DNA of 45,048 bases from a virus, in the IMG/VR virus record IMGVR_UViG_3300049478_000011, positions 1-45,048 of that record; one strand, given 5' to 3'. Made by a program: the position numbers and the translations under genes. The notes under the pieces were generated by a model that saw nothing but the letters and a program-made list of their open reading frames with translations, made no database searches and had not been told where the DNA came from. Below are positions 1 to 45,048 of the stretch, piece after piece (within the stretch, counting starts at the first letter, position 1; each line of letters starts with the position of its first letter).

Positions 1-251
1 CCGCCCTTCCACTTATAACCACCGCCAGTATCTTTAGCTTTAGTACCGGGTATAATGCCGCTCATTACGCCAGGGTTGAACGTCTTCGGCGCATAACCCG
101 ACCGCACAGGTCCGGGGTAGGCTTGCCCGAATGTAGTCCCCTTCATCATGTCCGCGTACCCGGCGAGTAAGCTGTTTAGCATCGACTGTTGCCTCGGCGT
201 CATCAACGGGGCGTTCGTTAGAGTTATATCAGGACTTGTTGCTGCACCCAT
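1..251 (-). CDS. Glycine-rich late protein, N-terminal part (runs off left edge)
   Basis: The first 83 codons are present, with an ATG at 251 behind a GGAGG ribosome site. There is no stop before the edge. The protein begins MGAATSPDITLTNAPLMTPR and ends KWKG at the edge. The fragment at 44848-45048 is on the same strand, has a stop but no start, and opens with a glycine-rich run, so the two are probably one gene across the junction of a circular molecule. It lies between the GNAT-like gene and the S74-domain gene, inside the late operon. The function is unknown; a small virion protein is an inference from position. Confidence 0.75.
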   Translation of the reverse strand, partial: MGAATSPDITLTNAPLMTPRQQSMLNSLLAGYADMMKGTTFGQAYPGPVRSGYAPKTFNPGVMSGIIPGTKAKDTGGGYKWKG

Positions 252-252
252 C

Positions 253-744
253 TTACACCTCCACCGCCAACCGGTAATAGAGAGCTAAATCCCGATATTG
301 ACCGTTGGCGAAAACATACTTTTCTTTTAGGCCGACCTTCTTGAATCCGAGTTTCTTTAAAATCGCTTCCGAATCCTCATTCGGTAGGATCACATACGAG
401 GAAAAACTATGGATGGAAAATCTCTTGATGATGTCGAATTTGATCTTTTCAAAGAGCGGACTCAGTTTATGCTGCGCCCGGTTCTTTGGGTCGAAAATGA
501 CCGCACTCAGTGTCGCGTTCCGGTAGGGCATTACACTATCGAACCAAACCGCGCCTATGGGTTCGGGCTTTCCCTGCTCGAATATCCCGTAGATGATCGT
601 CCTCATGTCGTACAGCTGGAGTGCGATTTCGTTAATGCCAACCGAATCGTCAAAAATCCGATGGTGGATTTCGGGGGTCAAAAGCTGATTGATGATATAG
701 TTCACCTGGATCATGTTCTTTTCTAAAAACTTAATACCAGCCAT
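253..744 (-). CDS. GNAT acetyltransferase-like phage protein
   Basis: This 163-residue protein has a GNAT-like order of strands and helices. A central block (PIGAVWFD, then LSAVIFDP) is followed by a helix and a C-terminal KKLGFKKVG...KYVFANGQYRDLALYY pattern typical of acyl-CoA N-acyltransferase folds. The start at 744 (MAGIKFLEK) is preferred over an in-frame ATG at 783 because AGGAG lies just upstream and it avoids overlapping the tailspike gene. GNAT-like proteins are common among phage structural genes, but their substrate is usually unknown. I infer a fold, not a proven activity. Confidence 0.65.
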   Translation of the reverse strand: MAGIKFLEKNMIQVNYIINQLLTPEIHHRIFDDSVGINEIALQLYDMRTIIYGIFEQGKPEPIGAVWFDSVMPYRNATLSAVIFDPKNRAQHKLSPLFEKIKFDIIKRFSIHSFSSYVILPNEDSEAILKKLGFKKVGLKEKYVFANGQYRDLALYYRLAVEV

Positions 745-752
745 TTTTTCTC

Positions 753-2384
753 CTATGACGCCAAGGCCGGTGCCGCTTTCCATACCGGGTCGGGGGTACT
801 GACGGTAACGGGAGACGATGTTCCAGTTGCGTTGACATCTAACGTTAAGGTTATAGCGGTCTTTTCCTTTATCATGTGTGGACCAGCGGCAAAACCAGCG
901 CTTACCTCTACATATTCACCAATGAAAAAATCAGATGTATCAGTCATTCCGGTTATCGTTGGCGAATTCAAGGTGGTACTGCCGGTAGAGTCAGACGCAT
1001 CGGAATAAGTGCCGGAGGTTACGCACTGCCAGAACGGAGTCCCACCCGCAGACGGTTCCGTATTCCAGCAGACGGAGCCTTTTCTATATGTTCCAGCGGA
1101 AAGTGGAACTGATGGGCCAGCGGCCCAGGTTCTTCCCATGAATCCAATAATTCTATTAAGGGACTTGAAAACCATAAAGTTGTTGTAGGTGCCCTCGTCG
1201 TTCACATCAAGTAGGTTAAAATTTCCTATGGCAAAGCAATATTGAGAATTGGAATTAAAATGAATGGGCCTACCATAAGCGAATGTTCCTTCCGTACGCG
1301 GAAAAAAATAAACGTTATTAGTCCCGCCTTCCTCTACGGCAAAGGCTGTCCAGGTCGGTTCAAAACATGGGCATATATATTTGTTATTATCGGGATTTCC
1401 ATGAGCGCTTCCACTATTGGGAGAATAAATAAGATATGTCGGCGCCGTTCCGGTATATCTTCCACCCCAAAAAGTATTTTCGTTCACCCATCCCTGTGAC
1501 GAAGGCGCAAGCCAAAGACAATAAGTTTCGCCCTGCAATTTGTTGAGATAGACCTGGTTGTAAACGCAGTAAAGAACATCTGCCTGCAATTTGAGTGCGG
1601 TGTGGAACCCCTGGCTTAGTTCAATCTGGACCGTGCAATCGCAAAGTTGACTCAAAATAATTCCGGGTAAGGTTGATGCACCACTGGTTTTGTAAACATT
1701 TATTCCGGTGACAATTATAAACTGGTGAAGTTTTCCGGCCCCTTGCTCTCCGATTTCCAGCGCGGTAATGTCTGCCGTTGTCTGAAAGACAACGCCCTCA
1801 AGATGGACCGTTTGATTATCCGTCTTTATGTTCAACTTCGTTGAGATGTTATAAACCCCGGGCGTACCCACAACGGTTTTCCCGGTATCAAAGGCCGCCT
1901 GGAACGCCGCGTCGTTTGTCGCCGCCGACGCGCCCGGGTCGGCCCCATAATCCCTAGGGTCAACTGCGGCTTTGGATTGATATTCCCAGGCAGAGGCGTC
2001 ATGTTTTACCTTGAGAAGATAGTCAGCCACACCGAGGGATGAGAGTCCTGCCAGTGAGAAACTCCTGTCTGCGGATAGGTCCCCGCCGCCCGCCAATGGC
2101 GAAGTCGGCGAAATCGTCCTTGTAGTCGGCGGAGCCCCGACATCTGCGGCAGCCAGACCGTGCGCGGCAAACCCGAAGGTGGTAGCACCCAACGCCTTCA
2201 GGAAATGACCGATCGTTAAGCCCGCCCCCGTGTGTTTGGCACCGACAAGGGCATGGGCACTCGGCTCAGCACCGACATTGAACGCCCGGGTGAGATTGTC
2301 AAATTGATCCTTCGCGGACAGAAGGGCCTTATTGAGATTTTCGTCCTTCGTCCTGACGTACTTAAAAAGATTCCTTATGCTCAT
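753..2384 (-). CDS. Tailspike / receptor-binding protein with pectin-lyase-type beta-helix
   Basis: This 543-residue protein has an N-terminal virion-attachment region of about 120 residues, including a fibre-like ISPTSPLAGGGDLSADRSF segment. At about residue 140 comes DPRDYGADPGASAATNDAAF, the usual opening of phage pectate-lyase-3 tailspikes. It is followed by a long strand-rich beta-helix and a C-terminal beta domain rich in Ser, Thr and Gly. Such proteins bind, and often cleave, host surface polysaccharide. The ATG overlaps the upstream stop (ATGA), so it is translationally coupled to the nozzle-like gene. The exact glycan and any catalytic residues cannot be read with confidence. Confidence 0.8.
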   Translation of the reverse strand: MSIRNLFKYVRTKDENLNKALLSAKDQFDNLTRAFNVGAEPSAHALVGAKHTGAGLTIGHFLKALGATTFGFAAHGLAAADVGAPPTTRTISPTSPLAGGGDLSADRSFSLAGLSSLGVADYLLKVKHDASAWEYQSKAAVDPRDYGADPGASAATNDAAFQAAFDTGKTVVGTPGVYNISTKLNIKTDNQTVHLEGVVFQTTADITALEIGEQGAGKLHQFIIVTGINVYKTSGASTLPGIILSQLCDCTVQIELSQGFHTALKLQADVLYCVYNQVYLNKLQGETYCLWLAPSSQGWVNENTFWGGRYTGTAPTYLIYSPNSGSAHGNPDNNKYICPCFEPTWTAFAVEEGGTNNVYFFPRTEGTFAYGRPIHFNSNSQYCFAIGNFNLLDVNDEGTYNNFMVFKSLNRIIGFMGRTWAAGPSVPLSAGTYRKGSVCWNTEPSAGGTPFWQCVTSGTYSDASDSTGSTTLNSPTITGMTDTSDFFIGEYVEVSAGFAAGPHMIKEKTAITLTLDVNATGTSSPVTVSTPDPVWKAAPALAS

Positions 2385-3916
2385 TTCTGCCCTGCGTAGT
2401 AGCCCCTGAAGATAATCCCATGGAGCTTCCAGCCCTGCGCGTTATTTGAGTCCTTGATCTTTACGGTAAACTCCTTTCCAAAACAGTCGATATCCCGGCA
2501 TTCGTACCGCCGGGTTCCCGTGTTTCCGGTTCCGGGAACGGTATAGGAAAACTGATAGTTCTCGTTCATTTCATTGGCAAGATCCAGAACGAAGGTGATA
2601 TTGTCGTCCGTCATTTTCTCAATGAGGAAGTCGGCCTGGAGGACGCGCTTGTTCCGGGACTTTTCCTTCCAGAACGTCGGCGCGGCCACGGCATTTGACT
2701 CATAGTTTGAAACGCCGTCCTGATAGCCCACGATCTTCTGCTCTTTGATGTATCCGTCCGTGTTTCCGATGATCGGAACGACGCTCAGGCCGTAGATTTT
2801 TCGCTCGTCCGGGGTAAAGTTGCTCAGGTCTTTCTCGAACTCTCCGTAGGACGAATAATTTTCAATCGTCAGCGCTTTCTTCGATATAAGTTCTTCAGAT
2901 CTCACGTCATAGATAAGTTGAACATCGTTGTATGTGCTTCCGGATTTCGGGTAGGTAAGGAAGAGGTGTCCAAGGTGCGGGTAGAATCTGGCCGCGGCCC
3001 GGTAATAATAAGCGGGGTCGATCTGGTCGAGGATCAGCTTATTGAATTTCCGGTCGGAAACGGAACGGGGGACATCGCCCCGGATAAACCTCATAAGGCC
3101 CTCTTTGTCGAGGAAGAAATGAACGTCCTTGTTTCCGGTGAGCGTTCTGGCCGCCCACAGCCCGACCGAATCCGCAATGATCTCGGAGTAGAACCCCGGC
3201 GTCGGGTCTTCGCCGTAGATAATCCGGTGGATCGAATCATCGAGATAAACAATGATCTCGTTCTCCATGAGAAGGCCGCCCCGGATGACGCCCTTGGCGT
3301 CGATATCCAACTTGTATTCGTCGGGGAAAGAGTCGATGTCGCCCGGGTCCGATATCCAGACCCGTTGATAATATTCCACCGTGCTTTCAATCGTTCGCAG
3401 AAGGACAAGATGGGTCTTGTACTGGAGCAGGAACCGAGCCCTCAGATTATCGTCCAGGGGCGGGGTGAAGAGCTTGGCGATAGTCGCGCCCCCGTCCCAA
3501 TACCAAATAAAGGTCGAATCGCTTTGGGTGAAGACGAAAATGTTCTCGATATTGGCAAAACTGAAAACGCTGTCGTTTCCACCGTTGGTGATCGTCCCCA
3601 AGTTGTACCATTCGCTGTCCGTCTTCAGGTAATAGAGGTTTCTCGGCGCGGCGGCCATGAGGTACTTCGCGCCTGTGCTGTATTTCCGGTAGATCGCTAG
3701 GCCCGTTATATTCCTGTATCCGTCGATGCCCTGCTGCGTTGAGATACTATTGAGATAGTCCGTCCCCCGGAGCTTTTCGATCTTCCCGTTCTTGATGAGG
3801 ATATTGTTTCCGTTGACGAGATAAACAGACTGGTCTTCAGGGGGAAGAATTTCCGGCAAAACATCTAAATTCATCCCTTGAAAACCAATCAATTCGCCAA
3901 GGACTTCAAAATCCAT
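2381..3916 (-). CDS. Beta-propeller tail nozzle/hub-like protein
   Basis: This 511-residue, strand-rich protein has repeated aromatic blade-like segments (GLAIYRKY, YLMAAAPRNLYYLK, NIFVFTQSDSTFIWYWDG, EIIVYLDDSIHRIIYG). This is the pattern of the beta-propeller nozzle or stabilisation proteins of short-tailed phages (T7 gp12 or P22 gp10 type). AAGGAG precedes the ATG at 3916. It sits directly before the tailspike gene, as a nozzle to which spikes attach often does. The assignment rests on pattern and position, not on a diagnostic motif. Confidence 0.55.
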   Translation of the reverse strand: MDFEVLGELIGFQGMNLDVLPEILPPEDQSVYLVNGNNILIKNGKIEKLRGTDYLNSISTQQGIDGYRNITGLAIYRKYSTGAKYLMAAAPRNLYYLKTDSEWYNLGTITNGGNDSVFSFANIENIFVFTQSDSTFIWYWDGGATIAKLFTPPLDDNLRARFLLQYKTHLVLLRTIESTVEYYQRVWISDPGDIDSFPDEYKLDIDAKGVIRGGLLMENEIIVYLDDSIHRIIYGEDPTPGFYSEIIADSVGLWAARTLTGNKDVHFFLDKEGLMRFIRGDVPRSVSDRKFNKLILDQIDPAYYYRAAARFYPHLGHLFLTYPKSGSTYNDVQLIYDVRSEELISKKALTIENYSSYGEFEKDLSNFTPDERKIYGLSVVPIIGNTDGYIKEQKIVGYQDGVSNYESNAVAAPTFWKEKSRNKRVLQADFLIEKMTDDNITFVLDLANEMNENYQFSYTVPGTGNTGTRRYECRDIDCFGKEFTVKIKDSNNAQGWKLHGIIFRGYYAGQK

Positions 3917-3925
3917 CGCGTCTCC

Positions 3926-4228
3926 TTAAAAGATTTTTACCAGAAGGCCAAAGACAGTTTTCAGCGTTTCTGGACTCTGGAAGAGAATCCCCAAGAGGAT
4001 GGCGAACCCGAAAACGACCCCGTACTTCGCGTACTTCGAGAGCTTGACCTCCAGCTTTTCCTGCCGCTTCTCAATCATTTCCAGGTCGTTTGTCGCCATC
4101 AGGAAGACCATTTGAGAAAGTAGCGAGAATTTCTCCTGAAGGCAGCGCCGTTCACTATTGGCCGGGCCGACCGGCTTTTGGATCGCCCTGATAAGGTCTC
4201 GGTATTTGTCGCTGTTCATGGTCATCAT
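3926..4228 (-). CDS. Small coiled-coil protein with C-terminal membrane helix (XhlA/holin-like)
   Basis: This 100-residue protein has a charged helical first half (about residues 45-70, EMIEKRQEKLEVKLSKYAKYG) followed by one hydrophobic helix (VVFGFAILLGILF, about 71-85) and a short hydrophobic tail. The layout matches XhlA-like or other class III holin-type proteins, but a structural membrane protein is also possible. The start overlaps the upstream stop (ATGA). Confidence 0.5.
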   Translation of the reverse strand: MMTMNSDKYRDLIRAIQKPVGPANSERRCLQEKFSLLSQMVFLMATNDLEMIEKRQEKLEVKLSKYAKYGVVFGFAILLGILFQSPETLKTVFGLLVKIF

Positions 4229-4752
4229 CTGTAGATGTAGAGTTTTGCCGATGCCGAAAGGCTCAGAAGGCCGAGGCCGCCGGGAAAGTCGTATCCGTTC
4301 GGTCCGAAGTCCCTATCGCCCTCCAACTTGTTAGTGGCCTGGGTCAAAATGGGTCCCGCAGAAAACCCCACATAAACCTTCCAGGAATAGACCTTGCCCG
4401 CATCGTTCGTGAGCGGTGTCCCGACAACAGTAATGGTATTGTCATCGGCGCGGGTTGCGACAATATACCAACCGACGTTAAGGCTGTTGGACTCGTAAAT
4501 CTGGATCACGTCGCCGACCACTACGTTGGCCGCAGTGAAATTTCCCGCCGATGCGATTTGGTTGCTTCCCGTCACGGTGCAGGTCTGCGAATATTTTTGT
4601 GATCTTATGGATTGAAGGTTGCACGTCTTCAACTCACAGGCGTCTCCTGCGGCACTTGGATATAGAACGGCCTTCCTCACGCGGAAAGGACCGGGGACAT
4701 AAACGCCGATTCCGTCCCAGGTGAAAACTTGCTGATTTGAAACGTTTGCCAT
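4225..4752 (-). CDS. Virion-associated protein of unknown function
   Basis: This 175-residue, strand-rich protein lacks cysteine clusters or membrane segments. A middle block (AANVVVGDVIQIYESNSLNVGWYIVATRADDNTITVVGTPLT) resembles the short beta-barrel or OB-like modules often seen in tail accessory proteins. GGAGG lies ahead of the ATG. The position between tail genes suggests a minor tail protein; this is inference only. Confidence 0.6.
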   Translation of the reverse strand: MANVSNQQVFTWDGIGVYVPGPFRVRKAVLYPSAAGDACELKTCNLQSIRSQKYSQTCTVTGSNQIASAGNFTAANVVVGDVIQIYESNSLNVGWYIVATRADDNTITVVGTPLTNDAGKVYSWKVYVGFSAGPILTQATNKLEGDRDFGPNGYDFPGGLGLLSLSASAKLYIYR

Positions 4753-4762
4753 AGTATCCTCC

Positions 4763-6169
4763 CTAAGTGTTCATAACCGTTTTTTCTTTGATCCAGGCGG
4801 TCACGGCAGGTGCTATGTCCTGCCAGTCCGTCAGGTCAGTGATATCGTAAGTCGTGATGATATTGCCGGCGGTCTTTTTGGCCGTCAGCTTTTCGGCGAG
4901 ATAGACGGATTCGGTTTGCGTCTTCAGGATCTTCTTAATCCACGAATAGACCTCGGCCAGAAAACAGTCCTCGGAAACGGCAAATCCTAGACCGTGTTGA
5001 TAGAATTCCTGGAGTCCGATTTCCTCGGTAACAAATTTATAGATTTTCTTGAAGAAGGACTCCTGGAGATATGCTTCTTCGGAGACCGACTTTAGTTTTA
5101 CCTTGAGCGTCTGATAGGACTCGGCCAGGAATATGTCTTCCTTTTTTGGGATGCTGATTTTCTTGCCCGGCGTTCCCTCACTTGTCCCGATACTTTCAAC
5201 GACCGTCTTGTATTTCTTGATTGTGATGTCAAGCGAGATATCGTCCCAGGACCCACGGCTCTGATAATAGTCGTAGGAATACCACTGGACATCGAGTTCG
5301 CAGTTTCCGAACCAGGCTTCACTCGGGTAGTAGGTCACATCACCGTCCCAACCGGACTTAACCCACGCCTCGAGCGTCAGAGTGTAGGTTCCGGCACTGC
5401 TCATATAGCTTTTGATGTCCAGGTTGTTCAGGATCGTGGCCCAATTTCCGTCGGAGAGATAACCGTCATAAAGAGTCCAACTGCCCCCGTAGGCCTTGGA
5501 AAGTGTCACTTTGAAGCGGGCATAACCTTGGTACGGACAATAAAGGTTCACCGACCCTTTTGCATCCAACGTCAAGGTTGCCGTGTGCGGTGTTCCATAA
5601 ACTTCGATGGTCTTTTCTATCCAGGCATATTTCTCTATTTGGGAATCGCCGTAGCTCTGAATGTAGCAGTTCGGATCATCCAGGGTAAATCCGCCGTTCG
5701 ACCAAGATCCGTAGGGATTTTCGATCTTGTCCTGTTCGTTCGTTCTTTCACAGGCAGACCTTACCTCCGTTTCAAGCCGGAGTTTATAGTTCCCCGCTTG
5801 GCTGAAATGCGCGAGAACGTCGTACTGGTCGAGGATATTCCCCCACCCGGTTTCGCCAGTTTTCGTCTCATTGGCAAGTTCCACCCAAGAGGTGTCCGGC
5901 TTCTGGAGTAAGACCTTACTTTTGACGACACCGTTGACATAGTTCTTGGCTACCGATTCGTATTTCCGCCAGGCCGTGACCTTCGCGGCAATCACGGTAT
6001 CGACGACATTTATCTCCTGCCAAATTGTGAAAGTTTTATAGTCGGTACTTCCAGCCGGCGAATCGCCGTAAATATTGTCCCCGTCCGCGGTAAACGGATA
6101 GTTTATCGGTCCATTCTCCCAATACTGGGTATAGAGGGAGAAATTGGGATTTAGGAGCTTATTGGGCAT
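4763..6169 (-). CDS. Tail-associated protein with beta-sandwich domains and E-x-x-L-x-E repeats
   Basis: This 468-residue protein has two related beta-rich modules in its first 320 residues (for example WVELANETKTGETGWGNILD... and WTLYDGYLSDGNWATILNNLD...), resembling jelly-roll carbohydrate-binding folds. The C-terminal part, about 320-440, carries five spaced repeats of about 18-21 residues with an acidic-x-x-hydrophobic-L-x-E core (EDIFLAES, EEAYLQES, EEIGLQEF, EDCFLAEV, ESVYLAEK). The gene overlaps its upstream neighbour by 11 bases. I infer a virion surface or tail protein. Confidence 0.6.
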   Translation of the reverse strand: MPNKLLNPNFSLYTQYWENGPINYPFTADGDNIYGDSPAGSTDYKTFTIWQEINVVDTVIAAKVTAWRKYESVAKNYVNGVVKSKVLLQKPDTSWVELANETKTGETGWGNILDQYDVLAHFSQAGNYKLRLETEVRSACERTNEQDKIENPYGSWSNGGFTLDDPNCYIQSYGDSQIEKYAWIEKTIEVYGTPHTATLTLDAKGSVNLYCPYQGYARFKVTLSKAYGGSWTLYDGYLSDGNWATILNNLDIKSYMSSAGTYTLTLEAWVKSGWDGDVTYYPSEAWFGNCELDVQWYSYDYYQSRGSWDDISLDITIKKYKTVVESIGTSEGTPGKKISIPKKEDIFLAESYQTLKVKLKSVSEEAYLQESFFKKIYKFVTEEIGLQEFYQHGLGFAVSEDCFLAEVYSWIKKILKTQTESVYLAEKLTAKKTAGNIITTYDITDLTDWQDIAPAVTAWIKEKTVMNT

Positions 6170-8126
6170 CTTTCTTTCTCTTCTCAGTCACTTCCCAGGT
6201 TGTCGATTTTTTGGCGATATCATCCCATGGATTTGTGAGAATCCGATTTATGATATCGATGTCCCCGGTCAGTCTATCGACTTCGGATTGCAAGGTTTTC
6301 TCTTCAAACCCGATGGATTCCATCACCATTTTCTGTATGAAGATCCCGGCTATTTCACCTAGTGCGGATAATGCCGGATTGGATGAGAGTGTTAGGCTGG
6401 CAAAAAGTTCGGCTACAGCAGCCATGGAAATTCCACTGGCACTCAAGATCGTGATTGCGGCATAAAGATCGGCTTGGACAGAGGCCAATAAAGCGGGGCT
6501 GGATGACAATGCCAACTCCCCGAACGCTTCCTTGAACACGGCGATTGCGAGCGCCGGGGAGCTTGAGAGCGCCAGCGATTCATAAAAATCCGAGCCGCCG
6601 AGCGCGGCAAAAGCGGGACCGGAGGCAAGCGCCAGACTGACGAATAAATCGGCAACTGCTGCCATGGCCGCTGCTGTAGTGCTGGCGAGGGTCAACGAAT
6701 CAAAGAAATCAGCCAGAGCGGACGCGGCTAACGCGGGGTTGCTCGCGAGTATCAGGCTCGGGAAAATGTTCAGAAGATAAGCCATGCTCACGGCGGGGTT
6801 GGACAGGAGCGTCAATCCATCCGAATAATCCATGCCGCCGATCATCGAAGCGGCGGGTGCCGAATCCAATCCGATGCTTCCGAGTAGGTCAGCAATCGCC
6901 GCCGGACTGAGCGTCGGGGTCGAAGCAAGCGCAACGCTGCCGAGTAAGTCCGCCTGAGAGTTATGGGAGAGGGCCGGGGTCGAGGAGAAGGTGACGCTCT
7001 CGTTGTAAGTCGCGCCGCCGCCAGCCGCGTAGGTGACATAGAGACTAAGTCTGAAATTATATGCCGTCCATGAACCTATCGTTGCCTGCGGAAACGTAGA
7101 ATACGTATTGGAGACGTACGGCCCAGCATCCGTTGAGCCATCCCATGCTATATATGTTGCGTTGTTAGCCCTGTTGATAACAAGGAAATATTCTGTTGAG
7201 GCAGCGAGCGATGCTGTTATCGCTCCACCAGTCCACTCAGAATCCTGGGTTGGTTTGTTTGTCGGGGCCGTAAGCTCTCCGCTCGAAGAATTGGCTATTA
7301 ATGCCTTTGGGTCTGCGTTACTATAGATTGCCAACTTGAAATTATTCGCAGCCCAAACACACGCCTTAATATTCGATGCCACCCCCGCTGCTCCCGGCAT
7401 GGTCCAATTAGTTGCAATGGCATAGTTTGCGGAATTATTGTCGGAAGAAGCACCTATCGTAGTATACCCAAGGGTTAACCCTGCCGCGTGACGAACCGGA
7501 TAGACGGCGGAATCGAGAAACGCCTGGGGGATCGTGACGGTTAATTTATGGCCGGGAACGTCAACATTCAAATCCGCCCAAGCCCACGCACCAATATTGT
7601 CAATGACCTTCGGGCGGTAGATATGGAAGGCTTTTCCGGTCCGATAATTCTTTCCACCTCTTAGGGAATAATCATTACTTTTTGTCGAATGATAAACAGC
7701 ATATGAGCCGACGACATTCTCCGGCCTTATTGCCCCATGATCTATTCCCTCCTGTGTCAATGCCGGCTGATAAAAGAAATCCAATCCCGTCGTTTCAATC
7801 GGAAGGATGATTTTATTCGTCGGCGGCTTGGCCTTCAAAATAATCTCAAATTCCAGGCCGCCGTCCTCCATCTGTTTGTCCGCCGGAAGCGGATAAATCT
7901 TGAAGTCCAATAGCGGGGTAGTGAGTTGATAGTTATTATTTCCTAGATTGGAAAACGTGCGGCTGGCCTTGGTGATTGCCGAGACATCGAAGCCGACCTT
8001 GAACGAAACCTCATCATCCCATCGGCTGAGTTTAATAGAGGGCAGAAATTCCTGCGGAGTAGACAGTTCATCGCCAATTATAGTCTTGACGCTGTTCTTG
8101 TCCTTCGCCGGAATAGTGAAAATCAA
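6159..8126 (-). CDS. Virion protein with eleven 20-residue tandem repeats
   Basis: This 655-residue protein starts at a TTG codon behind GGGAGG with 8-base spacing. Residues 1-370 form a beta-rich domain; 377-596 are eleven consecutive 20-residue repeats with consensus SLxLxSxPALxxxxxADLxx. The last 59 residues are helical and include an ESIGFEEK motif like the repeats of the next gene downstream. The alanine- and serine-rich repeats probably build an elongated solenoid or coiled shaft. No family was recognised. Position between tail genes suggests a fibre or adhesin-like tail component. Confidence 0.7.
   Translation of the reverse strand: MIFTIPAKDKNSVKTIIGDELSTPQEFLPSIKLSRWDDEVSFKVGFDVSAITKASRTFSNLGNNNYQLTTPLLDFKIYPLPADKQMEDGGLEFEIILKAKPPTNKIILPIETTGLDFFYQPALTQEGIDHGAIRPENVVGSYAVYHSTKSNDYSLRGGKNYRTGKAFHIYRPKVIDNIGAWAWADLNVDVPGHKLTVTIPQAFLDSAVYPVRHAAGLTLGYTTIGASSDNNSANYAIATNWTMPGAAGVASNIKACVWAANNFKLAIYSNADPKALIANSSSGELTAPTNKPTQDSEWTGGAITASLAASTEYFLVINRANNATYIAWDGSTDAGPYVSNTYSTFPQATIGSWTAYNFRLSLYVTYAAGGGATYNESVTFSSTPALSHNSQADLLGSVALASTPTLSPAAIADLLGSIGLDSAPAASMIGGMDYSDGLTLLSNPAVSMAYLLNIFPSLILASNPALAASALADFFDSLTLASTTAAAMAAVADLFVSLALASGPAFAALGGSDFYESLALSSSPALAIAVFKEAFGELALSSSPALLASVQADLYAAITILSASGISMAAVAELFASLTLSSNPALSALGEIAGIFIQKMVMESIGFEEKTLQSEVDRLTGDIDIINRILTNPWDDIAKKSTTWEVTEKRKKDAQ
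6339..6998 (-). repeat. Eleven in-frame 60-base coding repeats
   Basis: These encode eleven back-to-back units of exactly 20 residues, for example SVALASTPTLSPAAIADLLG, SLALSSSPALAIAVFKEAFG and ELALSSSPALLASVQADLYA. The DNA copies have diverged while length and key positions (Ser1, Leu4, Ser6, Pro8, Ala9, Asp17) are kept, which points to selection on the protein. Confidence 0.9.
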
Positions 8127-8140
8127 TCTATAAGCCTCCC

Positions 8141-8158
8141 GATAAACATATGTTTATC
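8141..8158. repeat. Perfect 18-bp palindrome in late operon
   Basis: GATAAACATATGTTTATC is fully self-complementary and lies in the short gap between two late genes, just upstream of the ribosome site of the repeat-protein gene. It could be a protein-binding site or an mRNA hairpin; nothing in the sequence decides. Confidence 0.8.
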
Positions 8159-8164
8159 AGATAC

Positions 8165-8731
8165 TTAGCTGGCCGTCAGGGTTGCCGTCACCGTGACGTT
8201 CAGAGTGTCCCCGCTGATAACCCCACGAGCAGCACTGAAATCGCCGACTCCGAGAAGCGTACCCGTCGCGCCGCCCTTGGTATTGTTGTCCTTCAGGAAA
8301 GCCCCATAAACATCGTCCGTGGCGTTGATGTTGAATACTGCCTTCGACGCCGAGTTATCAACGCTGACTGTCGAGGTTCCCGTGATGCTGCCAGGCGTCC
8401 ATGCCGGGTCTGTGGCGTTGCTGTACGGGGTTATCGTAGCCCAGGATGCGTGACTCGCCATCGTGTCGGCGATGACGGGCGTTCCCGTGTCCTTCAGGCC
8501 GACATACCAGAGGGGTGCAGCGAGTCCGGTCTTGAGCGTGGCGTCCAAGTATTTGGTAGCCCCTGCCGTCACCACCATGTTGTCGAACTCTTCCGTCCAG
8601 ACGACCTTCCCGTTGCGGACGCACTCGACCTTGAAATGATGTTTGACCTTCAGATTGAGTTCGATGCCGGCTTTCGCATCCAGCGCGGCTCCGCAGCCCA
8701 TAGATGGTTTGCTTTTTGTTTCAATGCTCAT
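8165..8731 (-). CDS. Conserved-type phage structural protein, paralogue of next gene
   Basis: This 188-residue protein has AAGGAG before the ATG. A core block WTEEFDNMVVTAGATKYLDATLKTG...WYVGLKDTGTPVIADTMASHASW matches a kind of small tail or virion protein often seen in tailed phages. The neighbour at 8742-9239 shares the W-x(4-5)-DN-hydrophobic-VV-x-AG signature and the general layout, so the two look like a tandem duplication. It is probably a tail- or capsid-surface component; the precise role is unknown. Confidence 0.65.
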   Translation of the reverse strand: MSIETKSKPSMGCGAALDAKAGIELNLKVKHHFKVECVRNGKVVWTEEFDNMVVTAGATKYLDATLKTGLAAPLWYVGLKDTGTPVIADTMASHASWATITPYSNATDPAWTPGSITGTSTVSVDNSASKAVFNINATDDVYGAFLKDNNTKGGATGTLLGVGDFSAARGVISGDTLNVTVTATLTAS

Positions 8732-8741
8732 TTTTTTCTCC

Positions 8742-9239
8742 TTACGCAGACCGCTTGACCTGGCACTTGTAGGTGAATTCCAAAACTTCCGTCTCGGCCA
8801 ACGGGATCGCCGTGAAGATCACCCGGTTGAACGCCGTGCCGCCGCTGGTTCTGGCGCAGTATTCCTTGACCGACCAGCCGCCGGCCGGGGCCGTGTGCTG
8901 AGAGACGAGTTTTGCCGTGTCGTTGGTGATCGTGGTCGTCTCCCGGCTGAAAGCTCCTGTCTGCTCATCGAGGGCAACCTTGCATCCGGTATCGCCGTCG
9001 GCAGGTGCGGTATTGTCCGACCCGATCTGGCCCTTGGTGAAGGCCAGTGCCGTGCCGTCACCCCAAAGCAGGGCGGTCTGGCCGACCCCGGCGAAAACTA
9101 CGAGGTTATCCTTCACCCAAAGTAGTTGCTTGGTGCCGTCCGGCAGGATTTTCCGCGCCTCGAGAGTTCCCTTGAGGTAGATTCCCCGCCCCTCGTCGAA
9201 GTGAAGGGTTTTTCTCCGAAGAAAAGCAAATATTTTCAT
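8742..9239 (-). CDS. Structural protein, paralogue of the preceding family member
   Basis: This 165-residue protein starts at 9239 (MKIFAFLRRK), where CAGGAG sits upstream and the previous stop is adjacent. A longer reading from 9377 would lie inside the adaptor gene and is not preferred. It contains LLWVKDNLVVFAGVGQTALLWGD, aligning with the WTEEFDNMVVTAG block of the 8165-8731 protein. It is strand-rich with no membrane segment. Its role is probably a virion component by position and resemblance. Confidence 0.65.
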   Translation of the reverse strand: MKIFAFLRRKTLHFDEGRGIYLKGTLEARKILPDGTKQLLWVKDNLVVFAGVGQTALLWGDGTALAFTKGQIGSDNTAPADGDTGCKVALDEQTGAFSRETTTITNDTAKLVSQHTAPAGGWSVKEYCARTSGGTAFNRVIFTAIPLAETEVLEFTYKCQVKRSA

Positions 9240-9240
9240 G

Positions 9241-9921
9241 TTACGTCTCCTGAAATTGTGGGAAGAAATGAACTTTAAAGTCGGATTCGTATTCGTCCCA
9301 ATTTTGGAACCGCATCTTGGCTGCCTTGAGCCAGTGCCGGATATTGTGAAGCCGGAGTGCGTTCCGCTCGTCGTCAAAAATGGTTCTGTATTCCTTGGAA
9401 TACGCCATCTGTCCGATTGACTGGGCCGCGTCTTTCGCCATGCCGAAGATATGGAGGTCCGGAAACCGCTTCATAAAGTAGTCTTCTTCTTCGTCGTCGG
9501 TTATCACATCCGGCATCCCGTTATAGACGAGCTTGATTTCTTTCCCGGCGGTATCCGGCCACGGCTTGAGCTCGAACTCGACACCAGCCATTCTCCACCA
9601 CTGCGGGGTCCCGGTCTCATCGACTTCATGGATTATGTCGAGGCTTGACCTGGGCGATTTATCGATTACGAGGCTGTCGTAAAAGACGGTCAGGTCGTCG
9701 ATAAAATCATCCGGTAGCGCGTATTTGCCCTGGAGTGCTACGGAGCCGTCCTTGACCGTCGCCTCTTTGTAGAGGAAGTACAGGCCATTGAACCCGGCGG
9801 TGATGAAATCCATGGCAACCTTTGTCCGGACGTTTTTGATCCAGCGACCATGCTTTTCGGCAGAGAACGTCCGTCCATCACACTTTTCCTCAACGCTTGC
9901 GCGGATGTCCGAGTATTTCAT
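9241..9921 (-). CDS. Head-to-tail adaptor, SU10 adaptor / P22 gp4-like
   Basis: This 226-residue protein has the usual adaptor plan. The N-terminal helices (VRTKVAMDFITAGFNGLYFLYKEA) lead to a GKYALPDDFIDDLTVFYDS segment, a beta hairpin (GVEFELKPWPDTAGKEIKLVYNGMPD) and C-terminal helices. This matches short-tailed-phage adaptors that seal the portal and connect it to the nozzle. GGGAGG precedes the ATG. Its place between the capsid and tail genes agrees. Confidence 0.65.
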   Translation of the reverse strand: MKYSDIRASVEEKCDGRTFSAEKHGRWIKNVRTKVAMDFITAGFNGLYFLYKEATVKDGSVALQGKYALPDDFIDDLTVFYDSLVIDKSPRSSLDIIHEVDETGTPQWWRMAGVEFELKPWPDTAGKEIKLVYNGMPDVITDDEEEDYFMKRFPDLHIFGMAKDAAQSIGQMAYSKEYRTIFDDERNALRLHNIRHWLKAAKMRFQNWDEYESDFKVHFFPQFQET

Positions 9922-9936
9922 GGCCCCTCCCTTTTG

Positions 9937-10401
9937 TTATTCGGTCTTTTCCTCCACGGAAACGCCCTCTTTCTTGGCTCGGTTGGATTCCTGTAATCGG
10001 TGTCCAACCATGTGCATCTTCAAGCCCTTTCCGCCAAGGTCATTTGGGAATTCCTTGTTGCAGACCTCGCATTTGGAACCCGGCTGTTTCTGCGTTTGTT
10101 TCCCGATCTCTCCATGAAGCTGATCCGTGCCTACGGGACCCCGGAACACTTTCTGCGCGTCCGGATTCGGCGGTTTCGGGGTTTCCGCATTGATTTCAAA
10201 GACCTCATGCCGCTTGTAGGCCGGGGACTTGCGGAGCGCCTCGATAATATCCTGGTCCGCGGTCGTGTAATTGCCGTTGTCGAACTGGGCGATGACCGCG
10301 GGGATGATGAATGGCTGTTCCCCGTAAAATCCTTTTCGTTCGGGCTTCACCTGGATCGAGAGCCGGATGTAGGGTGAATGAAAGGTGACTGGTTCAGCCA
10401 T
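9937..10401 (-). CDS. Head-region protein with C2H2-like zinc finger
   Basis: This 154-residue protein starts at 10401 (MAEPVTFHSP) behind GGGGGA; an upstream in-frame start at 10437 would overlap the neighbouring gene. The first 70 residues are strand-rich. Near residue 120 is C-x2-C-x15-H-x3-H (CEVC...HMVGH), a likely zinc-binding finger. Zinc-finger-like tails occur on several phage head-associated proteins, but the role here is unknown. Confidence 0.65.
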   Translation of the reverse strand: MAEPVTFHSPYIRLSIQVKPERKGFYGEQPFIIPAVIAQFDNGNYTTADQDIIEALRKSPAYKRHEVFEINAETPKPPNPDAQKVFRGPVGTDQLHGEIGKQTQKQPGSKCEVCNKEFPNDLGGKGLKMHMVGHRLQESNRAKKEGVSVEEKTE

Positions 10402-10402
10402 G

Positions 10403-10579
10403 TTATTTCCCCCGCTTCCGGAGGTTCTCCGGAACATAGCCGAGTGTCGTCTTGGCGCTCTTGCGGGCGCTACTGTAGGCGGCGGCTTGAGCCTGATCTT
10501 CCTTATGACCAGCCTTGACCATCTCCTCGATGTTGTGGCTGATCGTTCTCTGGCCGTAGCCAGGTTTCAGTGGACTCAT
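10403..10579 (-). CDS. Small basic helical phage protein (58 residues)
   Basis: It begins [20 protein letters not shown] and ends LRKRGK. The [20 protein letters not shown] layout followed by [10 protein letters not shown] is like a widespread family of tiny phage proteins with a (K/R)xxISxNIxxLxxxGxxxxQAxAxAxxxAR pattern, of unknown function. AAGGAG precedes the ATG and lies inside an 8-bp inverted repeat (10584-10614) that could mask it. Confidence 0.7.
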
Positions 10580-10583
10580 AAAA

Positions 10584-10614
10584 GACTCCTTAAAAAAGAT
10601 TCAGACAAGGAGTC
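10584..10614 (-). promoter_or_regulatory. Inverted repeat covering a ribosome site
   Basis: On the transcribed strand, GACTCCTT and AAGGAGTC are exact complements 15 bases apart. The second arm contains the AAGGAG ribosome site of the 58-residue gene, so the hairpin would hide it. Confidence 0.55.
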
Positions 10615-10621
10615 CTGGTCG

Positions 10622-10954
10622 TTATTTGCCAATAGCTAGAAATCGGACGTCGGCACAACTCGTAGCCAGGTTCGTTGTGGCTGTGATCTCGGCGAAAACG
10701 GCGGTATGTCCGGCAGGGGTCCAATAGGCCAGGACTTTCTTATTCGTGTAATCGTAGAAGAAGAGATACCCGGCCTTGGGTTCGATGATGACCATGTGCA
10801 AATCTGTCGGAAAGACCTTGCTCATGTCGCACGGTTCGCCGTTCGTCGGATAGGAACTACTAAATGTGAATTTCCCGGTCACAATTTTGTAGTTGTGGGC
10901 GCATTTATCGACCATTCCCTTGTCTTCTTTGTAGGTAATGATGAACGCTGACAT
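10622..10954 (-). CDS. Small conserved-type phage structural protein
   Basis: This 110-residue beta-rich protein includes KIVTGKFTFSSSYPTNGEP and MVIIEPKAGYLFFYDYTNKKVLAYW. The pattern (transition, SSYPTxGEP, GYxFxYD, KKVxAY) is common in small phage proteins encoded just downstream of the capsid gene. Many of these decorate the head or form tail fibrils. AAGGAG precedes the ATG. Role inferred from position. Confidence 0.65.
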   Translation of the reverse strand: MSAFIITYKEDKGMVDKCAHNYKIVTGKFTFSSSYPTNGEPCDMSKVFPTDLHMVIIEPKAGYLFFYDYTNKKVLAYWTPAGHTAVFAEITATTNLATSCADVRFLAIGK

Positions 10955-10983
10955 CGTTTTTCTCCTTAATTCGAGAAAGTAAG

Positions 10984-11049
10984 GGAGGCCGGTTTACGCC
11001 TGGGCTTTCGAGCCACTGTGGTTACGGCCACTTGCCTTACCCGGCCTCC
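10984..11049 (-). ncRNA. Branched structured element after the capsid gene
   Basis: A 9-bp outer stem (GGAGGCCGG / CCGGCCTCC, perfect) closes 48 bases that contain two further hairpins on the minus-strand RNA: GTGG-CCGTAA-CCAC and GGCT-CGAA-AGCC. This gives a three-way-junction-like fold between the capsid gene and the next gene. It may be an intrinsic processing, stability or attenuation element; it lacks the long T-run of a classical terminator. Confidence 0.5.
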
Positions 11050-11067
11050 TTCAAAAAAGGTTCAGAC
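11046..11067. repeat. Intercistronic motif, copy at capsid gene end
   Basis: CTCCTTCAAAAAAGG followed by TTCAGACC closely resembles 10586-10606 and, more loosely, 12239-12256. All three lie in gaps between head genes. Confidence 0.5.
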
Positions 11068-11074
11068 CCTAAAA

Positions 11075-12232
11075 TCAAACAACGCCCTTGACGATCCCGT
11101 GCAGTTTCGCCTGGTGGAATTCCATCCCGATCGTGGCGGAGTATTCGTCGATGTACTTGTGGACGTTCTTAGCCTGGACGTTGAGTTCGAGCTTGAAGTC
11201 GGAATCCTGGAGGTAGCGATAGACCATCTGCGAGGGATCGAGGACGAGTCCTTTGCCTGCGTGAGGCCCGGTGAAGTGGCGGTCGAGCGCGAGATCAACG
11301 TCGCCGTTGGCGGAGTGGTAGGTGCGGACCTTAACTCCGTACTTGACGGTCGAGCCGGGCTCAAGCCGCTGTTTGCCGGCCGCGAACTGCGAAATCTGGC
11401 TGTTGATGAGCGGGCCGCAGAAGAAGATTCTGTCCTTCTCCGAGTAGGTGAAAACGTCTTTCAGGAACGACTCGAACGCGGATTCCGTGAGCGCCGCGCT
11501 TGACATATCCAGGGTCGGGGCGGTCGTGCCGAGGAAGTAGTAGATCCCGCCCGTGGCGCGTTGGGGATGGGTGCCGGAGGTAATCTCTTTCGGCTCACCC
11601 CACAGGAATTGACTTTCGATGTCGCGCTTGAGCTCACCCGCCTTTTTGTTGCGCTCGAAGTTCCGGCGGTTTCCGCCGTAGGTTGCGATCTTGTCGGCGG
11701 TCTCGGTGAATTCCACGGCCTTGGAGAAAATCTGGACGTAGTTCTGTTTCTTGCTCTTTGCCGTCACCAAGCCTTCCGGCGTGGTGTAGCCTTCTTCCTG
11801 CGTCGAACCGAGTTTGTAGAGGTACTCGTTATCGACGATGGCGCCGGCTGCGGTCGTACCAAATGCGCGAACGACAACCAGGGTGTGCGTGGAGTCGGTA
11901 ATTCCAGTAACAAGAATTTTTTCGCCCGTACCCACGACGAGGAGAATGTCGTTGATCTGGAAGATCCCGCTTGTGTCGGTATCGACAACGAGAGAGGTAT
12001 CGCCTGCGCCGTAGTCGGCGTGGTTGATCTGCGTGTACTGACCGAGCAGGTCATCCTCAAACCAGATGAACTCGGTATCGCGGGCCGCGGCCTTGGACAT
12101 CTTGCCCAAGACCGTGAGAAACGGCGTTGTGTTGGGCTGAAGCTCGAAGATCATGTCCCGTACGTCGAGCTTTTTTATGCCCGCTTCGTACTTGGCTGTA
12201 TCGAAAACATTACGGACCTGCGTGATTGCCAT
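11075..12232 (-). CDS. Major capsid protein, SU10-like
   Basis: This 385-residue protein matches the plan of the SU10-type major head protein (an HK97-fold branch). There is an N-terminal arm (KKLDVRDMIFELQPNTTPFLTVLGKM), an EFIWFEDDLL segment and a long middle domain with YVQIFSKAVEFTETADKIATYGG. Then come KRDIESQFLWG, and DRIFFCGPLINSQISQFA with the closing LDRHFTGPHAGKGLVLDPSQM block. A scaffold-like gene lies upstream and an adaptor downstream, as expected. An AAGGAG site precedes the ATG. The repetitive intergenic motif is on both sides of the gene. Confidence 0.85.
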   Translation of the reverse strand: MAITQVRNVFDTAKYEAGIKKLDVRDMIFELQPNTTPFLTVLGKMSKAAARDTEFIWFEDDLLGQYTQINHADYGAGDTSLVVDTDTSGIFQINDILLVVGTGEKILVTGITDSTHTLVVVRAFGTTAAGAIVDNEYLYKLGSTQEEGYTTPEGLVTAKSKKQNYVQIFSKAVEFTETADKIATYGGNRRNFERNKKAGELKRDIESQFLWGEPKEITSGTHPQRATGGIYYFLGTTAPTLDMSSAALTESAFESFLKDVFTYSEKDRIFFCGPLINSQISQFAAGKQRLEPGSTVKYGVKVRTYHSANGDVDLALDRHFTGPHAGKGLVLDPSQMVYRYLQDSDFKLELNVQAKNVHKYIDEYSATIGMEFHQAKLHGIVKGVV

Positions 12233-12274
12233 GTCTTGACTCCTTAAAAATAATCAGAGCCAAGAATCGTCTCC

Positions 12275-13132
12275 TTAATCACTGAGCCTATCGGAGAGAA
12301 GAATCTGCTCCTTGATGATTTGTGCGGCAGTTTTACCCTCTGTGCCGCCAGTCGCCTGCTGTCCGCCGCCGGATGCGGATGAGATACCGGCCGGCTTTGC
12401 ATGGGCCGCGATAATCTTCAGCGAGTTTGGGTCGATGTCGCCGAGGACTTCTTTCCGGAGTTCCTCGATATCTTCCTTGCGCTTGGTTTCGGCCCGCGCA
12501 TAGAGTTCCTCAAGATTCGCGTTCGGATCTTGGAGAGAAAGCTGGTGCATGATTGGCCGGAGTTTCTCGAATTTCTCCGGGTCCTTTGCCATCAGTGCAT
12601 TAGCCTGGCGGTAGGCTTTGTCGTATTCCTTGTCGGCCTCTTCCTGCCGGATTTCCTTCTTGAGTTCTTCCCTCCACTGTTTCCCGGTGGTTTGCATAAA
12701 CGCATTGAATTTGTTCTTGTCCTGGACGAGTTCGTAAGGATCTTCGACTGCCGCCGCCGGCTGAACCGGGGCCTCGAAACTGCCTGCCCTTCTTGGCGGG
12801 GGTAAAGTCGCCTGCAACTTGGAGACTCGTAATTCTTGACTCAACTTCGTGTTCTGTTGCTCCAGACCCTCCAGGGTCTTGACGATATCTGCGGCGCTTT
12901 TGAATCCCCTCTTCATGGCAACTTCACGAAGCTCGGGAATCTGCGATAGGTCAAGCGGTTCCGTTACAGGGGCCGGACCCTCACCAGCGCCAACATCGCC
13001 AGCCTCGAGATCAACCCCTTCTCCCATATTAGGGATTTCAGGCTGATCGTCTTCCAAGCCCGTATCGGCACCCTTTCCCGTATCAGGGAGGCTACCGCCT
13101 GGGGCTTTCTTTTTTGTTTTGTCTTCTGCCAT
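12275..13132 (-). CDS. Scaffold-like protein
   Basis: This 285-residue protein is rich in Glu, Lys, Gln and Ala with no hydrophobic core pattern. It has an acidic, Gly/Pro-rich first 65 residues, a long coiled coil (ADIVKTLEGLEQQNTKLSQELRVSKLQ), a second charged helix (WREELKKEIRQEEADKEYDKAYRQAN) and a C-terminal helix. This is typical of phage scaffolding proteins that guide capsid assembly. It is encoded just upstream of the capsid gene, and is the first gene of the leftward late operon. Confidence 0.75.
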   Translation of the reverse strand: MAEDKTKKKAPGGSLPDTGKGADTGLEDDQPEIPNMGEGVDLEAGDVGAGEGPAPVTEPLDLSQIPELREVAMKRGFKSAADIVKTLEGLEQQNTKLSQELRVSKLQATLPPPRRAGSFEAPVQPAAAVEDPYELVQDKNKFNAFMQTTGKQWREELKKEIRQEEADKEYDKAYRQANALMAKDPEKFEKLRPIMHQLSLQDPNANLEELYARAETKRKEDIEELRKEVLGDIDPNSLKIIAAHAKPAGISSASGGGQQATGGTEGKTAAQIIKEQILLSDRLSD

Positions 13133-13189
13133 TTTTCCTTTCTCCTGACCATAAAAGGCCGAGAGGCTAGATGTTGTATGTACGACTAC

Positions 13190-13218
13190 CCATTACCACA
13201 ATTTAAAGACAATGTCAA
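13190..13218 (-). promoter_or_regulatory. Possible late-operon promoter, leftward
   Basis: Reading leftward, TTGACA (13218-13213) is followed after 17 bases by a weak -10 (TAATGG). The ten bases ending in the -35 (GGACTTGACA) are identical to those of the repressor promoter at 18947-18956. A phage activator could compensate for the poor -10. Confidence 0.4.
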
Positions 13219-13250
13219 GTCCTAACATTGGCAGGAAATGGTAAGTACAG

Positions 13251-13268
13251 GAAGGGATCGTTTTCGCC
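13251..13268 (+). repeat. GAAGGATCGTT-type motif, copy 1
   Basis: GAAGGGATCGTTTTCGCC; first of three same-strand copies. Confidence 0.55.
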
Positions 13269-13335
13269 GAGCCAAAAAAATTAAGAGAATCGAGAAAGAA
13301 AGACTCAGCTAGGGAAAGACTGAAACCAACCCCCT

Positions 13336-13352
13336 TCATGGGATACCCATGA
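13336..13352. repeat. Perfect inverted repeat
   Basis: TCATGGG-ATA-CCCATGA: 7-bp arms, 3-base centre. Confidence 0.75.
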
Positions 13353-13371
13353 TCTACGGTATTATTCTTTC

Positions 13372-13385
13372 TTCTCTTAAGAGAA
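13372..13385. repeat. Perfect 14-bp palindrome
   Basis: TTCTCTTAAGAGAA, followed closely by a direct repeat AGTTAAT-AGTTAAT at 13391-13404. Confidence 0.75.
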
Positions 13386-13435
13386 TATTAAGTTAATAGT
13401 TAATGTAAAGAACTGCGGAATAGATCGTGAATAGG

Positions 13436-13476
13436 TCAGGAGTTACTCCTGAATTACTCGTGATTAACTCCTGAAT
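13436..13476. promoter_or_regulatory. Operator-like cluster: palindrome plus extra half-site
   Basis: TCAGGAGT-T-ACTCCTGA is a perfect 8-bp inverted repeat (13436-13452). The right arm, extended to ACTCCTGAAT, is repeated exactly 22 bases further on (13467-13476), about two helical turns away. This spacing suits cooperative protein binding. Confidence 0.6.
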
Positions 13477-13553
13477 GACTTATCCAATAAAGCATTGAAT
13501 ATTTAGTGTCCATAAATAAGGACAGTAAAAGAAAGAAAAGTGGGAAAAATAGA

Positions 13554-13568
13554 CTACTAATTTAGTAG
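13554..13568. repeat. Perfect inverted repeat
   Basis: CTACTAA-T-TTAGTAG: 7-bp arms, 1-base centre. Confidence 0.75.
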
Positions 13569-13586
13569 TGTATCCCGGAAAAATCA

Positions 13587-13604
13587 GAAAGGGATCGTTT
13601 CACC
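13587..13604 (+). repeat. GAAGGATCGTT-type motif, copy 2
   Basis: GAAAGGGATCGTTTCACC; same strand as copies 1 and 3. Confidence 0.55.
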
Positions 13605-13663
13605 TATGTGGAGTAGGGGAGGTAAAAGAGAAGGGGGGGTAGGCCGTGTGCCAACAGCTGACG

Positions 13664-13680
13664 GAAGGAATCGTTACGCC
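13664..13680 (+). repeat. GAAGGATCGTT-type motif, copy 3
   Basis: GAAGGAATCGTTACGCC; the GC-rich block follows. Confidence 0.5.
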
Positions 13681-13850
13681 AAGGGCCGAGGGAGTCACGG
13701 GGTCCGCATCCCCCCATGCGTCCGCCAGCGCCCCTGCGCGCCCATTCCGATATATCTATTCCCGTGATATTTCAGGCTTTTTAACCTTATTCCTTTATTA
13801 TCAATAACATACTGGTTTACATAATAGTATTTATACGACACTGGGCTCTT

Positions 13851-13868
13851 TTCTTATCTTAATAAGAA
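13851..13868. repeat. Inverted repeat
   Basis: TTCTTAT-CTTA-ATAAGAA: 7-bp arms. Confidence 0.7.
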
Positions 13869-13874
13869 CATCGT

Positions 13875-13929
13875 CCCCAGCCGGCTGATCCTGGGGGTAG
13901 TCGAGCGGTCTCATAACCGATTTTCCCCA
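13875..13929 (+). promoter_or_regulatory. Two mutually exclusive hairpins
   Basis: CTGGGG (13891-13896) can pair with CCCCAG upstream (13875-13880). Alternatively TGGGG (13892-13896) can pair with CCCCA downstream (13925-13929), enclosing an inner CGGT-ctcata-ACCG stem. Both cannot form together, which is the logic of an attenuator, but only if the region is transcribed. Confidence 0.4.
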
Positions 13930-13942
13930 TACTGTCCGGAAA

Positions 13943-13959
13943 CGTTACACTCTGTAACG
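13943..13959. repeat. Perfect inverted repeat
   Basis: CGTTACA-CTC-TGTAACG: 7-bp arms, 3-base centre. Confidence 0.75.
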
Positions 13960-13978
13960 AAACCGTACACACCTAATT

Positions 13979-13994
13979 ATCCAAATATTTGGAT
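13979..13994. promoter_or_regulatory. Perfect 16-bp palindrome with downstream partial copy
   Basis: ATCCAAATATTTGGAT is fully palindromic. A second TTATTTGGATTTT follows at about 14006-14018, upstream of the rightward promoter; the pair looks like an operator with a half-site. Confidence 0.6.
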
Positions 13995-14044
13995 TTCCGA
14001 TTCAATTATTTGGATTTTCCCTGATTTTCCCCTATTATTTTAAG

Positions 14045-14089
14045 ATGTCAATCTTTTTTCTTGACAATTCCTCCTGCTGGCATTACCTT
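14045..14089 (+). promoter_or_regulatory. Rightward promoter of first early operon
   Basis: TTGACA (14061-14066), 17-base spacer, weak -10 TACCTT (14084-14089). An ATGTCAAT sequence just upstream (14045-14052) forms an inverted repeat with the -35. The same ATGTCAAT also stands upstream of the Cro promoter. GGAGG and the ATG at 14110 follow. Confidence 0.5.
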
Positions 14090-14109
14090 TTTAGTGGAGG
14101 TAAAAACAA

Positions 14110-14355
14110 ATGAAAGATAAAAAGAGTAAAGGCCAGATCGTGAGCTTTATGGGTATCCGGCCAGTACCAGGCTCCTATTGGACAACTAACCGACATGATT
14201 GCCTCGGACGCGCTCAGGTCGAGATTATGATTAACTCCGACGGCACGTTTGAAACTTTATGCCCCACTTGCATGGGCCATCCGACAGTATTTTTTGAGTG
14301 CGGTCAATTTTCCTTTATCGGAGAGACGGTTATATCCTCCTCTGAAGAGGTCTAA
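14110..14355 (+). CDS. Small early protein with CPTC motif
   Basis: This 81-residue protein has a strong GGAGG site before the ATG. Residues 53-58 contain CPTCMG, with further cysteines at about 30 and 64, which could hold a metal. First gene of the early operon next to the control region. Its last codons and stop lie inside copy 1 of the hairpin leader of the next gene. Family not recognised. Confidence 0.65.
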   Translation: MKDKKSKGQIVSFMGIRPVPGSYWTTNRHDCLGRAQVEIMINSDGTFETLCPTCMGHPTVFFECGQFSFIGETVISSSEEV

Positions 14356-14396
14356 AGACCGAAACGGCCTTCGGGCCGTCAGGAGGTAAAAACAAA
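14339..14396 (+). ncRNA. Multi-hairpin translational leader, copy 1
   Basis: Three hairpins in series: CCTC-TGAA-GAGG (14339-14350), GGTC-TAAA-GACC (14349-14360, competing with the first), a GAA linker, then ACGGCC-TTCG-GGCCGT (14364-14379). CAGGAGGTAAAAA and the ATG at 14396 follow. Copy 2 keeps the plan with changed but still paired stems. Confidence 0.7.
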
Positions 14397-14779
14397 TGAA
14401 AAAGCGAATTTCGACAAGGCAGGTCGGAGACGGAAAACTGCCTAACAAGTACTGGGTTTCTGTCTTTGATGATTTTCTTTACTACGACACAGAAAGCGGC
14501 TCCTGGGAATGGGATTCAGACCGGACAAGAGAGGAAGCACACGGAAAAACAATCGCTGTTTTTTGGTCTTATGCGGGAGCCAGAAACTTATTTGATTCTA
14601 TCGTGTTAGGGGAAGAACATGGCGGAATCCTAGTCCGGGGAAAAACAATCGAGGACCGATTCTCCGGCGAAGTCTGCCGGGAGGTTTTCCAAGAGGTCAA
14701 AACCTGTGAGCCGTTCTTCGAGGAGAGCTTGTCATTTACAAAAAAGAAACTCGAAGAGGCCGGCCAAAAATTTGTTTGA
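14396..14779 (+). CDS. Early protein of unknown function
   Basis: This 127-residue acidic, aromatic-rich protein (KYWVSVFDDFLYYDTESGSWEWDSDRTREEAHGK at residues 18-51) ends with a charged helix. It is preceded by AGGAGG and the hairpin leader. The small size, the acidity and the place among early genes are like those of many phage host-takeover or anti-defence proteins, but no family was recognised. Confidence 0.65.
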   Translation: MKKRISTRQVGDGKLPNKYWVSVFDDFLYYDTESGSWEWDSDRTREEAHGKTIAVFWSYAGARNLFDSIVLGEEHGGILVRGKTIEDRFSGEVCREVFQEVKTCEPFFEESLSFTKKKLEEAGQKFV

Positions 14780-14787
14780 TTTTTCCC

Positions 14788-14841
14788 CCTCTGAAGAGTC
14801 AGGCATGACGAAACGCCCGCGAGGGCGTCAGGAGGTAAAAA
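14788..14841 (+). ncRNA. Multi-hairpin translational leader, copy 2
   Basis: The same plan as copy 1: CTC-TGAA-GAG (14789-14798), GTCA-GGCA-TGAC (14798-14809, sharing one base with the first), a GAA linker, ACGCCC-GCGA-GGGCGT (14813-14828), then CAGGAGGTAAAAATG. Stem bases differ from copy 1 but remain complementary. Confidence 0.7.
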
Positions 14842-15014
14842 TGGAAGAAATAACGGTCAAGTGGTTTTTAGGGATGGACGGTCCTCAGAATTATGAGGGC
14901 CATTTTTCCAGTCTGAGGGCTGCGGCAATACGGGCTCAAGAGGGCCGGAGATATGGCTACTACGTGACGGTCAAGATCGAGTCCGGGCCGGTTGTCTATC
15001 AGATTTGGGGCTGA
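14841..15014 (+). CDS. Small early protein (57 residues)
   Basis: It begins MEEITVKWFLGMDG and ends VYQIWG. The start at 14841 is set by AGGAGG at the end of hairpin leader copy 2. A beta-alpha-beta-like pattern (ITVKWFLG, SLRAAAIRAQEG, YYVTVKIESG) is visible. Function unknown. Confidence 0.6.
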   Translation: MEEITVKWFLGMDGPQNYEGHFSSLRAAAIRAQEGRRYGYYVTVKIESGPVVYQIWG

Positions 15015-15016
15015 GC

Positions 15017-15238
15017 ATGGCTAAATGCAAATTATCAACAATCACTCATTTGGGGTTTGAAATCCTGCATTATCACGCTGGGCGAGTCATTGTCTTTCAG
15101 GCTTATTGTGGTAGTTCTCCGGTTCGGATAGGTGATGAGGCTGGACGAAAAATCCAAAAGCAAGCTATTCTAATTGACGGGGAGAATCCTCTATCAGAAG
15201 AAGAGAAGGGCTGGCTGTGCGGGGTTGACCATGCCTAA
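15017..15238 (+). CDS. Small early protein (73 residues)
   Basis: The ATG at 15017 follows the previous stop by two bases, suggesting coupled translation; no strong ribosome site of its own. Beta-rich with a short acidic tail. No family recognised. Confidence 0.55.
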   Translation: MAKCKLSTITHLGFEILHYHAGRVIVFQAYCGSSPVRIGDEAGRKIQKQAILIDGENPLSEEEKGWLCGVDHA

Positions 15239-15536
15239 ATGCGACTTCTGCAAACAGGAAAAGCCGCTCAAGGCAAGCGGGCGCTTGATCCACGCTAGGC
15301 GAGAATTTAAAACCTATGCGGGGGAATCCAAGTACACCTATTTCTCGGTCTGTGGCAACTGCCTCGGCCGATTGGACTTGGTAGAGTACGGCCTCGAAGT
15401 CCTCGACGACGACGGCCAGCCTTTAGAGCTTGAACGTGCGGCCTGGCATGAGGAGCAGCCGCGGCCAGAGATAGCCGCAGCCGTCAAGGGCCGTCAAATG
15501 ACGATCGATGAAACTTTGCAATTAAAACTTTTTTAA
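15231..15536 (+). CDS. Zinc-ribbon-like early protein
   Basis: This 101-residue protein starts MPKCDFCKQEKPLKASGR and carries a second CGNC at about residue 40, giving two CxxC knuckles about 33 residues apart. It overlaps the upstream gene by 8 bases. The acidic C-terminal half has no recognised fold. Probably a small zinc-binding nucleic-acid or protein adaptor; inference only. Confidence 0.6.
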   Translation: MPKCDFCKQEKPLKASGRLIHARREFKTYAGESKYTYFSVCGNCLGRLDLVEYGLEVLDDDGQPLELERAAWHEEQPRPEIAAAVKGRQMTIDETLQLKLF

Positions 15537-15549
15537 AGGAGGTTTTTAA

Positions 15550-16578
15550 ATGATTCAGAAAGGTCAAAAGGTCCACTGTATTCTTTACGGTGGAAAGGAT
15601 GGGATTATCTTTGAGATCCACGGGGAACAACACCCGGAGACAATCAAGACACTGGGCGGCGGGTGCATGGTGATGGGCGGGTCCGCGTCCTTCGATATCG
15701 TCTTCGAGGACCATATCAGCCGCGGGGTCCCGGAGTCGATCGTCCATGGCGTACAGTGGCGCATTTATGACGAGATCGCCACGGAGGACGAGATCAAGGC
15801 CGCTCTCGAGGCGGCAGGGAAGGCCACGGCTGACCGGGGGGCAGCAGCCAAGGCCCAGGCCGAAGCCAAACAAAAAGAGATTGAAGAACTGCCCGGCCGG
15901 TTTCCCTATCTCATCCCTAAGTCAAAAGCAGGCGGCCTGTCTGATGCCGCACTGGGCGCCAAGAACATGAAGGCCGAACTGAGCAAGGCGTTTCCAGGCG
16001 TCAAGTTTTCTACTCGCTCCGAATACTACAGCGGCGGAAATGCCATTCGCGTTTCATGGACCGACGGACCGACAGAGGAAGAGGTCAAGACGATTTCCGA
16101 CAAATACCAGGAGTGCAGCTTTGACGGGATGACCGATTCGACCATTTACCTTGACACGGCCTGGCCGGAGGCGTTCGGAGGTGCGAATTATGTCACTGAA
16201 TCCAGGCACGAAAGCCCCGAACTGATCCGGCGGGCAGCTGCACAGGATTGGAGTGTCGGCGTTGAGGTCACGGAAAAAGGGGAGATCATCGGCTTGACCC
16301 AAGCTCAGAAAATGGACGTTTACCGCACGGCCCGGAAAATGAGCGCTATACCCGAGATCAAGGCGAACCCCGGGAACGGAAACGGCCATGGCCCAGTAAG
16401 CGAGAAGACCGTCCGCGAGAACAAAGAAAAGAACGGCGTCGAGATCCTCTTCCCGGCTAAACCGGCAGCCGAGGTCCTCGACAAGCTGAAGGCGAACGGC
16501 TGGCGCTGGAGCCGGTTCGCGGGGTTGTGGTACAACCGAAACACCCCGGAGAATCTCGAATTCGCCAAGGGATTGTAA
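15550..16578 (+). CDS. LPD29-domain protein (polyvalent-protein-associated domain)
   Basis: This 342-residue protein has GGAGG before its ATG. Residues about 135-205 (AKNMKAELSKAFPGVKFSTRSEYYSGGNAIRVSWTDGP..., then CSFDGMTDS) match large-polyvalent-protein-associated domain 29, which occurs in phage and plasmid proteins of unclear function. The last 50 residues (GVEILFPAKPAAEVLDKLKANGWRWSRFAGLWY) are a tail found on many proteins of this kind. A helical Ala/Glu linker lies before the domain. This is the last gene before the 16585 terminator. Confidence 0.75.
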   Translation: MIQKGQKVHCILYGGKDGIIFEIHGEQHPETIKTLGGGCMVMGGSASFDIVFEDHISRGVPESIVHGVQWRIYDEIATEDEIKAALEAAGKATADRGAAAKAQAEAKQKEIEELPGRFPYLIPKSKAGGLSDAALGAKNMKAELSKAFPGVKFSTRSEYYSGGNAIRVSWTDGPTEEEVKTISDKYQECSFDGMTDSTIYLDTAWPEAFGGANYVTESRHESPELIRRAAAQDWSVGVEVTEKGEIIGLTQAQKMDVYRTARKMSAIPEIKANPGNGNGHGPVSEKTVRENKEKNGVEILFPAKPAAEVLDKLKANGWRWSRFAGLWYNRNTPENLEFAKGL

Positions 16579-16584
16579 TTTCAA

Positions 16585-16608
16585 GGCCCCTTCCCGGGGC
16601 CGATTTTT
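16585..16608 (+). terminator. Rho-independent terminator of early operon 1
   Basis: GGCCCC-TTCCC-GGGGCC followed by GATTTTT, seven bases after the LPD29 gene stop. Confidence 0.8.
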
Positions 16609-16615
16609 ACCTCCA

Positions 16616-16638
16616 GGCCCGGTGCCCTCGGCCGGGCC
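16616..16638. terminator. Second strong hairpin
   Basis: GGCCCGG-9 bases-CCGGGCC, perfect 7-bp stem right after the first terminator. No T-run on the plus strand, so it may insulate the next cassette rather than terminate alone. Confidence 0.5.
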
Positions 16639-16648
16639 ACTTCTACTC

Positions 16649-16677
16649 TTGACAGGAGCAGACGGAAGGACGATATT
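16649..16677 (+). promoter_or_regulatory. Promoter of AT-rich lipoprotein cassette
   Basis: TTGACA (16649-16654), 17-base spacer, GATATT. It comes just after two hairpins and just before AAGGAGG and the ATG at 16693, so the cassette could be expressed independently, for example in the prophage. Confidence 0.5.
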
Positions 16678-16692
16678 GTAAAGGAGGACAGA

Positions 16693-16899
16693 ATGAAAAG
16701 GCGGGAGAGAAAGGAACTAGACCAGCTGATATTTCAAATGATTACCGGGCTTTTGGCTTGTCTAATAGATCCAATAAGAAATGATAGTGATTCCAACAAA
16801 ACGTTAGGGCTAATATCTGATCAACTACAGTTGCTAGTAAGGGGAAGGAAAAAATCGGCAAGGAAAAAATGGAAGATGAAATGGAGTTGGAAAAAATGA
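16693..16899 (+). CDS. Small basic protein in AT-rich cassette
   Basis: This 68-residue protein has AAGGAGG before the ATG. It has an N-terminal helix with a hydrophobic stretch (LIFQMITGLLACLIDPI) and a very basic C-terminus (GRKKSARKKWKMKWSWKK). It could be membrane-associated. Base composition is richer in A+T than the LPD29 gene before it. No family recognised. Confidence 0.5.
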   Translation: MKRRERKELDQLIFQMITGLLACLIDPIRNDSDSNKTLGLISDQLQLLVRGRKKSARKKWKMKWSWKK

Positions 16900-17060
16900 A
16901 AAGAATAAAACTAAAAGAATGGCCTGAAATTCACGAACTAAAAGAGGTAAAATCAATTCAGCGCATACTTAATTCATTAAGAGGCGCCCGAATGGAAATT
17001 TTAACAGGCTTTAAGATACCCAAGAGATATTTAGGGATTAAAAGGACAAGGGGAAAATGA
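16869..17060 (+). CDS. Small charged protein in AT-rich cassette
   Basis: This 63-residue, Lys/Glu-rich helical protein overlaps the previous gene by 31 bases and the next by 4 (ATGA). AAGGA lies five bases before the ATG at 16869. Tight overlap supports a real operon. Function unknown. Confidence 0.45.
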   Translation: MEDEMELEKMKRIKLKEWPEIHELKEVKSIQRILNSLRGARMEILTGFKIPKRYLGIKRTRGK

Positions 17061-17431
17061 GAAAACTAATCTTCATCCTGGGGCTGGTTCTTCTTTTGGT
17101 GGGTTGCCATGAATCCGTGACCGGGCCGGACGTTGAATTTAAGGCACTCGAAATCAAGTCTTTTAATGTCGAGCCCCAGGAAATTATTATTTGGTCGTCG
17201 GCCATCTTGACTTGGGAAACGAAAAACGCCCTTTCGGTTTCCATAGACCAAGGAATCGGGAGGGTCGAGGCGGCCGGGTCTTGTAAGGTGAATCCGGAAG
17301 AGGGGACTTGGTACAAACTGACGGCCCAAGGGATTAAAGGCCGGGCCTCTGTCTCGGTATTCCTTTCGGTGATCCAGCCAGCAGCTTGCACTAAATTTTC
17401 AACAAATTATGCCAAAAACGATGATTATTGA
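17057..17431 (+). CDS. Ig-like-fold lipoprotein, likely lysogenic-conversion protein
   Basis: This 124-residue protein has a classic lipoprotein signal peptide, MRKLIFILGLVLLLVGC, with the lipobox LVGC and the modified cysteine at residue 17. The mature part resembles a single bacterial Ig-like/PKD-type domain (FNVEPQEIIIWSSAILTWETKNALSVSIDQGIG, then a GTWYKLTAQG and SVSVFLSV strand). It is last in a cassette with its own promoter and lies next to attP, the usual place for prophage-expressed accessory genes. Surface alteration or superinfection exclusion is a reasonable inference; no direct evidence. Confidence 0.65.
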   Translation: MRKLIFILGLVLLLVGCHESVTGPDVEFKALEIKSFNVEPQEIIIWSSAILTWETKNALSVSIDQGIGRVEAAGSCKVNPEEGTWYKLTAQGIKGRASVSVFLSVIQPAACTKFSTNYAKNDDY

Positions 17432-17477
17432 GATGCGTTGATCGTGCATTTCTCGGGGAAAATGGGGGGATAAGGGA

Positions 17478-17502
17478 TGCCGAAGAGGGGACTCGAACCC
17501 CT
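17478..17502 (-). other. attP: attP: tRNA 3'-end identity segment
   Basis: Read on the minus strand this is the T-arm and 3' acceptor strand of a tRNA: stem AGGGG, loop TTCGAGT, stem CCCCT, then CTTCGGC and discriminator A. The acceptor CTTCGGC fits GCCGAAG...CTTCGGC-type tRNA-Leu genes. No 5' half is present, so it is not a tRNA gene. It starts 22 bases past the integrase stop, the classic place for the phage attachment core. Identity with the host gene may extend towards 17520. Confidence 0.8.
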
Positions 17503-17524
17503 CAAGAAATTCGCGTTATCTCAT

Positions 17525-18601
17525 TTAAGACGTGCGGCTTACTGGAATCAGAGGCCGGAGCGTTTGATCTAATTTTTCAACAGTCTGCCTCTGTTCGGCA
17601 AGGGCGGGGTGAGTATATTTCAGCGTTGTCTTGAGGTCTGCATGGCCCAGGACCGCCTTGGCCGTGGCAAGGCCGGAGGAGGCCGAGACGATCGTTGAGA
17701 CCGTATGCCGGAGCTGGTGGAAGTGGAAGTCCTCGACCCGGGAGAACTTTCTTATCTCTCGGACTGCATAGAAAATGGCGTTCGGGTTCCTCCAGGAGAC
17801 AGGGAAAACAAAGTCGGCCCGAGAGCGCTGCCGGCCGATGATGTCTAAGGCTGAACGGTTCAACGTCGTGATCCTAAACGATGGGGCAGCCCGGGCTATG
17901 GTTCGACGCCGGCTCTTTGTCTGGCTGATCGGGAAATAGATAACATCGTCCCGAATCCATGACCGCCGGAGGTTCAGGATCTCCGACAACCGGAGCCCAG
18001 TCATAAGGCCGAAAAGGATCAGGTCATAAATCACGCGCTGAATACTTGTCTTGGCCTTTGCCTGAATGTCCATGGCCGCGGTAAGGACCGCCGTGATCTC
18101 CTCATTAGAGAGAGCCCGCCGGCTGGGGTCCTCAACGAAAGGATGATAGGATCTAGCCGGATTGTCCGTGATGTAGCCGTCCTCGAGGGCCTGGTTGAAG
18201 AGATGCCGAAGGAGCTCGAAGTACCTATTGACGGTCGAGGGTTTAAGACCCCAGGAGAAAAGCGCCTTTTCAAGTTTCTCGATCTGTCCGCGCCCGATCT
18301 CATGGAGGCTACCGTCTCCCCAAATCTTGATTATCTTCTCAAGGCGCTGGCGTTCCCGGTCCCAGGATTTTTTATTATGATTGCGTTCAAGGTATCGGTG
18401 GCAGTATTCGACAAGGCCGATTTGCTTTTGAGAGATAGGGGGAAGATTGAAATGACGGGCCAGGATTTCTTCTTCGACCTGCTTTGCCCGGCCGGAAAGA
18501 AATGCCTCCTGGCCGCGGCGCAGCCGAAGGGCCTTGTAATAAACCCGGCCCTCGATCATCTTCTTGAAATAGTAGCGGTTACGAACGATATAGACGGTCA
18601 T
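17525..18601 (-). CDS. int: Tyrosine-recombinase integrase
   Basis: This 358-residue protein has an N-terminal arm-binding region, a SAM-like core-binding domain (about 60-160) and a catalytic domain. The catalytic residues are visible: Arg204 in TGLRLSE, Lys229 in QTKS, His295 and Arg298 in HQLRHT, His320 in LGHADL, and Tyr329 in KYTHP. The ATG at 18601 is chosen over a TTG at 18664; it leaves a 23-base overlap with the repressor gene, so both are probably on one leftward message. attP lies directly downstream. Confidence 0.92.
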   Translation of the reverse strand: MTVYIVRNRYYFKKMIEGRVYYKALRLRRGQEAFLSGRAKQVEEEILARHFNLPPISQKQIGLVEYCHRYLERNHNKKSWDRERQRLEKIIKIWGDGSLHEIGRGQIEKLEKALFSWGLKPSTVNRYFELLRHLFNQALEDGYITDNPARSYHPFVEDPSRRALSNEEITAVLTAAMDIQAKAKTSIQRVIYDLILFGLMTGLRLSEILNLRRSWIRDDVIYFPISQTKSRRRTIARAAPSFRITTLNRSALDIIGRQRSRADFVFPVSWRNPNAIFYAVREIRKFSRVEDFHFHQLRHTVSTIVSASSGLATAKAVLGHADLKTTLKYTHPALAEQRQTVEKLDQTLRPLIPVSRTS

Positions 18602-18893
18602 AAAGACGATGACCCAAGAATTCTCTAGCGTTTTCGTTTTTGAATTTTTCTGGCTCTTTCTCAATGGCTTGGACTATTAGAAAATAAGCCTCCGGGATTC
18701 CGAGGCCCGCCGCTAATCGCTCTCTCATTCTCTGCCTGGGATTAGTATGGTCATTTCTAAGTTTGCTTATATATGGCGGAGTAAGTCCGGTTTTTCGCGC
18801 AAGGGTCGTTAGGCTCTCGCCCTGGGCCTCCATTAGCTTTATAAGGGCGATCCCAAAATAACTTCCACTCGGATTAGATTTGCCCTTAGGCAT
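18579..18893 (-). CDS. CI-like repressor, HTH XRE type
   Basis: This 104-residue protein has a helix-turn-helix of the XRE/Cro-CI kind (ESLTTLARKTGLTPPYISKLRNDHTNPRQRMRERLAAGLGIPEAYF, residues about 27-72). There is no S24 peptidase domain, so it should not be cleaved by a RecA-type SOS route; another inactivation path is likely. AAAGGAGG lies 5 bases before the ATG. Its promoter contains the perfect operator at 18929-18947. Confidence 0.85.
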   Translation of the reverse strand: MPKGKSNPSGSYFGIALIKLMEAQGESLTTLARKTGLTPPYISKLRNDHTNPRQRMRERLAAGLGIPEAYFLIVQAIEKEPEKFKNENAREFLGHRLYDRLYRS

Positions 18894-18923
18894 CGAAACC
18901 TCCTTTATGTATATAGCAATAAT

Positions 18924-18952
18924 AATATAGTGACAAAAATTGTCACTGTCAA
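18924..18952 (-). promoter_or_regulatory. Repressor promoter with built-in operator
   Basis: Leftward TTGACA (18952-18947), exactly 17 bases, TATATT (18929-18924): a near-consensus promoter. The spacer is itself GTGACAATTTTTGTCAC. Confidence 0.85.
18929..18947. promoter_or_regulatory. Operator palindrome
   Basis: AGTGACAA-AAA-TTGTCACT, perfect 8-bp arms, filling the spacer between -35 and -10 of the repressor promoter. Binding there would block the repressor gene's own promoter. Confidence 0.75.
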
Positions 18953-19008
18953 GTCCGTATATTATCGAATCAAGAAAAGGTCAAATAATATATGCAAATA
19001 AATTTTCT

Positions 19009-19074
19009 ATGTCAATATAAGATACGGATACTTTGGGCGCCCCTATTGACATTTACTGATATTGGCATTATATA
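19009..19074 (+). promoter_or_regulatory. Cro / early rightward promoter
   Basis: TTGACA (19046-19051), 17-base spacer, TATATA (19069-19074). An ATGTCAAT at 19009-19016 is inverted relative to the ATTGACAT over the -35 (19045-19052). The expected transcription start falls at or next to the ATG at 19081. Confidence 0.8.
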
Positions 19075-19080
19075 TTAACC

Positions 19081-19278
19081 ATGAAATCTCGGATAACTGA
19101 AATTCTTCTGGAGAAGAAAAAATCGAAGGGGTGGTTGGCCCGGGTGACAGATATCTCGAGGCCGTACATCAGTCGTCTCGCGCTAGATAAAGCAATCCCG
19201 AATCTATACACGGCGTACAGGATCAGCCACGCCCTTGGTTGCACGGTCGAGGAAATCTGGCCGTACTCGGAAGATTAA
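19081..19278 (+). CDS. Cro-like HTH regulator, probably leaderless
   Basis: This 65-residue XRE-type helix-turn-helix protein (KGWLARVTDISRPYISRLALDKAIPNLYTAYRISHALGCTVEEIW) is divergent from the repressor gene. There is no ribosome site before the ATG. The -10 ends seven bases upstream, so the message should begin at the start codon. Role inferred as the lytic-side regulator of the switch. Confidence 0.82.
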   Translation: MKSRITEILLEKKKSKGWLARVTDISRPYISRLALDKAIPNLYTAYRISHALGCTVEEIWPYSED

Positions 19279-19279
19279 A

Positions 19280-19456
19280 ATGAGAGTCGTCTTCTGTCTG
19301 ATCTGCAACGGGGCTGGAAAGATCCCGAAGCCTCCACGGGAAAGTTATTCAGCGACTTGTGAGACGGTTATCTGCCCGGGTTGCAGGGGGACGGGCAGGA
19401 TGATGTTCATGGAAGCGATTAACGAAGTCCCCAAAGCCACGGAGGGGAATAAATGA
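19280..19456 (+). CDS. Small DnaJ-type zinc-finger protein
   Basis: This 58-residue protein carries two CxxCxGxG units (CLICNGAG and CPGCRGTG), the DnaJ-type zinc motif. The ATG at 19280 is next to the previous stop. The next gene overlaps its stop. Role unknown; such mini-fingers are common in phage early operons. Confidence 0.65.
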   Translation: MRVVFCLICNGAGKIPKPPRESYSATCETVICPGCRGTGRMMFMEAINEVPKATEGNK

Positions 19457-19833
19457 CGATCCTAACCTTCCACGAAGCGGCGGCGTTCCTGCGGGTCAGC
19501 GAACCTCACCTCCGGCGAATCGTAAGGCTGACGGACATTCCAAGAAGGCAGACAGGCCCGAAGGCGCGGGTATTCTTTGTCCAGGAGAGGCTTATTTCAT
19601 GGTGGGACCGGGCATCCATACCGACACCGATCAGCGTAAGGACCGACACTTTTAAACTTATCAGACGAGCCAGGCATGGCGGCCGAGTACCGCTCAATAC
19701 AATGCGGCGGTCGTTACAGCCGCCGGATACCAAGGTCCTTCGGGGGAAGCTTCCTCTCGGGGCCGAGATCGAACAGCGGGGGAGTAATGTTCCGCAGTCT
19801 CCGGAACACCTTCCCCGCTCCTGGCAAGAATAA
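19453..19833 (+). CDS. Excisionase-like MerR/HTH-17 protein
   Basis: The first 50 of 126 residues form a helix-turn-helix of the excisionase/MerR-like kind (LTFHEAAAFLRVSEPHLRRIVRLTDIPRRQTGPKARVFFVQERLISWW). The remainder is basic and probably unstructured. The early-operon position behind Cro fits a recombination-directionality factor or regulator. Confidence 0.65.
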   Translation: MTILTFHEAAAFLRVSEPHLRRIVRLTDIPRRQTGPKARVFFVQERLISWWDRASIPTPISVRTDTFKLIRRARHGGRVPLNTMRRSLQPPDTKVLRGKLPLGAEIEQRGSNVPQSPEHLPRSWQE

Positions 19834-19846
19834 CAATGCCATTCTC

Positions 19847-19864
19847 CCGCCCCTATTCGGGCGG
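19847..19864 (+). terminator. GC-rich hairpin after the excisionase-like gene
   Basis: CCGCCC-CTATTC-GGGCGG, perfect 6-bp stem without a T-run; a weak terminator or stabiliser. Confidence 0.4.
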
Positions 19865-19882
19865 TTGTGGAATTTAGGAAAT

Positions 19883-19903
19883 GGGGACCCCGGGCGGGTC
19901 CCC
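19883..19903 (+). promoter_or_regulatory. Strong hairpin just before a ribosome site
   Basis: GGGGACCC-CGGGC-GGGTCCCC followed by an A-rich stretch, then GGAAGGAGG and the ATG at 19926. The layout is like the leaders at 14339 and 14788. Confidence 0.55.
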
Positions 19904-19925
19904 AAAAATATGGAAGGAGGAAAAA

Positions 19926-20300
19926 ATGTCTCAACTTCCGGGCTTGTGTAACCTTGATGCCATATACGACAGAGTAACAGATCAAACGATTACTGATATC
20001 CGCATAGATAAAAATAATTCTTTTTGGTGTGTATTAAATCTTAGGACAGGGAAGGCGCAGATTGGCGTCCCTGAGAAAATTTACAAAACTCATGGCCATG
20101 AGAAGCGTGCCATTTTGAGACTCGGCTTGTTTCTATTTGATATGGAAATAAGGCAATGGTTTGGCGAATTCAAAACAGATGGAAACGGAAAACTTTTGAT
20201 GGCCAAGGGCTGGTCTAAAAGAAAAGTTGATAATTTTAACAAAAAATTTCGATTCCCAAAATTGAAGGGAGGAAATAATGGACGACGAAAAGAAAAATAA
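19926..20300 (+). CDS. Early protein of unknown function
   Basis: This 124-residue protein has GGAAGGAGG before ATG 19926. It has a mixed alpha/beta first half and a basic C-terminal third (KGWSKRKVDNFNKKFRFPKLKGG...). It is richer in A+T than the following gene, which it overlaps by 23 bases. Nucleic-acid binding is possible from the charge; family not recognised. Confidence 0.6.
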   Translation: MSQLPGLCNLDAIYDRVTDQTITDIRIDKNNSFWCVLNLRTGKAQIGVPEKIYKTHGHEKRAILRLGLFLFDMEIRQWFGEFKTDGNGKLLMAKGWSKRKVDNFNKKFRFPKLKGGNNGRRKEK

Positions 20301-21261
20301 GGGAACGGCCTTGGTGCCGACTCAGGCCGAGATCATCGAAACCACAGACGACCTGCTGGCAATCGCACAGAGGCGTGTCGAGTTCGTCGGTAAACTGATC
20401 GACATGAGCCTGGCCCGAACGAGCTACCTGGACTGGGTGAACCAGCAGGGCAAGCCCTACCTATTGCACTCCGGCGCCGAGAAGGTTGCCCGTCTATTCG
20501 GGGTAAAGCTCTCGGACGTAAACAGCCGGAAGGAGTGGACGGAGGATAGCACGGGCCGCTATTACATCTATGTCACGACTGGCCGAGCCTCACTGCCCGG
20601 GAACTACGATTCGATCGAGGCTCTAGGGACCTGCGGCCAGCGGGACAAGTTCTTCGCCTGGGAGACTCTTTACAAGGATGGAAAGAAAATTGGCGGCAAA
20701 TGGAAGGACACCGGAGATATCGACGAAACAAACGTGATGAAGGCAAGCTACTCGAATTTCGTGGTCAATGCGATCACCCATCTTCTTGGACTACGAAACC
20801 TGACCTGGGAGCAGCTGGAAAAGGCCAAGATCGACATTAAGAAGATCCTGAAGGTTGAGTACCAGGACCGGAAACCAGCGGCAGAAGGCACCACGGGAAC
20901 ACCACCCGCCCCCGCCAAGCCTGCCGAGTCGCCAGCCACGGCCAAGGAACCCCCACCGGCAGCAATCAAGAACCCGGCGCCGGACTCAGAAGAGAGAACC
21001 TTGGACCAAAAAAAAGACGAGATTTGGGCTATCTGCCTTGAGGTCGGCGGGAATGAGGAGGAGGCCGGCTACCAGCTTGCAAAGCTATCTTACTTCGAGG
21101 ACAAAGAGGGGAAGCCCCATGCACTCAATAACAAGACTGAACTAATGAGACCCGGCATCAGGCTGAAATGGACAGACCTTCTTCTCCACAAGGCCCATGA
21201 ATTGAAGAAATCGCCAGCACCGCAGCCGGAAGAACCGCCGGATGACGGATGCTCGTTCTGA
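20278..21261 (+). CDS. Recombination-associated protein, candidate ssDNA-annealing/binding protein
   Basis: Residues 1-200 of this 327-residue protein carry PYLLHSGAEKVARLFGVKLSDV, then YYIYVTTGRASL, IEALGTCGQRDKFFAW and ETNVMKASYSNFVVNAITHLLGLRNLTWEQLE. This order is typical of a common phage family encoded with exonucleases. A Pro/Ala-rich linker (about 200-240) is followed by a second small helical domain. The two genes downstream include an Fe-S nuclease, so an exonuclease plus annealing-protein pair is likely. The annealing role is an inference. Confidence 0.6.
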   Translation: MDDEKKNKGTALVPTQAEIIETTDDLLAIAQRRVEFVGKLIDMSLARTSYLDWVNQQGKPYLLHSGAEKVARLFGVKLSDVNSRKEWTEDSTGRYYIYVTTGRASLPGNYDSIEALGTCGQRDKFFAWETLYKDGKKIGGKWKDTGDIDETNVMKASYSNFVVNAITHLLGLRNLTWEQLEKAKIDIKKILKVEYQDRKPAAEGTTGTPPAPAKPAESPATAKEPPPAAIKNPAPDSEERTLDQKKDEIWAICLEVGGNEEEAGYQLAKLSYFEDKEGKPHALNNKTELMRPGIRLKWTDLLLHKAHELKKSPAPQPEEPPDDGCSF

Positions 21262-21271
21262 GGATATGACC

Positions 21272-21976
21272 ATGAATGAAACCATAACAGCACTTGAAAA
21301 GCGGGTGACGGAGACGGTTGCGGAAGCGACCGCGATCATCATTCGGGACCAGGATAGCCTCACGCGGGCGAACGAGAAGACGGTCGGGCTGAAAATCCTT
21401 ATCAAGTTTATCGACGACACCTTCAAACCGCTCTATGACGCGGATCGGGCGAAGGCCGCGATGACAAAGGAAACTTGGGATCGTTTCCGGGTTCCTCCGG
21501 ATAAAGAATATCGGCGGATAAAGGCGGATATCGGAACCTTCCTGGAGCAACAACTTCAACTGGCAAGAGAGGCTGAACATCGCGCTTGGGTAGCCGAACA
21601 GGAAAAGATTAAGGCCGAAGCGGAGCGAAAGCGGATTGAAGAAGAAGCGATCCGCAAGGCAGCGGAGGCCGAGAGCAAGGGTGAAAACGAGAAAGCCGCC
21701 GCGATCCTGGAGAAAGCAGTAGCGAAGGAAGAAAAGCTGTCGGCAAAGATCGACGAGGCCGCAACGGTAGCCGGCTATGTTCCCCCGCCGGTCAAGACAG
21801 TCGGCATATCTACCCGTGAGGACTGGGACATCGAACTCCTCGACATCAACCTGGTTCCCCGCGAATACCTTATGTTTGACGAGGTGAAGGCCCGAAAGGT
21901 CGTCCGGGCATCGAAGGGCGCCGTACAGATCCCCGGCGTCAAGAACATCAAAAAGACGATCGTTTCGCAGAGATAG
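21272..21976 (+). CDS. Coiled-coil protein of recombination module
   Basis: This 234-residue protein starts at 21272 (MNETITALEKRV), with GAGG eight bases upstream. Its middle (about 85-165) is a long charged coiled coil (EAEHRAWVAEQEKIKAEAERKRIEEEAIRKAAEA). The C-terminal part (DWDIELLDINLVPREYLMFDEVKARKVVRASKGAVQIPGV) is a segment widely seen in phage proteins located beside recombinases. Accessory role in recombination inferred from context. Confidence 0.65.
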   Translation: MNETITALEKRVTETVAEATAIIIRDQDSLTRANEKTVGLKILIKFIDDTFKPLYDADRAKAAMTKETWDRFRVPPDKEYRRIKADIGTFLEQQLQLAREAEHRAWVAEQEKIKAEAERKRIEEEAIRKAAEAESKGENEKAAAILEKAVAKEEKLSAKIDEAATVAGYVPPPVKTVGISTREDWDIELLDINLVPREYLMFDEVKARKVVRASKGAVQIPGVKNIKKTIVSQR

Positions 21977-21979
21977 CCG

Positions 21980-22927
21980 ATGATCGACCTAGTAACCCGG
22001 CTGGATGAAGCCACGGCGAAGCGGATAAAGATTTATCCGCATCCGAACAACAGGGCATCAGAGGCGGGCCACCCGTGCGAGAGATTTCTCGTAGCGGTCC
22101 GGACCCATGGAGACAAGAAGGCGCTACACAGTGTCAGCCTCCAGAGAATATTCGACGAGGGCCACGTCCATGAGGCAGCCCTTTTGCGCGAACTCGAGGA
22201 CGCAGGATTTGAAATCAAGGAGCAGGAACGACCGTTTGAATGGAAGGAATTTGAACTGTCTGGAAGGATAGACGGCCAGATCAAAACGAGCGAGTTTCAA
22301 TCTGGCCGCCTGGATCTTTCAGGTTTGATTCCACTCGAATTAAAAAGCTGCTCCCCGAACTCTTTCATGGCCGTAAAGAAAATGAACGGTCTTGATTTTA
22401 TTCGGGCGAAGCAAAGCTGGCTCCGCAAGTACCCTGCCCAAATTTACTGCTACCTGATGATGGCAGCGAAGCAAGAGGGGATCATGCTTTTCAAGAATAA
22501 GACGACGGGGGAAAAGCATCAAGTCAACTTCGCCCTCGACGACGAGGCCCTAGACTATACCGAATCAATCCTCCAAAAGCTGATGAGGGTAAACGCGCAC
22601 GTCAAGGGCGGGACCCTACCCGATGTCGTGAAGATCGACGATTGCAGGGGCTGTCCATTCTGTGCGACGCTCTGCTTTCCAGGCCAGGACTACGGGCCGG
22701 GGTTCTCGGTGATGTCCGACGCGGACCTCGAGGCCAAGCTCGAACGACGGGAAGAACTGGCCGAGGCCGCAGCGGAATACGGCGCACTAGACGACGAGAT
22801 CAAGGATTCAGTCAGGGGTAAGAACCTTGTCGTGGGCCACTTCATAATCGAATCCAAGGAGATGGAGAGGAAAGCCTACGAGGTCAAGGGTGGAAAGTTT
22901 TGGCGAGTGAAGATAGAGAGAATATAA
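21980..22927 (+). CDS. PD-(D/E)XK exonuclease with Cas4/AddB-like cysteine cluster
   Basis: This 315-residue protein has the nuclease core: a helix with RIFDEGHVHEAALLREL, then GRIDG (Asp98), PLELKSC (Glu120, Lys122) and KYPAQIYCYLMM. Cys33 and the C-terminal set Cys222, 225, 228 and 232 (CRGCPFCATLC) fit the four-cysteine Fe-S cluster of Cas4 and AddB/RecB-family nucleases. It likely resects DNA ends for the upstream annealing-type protein. Confidence 0.78.
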   Translation: MIDLVTRLDEATAKRIKIYPHPNNRASEAGHPCERFLVAVRTHGDKKALHSVSLQRIFDEGHVHEAALLRELEDAGFEIKEQERPFEWKEFELSGRIDGQIKTSEFQSGRLDLSGLIPLELKSCSPNSFMAVKKMNGLDFIRAKQSWLRKYPAQIYCYLMMAAKQEGIMLFKNKTTGEKHQVNFALDDEALDYTESILQKLMRVNAHVKGGTLPDVVKIDDCRGCPFCATLCFPGQDYGPGFSVMSDADLEAKLERREELAEAAAEYGALDDEIKDSVRGKNLVVGHFIIESKEMERKAYEVKGGKFWRVKIERI

Positions 22928-22931
22928 AATG

Positions 22932-23024
22932 GCGGCCGACCGAAGAACCTGTCCGCGAACCCCATCGCGGGCAAGCATAAAAACCTCCTTTCAGTCTCGT
23001 TTCGCTCCCGGCCGGCCGCTTTTC
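22932..23024 (+). ncRNA. Structured gap with long-range stem and inner hairpin
   Basis: GCGGCCG-a-CCG at 22932-22942 pairs, with one mismatch, with CGG-c-CGGCCGC ending at 23019, followed by TTTTC. Inside are CCGCGA-ACCCCA-TCGCGG and an ACCTCCTT that matches the anti-ribosome-site sequence. Terminator-like end; could also be a small RNA. Confidence 0.4.
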
Positions 23025-23038
23025 TATTAGGAAAATAA

Positions 23039-23770
23039 ATGCCAAGAGGAAGGATACTTTTGAGGGCCGTATCTGACAGTCACAAACTTTCCCTATTGAA
23101 GACGGATACCGCCAGGCTTCTCTATTCTTGGCTGATCCCGCACGTCGATTACAACGGGAATTTTTCCGGCGATGCCGAATTCGTTAGGAATCAGGTATTT
23201 AAGCGGCTTAGAAAAACGGAGAAAGAGGTCGAGGATTGTTTGGCTGATCTGGAAGACAAGGGACTCATTCTTCGATATGAGGCGAACGGCGACAAGTTCC
23301 TTCATGTAGTATTGTTTGTAGAGAAGCAGCCGCACCTAAATCCGGACCGGGAATCTGAAGCAACAATCCCTTTGCCGCCCGGGAATAAGCGGCCTAAGAA
23401 AACGGCAAAGCCGAAGTTAGAGAAGGCCGAATTTGAACCGATAGACATGGAACTTGCGGCAACCATGGTATTGGAAATAGCAAAAAATAATCCAAAATTC
23501 ATCAAGCCCGACCCGGACCGGTTAAAGAAATGGGCCAAGGATATTCGGATGATGCGAACCATAGACAACCGGGAACCTCGAGACATTCGGAAGCTGACCG
23601 AGTGGGCGCAGACCGATGATTTCTGGCGAGGAAACATTATGTCTCCAGCTAAACTCCGAGAGCACTTCGGCCAGCTTTGGACCAAGATGCACACAAAGAA
23701 GCCAGGAGAAAAGACCGCCGAAGAACTCGAAAGGGAAGATGAGGAAGCCTTGAAGGACCCGGGGAGATGA
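23039..23770 (+). CDS. Replication initiator / helicase-loader-like protein
   Basis: Residues 1-100 of this 243-residue protein form a winged-helix of the phage replisome-organiser sort (LLKTDTARLLYSWLIPHVDYNGNFSGDAEFVRNQVFKR..., GLILRYEANGDKFLHVVLFVEKQPHLNPDRES). A basic linker and a helical C-terminal domain (SPAKLREHFGQLW at the end) follow, as in DnaD/DnaT-like loaders. It lies two genes before the DnaB-like helicase. Confidence 0.7.
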   Translation: MPRGRILLRAVSDSHKLSLLKTDTARLLYSWLIPHVDYNGNFSGDAEFVRNQVFKRLRKTEKEVEDCLADLEDKGLILRYEANGDKFLHVVLFVEKQPHLNPDRESEATIPLPPGNKRPKKTAKPKLEKAEFEPIDMELAATMVLEIAKNNPKFIKPDPDRLKKWAKDIRMMRTIDNREPRDIRKLTEWAQTDDFWRGNIMSPAKLREHFGQLWTKMHTKKPGEKTAEELEREDEEALKDPGR

Positions 23771-24579
23771 AAATGATTCCGAGAGATAAACTTATAGACG
23801 GCTTAGAAGAGAATGTAATTTTAAAGGGATACCGCGGAAGTATAGCGCATGGAACTTATGAAGAAAACACTACGCACGACGACAAGGATATTATGGGAAT
23901 TTTTGTCGCGCCAGAAAATTGCATCTTTGGCATAGATAATATTGAGACCATTGACCGGGCAATTCCAGAGAAACTTTCCGAGAAGAGAACGGTTATTTGG
24001 GACATCGTTTATTATTCCATAAAAAAATTTCTCTCTTTAATTTTAAAACAAAATCCGAATGTAATAATGATGCTCTGGCTTGATGAAAAATACTATATCA
24101 AAAAAACTTTCCTTGGCAATATTCTTATAAGCCATCGCCTATCACTTTTATCTAAGCAGTGCTATCACTCATTTTCTGGCTACGCATACGGACAACTCCA
24201 CCGAATGACCCATCATCAGCCGACCGGCCAAATGGGGGCAAAAAGGAAAGAGCTCGTAGACCGATTTGGATATGATGTCAAAAATGCGGGCCATTTAATT
24301 CGTCTTTTAAAAATGGGAATCGAGGCACTAACGACCGGCGAACTCCTAGTTGAGCGGCCGGATAATAATATGCTCCTAGAAATTAAGCGCGGGGAATGGC
24401 CGCTTCAAAGAGTCCTGGATTATTCGGATTCACTTTTCAGGTTAATGGAAGAAGCCCTTGTTAAATCCCCGCTTATCAGTCGAGTTGACCACGATTTTAT
24501 AAATTGGCTTTGTATTGACATTACCAAAAGATTTTATGGGATAAACCCTAAATATACTGGAACGATGGCAATAATATGA
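23767..24579 (+). CDS. RlaP-like nucleotidyltransferase
   Basis: This 270-residue protein shows a polymerase-beta-type nucleotidyltransferase active site: GSIAHGT (residues 24-30), then eight residues on DDKDIMGIFV (Asp38, Asp39, Asp41). DIVYYSIKKFLSLILKQNPNVIMMLWL and the helical half (GAKRKELVDRFGYDVKNAGHLIRLLKMGIE) follow the RlaP family, linked elsewhere to RNA repair. It sits between loader and helicase, overlapping both by four bases, and is clearly richer in A+T than either. Start at 23767 or 23773. Substrate unknown. Confidence 0.75.
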   Translation: MKMIPRDKLIDGLEENVILKGYRGSIAHGTYEENTTHDDKDIMGIFVAPENCIFGIDNIETIDRAIPEKLSEKRTVIWDIVYYSIKKFLSLILKQNPNVIMMLWLDEKYYIKKTFLGNILISHRLSLLSKQCYHSFSGYAYGQLHRMTHHQPTGQMGAKRKELVDRFGYDVKNAGHLIRLLKMGIEALTTGELLVERPDNNMLLEIKRGEWPLQRVLDYSDSLFRLMEEALVKSPLISRVDHDFINWLCIDITKRFYGINPKYTGTMAII

Positions 24580-25805
24580 AGAACACCGAGCGCGTGATCC
24601 TGGCCCTCGTCCTCAACGACGACAACCTAGCCTCACTACTCTTTGAGAACTGCGAAGAGAAATTCTTTGAGGGTGAAGAACACCGAGTTATCTACCGCGA
24701 ATTGAAGGACTTACATGAGGGAAAGTGCGGCTGGAATTTTGTATCTTTCTACGACAATATCCAGGGTAGGGTCAAGGCCGAATACTACGCGACTTTCGCT
24801 GATGCAATCCTAGGGGTCCACGATCCGCGCGGCTTCCTGCTCCAGAATATCTTGAAAATAAAGCAAGCGCGGGCGAAAAAGAAGATTCTTTTTTGGGCCG
24901 CTGACTATGTGGAAAAGCCGTTCGTCGATTGGGATGAGATCACGGCCGCGGTAACGGGACTTTCCGTCTCTGGATTGAACCGAGAAAACCCAGACATGGA
25001 GGTAGCCCGCGACCGTTATCTTGAGTGGATCACGCGGCAGCAGACCGGGATCAGTCTTGGGTTTCCGACTCTCGATAAATTAACAGATACCTTTTGTTAT
25101 GGTGAACTATTAAGTTTCATCGGCAGGACGACGACGGGAAAAACCTGGTTGGCCCTTAACGTGATACGAAATATCGCGCAGAAGAGTGCTACCACTATTG
25201 GCCTGTTCTCGATGGAGATGCCAAAGCCAGCGATCTTCGAGCGGCTTTTTCAACTTCATTACAACATGAATCGATGGGACGTGAAGGGCAAGATTTACGA
25301 GAAAGATTTCGTAGAGCATTTCATGTCCGAATTAGGCGGAATAAAAATTTATGAGAAAATTTATACGGTCTCGGAGATAGCCGCAATATCCGAGGCCGAC
25401 GGCCTGAAGATCGTGGTCGTGGACTTCCTGGGCCTAATCCGTTCGGACATCGAGGGGAACCCTTACACCCAAACGACAAAGAAAATCACGGACTTGGCAC
25501 AGATGGCGAAGGATAAGGACACCCTAGTGATTGTCTTGATCCAGCTTTCAAGGGAAGGCGGCGACGGGTCGATCCCCGTCAATATAACGATGTGCCGGGA
25601 ATCCGGCGCGATCGAGGAGATCAGTCATTTCATCTATGGGATCTGGCAGCCGTCGATCAATCCGAAGAAGCGGGACAAGTGGGAAGGGAAGGTCTGCGTG
25701 AAACTCCTGAAGAACAAGCGGGGAAAGCCTGGCGGAATCCAGTGTTCTTTTGATTATCAGTCCGGAAGGATGGAAGAAATTCCGGGAGAATTGAAGGAGG
25801 AATAA
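24576..25805 (+). CDS. DnaB-like replicative helicase
   Basis: This 409-residue protein has a shortened N-terminal domain, then an RecA-type ATPase. Walker A is GRTTTGKT (183-190) and the Walker B-like strand is IVVVDFLGLI (279-288). Other motifs are GLFSMEM, LIQLSREGGDG and an ISHFIYGIWQP/KVCVKLLKNKRGKPG end typical of DnaB. It would unwind the phage origin with the loader at 23039. Confidence 0.85.
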   Translation: MKNTERVILALVLNDDNLASLLFENCEEKFFEGEEHRVIYRELKDLHEGKCGWNFVSFYDNIQGRVKAEYYATFADAILGVHDPRGFLLQNILKIKQARAKKKILFWAADYVEKPFVDWDEITAAVTGLSVSGLNRENPDMEVARDRYLEWITRQQTGISLGFPTLDKLTDTFCYGELLSFIGRTTTGKTWLALNVIRNIAQKSATTIGLFSMEMPKPAIFERLFQLHYNMNRWDVKGKIYEKDFVEHFMSELGGIKIYEKIYTVSEIAAISEADGLKIVVVDFLGLIRSDIEGNPYTQTTKKITDLAQMAKDKDTLVIVLIQLSREGGDGSIPVNITMCRESGAIEEISHFIYGIWQPSINPKKRDKWEGKVCVKLLKNKRGKPGGIQCSFDYQSGRMEEIPGELKEE

Positions 25806-26015
25806 ATGGACCTAGAATCTATCGACGGAATTGCCCTTCTCAAAGATGGGAAGATAATCCATCAAAAGCCGATTATTACCATTCGCCCAAAGGCCGGCGA
25901 AACTTTCATGCTTAATTGGGAAATTTCTTTCGGCTACGGGGATATATCCAACTACCCCATGTATATGGAAAGAAAACCCGAGGTTAGGGCGGAGTCATTT
26001 AGTGTTCATATCTAA
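25806..26015 (+). CDS. Small protein after helicase (69 residues)
   Basis: AAGGAGG precedes the ATG, directly after the helicase stop. Beta-rich (GIALLKDGKIIHQKPIITIRP). Family not recognised. Confidence 0.55.
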   Translation: MDLESIDGIALLKDGKIIHQKPIITIRPKAGETFMLNWEISFGYGDISNYPMYMERKPEVRAESFSVHI

Positions 26016-26016
26016 G

Positions 26017-26280
26017 ATGAATAAAAACCGAAAGAAAAAAATCGAGCGCTTCAGGAACGCCCTAAGAGTATTCGCACTCTTAAAGTTGGACTATCGGATT
26101 TGTCGTGGGGATTTTGACTGTATGATAGATAAGTTTCTTCGCGGTGATACGTTAAGGATTACTACTAACATTGACCTTCAACCGAACGACATTATTTTTA
26201 TGAGCGCCTTGGCTGGCGGTTCTATAGACAGGAAAACAGTCAAGCGAGTCCGGAATCTTTGGCGGGAGGAGAAGCCATGA
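26017..26280 (+). CDS. Small basic protein (87 residues)
   Basis: It begins MNKNRKKKIERFRNALRVFA and has a very basic first helix. The ATG at 26017 is one base past the previous stop; a GTG at 26002 is an alternative. Function unknown. Confidence 0.5.
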   Translation: MNKNRKKKIERFRNALRVFALLKLDYRICRGDFDCMIDKFLRGDTLRITTNIDLQPNDIIFMSALAGGSIDRKTVKRVRNLWREEKP

Positions 26281-26564
26281 GCGATAAACGAGCGATGCCG
26301 ACTGACAAGGAAATGAGGGCGTTTCTAGAGGAGCAGAAATTTAGTAGTCCCTGCAATTCTTCACAGGAATACTACAACAAAATGCTCGACTCCATCCTGG
26401 CCGCGCTGGATAAAAAGGTGAACATCCCCTGGAAGGCAATTGAAGGGGCGGGAGAAGCGGCTGTCATAGCGGCAAGAATGGGGGGTGTTCCAGGTGTTCC
26501 CATTAAAACAATCCTTGAGTCGTGGGGAATTGAGGTTGTGGAGGTATTCAATGAATCTAAATGA
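26277..26564 (+). CDS. Small acidic-helical protein, DSILAAL family A
   Basis: This 95-residue protein starts with ATGA overlapping the upstream stop, behind GGAGGAG. It contains MLDSILAALDKK, a motif repeated in the next gene (DSILAALSQP), so the pair looks related. No known domain. Confidence 0.55.
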   Translation: MSDKRAMPTDKEMRAFLEEQKFSSPCNSSQEYYNKMLDSILAALDKKVNIPWKAIEGAGEAAVIAARMGGVPGVPIKTILESWGIEVVEVFNESK

Positions 26565-26877
26565 AATGACGGCGTGGCTGAATTTGCAAAAAGTAGAGGA
26601 GAAAGAGTTTTATTCTTCGGTGAGTACCCTTCCGATTTGGGCGAGAAATGCCAATAGGGAATGGGCGAAAAAGAATGAACTGATCGACTCCATCCTTGCC
26701 GCGCTTTCGCAGCCGAGCGAGGAGGAGAGGAAAGAGATGCTTTATTTGTGGGAGAACCTAGGGAAACTATTTGTCCCGGGTAGTATTCCTGAACAATCGA
26801 GGGGACAACTTAGGGATTTCCCGGTATTTAAAAGAATCCGCGACCTCATCCTCGGCTATGCCCAGGAAAGAAAGTGA
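26551..26877 (+). CDS. Small helical protein, DSILAAL family B
   Basis: This 108-residue protein has GGAGG before ATG 26551 and overlaps the previous gene by 14 bases. It shares the motif DSILAAL with it and has a Trp/aromatic-rich first half and a charged helical second half. Function unknown. Confidence 0.55.
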   Translation: MNLNEMTAWLNLQKVEEKEFYSSVSTLPIWARNANREWAKKNELIDSILAALSQPSEEERKEMLYLWENLGKLFVPGSIPEQSRGQLRDFPVFKRIRDLILGYAQERK

Positions 26878-26883
26878 GGAATT

Positions 26884-27063
26884 ATGAACAGACCCTTGTC
26901 GAAAACACAATTAAAAAGACAGTTAAATTATCTGAGGAGTATTTGTGGCCGGAGGATATATATGCCGGAATGTTATGGGTGTTTGCATAAATTAGGTTGC
27001 CGCCAAGCCTTGCGGCAGATTAATGAGGCAATTAAAGCCAAGCCGAAGTCGGCGGGAGGATGA
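26884..27063 (+). CDS. Four-cysteine mini-protein (59 residues)
   Basis: It begins MNRPLSKTQLKRQLNYLRSI and contains C-x8-C-x2-C-x5-C (CGRRIYMPECYGCLHKLGC), a likely zinc or disulfide knot. GAGGA precedes the ATG. Function unknown. Confidence 0.55.
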   Translation: MNRPLSKTQLKRQLNYLRSICGRRIYMPECYGCLHKLGCRQALRQINEAIKAKPKSAGG

Positions 27064-27066
27064 AAG

Positions 27067-27258
27067 ATGACCGAAAATTATGGTGATGCTGTCCGCCGTA
27101 GAAATGCTTTTGTTGAACGAAGGAAACGAATTGCGGAGGAATTTAAAAAGATTCATCCCGAGGGTTTGATTCCGGCAAATTTGAAAGAAGCCCAAGCATT
27201 TTTCAAGAAAAGAGAACGCGAAATAAAACTGGAAGAAAAATCTTCGGCGGGAGAATGA
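27067..27258 (+). CDS. Small charged helical protein (63 residues)
   Basis: Starts three bases after the previous stop with GGGAGG upstream. Mostly Arg, Lys and Glu helix (VRRRNAFVERRKRIAEEFKKIHPEG). Function unknown. Confidence 0.5.
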   Translation: MTENYGDAVRRRNAFVERRKRIAEEFKKIHPEGLIPANLKEAQAFFKKREREIKLEEKSSAGE

Positions 27259-27259
27259 G

Positions 27260-27436
27260 ATGGCAAAGGCGAGGATTAGAATCTGCAAATTGCCAAATGG
27301 TTTATGGAGATGGGAGTTGCGTACTTGGGGACCCCTCGAACTCTCCGGCATGGAATACTGCCATAGGTGGTTAGCCGTTCGAGACATGCACCGCGCCAAG
27401 CGTCTTATGGCCGAGGCGGAGATCAGGGAGGATTAG
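27260..27436 (+). CDS. Small basic protein (58 residues)
   Basis: Begins MAKARIRICKLPNGLWRWEL and ends RLMAEAEIRED. The ATG is one base past the previous stop, with GGGAG upstream, and the next ATG follows its stop at once. Function unknown. Confidence 0.5.
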   Translation: MAKARIRICKLPNGLWRWELRTWGPLELSGMEYCHRWLAVRDMHRAKRLMAEAEIRED

Positions 27437-27706
27437 ATGTCCGACGAACCGACGACGGAACAAATGTTGTCAGGTTTAGAAGCGATGTATTTTGTTTGGT
27501 TCTCAAATGGGCCAGAAGGTATGTCCACAGAGGGGCAACATAAAGAGATTTATGACGCCATCCGCCGCCGCATAGAGCGCAAGGTGAACAGGGAGTGGAT
27601 TAGAAAGTGGACTAATTTTATTACAAAGTCCTCAAAATCTTATATGCAATCAGAATATATAGTCAGGACCATGCTCAAGGAACTCGGGCTGGAGGTGGGG
27701 GAATGA
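27437..27706 (+). CDS. Small helical protein (89 residues)
   Basis: GGGAGG is upstream of the ATG. Content: YDAIRRRIERKVNREWIRKW helix and an acidic end (LKELGLEVGE), like the C-terminal part of the 26277 protein. Overlaps the next gene by four bases. Function unknown. Confidence 0.5.
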   Translation: MSDEPTTEQMLSGLEAMYFVWFSNGPEGMSTEGQHKEIYDAIRRRIERKVNREWIRKWTNFITKSSKSYMQSEYIVRTMLKELGLEVGE

Positions 27707-27891
27707 AAAAGGGGCAACGTAAATGTCATCGCTGTGGAAAAATTCATCAAAATAATTTCACTATTCAACATGTTAGGGAAAGAGGGAATGCAGTATATTT
27801 TAATATAGTCCCTGTCTGCAATAAATGTTACGACGACATAGAAACGAAGGGGATGGACCAATCCCCATATCCTTCACCATATAGTCCATGA
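27703..27891 (+). CDS. Zinc-ribbon-like mini-protein (62 residues)
   Basis: CHRCGKIH near the start and CNKCYDD in the middle give two CxxC knuckles. Ends with a Pro/Tyr/Ser stretch. Start overlaps the previous stop. Function unknown. Confidence 0.55.
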   Translation: MKKGQRKCHRCGKIHQNNFTIQHVRERGNAVYFNIVPVCNKCYDDIETKGMDQSPYPSPYSP

Positions 27892-27902
27892 GGAGGCATC
27901 CG

Positions 27903-28079
27903 ATGAAAAATAGACCGGCAAAGAAAATCTTATTAGACCTTATCGACATTATCCCCCCATATCCTTGCGAAATATATTTGCGAATAAAAGATTGTCCCGG
28001 TATTCCAGGTTGTAGATTGGAGCCGGAATGTCCTTTAATGGACGAACTCCGCCGACTTGTGAGGGAGAGAAAAATATGA
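27903..28079 (+). CDS. Small cysteine-containing protein (58 residues)
   Basis: Start 27903 chosen for GAGGAGG upstream. Contains YPCEIYLRIKDCPGIPGCRLEPECP: cysteines spaced 9, 5 and 6. Overlaps the next gene start. Function unknown. Confidence 0.5.
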   Translation: MKNRPAKKILLDLIDIIPPYPCEIYLRIKDCPGIPGCRLEPECPLMDELRRLVRERKI

Positions 28080-29230
28080 GAAAGAAAATAGCCTGGATTC
28101 TTACCCTTGCCTTACTTCTCCTGGCAGCAACCTGCCCGCCGAAGCCGCCGACACAGAAGATTCAAGTCCTGATCTGCAACTCATTCCCTGATTTGCCGGC
28201 GACGGAGGCGCGGATAGTCAACGCATATTGCCCATCGAGCCATTTTGCGGAGTACGTGAAAGGCCATGAGCCCGTCACGACCTGTACTCTCCACGTCAAA
28301 CCCGAACCGCCGATCCCAGTATGCGATATCCCGTGGCCGGAGACGCATAAATTACTCATTTGGGAAGGTACGCTACTCAGTTTTCTCTCGACGAAAGAGA
28401 ACGAGGAATTTACCTGGGCCGACATGGTAGCCTACGCTGACGCACTTGCCCAGGATGGGACAAATTGTATCCGTTCATTCAGCTTTTTCCTCGATGATGT
28501 TTACAGGGACGGGAAGGAATACTGGGTAAGTTGGAAACCCGCCGATGCTGAATATCGAGATATCATTCAGGCTCGGCTGAAACTTCTGGTCGACCGGAAG
28601 ATCACCACCATCGTCAGCCTCGAACCCTACGGCGGGATGGCAACGGATTCCGAGTTGGAATGGATAATTGAGACCTGCAAACCTTTCCTGCCCTACGTGA
28701 TATTTGAAACCTGCAACGAAAGCGGGGACATGGACCTCCATCGGCGGCTTATCGCCATGCTCAAGGCGAAGGGAATCCCGAATAAAAATATCATGCTTTA
28801 TTACTGCGATAGCGGGGACTTCGCCGATTGCCTTGTGAATGAATTGAACGGAGAGGGCTTGGCTTCTCTCCACGGGGTTGGCAGCGTTGAGACAATTTTC
28901 GCACCGTGGCCGAAAGGTTGGGCGACGAGTGACGGAACCTTGGCCTTATGTAAATTAGGATTATTTCCATCATCCGATGGCGAAGATGCAGAACATAAAG
29001 CACTTGGATCGTTCTGGCACTGGTTGCCGGATCCCGAACCCGGTCGCCGTCCCTCGGCTGATCAGGCTTATGAGATTACTTCATGGGCATTAAAGAATTC
29101 TAGGGGATGGGAATTCTTATCGGCCGCTGGATTTTTGGAATCTGATCGGCCAAATTTGAAAAAGGCAATCGAACTCGGCCGGCCGGAGCGGAAGGCGATG
29201 AGGGCGGCTTATAACGAGGTGGTTCATTGA
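28076..29230 (+). CDS. Secreted clan-A glycosidase-like protein, possible lipoprotein
   Basis: This 384-residue protein starts at 28076 (ATGA overlap). A clear signal peptide, MRKKIAWILTLALLLLAATC, ends at Cys20, but Thr at -1 and Ala at -3 are not a canonical lipobox, so lipidation is uncertain. A Cys-containing segment (to about 85) precedes a TIM-barrel-like domain: KLLIWEGTLLSFLST, TWADMVAYADALAQDGTNCIRSFSF, DRKITTIVSLEPYGG and YVIFETCNESG. Asn214-Glu215 matches the acid/base position of clan GH-A. HGVGSVETIFAPW could supply the second Glu. It is unusual in a phage early operon. Glycan unknown. Confidence 0.65.
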   Translation: MRKKIAWILTLALLLLAATCPPKPPTQKIQVLICNSFPDLPATEARIVNAYCPSSHFAEYVKGHEPVTTCTLHVKPEPPIPVCDIPWPETHKLLIWEGTLLSFLSTKENEEFTWADMVAYADALAQDGTNCIRSFSFFLDDVYRDGKEYWVSWKPADAEYRDIIQARLKLLVDRKITTIVSLEPYGGMATDSELEWIIETCKPFLPYVIFETCNESGDMDLHRRLIAMLKAKGIPNKNIMLYYCDSGDFADCLVNELNGEGLASLHGVGSVETIFAPWPKGWATSDGTLALCKLGLFPSSDGEDAEHKALGSFWHWLPDPEPGRRPSADQAYEITSWALKNSRGWEFLSAAGFLESDRPNLKKAIELGRPERKAMRAAYNEVVH

Positions 29231-30222
29231 TAATTTGTGGTGACGCCCTGACTGAACTCCGCAAGTTGCCGGATGAATCCGTCCATTGTTGCGTGACCAG
29301 TCCGCCATATTGGGCGTTGCGGGATTATGGGATGGCCGGACAGTTCGGCCTTGAGCCTACGCCGGAGGAATATGTCACCAAGCTGGTCGAGGTATTCCGT
29401 GAGGTGAAGCGGATACTGCGGAAGGATGGGACGCTTTTTTTAAATCTCGGAGATTCATATGCCGGGAGTGGTAAAGGTGGAAATCCAGAAGATTCTGAAT
29501 GGGCGGGATTCATGGGCAATAAATCAAGAGAGAAATCCGCTCAAGCAAGTAGACCAATTATCCCATCTGGGCTTAAACCCAAAGACCTCGTGGGCATACC
29601 CTGGCGGGTAGCCTTTGCGCTGCAAGCCGACGGTTGGTATCTCCGATCAGACATCATCTGGTCAAAACCGAATTCCATGCCGGAGTCGGTGACGGACAGG
29701 CCGACGAAAAGCCATGAGTATATTTTTATGTTTTCTAAAAATGCCAAGTATTATTTTGACCAGGAGGCGGTGAAAGTCCCCCAGGTAGAGTATGAGCGAT
29801 CCAGGCGATTACGAGAACAACGGCAAGGATTAGATTCGGTTTATCAACTTTCCAGGGACGGAAAGACGGGGTTGGCTGATCAGTCTGTTACGGGAGCTTG
29901 TCGAAACGTAAAAAGACGGCATGAACTCGCGGAGAAAGGTAATCGTAATATCCGTTCCGTTTGGACAATAACCACCAAACCCATGCCCAAGATTTTCGGG
30001 GCAGAGCACTTCGCCACATTCCCGCCGGAGATACCCGAACGATGTATCAAGGCGGGGTGTCCCAAGGGCGGGACGGTTTTAGACCCGTTCTTCGGGGCTG
30101 GCACGACAGGTCTTGTAGCCCTCAATCTAGGCAGAGATTTTATCGGGATAGAACTAAATCCCAAATATTGCGAGATGGCGAAGAAAAGAATCTATGGGGA
30201 ACTTGAGGAGGCAACAGCATGA
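29227..30222 (+). CDS. Beta-class DNA methyltransferase (N4-cytosine or N6-adenine)
   Basis: This 331-residue protein has motif IV TSPPYW (24-29) near the N-terminus and motif I DPFFGAGTTG (286-295) near the C-terminus, the beta order. SPPY is typical of N4-cytosine enzymes but also occurs in adenine ones. The start is a TTG overlapping the previous stop; no better ATG exists. A target-recognition region lies about 150-245. No restriction partner adjoins it, so self-protection or regulation is more likely than a full R-M system. Confidence 0.82.
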   Translation: MIICGDALTELRKLPDESVHCCVTSPPYWALRDYGMAGQFGLEPTPEEYVTKLVEVFREVKRILRKDGTLFLNLGDSYAGSGKGGNPEDSEWAGFMGNKSREKSAQASRPIIPSGLKPKDLVGIPWRVAFALQADGWYLRSDIIWSKPNSMPESVTDRPTKSHEYIFMFSKNAKYYFDQEAVKVPQVEYERSRRLREQRQGLDSVYQLSRDGKTGLADQSVTGACRNVKRRHELAEKGNRNIRSVWTITTKPMPKIFGAEHFATFPPEIPERCIKAGCPKGGTVLDPFFGAGTTGLVALNLGRDFIGIELNPKYCEMAKKRIYGELEEATA

Positions 30223-30398
30223 CCATGAGAACCATCGAAGTTAGCCGAAAATGGGTTGCGGATCAGGTTTGGCAATTATGGAACTTCGACGGGACTTATC
30301 GAAAAAAAGAAAGAAAACTCCACGATGAAAAGAACGCCGGTTTAATTGCCGCCGTTATTGAAGTATTGCGACGGGCCGGTATAGAGGTAGTGGAATGA
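30219..30398 (+). CDS. Small basic helical protein (59 residues)
   Basis: Begins MTMRTIEVSRKWVADQVWQL; GAGGAGG upstream; overlaps both neighbours by four bases. Shares the end pattern (GIEVVE) with the 26277 protein (GIEVVEV), hinting at a common small-protein family. Function unknown. Confidence 0.55.
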   Translation: MTMRTIEVSRKWVADQVWQLWNFDGTYRKKERKLHDEKNAGLIAAVIEVLRRAGIEVVE

Positions 30399-30853
30399 AG
30401 TCCACTCGCCAAAAAGGTCAGGACTTCCAGCGATGGGTAAAGAAGATACTGGAGGACTGGGGCTGGACCGTCCACAACCAGGGTTTGAACCATCGCCAGA
30501 TATTCGACCGGAAGACTCACGAACTGATTTACGTCTCGCAGAGCCAGGACATCTTCGGCTGCATAGACCTTATCTGCAAGAAACCCGAGCATAAGACCCT
30601 TTGGATTCAGGCGACGGAGGATACCGGAAGGGCCAAGAAAGAAGCCGCCATGACTCAGGTTCCATGGAGCGAACTCGACGATGTTCAAATCTGGATGAAG
30701 AGGGAAGATGGTCATGTTGATATATTTCAACGAAAAGTCGAACCCGTTACGCCTGAATTCGAGATTACTTTTTATAAGGCAGACTTTCCATTACTAGGCA
30801 AGATCATCCGCCGGAAATTTTTCGCTTCGGCAGGGTGTCGGTGGGAGTTTTAA
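30395..30853 (+). CDS. PD-(D/E)XK nuclease, resolvase-like
   Basis: This 152-residue protein starts with an RQKGQDFQRWVKKILEDWGWTVHNQG helix and strand. DIFGCIDLI and then LWIQATEDTGRAKKEA give the Asp-x(n)-(Glu/Gln)-x-(Lys/Thr) core. The pattern is seen in Holliday-junction-resolvase-like and other small phage nucleases. The usual Glu and Lys are replaced by Gln and Thr, so activity should be checked. Coupled to the preceding gene. Confidence 0.6.
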   Translation: MKSTRQKGQDFQRWVKKILEDWGWTVHNQGLNHRQIFDRKTHELIYVSQSQDIFGCIDLICKKPEHKTLWIQATEDTGRAKKEAAMTQVPWSELDDVQIWMKREDGHVDIFQRKVEPVTPEFEITFYKADFPLLGKIIRRKFFASAGCRWEF

Positions 30854-30862
30854 ATATATTTT

Positions 30863-30899
30863 TTGCCTTATCTATTACCAGATTAGGGCAATAACATTT
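30863..30899 (+). terminator. Hairpin terminator candidate
   Basis: TTGCCTTA-TCT pairs with AGA-TTAGGGCAA (one bulge, one G-T), followed by TAACATTTT. It stands between the nuclease and the holin-like gene and may separate middle from lysis transcription. Confidence 0.5.
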
Positions 30900-30946
30900 T
30901 AGGATAAGGAATCTTGCGAGTTTAATTTTATGAAAGGAGAAAAAGC

Positions 30947-31252
30947 ATGAACATCCTGGACCTATTTAAGAATCCCATTGTATTGGCGATCCTGTCCGGT
31001 GTCCTGGGTATGCCCCTCTCGGCGTTGATCGAAATGGTCAAACGCGGACTCATCAAGTACGTCAAGGTCAATCCCGAATGGAAACCCCTCGGATATGTTT
31101 CCGGGGCTATTACGATCCTTGCCGTAGCTGCCTTCATCATGGTTCCCGCACACATCTTCACCGTCCCACTATGGTTACTGTATTCATTCATCGCCTGGCT
31201 CACGGCCAACGGATTCTACAAGGAAACGGCCAAGGCGCCGCAGGGAAAGTAA
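30947..31252 (+). CDS. Holin-like membrane protein
   Basis: This 101-residue protein has AAAGGAG before the ATG. It has an amphipathic N-terminal helix with hydrophobic FKNPIVLAILSGVLGMPLSALI, and two membrane spans (about 50-68, GYVSGAITILAVAAFIMVP; about 72-90, FTVPLWLLYSFIAWLTANG) and a charged tail. This layout is like class II holins. It heads the lysis region containing an endolysin and spanins downstream. Confidence 0.6.
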   Translation: MNILDLFKNPIVLAILSGVLGMPLSALIEMVKRGLIKYVKVNPEWKPLGYVSGAITILAVAAFIMVPAHIFTVPLWLLYSFIAWLTANGFYKETAKAPQGK

Positions 31253-31277
31253 GGTCGTACATTAGGGGGCATTTAGC

Positions 31278-31652
31278 TTGCATCCAGACGCAGCGATTAA
31301 TCTAGGTTTAGGAAAAGCAAATGCCCCCGCGTCGGCCCTCGATTCACCCGAGAGAGATTTGATGATCTTCGTTCTCGTTCGCCATATTCGGGATTTCGCC
31401 CGGAAAATTCGGCGGCCGCAGCCCGGGTCGAATCGAAAAAATGTTAGGGACAACAGAAGGATGGCTCGGCACGTTTACCGCCAAGCGCGGGCCTGGATTC
31501 TTGATGATTCGCCGGAGAGCCGGAATTCCTTTCCTGGGTTCGGATACATCTGTGGCGAACTTGGCTATGACCCGGACTTCGCCAGGAAGAAGATCCTTGC
31601 TTACGGCAGGAAGGTGAAAAATGGAACTTGGAAGCGACCGAAAAAGTTTTGA
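31278..31652 (+). CDS. Basic protein of unknown function
   Basis: This 124-residue protein has a TTG start at 31278 behind a GGGGG run; an internal ATG at 31362 is the alternative. Very Arg/Lys-rich centre (RHIRDFARKIRRPQPGSNRKNVRDNRRMARHVYRQ) suggests nucleic-acid binding. Overlaps the next gene by 32 bases. No family recognised. Confidence 0.5.
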   Translation: MHPDAAINLGLGKANAPASALDSPERDLMIFVLVRHIRDFARKIRRPQPGSNRKNVRDNRRMARHVYRQARAWILDDSPESRNSFPGFGYICGELGYDPDFARKKILAYGRKVKNGTWKRPKKF

Positions 31653-31836
31653 GATTTACGATATCTTTAGCTGCCCCAGGTGCAAAAACCATGAGTTCAA
31701 TCTAGACAAAAAGCTGATGGACCAGGGTTACATTGGCACCTGCCGGGCGAGTGGACTTATGACCAAGAGCGTACCGGAATATGGGCTACACAAAGCCCCG
31801 CCGAGATGCCGGAATTTTGATAACGAAAGAAGATGA
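31621..31836 (+). CDS. Zinc-ribbon-like protein before radical SAM gene
   Basis: This 71-residue protein has CPRCKNHEF near residue 18 and further Cys at about 41 and 63. AGGAAGG precedes the ATG; the stop overlaps the next start. Coupled translation suggests it works with the radical SAM protein. Confidence 0.55.
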   Translation: MELGSDRKSFEIYDIFSCPRCKNHEFNLDKKLMDQGYIGTCRASGLMTKSVPEYGLHKAPPRCRNFDNERR

Positions 31837-32657
31837 GGATAATTCGGGTTTTTCCCCGCCGAACAAATGCTACTCCTGACGATGAACTTGTCCGGGTTAA
31901 TTGCCAACCAGGATTATTTGATGAGGCTGATGAAATTCATATTTCCGTGGCCTTTACTTGGGATATTCCGCTTGCCAAGAAACTTGAGAAGGCATGGCGA
32001 TCGGTAGCCCCGATTAAGATCGGGGGTCCAGCCCTTGATGATCCCGGTGATGAATTTGAACCAGGAGTGTATCTCAAAAAGGGATATGTCATAACTTCCA
32101 GGGGATGCCCGAATCATTGTTGGTATTGCTTTGTTCCTAAAAGAGAAGGCCCGATACGAAAATTGGAAATCAAAGATGGATGGAATGTCCAAGACAATAA
32201 TCTCTTGGCTTGCTCAGATGAACATATCAAAAAGGTTTTTTCCATGTTAAAAAAACAACCCCGCAAAGCGGTATTCAGCGGGGGATTCGATGCCCGAAGA
32301 TTGTCCCCCTGGGTCGTAGATGATTTGATTGAACTAAACCCCGAGCAAGTCTTTTTCGCATATGATAACCCGTCCGACCTTGAACCCTTGGAATATGCCG
32401 CCCTCTTATTCGTAAACGCTTTTCCCTTATCGTCTAGGGTTTTGAGGTGCTATGTTCTATGTGGATATAAAAACGATTCTTTTGAAAGTGCCGAGATCCG
32501 CATTGAAGAAACAATACGACTTGGCTTTCTTCCATTCGCCATGCTTTATCGGGATGAAAAAAATATTCCCGATCAAGAATGGAAACAATGGATACGAACG
32601 TGGACAAGGCCGGCGGCGACTATAACCGAAGCAAAAAAGCGCGGGTGGATAAAATGA
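31833..32657 (+). CDS. Phage radical SAM protein
   Basis: This 274-residue protein starts RIIRVFPRRTNATPDDELVRV, with a PGLFDEADEIHISVAFTWD segment and an IKIGGPALDDPGDEFEPG block. SRGCPNHCWYCF then holds the radical SAM triad C92-x3-C96-x2-C99. Later come KAVFSGGFDARRL and VFFAYDNPSDLEPLEYA, as expected of the barrel. This type recurs in phages and has no assigned reaction. A zinc-ribbon gene is coupled upstream. It likely modifies nucleic acid or protein; this is inference. Confidence 0.8.
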   Translation: MRIIRVFPRRTNATPDDELVRVNCQPGLFDEADEIHISVAFTWDIPLAKKLEKAWRSVAPIKIGGPALDDPGDEFEPGVYLKKGYVITSRGCPNHCWYCFVPKREGPIRKLEIKDGWNVQDNNLLACSDEHIKKVFSMLKKQPRKAVFSGGFDARRLSPWVVDDLIELNPEQVFFAYDNPSDLEPLEYAALLFVNAFPLSSRVLRCYVLCGYKNDSFESAEIRIEETIRLGFLPFAMLYRDEKNIPDQEWKQWIRTWTRPAATITEAKKRGWIK

Positions 32658-32980
32658 AAAAACGTCAGCGCGAAGAACGCAAGGAAAAACTCAAAGATTG
32701 GATGGCCGGCAAGCGGACCTGGAATAAGGAGCATCCGGCCGAGGCCATGGAGAAGCGGCTACAGAACCTTCTGGATCGGGAGGTCCGGCTAAAGAACCTA
32801 TGGCAACGTGAGGAAGTCCGGCACGAAAGGAAGGAAATCAAAAGACGGTTGCGGCTCGAGCGGAAGGCGTTGAAGGAAGCCAAAAAGAAAGTAATCGAGA
32901 AGCCGAAACGCGGGTTCTTCCGTTGGCTCAAGGACCGCTACGATCATCTGATAAAAACGAAACTCAAGGCGGGGAGGTGA
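32654..32980 (+). CDS. Highly basic coiled-coil protein
   Basis: This 108-residue protein starts in an ATGA overlap at 32654. About a third of residues are Lys or Arg, with long heptad-like helices (LQNLLDREVRLKNLWQREEVRHERKEIKRRLRLE). Could bind nucleic acid or act at the membrane; function unknown. Confidence 0.55.
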   Translation: MKKRQREERKEKLKDWMAGKRTWNKEHPAEAMEKRLQNLLDREVRLKNLWQREEVRHERKEIKRRLRLERKALKEAKKKVIEKPKRGFFRWLKDRYDHLIKTKLKAGR

Positions 32981-32983
32981 GTT

Positions 32984-33094
32984 ATGGTCTGGATAATTAT
33001 TTGCAAAATTATTTGTGCCGCCATGATTCTAAGCATTGTGTCGGCGATTATTCTTTTGGCCCTTGCACTATCCAGGGCCGGGAAGAATAACTAA
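32984..33094 (+). CDS. Tiny single-span membrane protein (36 residues)
   Basis: MVWIIICKIICAAMILSIVS, then a continuing hydrophobic stretch (AIILLALALS) and a basic tail (RAGKNN). GGGGAGG upstream. The stop overlaps the next start (TAATG). Could be a pinholin-like or antiholin-like partner in the lysis cassette. Confidence 0.5.
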   Translation: MVWIIICKIICAAMILSIVSAIILLALALSRAGKNN

Positions 33095-33258
33095 TGAAAG
33101 TCCGGTGCCCTAATCCGTGGTGTGAGGACGGCTGGATATGGTTCGACAAGAAGAACGGCGGCAGTGTCGGGAAGTATAAGTGCGAAAGATGTCACGGAGA
33201 AGGGGAAGTGGAAGAGGATACCCTGTCCGACGAGGAAAGGAGGGGGAGAAATAAATGA
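33094..33258 (+). CDS. Zinc-finger mini-protein (54 residues)
   Basis: Begins MKVRCPNPWCEDGW and has CERCHGEGE, a DnaJ-type zinc unit. Overlaps both neighbours. Function unknown. Confidence 0.55.
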   Translation: MKVRCPNPWCEDGWIWFDKKNGGSVGKYKCERCHGEGEVEEDTLSDEERRGRNK

Positions 33259-33683
33259 TGAACTTCAACCAAACGCGAATCTTATTCTTCCGGGCGATCT
33301 GCGAACTGGTCCGGAGGGCCGCGGAGAAGGGGATAGAACTAATGCCGTTTCGGTTTTATGCGACCCTTGAGGAAGAACTGAAAAATTTCATGGGGGGTAA
33401 ATCACAGATTGATCCCACAAAACGACCGACGAAACATATGCTCTGGCTGGCGATAGATTTTGTGATTATAAAATTGGGACTGGCAGTTTGGGACCGGATT
33501 CCCGAATACGAGATCCTGGGCGAGATTTGGGAAAGTCTCGGCGGTAAATGGGGGGGTAGATGGGTAACTCTCAATGATCCGTTTCATTTCGAGTATTCCG
33601 ATATAATGGAGGTCCTCTATGGCAACGGAAATAATTGGCCCTATCCTTCAACTGGTCCTGGCGCTGCTTCCGATCCTAAATAA
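33255..33683 (+). CDS. M15-type endolysin (peptidoglycan peptidase)
   Basis: This 142-residue protein fits the VanY/L-Ala-D-Glu peptidase M15 plan of phage endolysins. His61-x6-Asp68 (KHMLWLAIDF) and His111 (NDPFHFEY) supply zinc ligands, with Asp108 and Glu113 nearby. WESLGGKWGGRWVTLNDPFHFE is the usual closing motif. It would cut the peptide stems of the host wall. No signal peptide, so it needs a holin. Confidence 0.85.
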   Translation: MMNFNQTRILFFRAICELVRRAAEKGIELMPFRFYATLEEELKNFMGGKSQIDPTKRPTKHMLWLAIDFVIIKLGLAVWDRIPEYEILGEIWESLGGKWGGRWVTLNDPFHFEYSDIMEVLYGNGNNWPYPSTGPGAASDPK

Positions 33684-33837
33684 ATCGGAGGTTGACCGGC
33701 TGACGGACGAAATCAACAAACGCGAAAAGGAGTGGAAAGATGACGAACAGAAGATTCTGGCGGAGATTCAAGCCGCTGGTACTATTTCTGAGCTTAACGC
33801 TATTATCGCTAAACTTCTTCACCGGGTGTCGGGTTAA
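33619..33837 (+). CDS. Inner-membrane spanin-like (Rz-like) protein
   Basis: This 72-residue protein has an N-terminal hydrophobic helix (IIGPILQLVLALLPIL) followed by an acidic coiled coil (VDRLTDEINKREKEWKDDEQKILAEIQ). GGAGG precedes the ATG. It overlaps the endolysin gene and contains the start of the next gene in another frame, the Rz/Rz1 arrangement. Shorter than a usual Rz. Confidence 0.6.
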   Translation: MATEIIGPILQLVLALLPILNKSEVDRLTDEINKREKEWKDDEQKILAEIQAAGTISELNAIIAKLLHRVSG

Positions 33838-34042
33838 ACCCGAGCTGATCCCGCTCGGCGATTGCCGGATCGTCGGGAAGGTTTGGGATGGGAAGGTGGT
33901 ATGGGAGGTTGGTGAGGGGCCGGAGAAGAACGCCTTTATCGTGACGCCAGCCTTCTACTATAAGTTCGCCTGGGCGCTTGCCCAGGTAGATATCCTGCAA
34001 TTAGAACTAGAAAAGTGCCGGGCGAAGCTGGATAAGAAATAA
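33740..34042 (+). CDS. Outer-membrane spanin-like lipoprotein (Rz1-like)
   Basis: This 100-residue protein starts inside the previous gene, behind AAGGAG. A basic N-terminus and hydrophobic core (KPLVLFLSLTLLSLN) end at a lipobox-like FTGC (Cys30). It lacks the Pro-richness of a typical Rz1, so another lysis or surface lipoprotein is possible. Last rightward gene before the convergent junction. Confidence 0.6.
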   Translation: MTNRRFWRRFKPLVLFLSLTLLSLNFFTGCRVKPELIPLGDCRIVGKVWDGKVVWEVGEGPEKNAFIVTPAFYYKFAWALAQVDILQLELEKCRAKLDKK

Positions 34043-34140
34043 AACCCCCATAAATCGCGTCAGGTTGACCCAGGATCGACGATCTCCCGTGACAATACCT
34101 GCTCTCGGCATTGGCAAAATATAGTCTTACCCTGATGAAC

Positions 34141-34212
34141 CTGATGATTTTCCCCCTTTTGAGCCTAAAGCCTAATCATCAGCCCTAGCCAAGTCCCTAT
34201 TCGGGCTTTTCT
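34141..34212. terminator. Convergent-operon junction with inverted repeats
   Basis: CTGATGATT (34141-34149) and AATCATCAG (34174-34182) are perfect 9-bp complements, 24 bases apart. AGCCC (34181-34185) and GGGCT (34203-34207) followed by TTTTC may stop rightward transcripts. The gap lies between the ends of the rightward and leftward operons, so two-way termination is expected; the individual signals are weak. Confidence 0.4.
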
Positions 34213-34562
34213 TCGTCCTCTTTCTTCTCGGGCAGGTCGAATTTCAAGATGTTCTCGATCAGCGTCAGCAAATTGTGATAGGCTTCGGCCTTGCCTGCGG
34301 CGTATGCCTTTTCGACCTCATCCGCCTTTTTCCGAAAGAGGGAAAAGATTATATTCGAATTGCCGTGGTGCTCGAGGAATGGCTGAATGACTTCCAGCCA
34401 TCCCTTCGTGGACACGGTTACTTTTATCAAGTCCACCATCGGCTTCATGCGCTTCCGGTGTTCTTTTAGAAGTTCGCTCGGGTTGTTTGCGAATTTCTCA
34501 AACTGTTTTTCTGTCTCGGTTTCTTCCTGGTCATAATTGAAAATGGACCTTGTGATCTTCAT
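34197..34562 (-). CDS. Charged helical protein after portal
   Basis: This 121-residue, mostly helical protein begins MKITRSIFNYDQEETETEKQ and ends in a Glu/Lys tail. GGAG precedes the ATG. It is last in the leftward late operon, just after the portal gene. Unknown; a head or assembly accessory role by position. Confidence 0.6.
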   Translation of the reverse strand: MKITRSIFNYDQEETETEKQFEKFANNPSELLKEHRKRMKPMVDLIKVTVSTKGWLEVIQPFLEHHGNSNIIFSLFRKKADEVEKAYAAGKAEAYHNLLTLIENILKFDLPEKKEDEEKPE

Positions 34563-34565
34563 TCC

Positions 34566-36296
34566 TTACTCCTCTGTCATCGGCTGAATCGGCATTTCCC
34601 GGGGCGTCCCACCCTGACCCTGCATCATCCCCGGCATCGGCCCCATCTGGCCTTGCTGCATCATCAGTTCCTTCATGGCCGCCTGTTGAGCGTTCATCTG
34701 TTGTACCCCCTCCTGGACCTGGCCCTGGGCCTCCGGACTGAGCATCGGCAGGATCTCCTTGATGTTCTTCTGGCCGAGTTTAATGAGCAACTGCTTAATG
34801 AGTGCGATATGGTTGACCATCGGCATCTTAATCAGTCGGTCAAACGCCTGCATAAACATATTCAGGTTCATCTCTTTGAGTGACGCGATGGATTCGGTCA
34901 TCGGTTGGACCTTAAAGAATTGTTTCACCTGTTCCGGGTCCATGGCGTAGAATTCATCAGCATGGTTCTGTTCTCCCACTATCGCTTCGTAATCTGCCCG
35001 GGGTAGGTATTCCCGGAGATAGACTAGGAGCCGCTTACAGGCCGGCTGAAGGATATAGGAGTCGATTTTACGGAGAACCCATTCGTTCCTGCCCTGGGCC
35101 GCCTGCTGGAGCCGGATAATGCCCGAGGCCGTCTCTCGGCGCTTCGGGGTGGCCCCTCTCGCGTAATCCCACATATTCGTGACGTTCTGCATATCGTACT
35201 GAAGGCTGCTTTCCTCTTTGTAGCTCGAGGCCGTCACGTCCGTAACCGGTAGTTCTTCAAGAGCCTCTTTGTTCGTCGTGACGATCACGTTGCCCGGCGC
35301 CGAATAGAGGGTTGAAAGGTCAACCTCTCCGGCGAGAATGTCGTAGATGAACAGCTTATTGAGGATCAGCGAGATATTGTCCCGCCGCTGTGATCGCAGG
35401 ATATTCAGTTCTTTCTGGAGCGGCTTGATCGACTCTATGAGTCCGAACCCGAAAAACTCGCCGGGAGCTCCGGTCATCCGGCAATCGAGCATCGGAAACT
35501 TGTGCAGGAAGGGTTTCGCTTCGTTCTTCGTCGTGTCTCGAATGACTGCTCGGCGGCCGCCGATTGTAACCACCTGGCCGTCGAACATACAATCCAAGAG
35601 CTCAAGCCGCTGAGTCTTCGGGTCATAGTAGTTTCCTATGGTCGAGATCCCAACCTCCTGGAGCAGTTTCGTCACCTCGTCCGTGTCGCTGTATCCGCCC
35701 AGGGATTCATCGACCCCCCTGTATTCGCCCTTCTTTTCTTCTTCCTTGAGGATATTGAGCGATTCCCAGGACTTCTTAATCACCCAGTTCATCCTCGAAA
35801 GTCGCTTTACATTCGGTTCCGGAAAAACGTCGAGCGTGGACGGAGTATCAAAGTGCATCGTCTGAAATTTATTGCCACCGTCCAGGATCGGGTAGTTGAC
35901 CAGATAACCCACATTGAAAATATTGCAGTTCTTGATTAACTCCTCGAACTCGAGAACAAACTCGCAGGATTCGTCCGTCAGTGCCCAGTGGATTACCGCT
36001 TCAAGTTCCTGACAAAGTTCGGAACTGATTGCCCGGATACGCGGCTCAAGTGAATAGATGATCGGGGACGCCGTGATCGAGAGCATGAAATAGGCGGTCG
36101 AGTCCTCCATGAAGGCGAAGGTGTAGGGAACGAAGATGTCATGCTTATAGACCTTTTCGCCGCCCTCTTTGTAGCACTTATATAGCTTGTAGTTCTCCCG
36201 GCCCTTATCGAAAAAGGCTTTACAGTAACTTTCCGAGGCATAGAATCTCTGGAGCCACTTTTTAAGTTCTTCGATGTTTTCCGCGTTTTGTGCCAT
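34566..36296 (-). CDS. Portal protein (head-tail connector, short-tailed-phage type)
   Basis: This 576-residue protein starts with helices (EELKKWLQRFYASESYCKAFFDKGRENYKLY). It has NVGYLVNYPI and FDTPSTLDVFPEP blocks, then GFGLIESIKPLQKELNILRSQRRDNISLILNK and PGNVIVTTNKEALEEL. The ARGATPKRRETASGIIRLQQAAQGR segment is the usual portal helix after the wing. The Gln/Met/Pro/Gly-rich tail (about 530-576) is typical of portal barrels. The TerL gene precedes it. GGAG lies before the ATG. Confidence 0.82.
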   Translation of the reverse strand: MAQNAENIEELKKWLQRFYASESYCKAFFDKGRENYKLYKCYKEGGEKVYKHDIFVPYTFAFMEDSTAYFMLSITASPIIYSLEPRIRAISSELCQELEAVIHWALTDESCEFVLEFEELIKNCNIFNVGYLVNYPILDGGNKFQTMHFDTPSTLDVFPEPNVKRLSRMNWVIKKSWESLNILKEEEKKGEYRGVDESLGGYSDTDEVTKLLQEVGISTIGNYYDPKTQRLELLDCMFDGQVVTIGGRRAVIRDTTKNEAKPFLHKFPMLDCRMTGAPGEFFGFGLIESIKPLQKELNILRSQRRDNISLILNKLFIYDILAGEVDLSTLYSAPGNVIVTTNKEALEELPVTDVTASSYKEESSLQYDMQNVTNMWDYARGATPKRRETASGIIRLQQAAQGRNEWVLRKIDSYILQPACKRLLVYLREYLPRADYEAIVGEQNHADEFYAMDPEQVKQFFKVQPMTESIASLKEMNLNMFMQAFDRLIKMPMVNHIALIKQLLIKLGQKNIKEILPMLSPEAQGQVQEGVQQMNAQQAAMKELMMQQGQMGPMPGMMQGQGGTPREMPIQPMTEE

Positions 36297-36306
36297 CGTA
36301 GGTCTC

Positions 36307-37671
36307 CTACAAATAATTCTGATCCGCCCATTTCTGCTTCAGGTTTTGTTGGAAGGACGCTATCGCCTGGCGGTCAACTGGACGGATATTTGAATTCAGG
36401 ATATATTTTGAGCAATCAAGGTAATGGTCATTTACCTTTTTCATCCGGTCCTTGGTTCCTTTTTCCTCACGCGCCCGCAACGAGGCCCAGGAGTCCCAGG
36501 TCGCGTTTTCAATCTCCGTGATAAACCCTTCGCAGTTCGCCGTGATATGGATTCGCGGCTCCGGGTAATCGACGAGCATATCCCTGAAGGTCTGGAAGAA
36601 AGCATTGAAATCGGAGTTCCCGTCCCGGAAGAAAAGTCCGCAATCCCTGAAAATTTTGCCTATGGATGCCTGGCCGACTGCCCGGAATTCGATCTTCGAG
36701 GATCGGGGATCGATGAACCTAGCCGTGATCCGTTCCTTGGCTACGGCCTCTATCCGCATGATCTCGGCAGAAACCTCTACGGTCGTCATTTGCCGGTCTT
36801 CGGTGAGAAAAACGAATTTCTGTTCCCGGTAGAACCACCAGTGTTGCCTTTCATCGGCGGCGGCCCAAAGTCCGTAATGCGGTATCTGTGGGTGAGGGTC
36901 AACCGCCATCAAGCGCATCCAGGAAAGGGGAAGATCGGCGGGAAGGACAACGTGCTTATCTCGGCTGAATTTGCCGAAGACCCGACCGTATTCCCTCGTG
37001 TATTTGCCATAATAGATTCGGAATACATCGTCTCCGCGGCCCCTTGTTTTCAAGTCCTGGATATCCTTTTCGAGTTTATTTTTATTCAGGTATGGGTTCG
37101 AGAAAGACGAGAAATTGAACGCCGTAGCCGATTCTGTCGGTTTGTGAAGCAAATGTTCATACATCTCGAGGAATTCGCTCGTTATGTTGTGGATTTTGGG
37201 GTCGGGGACTGAGCCGATGAAAAGGGCATCGCCGTTGTAGTCCATAAGTGTCGGCCTGATTGTATCGAACCAAACCGTCCACGGGATCGTCGGAAATTCG
37301 TCAAAAACTACAAAATGAAGACCGGCACCAAGAAGGGTGATCTCGTCTTGGGTGCCGAGAAATTCTATGAGGCTCCCGTTTTTGAGTTCAACATAGTGGC
37401 GGTCGTCCCGGACCTTAGAAATATGCTCTCGGGGCAGATAGTGGAAAAGAACGCGCCAGGCGATCCGGTACGCTTGATCCTTGGTCGGCGCGATGTACCA
37501 AATTCGGGCGTTCGGAATCTCGATGGCCCGCTTGACGATCTCGTTCACGGCCAGGATTGTCTTGCCAAATCTCCGACCGGCTATGCACATAACCAAGTTC
37601 CCGCTGCAAAACGGGCGCAGTGCGGTATGGATTTTTAGCTGGTCCGGATGGGGTTCGTACTCAATCTTCAT
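36307..37671 (-). CDS. terL: Terminase large subunit
   Basis: This 454-residue protein contains the packaging ATPase: Walker A GRRFGKT (32-38), Walker B VVFDEF (121-126) with catalytic Glu125, and a coupling motif near FIGSVPDP. The RNase-H-like nuclease shows MAVDPHP (Asp258), ITARFIDPR (Asp321) and a late DHYLDCSKY. It drives DNA into the head through the portal. ATGA overlap with the upstream gene. Confidence 0.92.
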   Translation of the reverse strand: MKIEYEPHPDQLKIHTALRPFCSGNLVMCIAGRRFGKTILAVNEIVKRAIEIPNARIWYIAPTKDQAYRIAWRVLFHYLPREHISKVRDDRHYVELKNGSLIEFLGTQDEITLLGAGLHFVVFDEFPTIPWTVWFDTIRPTLMDYNGDALFIGSVPDPKIHNITSEFLEMYEHLLHKPTESATAFNFSSFSNPYLNKNKLEKDIQDLKTRGRGDDVFRIYYGKYTREYGRVFGKFSRDKHVVLPADLPLSWMRLMAVDPHPQIPHYGLWAAADERQHWWFYREQKFVFLTEDRQMTTVEVSAEIMRIEAVAKERITARFIDPRSSKIEFRAVGQASIGKIFRDCGLFFRDGNSDFNAFFQTFRDMLVDYPEPRIHITANCEGFITEIENATWDSWASLRAREEKGTKDRMKKVNDHYLDCSKYILNSNIRPVDRQAIASFQQNLKQKWADQNYL

Positions 37672-38036
37672 TTCTTATCAGTCTCCGGCTCTTTCTTCCA
37701 GGTAGCCTTGTCATCCGGCGGGGTTTTCTCCGTAGTAACCTTCTGTGCCTTGGCCCGCAGTTCGCGGATAAGCAATATGTTCTTTGTCAGATTTTGGTCC
37801 CTGAAAAGATTCATAAAATACTTAGCGCCCTCTGCGCGGGCTTTGTTGTTTGAAGAATGAAGGCAGATTTTTTCATACAGTTCGACGGAAGCGCAGGCAC
37901 ATAGGTAAAATTTCTTCTCAAATCGCTCCATAAGTTCTTCTGCGGTTTTTTCCCCCAGTCCCTTGAAAAGATCATCCGCAAATTTTATGTCTGCCGGCTC
38001 GTCTTTGATTTCAGTCACCCACTTCGATTCCGTCAC
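37668..38036 (-). CDS. Candidate terminase small subunit
   Basis: This 122-residue protein starts with GTG at 38036, in a GTGA overlap, behind AAGGA. It is helical with a Lys/Pro-rich tail (about 100-122). There is no clear helix-turn-helix, so the call rests on size and on being coupled to TerL. An unrelated accessory protein is possible. Confidence 0.5.
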   Translation of the reverse strand: MTESKWVTEIKDEPADIKFADDLFKGLGEKTAEELMERFEKKFYLCACASVELYEKICLHSSNNKARAEGAKYFMNLFRDQNLTKNILLIRELRAKAQKVTTEKTPPDDKATWKKEPETDKK

Positions 38037-41000
38037 TGTTTTTTCCTTAAATTTCTAAGCATAAATTCGGTCCTCCCGAGTTCCCGGGCCTTCCGAACGG
38101 CGTAGTCAATCATGTCCTCCCGCCGCTGGTCGTCCGGGGCGTTCTTATAGGCCGCACTTTTAATGAGGTTTCCGAGTACGGTCTCGATCCGCCCTCCCGT
38201 TACCTGGAGAAGTTCGTCATATTCATTCTTGGTTAGTTCCCGGTCCTTGATTTTATTGTCTATCAGGCCGATCCCGATTCTGAGTCTCGACAATTCTTTA
38301 TCAACATCTGTGCCAGCGATGGGAGATGGATTTAGCGGGGAAATAAGTCTCGTCAACCAAGTACCAGGTTTCTCGATTGGCTTCCCATAAATGTCTCTTT
38401 TCGGAAGATTCGTCTTAGAAAGAAAGGGAATTCTTAGTTCTACCGTATCTAAAATATTTCGGGCATCGCGTAAAAGCGGGTCGGCAGAATCCGCAATCGA
38501 GCCGATAAGATTTGGGATAACGCTTCGGGCATAGTTTTGTAGCCATTTCTCGCCGTATCTTACGGGGTCAGAAGTCATATTGGCAAAGTTTAACGCGCCC
38601 TGCATGAAAGTTTTGTTTCCGATATTTTTTGTTATTGATTGACCAATCTTTCCAACGAAATCCCTTTTTTCTCCGGGGTGCATTTTCTCGGTCAATTCGG
38701 CAAAGTCCGCGATAAGGCCGATAACGGTTGATGCTGGTTCGGCCCAACCATAGGGCCATGATTTACCAAAAAGTTGAACCGCATAGGGCTTATGAGTTTG
38801 GAGCCAGACTCTCCGTTGCGCCGGATCGCGTGGACCGCCGCCAGTTATCTTGCCTTCTCGGGCCGCAATAAAGGTGGTGATTGCCGTCATCGTCCCTAGT
38901 CCGACTTTTGCCAATTCCGTAGATGCCTGTTCGCCCTTGAAGTCTCCCTTAATAATTTTGTATATGACGCGAGGAAGGTTCATCGGCGTTCTTTCAAGTC
39001 CGGCTTTCGTAAGTTTTATAAGGACTTGGACAAATGGAGTAATGGCTTCTAATTCCGGCATATTTCGTTTAAGATTGATGTATGCCTTCCCCCGCTTTCC
39101 AAGTGCGTCTTGAAATGTTCGGTATAGAGCCTCTCCCGTTGCGTGTTTAACCATTTCCTCTGGTGGTTCGGATAGTATTTCGGCAACACGATCCTTAAAC
39201 CCGGAACGAGTAATTTTCCCGGCCTTCAAATCACGGCCAGCCTGTTTCCATGCCTGACCATAAAGGTCGGAAGTCGAAATAATACCTTTGAAAAATTCGT
39301 CAGCCGAAACTAAGAATCGCCCCGGCGTTCCTATGAGTGTCCCCGGCCAACCCTTTATCGGTTTTGCAAATCCAACCTCAATCTTTGAAGCCTGCCCTGT
39401 TGAAATTTGATTTTTCCAGGCAAAAAGCATCCTACGAGTGCCTTCTGGTATGCCTTTCCATATTCCGAACAGTTCAGCCATAGCCTGACCGTAAGTCGCT
39501 TCTCTCGGAGTTCGCGTAACTATTGAACGCGGAATTTCCGCAGTTGCCGTCAAGCCCGTTAAAATGGGTTTCTCTATTAGCATCATAAAGTTTCCGGTTA
39601 TATTTCTTGCCTGCGTGGGGATAGCAGACAAAAGAAACATCTTCCATACCCAAGTGATTTTTTCTGGAGTGGTAGCCTTCTGTAAATCCCTCAAGAGTTT
39701 GACGACTTTTACCGGGTCCTCAAAGTCAATCGTCGCAAGCATCTTCGCCATCTTCTCCGTGATCTCGCGGCCGCCGAGAACATCCAAGGCCGCTTTGTAG
39801 TTCTTGCTCTTTAGGTATTCTTGACTTCTGTAAACTTTGCGCATGATCCCGAGTGACCGACCGACATTGGCGATCCCACTAGAAATGTCGGAAAGCATCG
39901 AACCGCCCTTTTCGATGGCGATTTTTAGGCGGATGAGGTTTTCGTCCGTAGGGTTGGCAACATATTCGGCCCGAACCTTATTGAAATCTTCGGCGAGTTT
40001 TACAACGGTCTCTTTGCAGGCATAGACGAACCCCGGCAACCTGTCTGCCTTGACCCCGAATTTCGCAGCGATATCCTCAATCCCCATCTTGTCCGCGATC
40101 GCCTTGGCGACCCCCGCTTCCTGCTCCCAGGTCCTTCCGCCAGCTTCCCGAGCGTTCCGAATTCTTTGCTGATGGAGCTCGGTCAGTTCAAGGATCGTCT
40201 GTTTTACGCCGTATGCCTCTGCCCCGGCATCCTGGAGGGTCGGTTCTTTCGTTATGACCTTTTCGAGATTGATGTTCTCGGCGAATTTGGGGAGTTTCAT
40301 GCCGTAGAGAAGTCCGCCAGCTTCGGGTCCGCCGCCCATCCCTGGGGCTTTCGGCGGATTTACGATCCCGCGGTCAAAACTACTCCCGACTTTTTCCGCG
40401 GACTCAACGGCTGCCGGCGCCTCCTCGTAAATCCCCTGGACTCTTGCGAATTCCTTGTCCGATTCCGTCAGGGGCTTACCCGTAGCAATCTTCTCATTGA
40501 GGACGGTCATCCTGGCCTGTGTGTCGGCCTCCCGCGCAGGCGCGACCGTTTTAGACATCGGGGTTTTCGTCCGTTCGGGAAAATGTGATGGTCTAAGTTC
40601 TTCTCTCTGTCTCAAAACTTCTTTTGCCCCAGGCCAACTATTCATCACGTATTCTTCTAGCTTGTTATCTGATAAACTTTTAAAAAATGCTATTGATCCT
40701 TCTCCGGTAGTTGCGGGAACCGTCCGAGTTCGGGTCGGCTTTTCAACCGCAAGTTCGGTCGTATCCTTGACCAACTGCTTTATCTCAGCGACCGCCGCGG
40801 CCTTCGTTTTCTTGCCGGTCTTGACTTCGTTACTAATCGCCAGGACCTTCTCACCGTCCATGAAAGTGTTCATCTCGAATTCGGCGATCTTGTCAGATGG
40901 CATTTTCGTGGCCGCCAGGAGGTCTTGCCGGATCTTCGCTATTTCGTCCGGGATTTCCTCTATACCAGGCGGTATCTCACCCGTCTTGATTGCTTTACGC

Positions 41001-41992
41001 GACTTAATCCTATCCCATTGGAGGGCATCGGTCAGTGCCGACTCGGTTTTGAGTCCAAGCGAGTCCGCAACGATGTCCATGGTGTAGGAACTCTTGGCAT
41101 TTCTGAGTGGCCTGGGGATGGATAGATATTCTTCGGTTTTTGCCGCCTTACCAGCGACCTTGTAGGGCCGAATTCCCTGCCCGTTCGTCACGTCCATGAC
41201 CTTACGCCAAATATCGGGAGCATCGGCGGGGATAAATCGGTAGATGTTTTGCTTCGGCGCGATCGCTTCTTTGACCCTTGCGATCTGCTCGATTGGTGCC
41301 GTCATCTGTGCCTGATCGGGAACCTTCTCGATCTCCCGCCAGACTTCTTCGGGGAGATTCGGAACGTCTCGAGCCGCAAGTTTTAATTCGGTTCCGGATA
41401 CGGGTCTGCCGTTCAAAAGTTTGTGACCGAGTTTAAAAAGTAGCCCGGTCAGAAGAAGATTTCCGCCGACCCTGATAGCGGCCTGTCTTTCGGGGTCTGA
41501 AACTTGCTGTGCCGCCACGTCCACCGCCCCACCGACTACGGCAAAGGGAGAGGTTAGGACTCCGGCGACTTTCTGGCCTACAGGAGTCTGCGGTTGATAA
41601 GTCAGGACCTTTCCGATCTCGCCGCCGAACTTCTCTGCATCCTCGATGGAAACTCCGCGGCCACCTGTTTTCCAGATATCAAAAAGTCCCTTTCCGATCG
41701 TTCCGGCCAGGCCCACGATGCCACCCGGGAGGCTCGTTACGGCCGATGTTACCCCTTCCTGGACGCCCCGTACAGCTTTCTTCGCGCCTTCTGTCACGTC
41801 CTGAAGCCCGTAAACAATCTTTTCGCCAAGACTTCTCCCCTTCTTTTCTTCCTCAAGGATCATTGGCTTGTTCTTGAAATAGAAATCCTCGAACCCCGGC
41901 GGTGGGGTAGGGGATACCGCTGTTGGTTTAGGGGGCACTTCCTTTTTCTTGTTTTGAAAGTAGAAGTCCTCGAAAGATTGAAGATCGGCCAT
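38033..41992 (-). CDS. Giant internal virion / ejection-type protein
   Basis: This 1319-residue protein is the largest in the window. Two copies of a FEDFYF motif (residues 7-12 and 34-39, each followed by a Lys/Asn-rich patch) open it. Then come hydrophobic Gly/Ala/Val-rich helices (about 70-200), an alpha-rich middle and a tail-end segment QGALNFANMTSDPVRYGEKWLQNYARSVIPNLIG (about 1150-1200). This resembles the internal or ejection proteins of short-tailed phages and polyvalent-like proteins. Membrane-active stretches (LLLTGLLFKLGHKLL) fit a DNA-ejection channel role. No catalytic domain was recognised. Confidence 0.65.
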   Translation of the reverse strand: MADLQSFEDFYFQNKKKEVPPKPTAVSPTPPPGFEDFYFKNKPMILEEEKKGRSLGEKIVYGLQDVTEGAKKAVRGVQEGVTSAVTSLPGGIVGLAGTIGKGLFDIWKTGGRGVSIEDAEKFGGEIGKVLTYQPQTPVGQKVAGVLTSPFAVVGGAVDVAAQQVSDPERQAAIRVGGNLLLTGLLFKLGHKLLNGRPVSGTELKLAARDVPNLPEEVWREIEKVPDQAQMTAPIEQIARVKEAIAPKQNIYRFIPADAPDIWRKVMDVTNGQGIRPYKVAGKAAKTEEYLSIPRPLRNAKSSYTMDIVADSLGLKTESALTDALQWDRIKSRKAIKTGEIPPGIEEIPDEIAKIRQDLLAATKMPSDKIAEFEMNTFMDGEKVLAISNEVKTGKKTKAAAVAEIKQLVKDTTELAVEKPTRTRTVPATTGEGSIAFFKSLSDNKLEEYVMNSWPGAKEVLRQREELRPSHFPERTKTPMSKTVAPAREADTQARMTVLNEKIATGKPLTESDKEFARVQGIYEEAPAAVESAEKVGSSFDRGIVNPPKAPGMGGGPEAGGLLYGMKLPKFAENINLEKVITKEPTLQDAGAEAYGVKQTILELTELHQQRIRNAREAGGRTWEQEAGVAKAIADKMGIEDIAAKFGVKADRLPGFVYACKETVVKLAEDFNKVRAEYVANPTDENLIRLKIAIEKGGSMLSDISSGIANVGRSLGIMRKVYRSQEYLKSKNYKAALDVLGGREITEKMAKMLATIDFEDPVKVVKLLRDLQKATTPEKITWVWKMFLLSAIPTQARNITGNFMMLIEKPILTGLTATAEIPRSIVTRTPREATYGQAMAELFGIWKGIPEGTRRMLFAWKNQISTGQASKIEVGFAKPIKGWPGTLIGTPGRFLVSADEFFKGIISTSDLYGQAWKQAGRDLKAGKITRSGFKDRVAEILSEPPEEMVKHATGEALYRTFQDALGKRGKAYINLKRNMPELEAITPFVQVLIKLTKAGLERTPMNLPRVIYKIIKGDFKGEQASTELAKVGLGTMTAITTFIAAREGKITGGGPRDPAQRRVWLQTHKPYAVQLFGKSWPYGWAEPASTVIGLIADFAELTEKMHPGEKRDFVGKIGQSITKNIGNKTFMQGALNFANMTSDPVRYGEKWLQNYARSVIPNLIGSIADSADPLLRDARNILDTVELRIPFLSKTNLPKRDIYGKPIEKPGTWLTRLISPLNPSPIAGTDVDKELSRLRIGIGLIDNKIKDRELTKNEYDELLQVTGGRIETVLGNLIKSAAYKNAPDDQRREDMIDYAVRKARELGRTEFMLRNLRKKQ

Positions 41993-41993
41993 G

Positions 41994-43223
41994 TTACCTA
42001 CCGATACTTGCCAGGTATTTCTGCCATGCCATTTTCACCAGGGATTCGGGTTCATTCGGATATTTCGCCCGGAACGCCGCGTATTCTGCGGCTTTTTGGG
42101 CTGCGCCGGACTGATCCAGGCCGTTCGGGATCTGTGCGACCGCCGCCTTTGCCTTGTCGAATAACTTCCCGACTCCCAGGCCATCCACGAACTCCGCGAA
42201 CGATTTCCCGGTCTTGGCCTCAACATTTGCCAATTCATTCAAGAGTTTATCGTTGACCGGCTCAAACGGCTTTGTGGGCCTTAGTCTGTACTGTTTCTCA
42301 GTGTCCGAAACGACCTTGTTCCAGTCGTCGATCCCCCTGTTTATCATCGAGAGCATGAACTGATACCGCTTTTGCGGGTCTTTGATGTACTGACCCTGGG
42401 CAACAGCATCCACGTCCGATCCAGCAGAAAACAGATTGATTAGGTTCCCCATAAGTCCCTGTTTTCCCGTTCGGAGATCCGCCAGATATTTCGCGCCGGC
42501 GAACTTGAAATTCATCGCATCCTTAACTGCCGTCTGATAGGAGCGGAACTGCTCATCGGAAAGTCTTTGCTTTTCAAGTCCACGACCCTCCTCCCTGTGT
42601 GGTCCAGCCGCAGTTACGCCTTCATAGGTTATGCCCTCAACGTCCAGGCCCGCAGCCTTTGCGGCATCCATCGTTTCCCGAATCCAGGCAGCCGTCTGTT
42701 GAGGCGTCTTTTCCCCGAGCTGCTTGTAGAATAGTTCGATCTGCTTCTGTGTGTCGTATTTTTTGAGTTCCATGGCGTTTTCGTATTCTTTCTGCGCCAT
42801 CTTTATTCCGAACTCTCTCTTGATTCCCGCCTGCTGTGCCTCGGGGATATTCATTCGACGTTCCGGGACCTCCGGGAAAGTATAAGCCGCCCCGCCAGTC
42901 GTTTCCCGTTGTTCTGCTGGCACCTTCGGGACCGTGGCTGCTCTTCGAGCTTGCCCGAGGATTTCCTGAATCCCCGGTTCGTTCTCGATCCTCAGATTTT
43001 TGACCATCGCTTCGCCCTCGGGAGTGCCGATAAGTTCCAGCGGGATTTGGTTTTCCAGAATCGCCTGAGTAAAACTTGCCGCTGCCTGTTGCCTTCGCCT
43101 TTTTTCGTTTATCCCCATCATCGCCCCCTGTGCGATTTGGTTGGGGTTGAACGTCTCCAAAAATGATTGCCAGAAATTCGGCTTCGGGGGTAAATATTGA
43201 ACTCCTCTTTGGTAGGATGGCAT
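41994..43223 (-). CDS. Internal virion protein
   Basis: This 409-residue, mostly helical, Ala/Gln-rich protein has AGGAGG before the ATG. It begins MPSYQRGVQYLPPKPNFWQS, with GAMMGINEKRRRQQAAASF near residue 35. It lies in front of the giant protein gene and probably joins it inside the capsid. No recognised enzyme domain. Confidence 0.6.
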   Translation of the reverse strand: MPSYQRGVQYLPPKPNFWQSFLETFNPNQIAQGAMMGINEKRRRQQAAASFTQAILENQIPLELIGTPEGEAMVKNLRIENEPGIQEILGQARRAATVPKVPAEQRETTGGAAYTFPEVPERRMNIPEAQQAGIKREFGIKMAQKEYENAMELKKYDTQKQIELFYKQLGEKTPQQTAAWIRETMDAAKAAGLDVEGITYEGVTAAGPHREEGRGLEKQRLSDEQFRSYQTAVKDAMNFKFAGAKYLADLRTGKQGLMGNLINLFSAGSDVDAVAQGQYIKDPQKRYQFMLSMINRGIDDWNKVVSDTEKQYRLRPTKPFEPVNDKLLNELANVEAKTGKSFAEFVDGLGVGKLFDKAKAAVAQIPNGLDQSGAAQKAAEYAAFRAKYPNEPESLVKMAWQKYLASIGR

Positions 43224-43226
43224 GGC

Positions 43227-44834
43227 TTACCTCCTGGCTTCGAGTGCCCTGACTTTCTCCGTGAGAACCTTAAACGCAGCGTTGAGACATGAAATGTACT
43301 CGTACAGCCCGATCATGTTCCCGTCGAACAACTTGATTTCTTCCGGGGCTTCCTCTGCGATGAGTCCGACATGGAGTGGAACGGTATCGGGTTCATGCGT
43401 GTATCGGTACTTGAAGAGCGGGACTTTCTGGAGGTTCTCGAAGATTTTCTGCTCCTCTTCCTTGCTGAGATTCACGATGTCCTTTTTCCATTTCTTTGAA
43501 GATGCCGCTATCTTTGCCGCACCGAGTTGACCGCCAGCACCGAGTAGGGCCGCCAGCACCGATCCCCATTGGTTCTGACCCTGCTGCGCTATCGGTTGGA
43601 ATGCCTGGTAGCCGAGTAGGTTTGCCGCATTACCAAATGGAGCCATGCTTTCCTGTTTTGCTCTCAGCCAATCCTGGTAGGCTAGACCGCCCGCCTGCTG
43701 TTTTTCGGCGCGGTTGAGGATGTCGCGTTGTGTCAAGAGGTTTCCACCGCCGAGAATGTCTTGGAGGATCTGGCTCGAGATTCCCTGCTGTGTCGTTCCG
43801 AGTCCGGCAAGTCCGCCCGCTGCGGCCTGCCTTGCGGCTACGTCCTGATTGAACCCCTCGAGATTAAGTCCGGACAAAATCTGATTGAGCGAGTTCGAGG
43901 TTTCGTTTGCCAACCTTGCCTGGGCGATAGAGTGACCGCCGCCAAAGTATCCTCCTCGTTCGGAGAATTTCTCCGCGAGTTGTCGCCGCATCGTGTCGTA
44001 ATTCTGTAGCGCCCCGGCCTTGGTCGCGTTATAGACAGCACTCCTGAACGGTTGGCCGGTAGCACCAACCGCCCCGCCGAGTACGTCCTGGTAAAACTGG
44101 TTCGCCGGCTCGATCGTTTGAAGGCCAGTCGGGTTCTGCGTGTAAAGCTGTTTGATCGCATTGAGATAAAGATTCTCGTATTCGTTGACGGGAATGTCCC
44201 CGGTATAGCCGAAGGTTTCGAGCATATTTTCCGGAAGGTTCTGAGGCCCTTGGGTACCTACCCCAACTTCTTCGTCTCCGAAATAACCGCCGAAGCCCTC
44301 CTCGCCTGTGCCACCCGGAACGCCCGCCTGCTGCTCAAAATATTGATCCCAGTTGCCTCCGGTGTTCGGTGTGAGGCCCCAAGCCTTAAACTGATCCCAG
44401 GTCACGGGTCCCGTCGCTTGGCGATATCGATTCTTTACGTCGGCTATATCCTGCCAGCCGTAATAGGGATTCCAGGCCGCAGCCTCGATCCCGCCCCCCA
44501 TCGGCCAGTCCTCGGACCGATACCAGTTCTGCTTGACGTTGCCGGATGCCGGATCTCCAGACCCCCGCCAAACGTCCGCGATGTTCTGGACATTCGACGG
44601 CCACCAGTCAAAACCGCTATTGGCCGGGTCAAAGGGCATATCCCATTCGTATTGACCCGTAGGCCCCAAATATTGACCGGGGATCTTACTCTCTATCTGA
44701 GGTTGTGTCGTCTGCGGTGAAGCCGGATTTAAAATCTGGCTGGAAACGCCCTGTCTGCCGTACATCGAATACGGATTGTAGCCCCCGGGAGCTCCTCGGT
44801 ATCCACTAAGAACATTTGATGCTGCGTAAGCCAT
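43227..44834 (-). CDS. Virion protein with C-terminal S74 intramolecular chaperone
   Basis: Residues 445-535 of this 535-residue protein match the peptidase-S74 intramolecular chaperone. SSKKWKKDI aligns with SDERLKxDI, keeping the catalytic Ser and the Lys five places on, followed by VGLIAEEAPE and a trimeric coiled-coil end. The domain would trimerise the protein and cut itself off just before the Ser. The upstream 440 residues are Gly/Gln/Tyr-rich with helical repeats, not a typical fibre. GAGGAGG precedes the ATG. Confidence 0.75.
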   Translation of the reverse strand: MAYAASNVLSGYRGAPGGYNPYSMYGRQGVSSQILNPASPQTTQPQIESKIPGQYLGPTGQYEWDMPFDPANSGFDWWPSNVQNIADVWRGSGDPASGNVKQNWYRSEDWPMGGGIEAAAWNPYYGWQDIADVKNRYRQATGPVTWDQFKAWGLTPNTGGNWDQYFEQQAGVPGGTGEEGFGGYFGDEEVGVGTQGPQNLPENMLETFGYTGDIPVNEYENLYLNAIKQLYTQNPTGLQTIEPANQFYQDVLGGAVGATGQPFRSAVYNATKAGALQNYDTMRRQLAEKFSERGGYFGGGHSIAQARLANETSNSLNQILSGLNLEGFNQDVAARQAAAGGLAGLGTTQQGISSQILQDILGGGNLLTQRDILNRAEKQQAGGLAYQDWLRAKQESMAPFGNAANLLGYQAFQPIAQQGQNQWGSVLAALLGAGGQLGAAKIAASSKKWKKDIVNLSKEEEQKIFENLQKVPLFKYRYTHEPDTVPLHVGLIAEEAPEEIKLFDGNMIGLYEYISCLNAAFKVLTEKVRALEARR

Positions 44835-44847
44835 GGTCGGCCTCCTC

Positions 44848-45048
44848 TTACCTAGCCCTACTCGAAGATTTCGGGTAGTTCCCGGTTAAGCCGTAGAGAA
44901 ATGGGGAAACGAGTGGATTTGTATATTGACCAGCAAGTAACTCAGGTATTGTCGCCGGCTTCGGTTTCGGCGGTTTCTTACCGCCGCCGCTGGTATCTCC
45001 ACTACTGTCACCGCCATTCCCACTTCCGCCACCCCCGCCGCCATTCCC
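44848..45048 (-). CDS. Glycine-rich late protein, C-terminal part (enters from right edge)
   Basis: Sixty-six codons and a stop, with no start before the edge. It opens with GNGGGGGSGNGGDSSGDTSG, then PPKPKPATIPELLAGQ and ends PKSSSRAR. It fits as the continuation of 1-251, but direct joining puts the halves out of frame by one base. The break may therefore lack 1+3n bases of GGN repeat, or contain an assembly error. Confidence 0.75.
   Translation of the reverse strand, partial: GNGGGGGGSGNGGDSSGDTSGGGKKPPKPKPATIPELLAGQYTNPLVSPFLYGLTGNYPKSSSRAR

Follow-up and report, generated by a model that had tools for sequence, protein, structure and literature searches.

What are two similar, multi-hairpin RNA elements doing at successive gene junctions of a phage genome? 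The window analysed here (45,048 bases) forms one record in a collection of viral sequences. It encodes an SU10-type capsid and portal, a terminase, an integrase, a DnaD-like helicase loader and a DnaB-like helicase, and is therefore assigned to a tailed, probably temperate phage; the integrase, of the tyrosine type (17528–18664, minus strand), suggests the temperate lifestyle. A rightward block of small genes begins at about position 14110, where it meets the leftward structural genes, and the two elements occupy the first two junctions of this block. The genes and the parts of the elements are arranged as follows.

14110–14355, plus strand: gene 1 (81 aa), 5' of copy 1, with no match in Pfam or PHROG.
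14336–14386, plus strand: copy 1, a type I hammerhead open at stem I, recognised by our covariance model R1, by Rfam Hammerhead_HH9 and by folding in native context; full order CCUCCU-CUGAAGA-(GGUC UAAA GACC)-GAA-(ACGGCC UUCG GGCCGU)-C^AGGAGG, the caret marking the predicted cut.
14336–14341, plus strand: 5' strand of stem I of copy 1, CCUCCU, an anti-Shine-Dalgarno sequence that pairs with 14381–14386.
14342–14348, plus strand: core of copy 1, CUGAAGA (C3 to A9), which fits the consensus CUGANGA (PMC3088659).
14349–14360, plus strand: stem-loop II of copy 1, GGUC-UAAA-GACC.
14361–14380, plus strand: GAA, stem III (ACGGCC-UUCG-GGCCGU) and C17 of copy 1; predicted cut 14380^14381.
14381–14386, plus strand: 3' strand of stem I of copy 1, AGGAGG, the Shine-Dalgarno sequence (SD) of gene 2, whose start codon is at 14396.
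14396–14779, plus strand: gene 2 (127 aa), between the two predicted cuts.
14785–14835, plus strand: copy 2, a type I hammerhead recognised by R1 and by Rfam Hammerhead_1; full order CCCCCU-CUGAAGA-(GUCA GGCA UGAC)-GAA-(ACGCCC GCGA GGGCGU)-C^AGGAGG.
14785–14790, plus strand: 5' strand of stem I of copy 2, CCCCCU, with one A·C mismatch in the native-context fold.
14791–14829, plus strand: core (CUGAAGA), stem II (GUCA-GGCA-UGAC), GAA, stem III (ACGCCC-GCGA-GGGCGU) and C17 of copy 2; predicted cut 14829^14830.
14830–14835, plus strand: 3' strand of stem I of copy 2, AGGAGG, the SD of gene 3, whose start codon is at 14841.
14841–15014, plus strand: gene 3 (57 aa), 3' of copy 2, with no family match.

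The start codons of genes 2 and 3 thus lie 15 and 11 nt past the predicted cuts of copies 1 and 2, respectively, and the UAA stop of gene 1 (14353–14355) lies inside loop II of copy 1. At copy 2, an upstream UUUUU can lengthen stem I over AAAAAU in the native-context fold, taking in the first bases of the start codon. A candidate third copy before gene 1 (14073–14105) has the CCTCC...GGAGG arms without a hammerhead core and was rejected.

Both copies satisfy every position of the hammerhead consensus core, namely C3 U4 G5 A6 N7 G8 A9, G12 A13 A14 A15, U16 and H17 (PMC3088659), with A15.1-U16.1 as the pair and C as H17. The core is enclosed by three helices, with stem I open, having 6, 4 and 6 bp (stems I, II and III) in copy 1, and 3+2 (one mismatch), 4 and 6 bp in copy 2; folded in native context, each copy adopts the hammerhead three-way junction as its minimum-energy structure. 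Rfam models recognised the copies at scores below the gathering score, which is a library threshold and no biological criterion: Hammerhead_HH9 (RF02275) matched copy 1 with 29.8 bits (E=3e-5; gathering score 52) and Hammerhead_1 (RF00163) matched copy 2 with 20.5 bits (E=0.047; gathering score 34). R1, which was built from an alignment of 24 elements, none of them from the window, found exactly two matches in it, copy 1 (E=5.7e-12) and copy 2 (E=5.6e-10), and no other match at E<=10 across its 45 kb. Two such sites lie far outside chance expectation; a stem-and-core descriptor gave one match in 20 shuffled windows. On sequence grounds, each copy is a complete, putatively self-cleaving type I hammerhead.

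The first-pass annotation had read the letters of the stems, loops and GAA linker, and of the CAGGAGGUAAAAA that follows, correctly and in their right places, and the two copies that it proposed are real. The elements start at 14336 and 14785, not at its 14339 and 14788, since the overlooked 5' strand of stem I, which pairs with AGGAGG, sits just upstream. In the predicted folds, the TGAA-loop hairpin with which it opened each copy forms no helix; the letters concerned belong to stem I, the CUGANGA core and the start of stem II. A competition between two hairpins finds no support either, given that folding at minimum energy yields the hammerhead junction and that what was taken for a competitor is the catalytic core. 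It had also named no described family that matches, and the hammerhead ribozyme is one that does, by its exact core and by the weak matches to the two Rfam families.

Tertiary contacts differ among the elements. Five relatives whose stem II is minimal could form a pseudoknot between loop II and the flank of stem I, which is likely in L045, L046 and L048, the strongest cases; the window copies show no sign of such a base-paired pseudoknot, non-Watson-Crick contacts being invisible to the method. The cleavage rate of the window copies at physiological Mg2+ could therefore be low.

Relatives were sampled by scanning viral contigs with patterns for a type I core with an SD in stem I, so the set over-represents SD types. 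The scans yielded true hammerheads in 16 contigs, which were used for the model, and two variants with hammerhead-like SD junctions (L044:714–775, minus strand; L047:5868–5927, plus strand), possible core variants in which either an extra C seems to follow the CUGACGA core or the first stem II pair is weakened. Some phages in the set are related to one another, as judged by genes common to L093 and L097. In the alignment of 24 elements, 96% of cells are paired, both sides change in 10 of the 15 pairs, and the covariation score is 0.567, as against 0.138 for shuffled alignments and at most 0.128 for slid structures; CUGANGA, GAA, A15.1-U16.1 and H17 are kept in these relatives and in both window copies, while the stems vary. 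The earlier proposal that the RNA shape is under selection is thereby borne out, and the model search returned dozens of further copies, the opposite of the outcome that the first pass had named as refuting it. The alignment contains no conserved aptamer-like or ligand-binding domain beyond the hammerhead core, the loops of stems II and III being short and variable.

The exact-sequence pattern of the two copies had no match in the viral contigs, a set that may omit the closest relatives of the window phage. A looser pattern ending TCAGGAGG hit 31 contigs without a convincing hammerhead, and the pattern CTCCTN...NAGGAG hit 35, nearly all by chance in coding sequence, and served as a negative control. 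Against isolated phages, neither the region nor single elements gave a meaningful BLASTN match; one isolated phage, HMO-2011, has a short coding match with L099 and no R1 match. Gene 2 has relatives in a handful of viral contigs and in a single contig of a Patescibacteria metagenome-assembled genome, and tblastn found none among isolated phages; a set of 287 Patescibacteria genomes gave no R1 match at E<=1e-3.

We regard it as very probable that both copies are type I hammerheads that cleave themselves at junctions between genes of an early polycistronic phage mRNA, each cut freeing an SD. Partition-function calculations are consistent with such a release: in the uncut RNA, 11 of the 12 SD bases have a predicted unpaired probability of 0.01–0.22, the mismatched A of copy 2 standing at 0.70, and in the cut RNA all 12 reach 0.77–1.0 (for copy 1, 0.02–0.15 uncleaved and 0.90–1.0 cleaved). 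The two copies flank gene 2 on the coding strand, which fits the known clusters of two or more hammerheads around single genes. The early RNA would cut itself soon after transcription, 3' of C17 (14380 and 14829). At its new 3' end, the upstream mRNA would carry a 2',3'-cyclic phosphate and be shielded by the hairpin of stem III. The downstream mRNA would begin 5'-OH-AGGAGG with its SD free, while uncut RNA would hold the SD paired. Gene 2 would thus be released as a monocistronic mRNA (about 449 nt) that has a stability and a start site of its own. Since the ORF of gene 1 crosses stem I and the core of copy 1 and ends in loop II, a ribosome terminating there would unfold the ribozyme and expose the SD, and could in this way couple or gate translation and cleavage.

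The same arrangement of stop codon, hammerhead, SD and AUG recurs in at least 16 other uncultivated phage contigs, with up to 14 hammerheads per genome; R1 matches in whole records numbered 14 in G013, six in G015, four each in G014 and G018, and three each in G010 and G016. Its geometry was counted over 48 elements, the window included, using ORFs of at least 40 aa. The stop of an upstream ORF falls within −10 to +25 nt of the element start in 44 of the 48 (14.5% in random same-strand placements), an ATG follows 9–17 nt past the cut in 33 (7.5%), and both occur together in 30 (1.2%). The commonest junction reads UAA-CUCC(C/A)-CUGAUGA...-^(G/U)GGAG-N5-9-AUG. Among 19 elements that were not picked by pattern, an SD-like 4-mer stands right after the cut in 12 and a start codon 8–18 nt downstream in 10; the 12 such hammerheads of G013 include eight with both the 4-mer and an ATG 9–14 nt downstream. 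The six hammerheads of G015 have their start codons 34–41 nt downstream and a stem I that mostly lacks an SD, so SD release is not universal, and on present sequences the SD in stem I is best described as a common feature.

The densest case lies in G013 (L098, G013:18500–30500), where about 14 type I hammerheads and at least one type II hammerhead occupy nearly every gene junction over some 9 kb; the proteins encoded downstream of them are mostly without a known family. None of the hammerheads of L098–L103 attains its Rfam gathering cut-off, and standard pipelines would therefore miss this phage subclass.

Ribozymes of other kinds stand at comparable places. Directly 3' of a gene 2 homologue, at the junction that copy 2 occupies in the window, contig L004 carries a type II hammerhead (5358–5420, plus strand) that is circularly permuted relative to copy 2, with stems of 6, 3 and 11 bp and a sub-threshold Rfam Hammerhead_II score of 17.4 bits; two other relatives of gene 2 (L003, L037) have no hammerhead at the junction. 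Type II elements are also present in G013 and G005, and a gene junction of G015, the phage with six hammerheads, holds a pistol ribozyme (RF02679, 58 bits; L103:12858–12919, minus strand). The annotated hammerhead of HF2 (10292–10359) fills the gap between a stop at 10290 and a helicase start at 10371, and the isolated Pseudomonas phage PaP3 has a type I hammerhead (L114:44034–44112, minus strand), unannotated in its record, flush behind the stop of orf67. This variety of ribozyme permutations and classes suggests that cutting at the junctions is itself the selected property.

The elements might be real ribozymes whose only use is to segment the mRNA and set its stability, giving the segments separate half-lives, a hairpin at the 3' end and a 5'-OH end that resists 5'-end-dependent decay, with the SD in stem I reflecting a compact junction and not control. 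The hammerheads of G015, which lie behind stops at a distance from the next start and mostly lack an SD in stem I, fit such a use, as does the pistol ribozyme at a junction of the same phage. Catalysis, however, does not require an SD-like stem I, yet most copies have one, and two thirds of the G013 hammerheads that were not picked by pattern keep both the SD-like 4-mer and the closely spaced ATG; we consider segmentation as the sole function possible but doubtful. Less likely again is a regulated switch, in which a ligand, a phage protein or the position of a ribosome would govern the ribozyme, in the manner of glmS or through competing hairpins. The upstream stop codon, which lies inside loop II of copy 1 and abuts stem I in most relatives, speaks for it, since terminating ribosomes could gate folding; the lack of a conserved aptamer-like domain, the short and variable loops of stems II and III, and the hammerhead being already the minimum-energy fold all speak against it. 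The first-pass idea of a translational switch responding to a phage or host factor accordingly divides: the bearing on translation stands, the SD lying inside the element, and the sensing of a factor finds no evidence.

Two further explanations dispense with cleavage. The elements could be non-catalytic structures that sequester the SD for translational coupling, their resemblance to hammerheads being inherited or coincidental; stem I by itself can mask the SD in the predicted fold, and hammerhead cleavage is a prediction. Masking an SD needs no such core, however, and no core position is lost in either copy or in any of the 24 relatives, which makes this account highly improbable. That the stem III hairpin acts at the gene ends as an intrinsic terminator or attenuator we hold to be next to impossible: the hairpins are GC-rich, of 6 bp, with UUCG and GCGA loops, but no T-run follows them, and a terminator scan was negative at both copies.

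Two other genes of the window may be noted here. One, at 15550–16575 (plus strand), encodes a protein in which two large polyvalent protein-associated domains, LPD30 and LPD29, are found. The other (23767–24576, plus strand), adjoining the DnaB-like helicase, encodes an RNA-repair nucleotidyltransferase of the RlaP family (PF10127); it was not found in 19 further phage records that carry ribozymes, which leaves a tie to the ribozymes unsupported. The idea that the mRNAs are circularised was dropped, RtcB ligase being absent from the window and from the same number of other phage records.

With the type I hammerhead families (RF00163; RF02275, HH9) the window copies share the core nucleotides, the three helices, A15.1-U16.1, C as H17 and the open stem I; they differ in their sub-gathering scores, in a stem I made of SD and anti-SD, and in showing no clear tertiary contact. 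Prophage hammerhead clusters flanking single genes or short blocks were described by Perreault et al. in 2011, together with the cutting of polycistronic RNAs in vitro and a suggested role in mRNA processing, and 14 of 18 consensus hammerheads tested there cleaved in vitro; Shine-Dalgarno sequences, ribosomes and translation are not mentioned in the main text of that paper (PMC3088659). The window resembles these clusters in that several hammerheads flank genes of a phage operon, the geometry of stop, stem I, SD and AUG being the added feature. HHphage of the haloviruses HF1 and HF2 and the PaP3 hammerhead likewise stand directly behind a stop codon, but that of HF2 is annotated as type II and, in PaP3, the next annotated start lies about 58 nt beyond the element. 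The HDV-like theta ribozymes of gut phages are also self-cleaving and proposed to act in phage RNA processing, but they belong to another class and are tied to tRNAs instead of mRNA junctions (PMC10879173). A 2017 review treated the function of prokaryotic hammerheads as an open question and noted their links to phages (PMC6155905).

Closest in design are hammerhead and twister switches engineered in bacteria to mask an SD (PMC5052635; PMC12192606). There too a helix joins SD and anti-SD and cleavage frees the SD, as is predicted for the window copies, but the engineered switches are man-made and aptamer-controlled (PMC5052635), whereas the window elements are natural, lack an aptamer and stand at gene junctions. 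No description of natural, repeated hammerhead junctions with an SD in stem I was found in the open-licence literature, most subscription papers lying outside this scope. The ribozyme class and the kind of location are already known; what seems to be new is the recurrent and functionally suggestive SD-in-stem-I architecture.

A wider scheme, to which we give an even chance, is that type I hammerheads with an SD in stem I, along with type II hammerheads and pistol ribozymes, stand at successive junctions (up to about 14 in 9 kb) as a widespread natural device that would turn a long transcript into single-gene mRNAs, the cut switching translation on and itself being open to gating by the ribosome that terminates upstream. 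In most copies the stop codon abuts stem I, the SD lies inside it and the AUG follows 9–17 nt past the cut, an arrangement that suggests translation licensed by cleavage together with segmentation of the mRNA. Routine Rfam annotation misses this subclass of junction hammerheads, whose SD in stem I would parallel, in nature, a switch design reached independently in synthetic biology.
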